Origin: Clostridia bacterium
GTDB lineage: Bacteria > Bacillota_A > Clostridia > Oscillospirales > Acutalibacteraceae
Direction of reading: 5' to 3'
DNA: 6,904 bases
NCBI GenBank assembly: GCA_017445685.1
Contig: JAFSTS010000110.1
Span: 1-6,904 of the forward strand
Positions 1-6,904 of this stretch are shown here, piece after piece; within the stretch, counting starts at the first letter, position 1; each line of letters starts with the position of its first letter. The notes beneath the pieces are model-generated. The model did not search any database, was not told the DNA's origin, and saw only the letters and a list, made by a program, of their open reading frames with translations. The translations under genes were made by a program, and so were the position numbers.

Positions 1-1
1 A

Positions 2-319
2 ATGCTGCTTAGAAAAATCGACGAAAAAGGTATGACCGACGCACAGTGCTACAAAAAAGCAGGAATAGACCGGAAGCTTTTTTCAAAAATCAGAAGCGAC
101 CGTCATTACAGACCGAGCAAAGCTACTGCAATTTCGTTTGCAATTGCGCTTGAGCTGACCCTCGAAGAGACAAAGGATATGCTCATGAAAGCCGGCTTTG
201 CGCTCTCGCGCAGCAGCAAGTTTGATATTATAATCGAATACTTCCTCCAAAATCATAACTACAATATTTTTGAAATCAACGAGGCTCTTTATGCGTTTGA
301 CCAGCCTCTTCTCAGGTAA
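2..319 (+). CDS. C-terminal part of a helix-turn-helix-containing protein (5' end cut by window)
   Basis: The frame is open from the first bases of the window to a TAA at 317-319. The ATG at 2-4 is probably an internal methionine, because no upstream ribosome site can be seen and the sequence reads like the tail of a longer protein. The visible 105 residues look like an XRE-like DNA-binding module. Residues 12-32 ([20 protein letters not shown]) suggest a helix-turn-helix. After it comes a segment around 40-66 in which a short helical repeat ([20 protein letters not shown]) resembles other Cro/CI-like proteins. The acidic, aromatic C-terminus ([19 protein letters not shown]) is a recurrent ending. 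From memory, similar tails occur at the C-terminus of some clostridial macro-domain (ADP-ribose-binding) proteins, but the macro domain would lie outside the window and is not shown here. The gene sits 105 nt upstream of the co-directional vWA gene and may form a module with it. Confidence 0.7.
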
Positions 320-361
320 ATTTGTCGCTTCTCATGCGACCTTTTGCAAAACCGAAAAAGA

Positions 362-367
362 TATAAT
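362..367 (+). promoter_or_regulatory. Possible -10 box upstream of the vWA gene
   Basis: A perfect TATAAT lies 57 nt before the vWA start codon. No good -35 box is found at 16-18 nt spacing: the TTGCAA at 344-349 is only 12 nt away. A 10-bp palindrome (TTTTGCAAAA, 342-351) occupies the expected -35 area. The promoter is therefore either activator-dependent or not real, and the vWA gene may instead be read from the upstream gene. Confidence 0.35.
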
Positions 368-405
368 GTGGCTGTAAGGTGATAGAAACCGAACGACCAC
401 ATTAT
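363..405 (+). repeat. Inverted repeat overlapping the -10 box, followed by a T-run
   Basis: ATAATGTGG (363-371) is exactly complementary to CCACATTAT (397-405), with a 25-nt loop that can make only a weak 3-bp inner stem. Seven T residues follow (405-411), and the ribosome site GGAGG starts at 412. It could be a weak terminator of the preceding gene, an attenuator for the vWA gene, or an operator, since its left arm covers the TATAAT box. The stem is A/T-rich and the loop is long, so terminator strength would be low. Confidence 0.45.
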
Positions 406-424
406 TTTTTTGGAGGTATTTAAA

Positions 425-1084
425 ATGAAAGAAACAAAAAACAACATCACAGAGCTTGTTTTCATCCTCGACCGAAGCGGCTCAATGGAAGGTCTGGAAA
501 AAGACACTATCGGCGGATTTAACTCTATGATCGAAAAGCAAAAAAAGCAGGAGGGCGAATGCTTAGTCTCGACGATTATTTTCGACTCGGTCAGCGAGGT
601 CATTCACGACCGTGTAAAGCTCGAAAAAATTAAGCCGCTGACAGAAAAAGAATACTATGTCAGAGGCAGCACGGCTCTCATCGACGCTATCGGCGAAGCG
701 GTCGATCACATCTCAAACATCCACAAATACTCCCGTTCGGAAGATGTGCCGGAAAGCACCATGTTTGTCATCACGACCGACGGTTATGAAAATTCAAGCA
801 GAAAGTACACAAGCGACAAGGTCAAAAAAATGGTCGAAAGAAAAAAGCAGAAGTACGGCTGGGAATTTCTTTTCATCGGCGCAAACATTGATTCCGTTGA
901 AACGGCAGGACATTTCGGCATCGATCCCGACCGAGCCGTCAACTACCATGCAGATTCGATGGGCACAAGCGTTTTGTACGAAGCCGTCGGCAACACGGTA
1001 AGCGCCGTAAGAAAACACAGAGCAATTGACAAATCGTGGGGTAAGAAAATCAGCGAGGACTTCGAAAAAAGAGAAAAGAGTTAA
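425..1084 (+). CDS. von Willebrand factor type A (vWA) domain protein with intact MIDAS site
   Basis: This 219-residue protein is essentially one vWA domain. The metal-ion-dependent adhesion site is complete: DRSGS at 16-20 supplies Asp16, Ser18 and Ser20, Thr83 sits in RGSTAL, and Asp119 sits in ITTDG. It therefore should bind Mg2+ or Mn2+ and a protein partner. There is no signal peptide or membrane segment, so it is predicted to be cytosolic, unlike adhesin-type vWA proteins. A second conserved stretch, FLFIGANIDSVETAGHFGID (149-168), belongs to a vWA subfamily common in clostridia and of unknown role. The ATG at 425 is chosen because GGAGG lies 8 nt upstream (412-416); an in-frame TTG at 410 has no ribosome site. 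The gene follows the helix-turn-helix gene in the same direction. Cytosolic vWA proteins often assist assembly or regulation of protein complexes, but no specific function can be given. Confidence 0.9.
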   Translation: MKETKNNITELVFILDRSGSMEGLEKDTIGGFNSMIEKQKKQEGECLVSTIIFDSVSEVIHDRVKLEKIKPLTEKEYYVRGSTALIDAIGEAVDHISNIHKYSRSEDVPESTMFVITTDGYENSSRKYTSDKVKKMVERKKQKYGWEFLFIGANIDSVETAGHFGIDPDRAVNYHADSMGTSVLYEAVGNTVSAVRKHRAIDKSWGKKISEDFEKREKS

Positions 1085-1090
1085 GACGAT

Positions 1091-1143
1091 GGGGCTGCCG
1101 AATTTAGATGAAAACGATGTTTTTCGCTAAATGTGACAGCCCC
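1091..1143. terminator. Long hairpin between convergent genes, probable bidirectional terminator
   Basis: GGGGCTG (1091-1097) pairs with CAGCCCC (1137-1143), ATTTAG (1102-1107) pairs with CTAAAT (1127-1132), and GAAAA/TTTTC closes the tip (1110-1114 with 1121-1125). The structure lies 6 nt after the vWA stop and 19 nt beyond the GNAT stop on the other strand, as expected of a shared terminator. The T-rich tail is poor on both strands (TTGCTTT on plus), so efficiency is uncertain. Confidence 0.65.
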
Positions 1144-1162
1144 TTGCTTTAAGCACTGCCGG

Positions 1163-1630
1163 TTAGAGAATTGTTTCCATGCCGGTTTTTTGAACTTTCA
1201 TGCCCATTGCTTCGTAAAACTTCTTAGCTTTTTCGTTGCACTCCCACACATTGAGCGTGACATTATAGCAGCCGATTTCTTTTGCATATTTTACGATATG
1301 TTCATACATTGCTTTTCCAATGTGCCTGCCGCGCTCATTCTCGTCAACGCAGATATCGTCAACGTAAAGAGTCCTGATATCTGTCAGCAGACTATCATTT
1401 TTATGCTCCGCAAGCTGACAAAAAGCATGAGCTGAAATATTGTCCTTTTCATCTTCGAAAACAAAAATGATCATCTCTTCGTTTTCGATTATTTTTTGCA
1501 GCTCTTCTTTGGTATATTTTGTTGAGCCGCCCTTGAAAATGTCCGGTCTGCCCTCGTGGTGAAGAGCTCCTACCTGCGAAAGAAGCTTCATTATCGCATT
1601 GACATCTTCTTTTTTTGCTTTTCTTATCAT
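1163..1630 (-). CDS. GNAT family N-acetyltransferase
   Basis: This 155-residue single-domain protein has the GNAT fold pattern and should transfer an acetyl group from acetyl-CoA to an unidentified amine. The acetyl-CoA-binding motif A is DDICVDENERGRHIGKAMYE (91-110). His103 stands where many family members have the first glycine of the R-x-x-G-x-G/A loop. The C-terminal region has the typical VTLNVWECNEKAKKFYEAMG stretch (124-143), in which Tyr139 is a candidate general acid. The N-terminus (MIRKAKKEDVNAIMKLL) is also typical. GGAGG (plus-strand 1636-1640) lies 5 nt before the ATG. It is the last gene of the nucleoside operon, 16 nt after pdp, and is probably co-transcribed. Its substrate cannot be predicted, and a role in nucleoside metabolism is only suggested by position. 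Confidence 0.88.
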   Translation of the reverse strand: MIRKAKKEDVNAIMKLLSQVGALHHEGRPDIFKGGSTKYTKEELQKIIENEEMIIFVFEDEKDNISAHAFCQLAEHKNDSLLTDIRTLYVDDICVDENERGRHIGKAMYEHIVKYAKEIGCYNVTLNVWECNEKAKKFYEAMGMKVQKTGMETIL

Positions 1631-1646
1631 TTTGACCTCCGGGAAT

Positions 1647-2945
1647 TTATTTTACAGTTTTATGAACAAGCGGCACCCCCGACGGCTTTTCTTTCGAAAA
1701 CTCGATCGCGTCAAGAAAAATCTCTTTTGACTGCGAGAAATCGTCATTTTGCGAAGAATAAAGCGTTGCAATTTTTTCGCCTGCTTTAACAAAATCCCCT
1801 CGTTTTTTGTTAAGTCTTATTCCTGCGGTAAAGTCGATTTTTCCGCCAAGCTCCGTTCTTCCCGCTCCGAGGACACAAGCGGATTTTCCGATTTTTTCGG
1901 TGTCGGTTTTTGAAATATATCCTTCTTTGAAGCTATAAACATCGCACGAATATTTTGACTTTGAAAATTCATCGCTCAAAAGAAATCCAATGTCTCCGCC
2001 CTGACATGATATCCATTCGCAGAACTTGTCAAAAGCCGCTCCGCTTTCAAGAGATTTTTCCACCATATCCTCAGCGTTTGAAATATCGACACCCTTGCAC
2101 AGAGCTACCATGTTTGCGCTGAGCTTTACGCAAAGATCGCGAAGCTCGCCTCTTTCTTCGTTTTTCAAAACTTTTATGCTTTCTTCAACTTCTATCCTGT
2201 TGCCGATACAACTGCCCAAAGGAGTGTCCATATCGGTTATCAGCGCAACGGTGTTTCTGCCGTTTCTCTTGCCGATCTCAACCATCTCTTCGGCAAGAGC
2301 CTGCGCGTCCTGTAATGTTTTCATAAATGCGCCGCTTCCGCATTTGACATCGAGAACGATACTATGCGCTCCGGCAGCAAGCTTTTTGCCCATTATCGAC
2401 GAGGCAATCAGGGAGACATTGTCGACCGTGGCGGTCAGATCCCTGAGGGCGTATATTTTTTTGTCCGCAGGCGCAAGATTTCCGCTTTGACCGACTACGC
2501 AGATCCCGATCTTTTCAACCTGACTCAAAAATTCTTCCGTCGAAAGCGAAGTTTTGTAACCCGTGATCGACTCAAGCTTGTCGACCGTTCCGCCCGTATG
2601 ACCAAGCCCTCTGCCTGATATTTTTGCAACAGTGCAGCCGAGGCTTGCAACGGTCGGCGCTACGATGAGAGTCGTTTTGTCGCCTACTCCGCCTGTGCTG
2701 TGTTTGTCGACCGTATTGCTGCCGAAGCGTGATAAATCGACCGTATCTCCCGACAGACAGATAGCTCTTGTAAGAGTTGCCGTCTCACGCGAATCCATGC
2801 CGTTTAAAAAAATTGCCATAAGTAACGCCGAAGCGCAGTAATCGGCAATTTCTCCGTTTGTATAGCCTTTGACAAAAAATTCAATTTCTTCGTCCGTCAG
2901 CTCGTGTCCATCTCTTTTTTTCTCGATAATATCGTAAATTTTCAT
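1647..2945 (-). CDS. pdp: Pyrimidine-nucleoside phosphorylase (thymidine/uridine phosphorylase)
   Basis: This cytosolic enzyme cleaves thymidine, deoxyuridine or uridine with phosphate to the free base and (deoxy)ribose-1-phosphate. It has 432 residues, matching Bacillus pyrimidine-nucleoside phosphorylase (about 433). Visible motifs are the phosphate- and cation-binding KHSTGGVGDKT (81-91), the family signature SGRGLGHTGGTVDKLESI (110-127), YALRD with substrate-binding Arg168, and SSIMGKK with Ser183 and Lys187. The position after Met185 is Gly, where most relatives have Ser. VKCGSGAFMK lies at 200-209. The ATG at 2943-2945 is preferred because CTCC on the plus strand (2955-2958, GGAG on the coding strand) lies 9 nt upstream. 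A 27-residue N-terminal extension is open but lies inside cdd and matches no family sequence. The gene starts 4 nt after cdd ends. The alternative name deoA (thymidine phosphorylase) is possible; length and residue pattern favour the broader-specificity Gram-positive enzyme. Confidence 0.95.
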   Translation of the reverse strand: MKIYDIIEKKRDGHELTDEEIEFFVKGYTNGEIADYCASALLMAIFLNGMDSRETATLTRAICLSGDTVDLSRFGSNTVDKHSTGGVGDKTTLIVAPTVASLGCTVAKISGRGLGHTGGTVDKLESITGYKTSLSTEEFLSQVEKIGICVVGQSGNLAPADKKIYALRDLTATVDNVSLIASSIMGKKLAAGAHSIVLDVKCGSGAFMKTLQDAQALAEEMVEIGKRNGRNTVALITDMDTPLGSCIGNRIEVEESIKVLKNEERGELRDLCVKLSANMVALCKGVDISNAEDMVEKSLESGAAFDKFCEWISCQGGDIGFLLSDEFSKSKYSCDVYSFKEGYISKTDTEKIGKSACVLGAGRTELGGKIDFTAGIRLNKKRGDFVKAGEKIATLYSSQNDDFSQSKEIFLDAIEFSKEKPSGVPLVHKTVK

Positions 2946-2949
2946 TTTC

Positions 2950-3351
2950 TTATTCTCCGAGCGTGAAGCTTTTGGGCAGCATTTCTCCAAGCGTGTGTAT
3001 TTCGACGCCGCCCTCTTCGTCTTCAAAAATCAATTCAAATTCCTCTTTGCAAAATTCGCTCATCACCTGGCGGCACGCCCCGCAGGGATAACAAAACCCT
3101 TTGGCCTTTCCGTTTTTTCCGCCGACGACGGCAATTTTTCGAAACCTTTTTTCACCATCCGACACCGCCTTGAAGAAAGCAGTTCTCTCCGCGCAATTGC
3201 AAAGCGGAAAAGAAGAATTTTCAACGTTGCAGCCCGTGTAAACTCTGCCGTCTTCACATAAAAGAGCCGCCCCTACGCTAAACTGTGAATAGGGGCAGTA
3301 AGCATTTTTCATCGCCTCTTTTGCAAGAGACAGGAGATTTTTGTCACTCAT
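2950..3351 (-). CDS. cdd: Cytidine deaminase
   Basis: The enzyme hydrolytically deaminates cytidine and deoxycytidine to uridine and deoxyuridine, feeding pyrimidine-nucleoside phosphorylase encoded next in the operon. It has 133 residues, the length of the homotetrameric Bacillus-type enzyme. The zinc site is complete: Cys53-Ala-Glu55 (NCAER) supplies one cysteine and the catalytic glutamate, and PCGACRQ supplies Cys90 and Cys93. The substrate-binding GCNVENSS (40-47) is present. I chose the ATG at 3349-3351 because it aligns the N-terminus (MSDKNLLSLAKEAMKNAY.PYS) residue for residue with B. subtilis Cdd as I remember it, and a GGTGAT ribosome site lies just upstream. A GTG three codons earlier (3358-3360) overlaps the deoB stop as GTGA and is a possible alternative. 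Translation is likely coupled to deoB. Confidence 0.95.
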   Translation of the reverse strand: MSDKNLLSLAKEAMKNAYCPYSQFSVGAALLCEDGRVYTGCNVENSSFPLCNCAERTAFFKAVSDGEKRFRKIAVVGGKNGKAKGFCYPCGACRQVMSEFCKEEFELIFEDEEGGVEIHTLGEMLPKSFTLGE

Positions 3352-3355
3352 ATTT

Positions 3356-3361
3356 ATCACC
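3356..3361 (-). promoter_or_regulatory. Ribosome binding site of cdd (decides start)
   Basis: On the coding strand GGTGAT matches the 5' part of the anti-Shine-Dalgarno of 16S rRNA and stands 4 nt before the ATG at 3351. The site contains the deoB stop codon (TGA) and the alternative GTG start, so deoB termination and cdd initiation share the same bases. Confidence 0.6.
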
Positions 3362-4469
3362 CGAAATAATCCAAAACGGTTTTTGAAATAAAATCAAACG
3401 AGTCCACCGTGCCGAAATTCACGCTTTTTTCGCTCTTCCCGTAAACAAGCACAGGCACTCTCTCCCGTGTGTGATCCGTTCCTTTAAAGGCAGGGTCGCA
3501 ACCGTGATCGGCTGAAATTATCAGCATATCTTTTTCGTTAAGCTCCTCCAAAAATCCGCCAAGCCAGCCGTCAAAATCGGCAATTGCTTTTGCGTAGCCG
3601 TCAACATCCCGGCGATGACCGTAGAGCATATCAAAATCGACAAGGTTTGCAAAACAAATCCCGTTGAAATCACGCTTGACTATTTCACTGAGCTTTCGCA
3701 TACCGTCAAAATTGTCCGAAGTAAAATTGGATTCGGTAATGCCTTTATGTGCAAAAATGTCGGCTATCTTGCCAACGGAAATTACATCAAAGCCCTTTTC
3801 TTTCAGTTTGTCAAGCATTGTTTTTTTCGGCGGCTGAAGGGAAAAATCATGTCTGTTTTTTGTCCTGTAGAACGGATATTCTCCGGCGAAAGGACGCGCA
3901 ATGACTCTGCCGACTGCATATTTTCCGACAAGAATTTCCCTCGCCTTTTTGCAATATTCATAAAGCTCCTGCACGGGCACGATATCCTCGTGAGCCGCGA
4001 TCTGAAAAACACTGTCGGCTGAAGTGTAAACGATAAGGTCGCCCGTTTTCAAGTGCTGCTCACCGTAATCCCTGATAACCTGCGTGCCGGAATAAACCTT
4101 GTTGCAGATAACTTTTCTGCCGACTGCATTTTCAATTTTTTCAATTATTTCGCGGTCAAAGCCGTTTGGAAAAGTCGGCATCGGCTGCTCGGAAATCAGT
4201 CCCGCGATCTCCCAGTGTCCTATCGTGGTATCCTTGCCGCGCGACTTTTCAACCATTGCGCCATATGAGCCGGCAGGGTAAGGACATTTTTCAATGCAAT
4301 CCACGCCGTCAATATTTGCAAGTCCGAGCTTTATCATGTTTTCGGCGCAAAAGTTCGAAGAGCCCGAAATCGTTTTCAGCGTGTTTGCGCCTTCATCGCC
4401 AAAGTCAGCAGCATCGGGAGCGTCGCCTATCCCGAAGCTGTCAAGAATTATTAAAAACAGCCTTCTCAA
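3357..4469 (-). CDS. deoB: Phosphopentomutase
   Basis: The enzyme interconverts ribose-1-phosphate or deoxyribose-1-phosphate with the 5-phosphate, linking the phosphorylases to DeoC. It belongs to the alkaline phosphatase superfamily and uses a phosphothreonine and two Mn2+ ions. Residues, counted from the chosen start, agree with the B. cereus enzyme: metal ligand Asp10 (LDSFGIGD), phosphorylated Thr82 (KDTTIGHWE), Asp280 and His285 (FDMLYGHRRD), Asp321-His322 (SADHG) and His333 (GTDHTRERVP). The length of 370 residues is slightly below the Bacillus protein (about 394). No ATG is available near the N-terminus. The TTG at 4467-4469 is preferred, because GGAG (plus 4478-4481) is 8 nt away. 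A TTG at 4473-4475, overlapping the deoD stop, would leave only 2 nt. The gap from deoD is 2 nt and cdd follows after 5 nt. Confidence 0.95.
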   Translation of the reverse strand: MRRLFLIILDSFGIGDAPDAADFGDEGANTLKTISGSSNFCAENMIKLGLANIDGVDCIEKCPYPAGSYGAMVEKSRGKDTTIGHWEIAGLISEQPMPTFPNGFDREIIEKIENAVGRKVICNKVYSGTQVIRDYGEQHLKTGDLIVYTSADSVFQIAAHEDIVPVQELYEYCKKAREILVGKYAVGRVIARPFAGEYPFYRTKNRHDFSLQPPKKTMLDKLKEKGFDVISVGKIADIFAHKGITESNFTSDNFDGMRKLSEIVKRDFNGICFANLVDFDMLYGHRRDVDGYAKAIADFDGWLGGFLEELNEKDMLIISADHGCDPAFKGTDHTRERVPVLVYGKSEKSVNFGTVDSFDFISKTVLDYFG

Positions 4470-4471
4470 TG

Positions 4472-5215
4472 TCAATTCTCCAAATCTGCCGCCGTTTCAA
4501 GCGCAAGAGTGATCATATCAGTCAGCGACTGCTCGCGCTCTTTTGCGGTAAGCTCCTCACGCCTCATCAGGTGGTCGGACACTGTGCAGACGGCAAGCGC
4601 TTTTTTGCCTGCCTTTTGCGCGTTGAGATAAAGAGCCGCCGCTTCCATTTCGACGGCAAGCACGCCCATATCGGACCATCTTTTTGTGCTTTTCATTTCT
4701 TCCGGCAGATAGTCTTCAAAATTATAAAACGTGTCGCTGGAAAGAACGCTGCCTACATGATATTTAAGCCCGGCAGCCTTTGCCTTTTGGACGCATTTTT
4801 CCACAAGTGAATAATCCGCCGTCGGAGCAATATATCCCGGAACGCCGAAACGCTCGATCATGGCTGAATTTGTTGAAGCAGACAAAGCTATGACTATGTC
4901 ACGGACGCCGATGTTTTCCTGCATTGCTCCTGCAGAGCCGATACGAATAATATTTTCCACGCCGAAAATATTATAAAGCTCATGGCTGTATATCGAAATT
5001 GACGGCATACCCATTCCGCTTGCCATAATGGAAACCTTTTTGCCTTTATATTCGCCGGTATACCCCTGTATGCCCCTGACATCATTGACAAGAACAGAAT
5101 TTTCAAGAAAGTTTTCGGCAATAAATTTTGATCTTTTCGGGTCTCCCGGCATAAGCACCGTCTTTGCAAAATCGCCGGGTTTTGCGTCAATATGAGGAGT
5201 CGGATAATTTTTCAT
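4472..5215 (-). CDS. deoD: Purine-nucleoside phosphorylase, DeoD (hexameric, bacterial) type
   Basis: The enzyme phosphorolyses inosine, guanosine, adenosine and their deoxy forms to purine base and (deoxy)ribose-1-phosphate. It has 247 residues, close to E. coli DeoD (239). The N-terminus PTPHIDAKPGDFA with His8, the phosphate loop MPGDPKR (22-28, Gly24 and Arg28), Arg47 in NDVRG, Arg91 and Ser94 in IIRIGSAG, the ribose-binding VEMEA (188-192), and the purine-selecting Ser213-Asp214 in CTVSDH are all present. The Ser-Asp pair argues for the DeoD type, which accepts 6-aminopurines. A short insert around 163-182 (NFEDYLPEEMKSTKRW) is longer than in E. coli. GGAGG lies 11 nt before the ATG. The start lies inside deoC, with a 29-nt overlap in another frame. 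Confidence 0.95.
   Translation of the reverse strand: MKNYPTPHIDAKPGDFAKTVLMPGDPKRSKFIAENFLENSVLVNDVRGIQGYTGEYKGKKVSIMASGMGMPSISIYSHELYNIFGVENIIRIGSAGAMQENIGVRDIVIALSASTNSAMIERFGVPGYIAPTADYSLVEKCVQKAKAAGLKYHVGSVLSSDTFYNFEDYLPEEMKSTKRWSDMGVLAVEMEAAALYLNAQKAGKKALAVCTVSDHLMRREELTAKEREQSLTDMITLALETAADLEN
4478..4481 (-). promoter_or_regulatory. Ribosome binding site of deoB (decides TTG start)
   Basis: GGAG on the coding strand lies inside the last codons of deoD. Its spacing is 8 nt to TTG at 4467-4469 but only 2 nt to TTG at 4473-4475, which selects the downstream TTG. It implies translational coupling with deoD. Confidence 0.6.
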
Positions 5216-5876
5216 TTTTCGCGTTTCCTCCCTGTTTGAGTTGTTTAATTATCCTGCTTGTGCCGAGTCTTGACGCGCCCAGCAGGATAAAATCCTCGGC
5301 GTCTTTAAGGTCGGATATTCCGCCTGCGGCTTTTATAAGCTTGCCGTTTGAAATATTTTTTGCAAAAAGAGCCACATCTTCTTTTGTTGCGCCGCCTGAG
5401 CCGAAGCCAGTTGAAGTCTTGATATAATCTGCGTCCGAGGCGCTGACGATTTTGCACATCTTGATTTTTTCGTCTTCATTAAGAAAACAGGTTTCGACAA
5501 TGACTTTCAGTATTCTGCCGTCACAGCACTTTTTTACCTCGTTTATCTCTTCAAGGATTTTTTCAAAACTTCTGTTTTTTACATCAGTCAGGTTGACGAC
5601 CATATCAATTTCATCCGCGCCGTTTTTAACAGCGTCAGAGGTTTCAAAGCATTTTGTTTTTTCTGTTGAATAGCCGTTGGGAAAACCGATCACTGTACAT
5701 ATCTTAACTTTTCCGTCGGCGTATTTTGCCGCCTTTTCAACATAACACGGGGCAATACACACGCTTGCCGCGCCGTACTCAATTGCGTCGTCGACCGCTT
5801 GACGAACGTCTTCCCATTTTGCCGTTTGGCTCAAAACAGTGTGATCAACCTTTGAAAGAATTTCGCTTAGTTCCAT
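5187..5876 (-). CDS. deoC: Deoxyribose-phosphate aldolase
   Basis: This class I aldolase cleaves 2-deoxyribose-5-phosphate to glyceraldehyde-3-phosphate and acetaldehyde, the last step of deoxynucleoside catabolism. The protein has 229 residues and a TIM-barrel family pattern. Key residues are visible: Schiff-base Lys153 in DYIKTSTGFG, the proton-relay Lys182 in IKAAGGI, and Asp91 in EIDMVVN. The N-terminal KVDHTVLSQTA (9-19) and VIVETCFLNEDEK (125-137) are also family motifs. The ATG at 5874-5876 has GGAG (plus 5883-5886) 6 nt upstream. The last 10 or so residues (KNEKLSDSSY) follow the conserved barrel end, are not conserved as far as I can tell, and are encoded by bases that also encode the start of deoD. 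It lies 12 nt after the kinase-like gene. Confidence 0.95.
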   Translation of the reverse strand: MELSEILSKVDHTVLSQTAKWEDVRQAVDDAIEYGAASVCIAPCYVEKAAKYADGKVKICTVIGFPNGYSTEKTKCFETSDAVKNGADEIDMVVNLTDVKNRSFEKILEEINEVKKCCDGRILKVIVETCFLNEDEKIKMCKIVSASDADYIKTSTGFGSGGATKEDVALFAKNISNGKLIKAAGGISDLKDAEDFILLGASRLGTSRIIKQLKQGGNAKNEKLSDSSY

Positions 5877-5888
5877 TTTGCTCTCCGA

Positions 5889-6488
5889 TCAAAGCTTTTC
5901 CGCCGCGTCAATAATTATTTGTACTGCGTTTTCAACTCCGAGTTTTCCGCTGTTTATGCAAAGGGCGTAGTTTTCCTTTTCGCCCCATTCCATCGAAGTG
6001 TAAAAGCGGTAATGTCTGCTGCGCTTTTTGTCGCTTTCTTTAATCATTTTTTCAGCCGCGCTCTGATCAAGAGCATATTTTTGCATGATTCGGTTAAGCT
6101 TGAAATATTTATCGGCATAGATAAAAACATTCAGGCATTTGACATCTTCTCTTAATATGTAGTCGGCGCATCGTCCGACTATGACGCAAGAGCCTTCGTC
6201 CGCGTATTCTCTGATGGCTCTGCTTTGTGCAATATAGATCTGATCGGACATGAACTGAAAATTCTGGTTTGCAATTCCGCCGGTTGACAGATTGAACAGC
6301 ATACTGTTTGTCACGCGCTGCTCCTCTTTCTCAATAAAATCCTCCGAAAGACCGCTGTTTTCGGCAGCTTTGAGGATTATCGCTCTGTCGTAAAACGGTA
6401 TTCCGAGCGCCTTTGCCGCTTTTTCTCCGATCTCTCTGCCTGCGCTGCCGAACTCTCTGCTGATTGTAATTACAAGATTGTCTTTCAT
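5889..6488 (-). CDS. Cytidylate kinase-like family protein
   Basis: This 199-residue P-loop protein resembles the cytidylate kinase-like family (Pfam 'Cytidylate_kin2' type), distinct from classical Cmk. Motifs in order are a modified Walker A, ITISREFGSAGREIG (7-21), then PFYDRAII (31-38), SCVIVGRCADYILRED (100-115), a basic lid-like segment SDKKRSRHYRFYTSMEWG (152-169), and YALCINSGKLG (174-184). Such proteins are assumed to phosphorylate a nucleotide or a related small molecule, but the physiological substrate of this branch is not established. Here it is the first gene of a nucleoside-catabolic operon, which would fit a nucleoside or nucleotide substrate; this is an inference. The ATG has a weaker ribosome site, GGCGGA (plus 6495-6500), 6 nt upstream. 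No signal peptide or membrane segment is seen. Confidence 0.85.
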   Translation of the reverse strand: MKDNLVITISREFGSAGREIGEKAAKALGIPFYDRAIILKAAENSGLSEDFIEKEEQRVTNSMLFNLSTGGIANQNFQFMSDQIYIAQSRAIREYADEGSCVIVGRCADYILREDVKCLNVFIYADKYFKLNRIMQKYALDQSAAEKMIKESDKKRSRHYRFYTSMEWGEKENYALCINSGKLGVENAVQIIIDAAEKL

Positions 6489-6521
6489 ATTCAGTCCGCC
6501 TTTCTTTTTCTTTATAGATAT

Positions 6522-6550
6522 ATTTTACATTAACTGAAAAAAAATTGCAA
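6522..6550 (-). promoter_or_regulatory. Probable promoter of the nucleoside operon
   Basis: On the minus strand a -35-like TTGCAA (plus 6545-6550) and a -10-like TAAAAT (plus 6522-6527) are separated by 17 nt, with a T8 run just inside the spacer. Transcription would start near 6515, giving a 5' leader of about 27 nt before the kinase-like gene. The -35 is not consensus, and a TATAAA further downstream is an alternative -10. I see no clear operator palindrome except TTGCAA itself. Confidence 0.5.
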
Positions 6551-6573
6551 TTATTTTGAGATAAATTTTAGTG

Positions 6574-6602
6574 TTGACTTTGTTAAATTTTTGTCGTATA
6601 AT
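6574..6602 (+). promoter_or_regulatory. Strong sigma-A type promoter of the right-hand gene
   Basis: TTGACT (6574-6579) and TATAAT (6597-6602) are separated by 17 nt, a near-perfect housekeeping promoter. The start point is expected around 6609-6612. It is divergent from the nucleoside operon promoter, with 23 nt between the two -35 boxes, so a protein bound between them could affect both. Confidence 0.8.
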
Positions 6603-6608
6603 AAGGAT

Positions 6609-6734
6609 GTGATCTGCGAGGCTTTCTTGCAGAAAACGATTTTTACAATTTACTGACGCCGAATTTTTTAAGGCATAAGGACGATGGAACATATTTTGTA
6701 TTTTGCCGCGTCCTTTGACGCGGTTTTATTTTTT
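6609..6734 (+). ncRNA. Putative cis-regulatory leader with attenuator (unclassified)
   Basis: The transcript from the strong promoter starts with a hairpin, CTGCGAG (6614-6620) with CTTGCAG (6626-6632, one G-U pair). About 45 nt of A/T-rich sequence follow, including GCC/GGC (6658-6660 with 6672-6674). Then comes AAGGACG (6677-6683), complementary over 7 bp to CGTCCTT (6709-6715). That pairing, extendable by GG (6686-6687) with CC (6706-6707), excludes the terminator stem at 6706-6723. A second segment, GACGC (6655-6659), could also pair with GCGTC (6708-6712). This is the layout of an attenuating riboswitch or a protein-responsive leader. I could not match it to a known class. AAGGACG..TGGAAC loosely resembles a T-box antiterminator, but no Stem I with specifier loop is present. 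Confidence 0.55.
6706..6734 (+). terminator. Intrinsic terminator inside the leader
   Basis: CCGCGTC (6706-6712) and GACGCGG (6717-6723) form a 7-bp G/C-rich stem with a CTTT loop, directly followed by TTTTATTTTTT (6724-6734). It lies about 100 nt downstream of the promoter and 137 nt before the start codon, so it must be bypassed for the gene to be expressed. It could alternatively end a short independent small RNA. Confidence 0.85.
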
Positions 6735-6770
6735 AATAGGAAACTACTCGTTTCCTATTAAAAAATAAAA
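6724..6770. repeat. Perfect 21-bp inverted repeat
   Basis: The arms 6724-6744 and 6750-6770 are exactly complementary, with a 5-nt loop (TACTC). The tip is G/C-containing (AATAGGAAAC) and the base is A/T only. The left arm begins with the U-tract of the leader terminator. The order T-run, stem, A-run is the reverse of a bidirectional terminator, so the structure itself is not a typical terminator. It may be a small repetitive palindromic element or an RNA-processing or stability hairpin. Confidence 0.85.
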
Positions 6771-6778
6771 TTTATAAC

Positions 6779-6851
6779 GCCCGCCGATTTTGCCCTTCGG
6801 GCAACGGCGATGGCAGAATCGAAAGCGACTTTCTGTGCCGCAGACGCTTTC
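6779..6851 (+). promoter_or_regulatory. Two stable hairpins between the inverted repeat and the ribosome site
   Basis: First hairpin: GCC (6779-6781) with GGC (6812-6814), CGCCG (6782-6786) with CGGCG (6805-6809), and TTGCCC (6790-6795) with GGGCAA (6799-6804). Second hairpin: GAAAGCG (6821-6827) with CGCTTTC (6845-6851), and TCTG (6832-6835) with CAGA (6841-6844). The second ends 5 nt before AGGAGG, leaving the ribosome site single-stranded. They may be a separate control domain or stabilise the 5' end of the mRNA. Confidence 0.55.
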
Positions 6852-6870
6852 TTGTTAGGAGGAATTTATC

Positions 6871-6904
6871 ATGGAAACAAGAGTAGCTCTTATTGGAATC
6901 ATTG
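6871..6904 (+). CDS. N-terminus of a probable TM1266-type iron-only hydrogenase system regulator (3' end cut by window)
   Basis: Only 11 complete residues, METRVALIGII, are visible before the window ends. The ATG is preceded by AGGAGG (6857-6862) with 8-nt spacing, so this is a real start. The sequence resembles the beginning of the short (about 80-residue) ACT-like proteins annotated as putative [FeFe]-hydrogenase system regulators, which in clostridia are often next to the hydrogenase maturation genes hydE, hydF and hydG. The family identity rests on my memory of this N-terminus and is not proven by so few residues. Transcription would start at the 6574-6602 promoter and pass the attenuator. 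Confidence 0.55.
   Translation, partial: METRVALIGII

Follow-up and report, generated by a model that had tools for sequence, protein, structure and literature searches.

A nearly two-fold symmetric RNA element in leaders of clostridial [FeFe]-hydrogenase maturation operons, with TM1266 as its candidate regulator

Anaerobes have to match HydE, HydF, and HydG to the demand for the H-cluster. The window analyzed here (the whole stretch of 6904 nucleotides) closes on the first codons of a probable gene of the TM1266 family, preceded by a leader. The initial annotation described positions 6609-6870 as an attenuator leader of no known class, with a near-consensus promoter, an intrinsic terminator, and a 7-bp antiterminator pairing, extended by GG/CC, that excludes the terminator. 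These parts are all found where it had placed them (Table 1). The proposed interval holds from the leader to the terminator; the segment between the terminator and the ribosome-binding site is a dispersed repeat and not a part of the switch. Beyond that description, we found a pseudo-dyad core within the leader, its recurrence before hydE, hydG, hydF, and aspA, copies of a ribosome-binding-site type, and the unrelated nature of the repeat.

Table 1. Positions of the leader features in the window
Feature	Position	Strand	Basis or remark
Sigma-70-type promoter, TTGACT-17-TATAAT	6574-6602	+	11/12 consensus matches
5' hairpin at the leader start, UCUGCGAG-GCUUU-CUUGCAGA	6613-6633	+	MFE
Conserved pseudo-dyad RNA element	6653-6679	+	Match to model R1 at 6652-6683, 28.6 bits (the window sits in the R1 training set); 87-row alignment
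Parts of the element	CUGA (6653-6656), CGCC (6657-6660), GA (6661-6662), loop, AA (6670-6671), GGCA (6672-6675), U, AAG (6677-6679)		
Antiterminator 5' strand, AAGGACG	6677-6683	+	Shares the 3' AAG of the element
Antiterminator 3' strand, CGTCCTT	6709-6715	+	Terminator 5' arm and loop
Intrinsic terminator	6705-6734	+	Stem 6705-6724, T-rich tail to 6734
Dispersed repeat of ~120 nt, between terminator T-run and ribosome-binding site	about 6735-6856		Boundaries approximate
Ribosome-binding site, AGGAGG	6857-6862	+	Sequence
Start of probable TM1266-family gene, METRVALIGII..., truncated by the window end	6871-6904	+	

The minus strand of positions 1163-6488 carries, divergently from the leader, a nucleoside-salvage cluster (GNAT, pyrimidine-nucleoside phosphorylase, phosphopentomutase, DeoD, DeoC, a cytidine-deaminase-like ORF recognized by eye, and a kinase-like protein that weakly matches (d)CMP kinase). 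A contig scan with this kinase-like protein retrieved two relatives, L001 (a goat rumen MAG, 91% identity) and L002. The order in L001 is kinase, leader, TM1266, an ORF that serves as our HydG reference, and a further ORF. Its ORF at 1849-2145 matches PF21699 (E 6.5e-34), its genome matches TIGR03955 at the HydG-reference ORF (E 5.3e-285), and the last ORF is termed HydF from its order and sequence. The window ORF comprises only 11 codons, which agree with the L001 protein; the hydrogenase-system gene suggested by the initial annotation thus begins as in the syntenic TM1266-hydG-hydF operon. The L001 leader is conserved from promoter to terminator: the 29 bases spanning the -35 to the -10 do not differ from those of the window, the terminator is kept with changes in its arms, and AGGAGG comes straight after the terminator T-run. 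A pattern search also found a GYRAG..CUUKC hairpin near the leader 5' end in L150 (=L001), L131, L009, and L029; this second conserved hairpin occurs in few relatives.

The assignment to no known class agrees with our searches, since none of the 4227 families of Rfam 15 reached its gathering threshold in the window. The same search in 20 element-bearing loci gave two tRNAs and nothing else, and in 8 loci at E<=1 it gave one tRNA and a match on the opposite strand there. At E<=10, the best match in positions 6490-6904 was RsaF (29.1 bits, for a cut-off of 60), covering the terminator and the repeat palindrome at 6696-6778. Among the papers listed by our literature searches, no title or abstract describes the element, and the terms hydrogenase and hydG have 0 occurrences each in PMC11109978 and PMC6429828.

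Taken alone, positions 6630-6740 fold no better than shuffled sequences (z -1.07). The segment 6609-6880 is very stable (z -6.63), chiefly from the hairpins of the inserted repeat. The terminator stem (GCCGCGTC/GACGCGGT) has 8 pairs, 6 of them G-C, followed by the T-rich tail, and it ranks first among the 10 terminator-like sites found in the window, a count that is not significant by itself since shuffles give 8.8. The significance of the leader comes from the comparison among relatives and not from its own folding energy.

Among 118 relatives, 57 of which have TM1266, the regions upstream of this gene contain a recurring CUGA...AAAGG hairpin. We built a model of it, R1, from a 24-row alignment whose statistics are biased because rows were picked partly by pairing. 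Of 79 regions upstream of TM1266, 28 matched a pattern that uses only the sequence, while shuffles gave 0.15 on average; the pattern was designed after inspecting L003-L053, so the rate is not independent there. Pairing lies outside this pattern. Still, the N4 arms of 29 pattern matches were fully complementary in 20 cases, with three pairs in 8 and two pairs in 1, whereas shuffles give a mean of 4.25 fully complementary matches and a maximum of 11 in 5000. A larger alignment, A2, gathers 96 matches in 87 distinct rows. It was fitted to R1, and therefore leans towards that structure: 93.8% of its cells are paired, and 202 changed on both sides (54.7 on average in shuffles). When the partner is shifted by one column, pairing falls to 44-46%. 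The conserved bases around positions 6655-6690 with covarying stems, which the initial annotation had named as support, were found both in the 87-row alignment and in the sequence-only test.

The element consists of two CUGA-N4-RAAG half-sites opposed across a 4-bp helix, a pseudo-dyad that is near two-fold symmetric as RNA. The order of pairs is C-G, U-A, G.A, A.R, four Watson-Crick pairs, R.A, A.G, A-U, and G-C, with two tandem G.A/A.R internal loops. Out of 87 rows, the left half-site has C in 87, U in 85, G in 78, and A in 86, then N4, R in 86 (one gap), A in 87, A/G in 87, and G in 51; the right one has Y in 82, U in 77, G in 69, and A in 85, then N4, R in 84, A in 87, A in 86, and G in 87. 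Each element is a simple hairpin with about 12 conserved unpaired bases. The window copy is below consensus, with C6657 opposite A6675 and U6676 where A or G is usual; its P1 has 3 bp, and its P2 is tiny, with one A-U. In L023, L028, L038, L040, L042, L147, L154, L157, and L160, the hairpin takes a second form, in which P2 is GGG-loop-CCC and extra bases adjoin CUGA. After it comes AAGGCG, or a sequence much like it, that can pair into the terminator; R1 mostly misses or underscores this form.

The 3' end of the element leads into the switch. In the window, AAGGACG and CGTCCTT form 7 bp at -7.1 kcal/mol (-8.5 with GG/CC), and this antiterminator and the terminator (-13.8 kcal/mol) are mutually exclusive. 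Minimum-energy folds of the growing transcript pass from the motif (3' end at 6690) to the antiterminator (6716, 6720), and to the motif with the terminator from 6724 on. We then paired the AAAG strand with the terminator 5' arm of its own leader and with those of permuted leaders. Over 33 leaders, own pairings sum to -300.1 kcal/mol and permuted ones to -209.4 (sd 13.5), with 0 of 20,000 permutations as low; restricting the test to 26 distinct strands gives -228.2 and -161.1 (sd 11.5), again with 0 of 20,000. Five of an original 38 leaders (L131, L036, L049, L134, L147) had been removed by eye because the pattern was misplaced. In 6 of the 33 (L025, L037, L045, L052, L153, L159), pairing with the own terminator is no better than with most others. 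A test of single leaders against mononucleotide shuffles was weak (p<=0.05 in 3 of 37) and is superseded by the permutation across leaders. The pairs covary: AAGGACG/CGUCCUU, GAAGGC/GCCUUC, AGCUACA/UGUAGCU, and GAAGAUACGG/CCGUGUCUUU. The mutually exclusive terminator and antiterminator are thus conserved in the 33 leaders, with the 6 individual exceptions, and the energies in the window agree with the attenuator originally proposed.

Some copies appear to act through the ribosome-binding site instead of a terminator. In at least 10, AAAG lies directly 5' of a ribosome-binding site and an ATG, mostly that of hydG; in these hydG-proximal copies AAAG is followed by AAAGGA or similar and the ATG (e.g., L107, L117, L121, L129, L173, L181, L191). 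To judge from both layouts, a hairpin held closed should lower expression.

The element is widespread next to hydrogenase genes. R1 matched 44 of the 118 relatives at E<=0.1, a set of genomes that overlaps its training set. Of 30 loci (L054-L083), 28 lie upstream of TM1266 or HydG-like ORFs and two are false (L070, L083). Among 371 genomes of the class, 85 had a match at E<=0.01 and 40 at E<=1e-4. The best 27 new loci of this class-wide scan (L104-L130) all lie upstream of hydrogenase-maturation genes, i.e., TM1266, hydE, hydG, hydF, or aspA. The gene was called by BLAST to TM1266, HydG, or HydF in 24 of them, and by NCBIfam in L104 and L126 (HydE) and in L113 (aspartate ammonia-lyase). Identity is 41-53% for the HydG-like ORF of L111, L124, and L130, and 39-42% for the TM1266 of L114, L120, L124, and L125. 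A set of 20 more regions consisted largely of weaker or doubtful matches: 9 lie upstream of hyd genes and 2 upstream of ABC-transporter genes, 1 is at a contig end, and 8 are unrelated. Weaker R1 matches thus include false positives. For another 20 weak-match regions, detailed reading covered L084 and L085. A second model, R2, found 15 positives at E<=0.001 among 239 genomes of the phylum, and 13 of the 14 new loci are in TM1266, hyd, or Fec clusters. The element of L187 is flanked by TM1266 and by a gene that we called FecCD-like by eye. Tandem copies are common within a leader or operon (e.g., L055, L135, L137, L171). In L167 (G275) and L172 (G299) the element is upstream of Ssu/NMT1-like ABC-transporter genes, whose substrate may hint at the signal.

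Several matches were set aside. The 8 unrelated regions, L163-L166, L168, L176, L178, and L180, as well as L083 and L186, are in unrelated reading frames or have no hyd gene nearby; for L186 it is an unrelated reading frame. A role of the element in regulating FecB-type genes was rejected, as the three homologous matches (L070, L084, L085) extend over the gene's own start.

Many of these operons begin with TM1266 (TIGR03959, PF21699; structure 2nzc). It is encoded in 39 of the 40 genomes with the element at E<=1e-4, compared with 228 of the 371 overall. Among genomes with HydG, defined by a TIGR03955 match at E<=1e-230 (a cut-off of our choice, with genome lists transferred by hand), the element is found at E<=1e-4 in 26 of 112 with TM1266 versus 1 of 34 without (Fisher p 0.005, uncorrected for kinship). 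At E<=1e-3 the element occurs in 34 of the 112 and in 3 of the 34 (p 0.012, also uncorrected), and one of these three TM1266-negative matches falls in coding sequence. Two apparently TM1266-negative assemblies have the element before hydG, G309 (E 3.3e-5) and G133 (1.7e-4); searching them with PF21699 at E<=10 gave nothing real, only one 11.8-bit match in G133. Conversely, about a third to half of the TM1266 upstream regions lack the element (by pattern and eye). In G104 and G080 it precedes an acetyltransferase-like gene and hydG, and TM1266 is elsewhere without it (by eye).

The family is annotated as a putative iron-only hydrogenase system regulator, and RNA binding is our own proposal. PF21699 spans the 81-residue protein and therefore leaves no room for a DNA-binding domain. 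Across 78 sequences, R4, N22, G34, R35, G37, P39, G64, and G67 are invariant; we saw no residue tracking the element between 62 sequences with it and 16 without (split by eye). The only solved relative detected by sequence is 2nzc, with four chains. The nickel-binding C-terminal domain of NikR (PF08753) is weakly similar to TM1266 (16.6 bits, below the cut-off of 22), and the four chains are a further likeness, but TM1266 has no ribbon-helix-helix domain. Two genomes, G103 and G482, combine the element with TM1266 and HydE but lack a HydG match better than about E 5e-51. In G103 the cluster (L207) reads TM1266, FecCD, ABC ATPase, NifH-like, two nitrogenase-component-1-like genes, and a periplasmic binding protein (by Pfam), and similar clusters occur in L208 (G482) and L209 (G051), judged by ORF likeness. 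The clusters of G103 and G482 possibly represent a HydG-independent route. The ABC ATPase of the G103 operon carries a C-terminal PF21699 domain, comparable to the tails through which MetN and other transporters bind regulatory ligands. By this analogy PF21699 would be a ligand-sensing domain, and TM1266 may thus sense a small molecule.

Comparison of sequences gives us the element, the covariation of its helix, the antiterminator pairing, the association with genes, and the co-occurrence with TM1266. With about even confidence, we take the leader to carry an RNA element that regulates [FeFe]-hydrogenase maturation operons in cis, for which TM1266 would be the likeliest ligand-sensing, RNA-binding repressor. 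The free element would be weak and release its 3' AAAG strand, which would pair with the terminator 5' arm and let transcription continue. A factor binding the hairpin would sequester AAAG, allow the terminator to form, and turn the operon off. In copies that directly adjoin a ribosome-binding site, such as those of several hydG genes, translation would be blocked by this binding. We infer that the bound state is the OFF state and that the binder, most likely TM1266, encoded first in many such operons, responds to a signal. Such a repressor would set the supply of the H-cluster maturases. An RNA target is favored because such symmetry is absent in DNA. More tentatively, and with somewhat less than even confidence, TM1266 could be the founder of a NikR-C-like family of ligand-sensing RNA-binding proteins without a DNA-binding domain, which would read the two-fold symmetric CUGA-N4-RAAG operator and control H-cluster maturation in clostridia by termination and translation block.

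BglG/LicT-type antiterminators act on RAT sequences, short pseudo-symmetric hairpins with two internal loops and a strand shared with the terminator, under the control of a protein. Our element shares the two internal loops, the pseudo-symmetry, and the terminator-shared strand. However, the bound RAT hairpin is itself the antiterminator, whereas here the free 3' strand would be, and binding should terminate. The regulon and the fold of the candidate protein also differ.

Control at the DNA level is known for some of these genes. A table of Rex targets in Clostridium thermocellum includes hydG and an adjacent putative iron-only hydrogenase regulator (PMC8457756). Unlike the RNA element, Rex control is exerted on DNA and responds to redox.

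The main lines of evidence can also be read in other ways. Like the attenuating riboswitches of Rfam, the leader has a conserved, aptamer-like element with a strand common to the expression platform and the terminator 5' arm, ribosome-binding-site variants, and tandem copies. In a metabolite or metal riboswitch, the hairpin and its two internal loops would bind a small molecule connected with H-cluster assembly (for example an amino acid, an iron species, or a product of HydG or HydE), and AAAG would be sequestered in the bound state. The conserved unpaired bases, the short leader, and the use of both platforms are usual traits of riboswitches, and the element precedes hydG in the two TM1266-negative assemblies and transporter genes in L167 and L172. 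Yet it lacks a family match, is unusually small for a riboswitch, being a plain hairpin in which few of the conserved bases are unpaired, and has a two-fold symmetry that suggests a symmetric protein; TM1266 is also present in nearly all strong-match genomes. A HydG product is not an obvious ligand, since G103 and G482 keep the element, TM1266, and HydE without a full HydG match. We regard a riboswitch as less likely, though the strongest contender, and a protein, TM1266, touching the RNA as somewhat likelier than the sensing of a metabolite, metal, or redox signal by the leader.

If a protein is involved, it could be another widespread RNA-binding protein of clostridia, with TM1266 merely among the regulated genes. 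The RNA evidence would be the same, and the presence of TM1266 tracks the operon. However, the element would then be expected in TM1266-negative hydG genomes, where it is scarce at both thresholds, and we find this improbable. A promoter and terminator of a small RNA, leaving TM1266 unregulated, would account for the repeat that parts terminator and gene in the window. This is very improbable, as L001 and the majority of relatives have the terminator immediately ahead of the ribosome-binding site, and conservation extends to the antiterminator pairing. Least credible of all is attenuation by a leader peptide, with ribosomes stalling on a short ORF (AUG at 6684) to control the antiterminator. 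Although ATGGAACATATT follows AAGGACG in the window, the start is GTG in L001, and four codons later one inserted base puts that ORF out of frame. No ORF of this kind was seen at this place in other leaders (by eye), and what is conserved is the helix of the RNA; we rejected the peptide on these grounds.

The RNA operator before these genes gives the TM1266 "regulator", which was not known to have a target, a candidate that can be tested. Should TM1266 bind it, this common family of small proteins would be a new class of RNA-binding regulator; if it does not, the element would be a riboswitch candidate for a signal related to the H-cluster. The operator also offers a handle on H2 production by gut and rumen clostridia.

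The repeat of the window is unrelated to the switch. It is absent from L001, the closest relative, and present at the same position in L017. We counted 19 matches in G001, 30 in G051, and 0 in 8 other genomes, some of them being partial or a single hairpin counted on both strands. It is made of a perfect hairpin, AATAGGAAAC..GTTTCCTATT, followed by GCCCGCCGA..TGCCC..GGGCA.CGGCGATGG..CGCTTTCTTG. A phage, plasmid, or viral origin was rejected, as there was no match in plasmids, in phages, or, for the exact pattern, in viral contigs. Since the window copy of the element is degenerate and is then followed by the repeat insertion, this genome may have a weakened or impaired switch. Copies of the repeat lie in the window, in L017, and in L195-L206, and several copies adjoin terminator-like hairpins.
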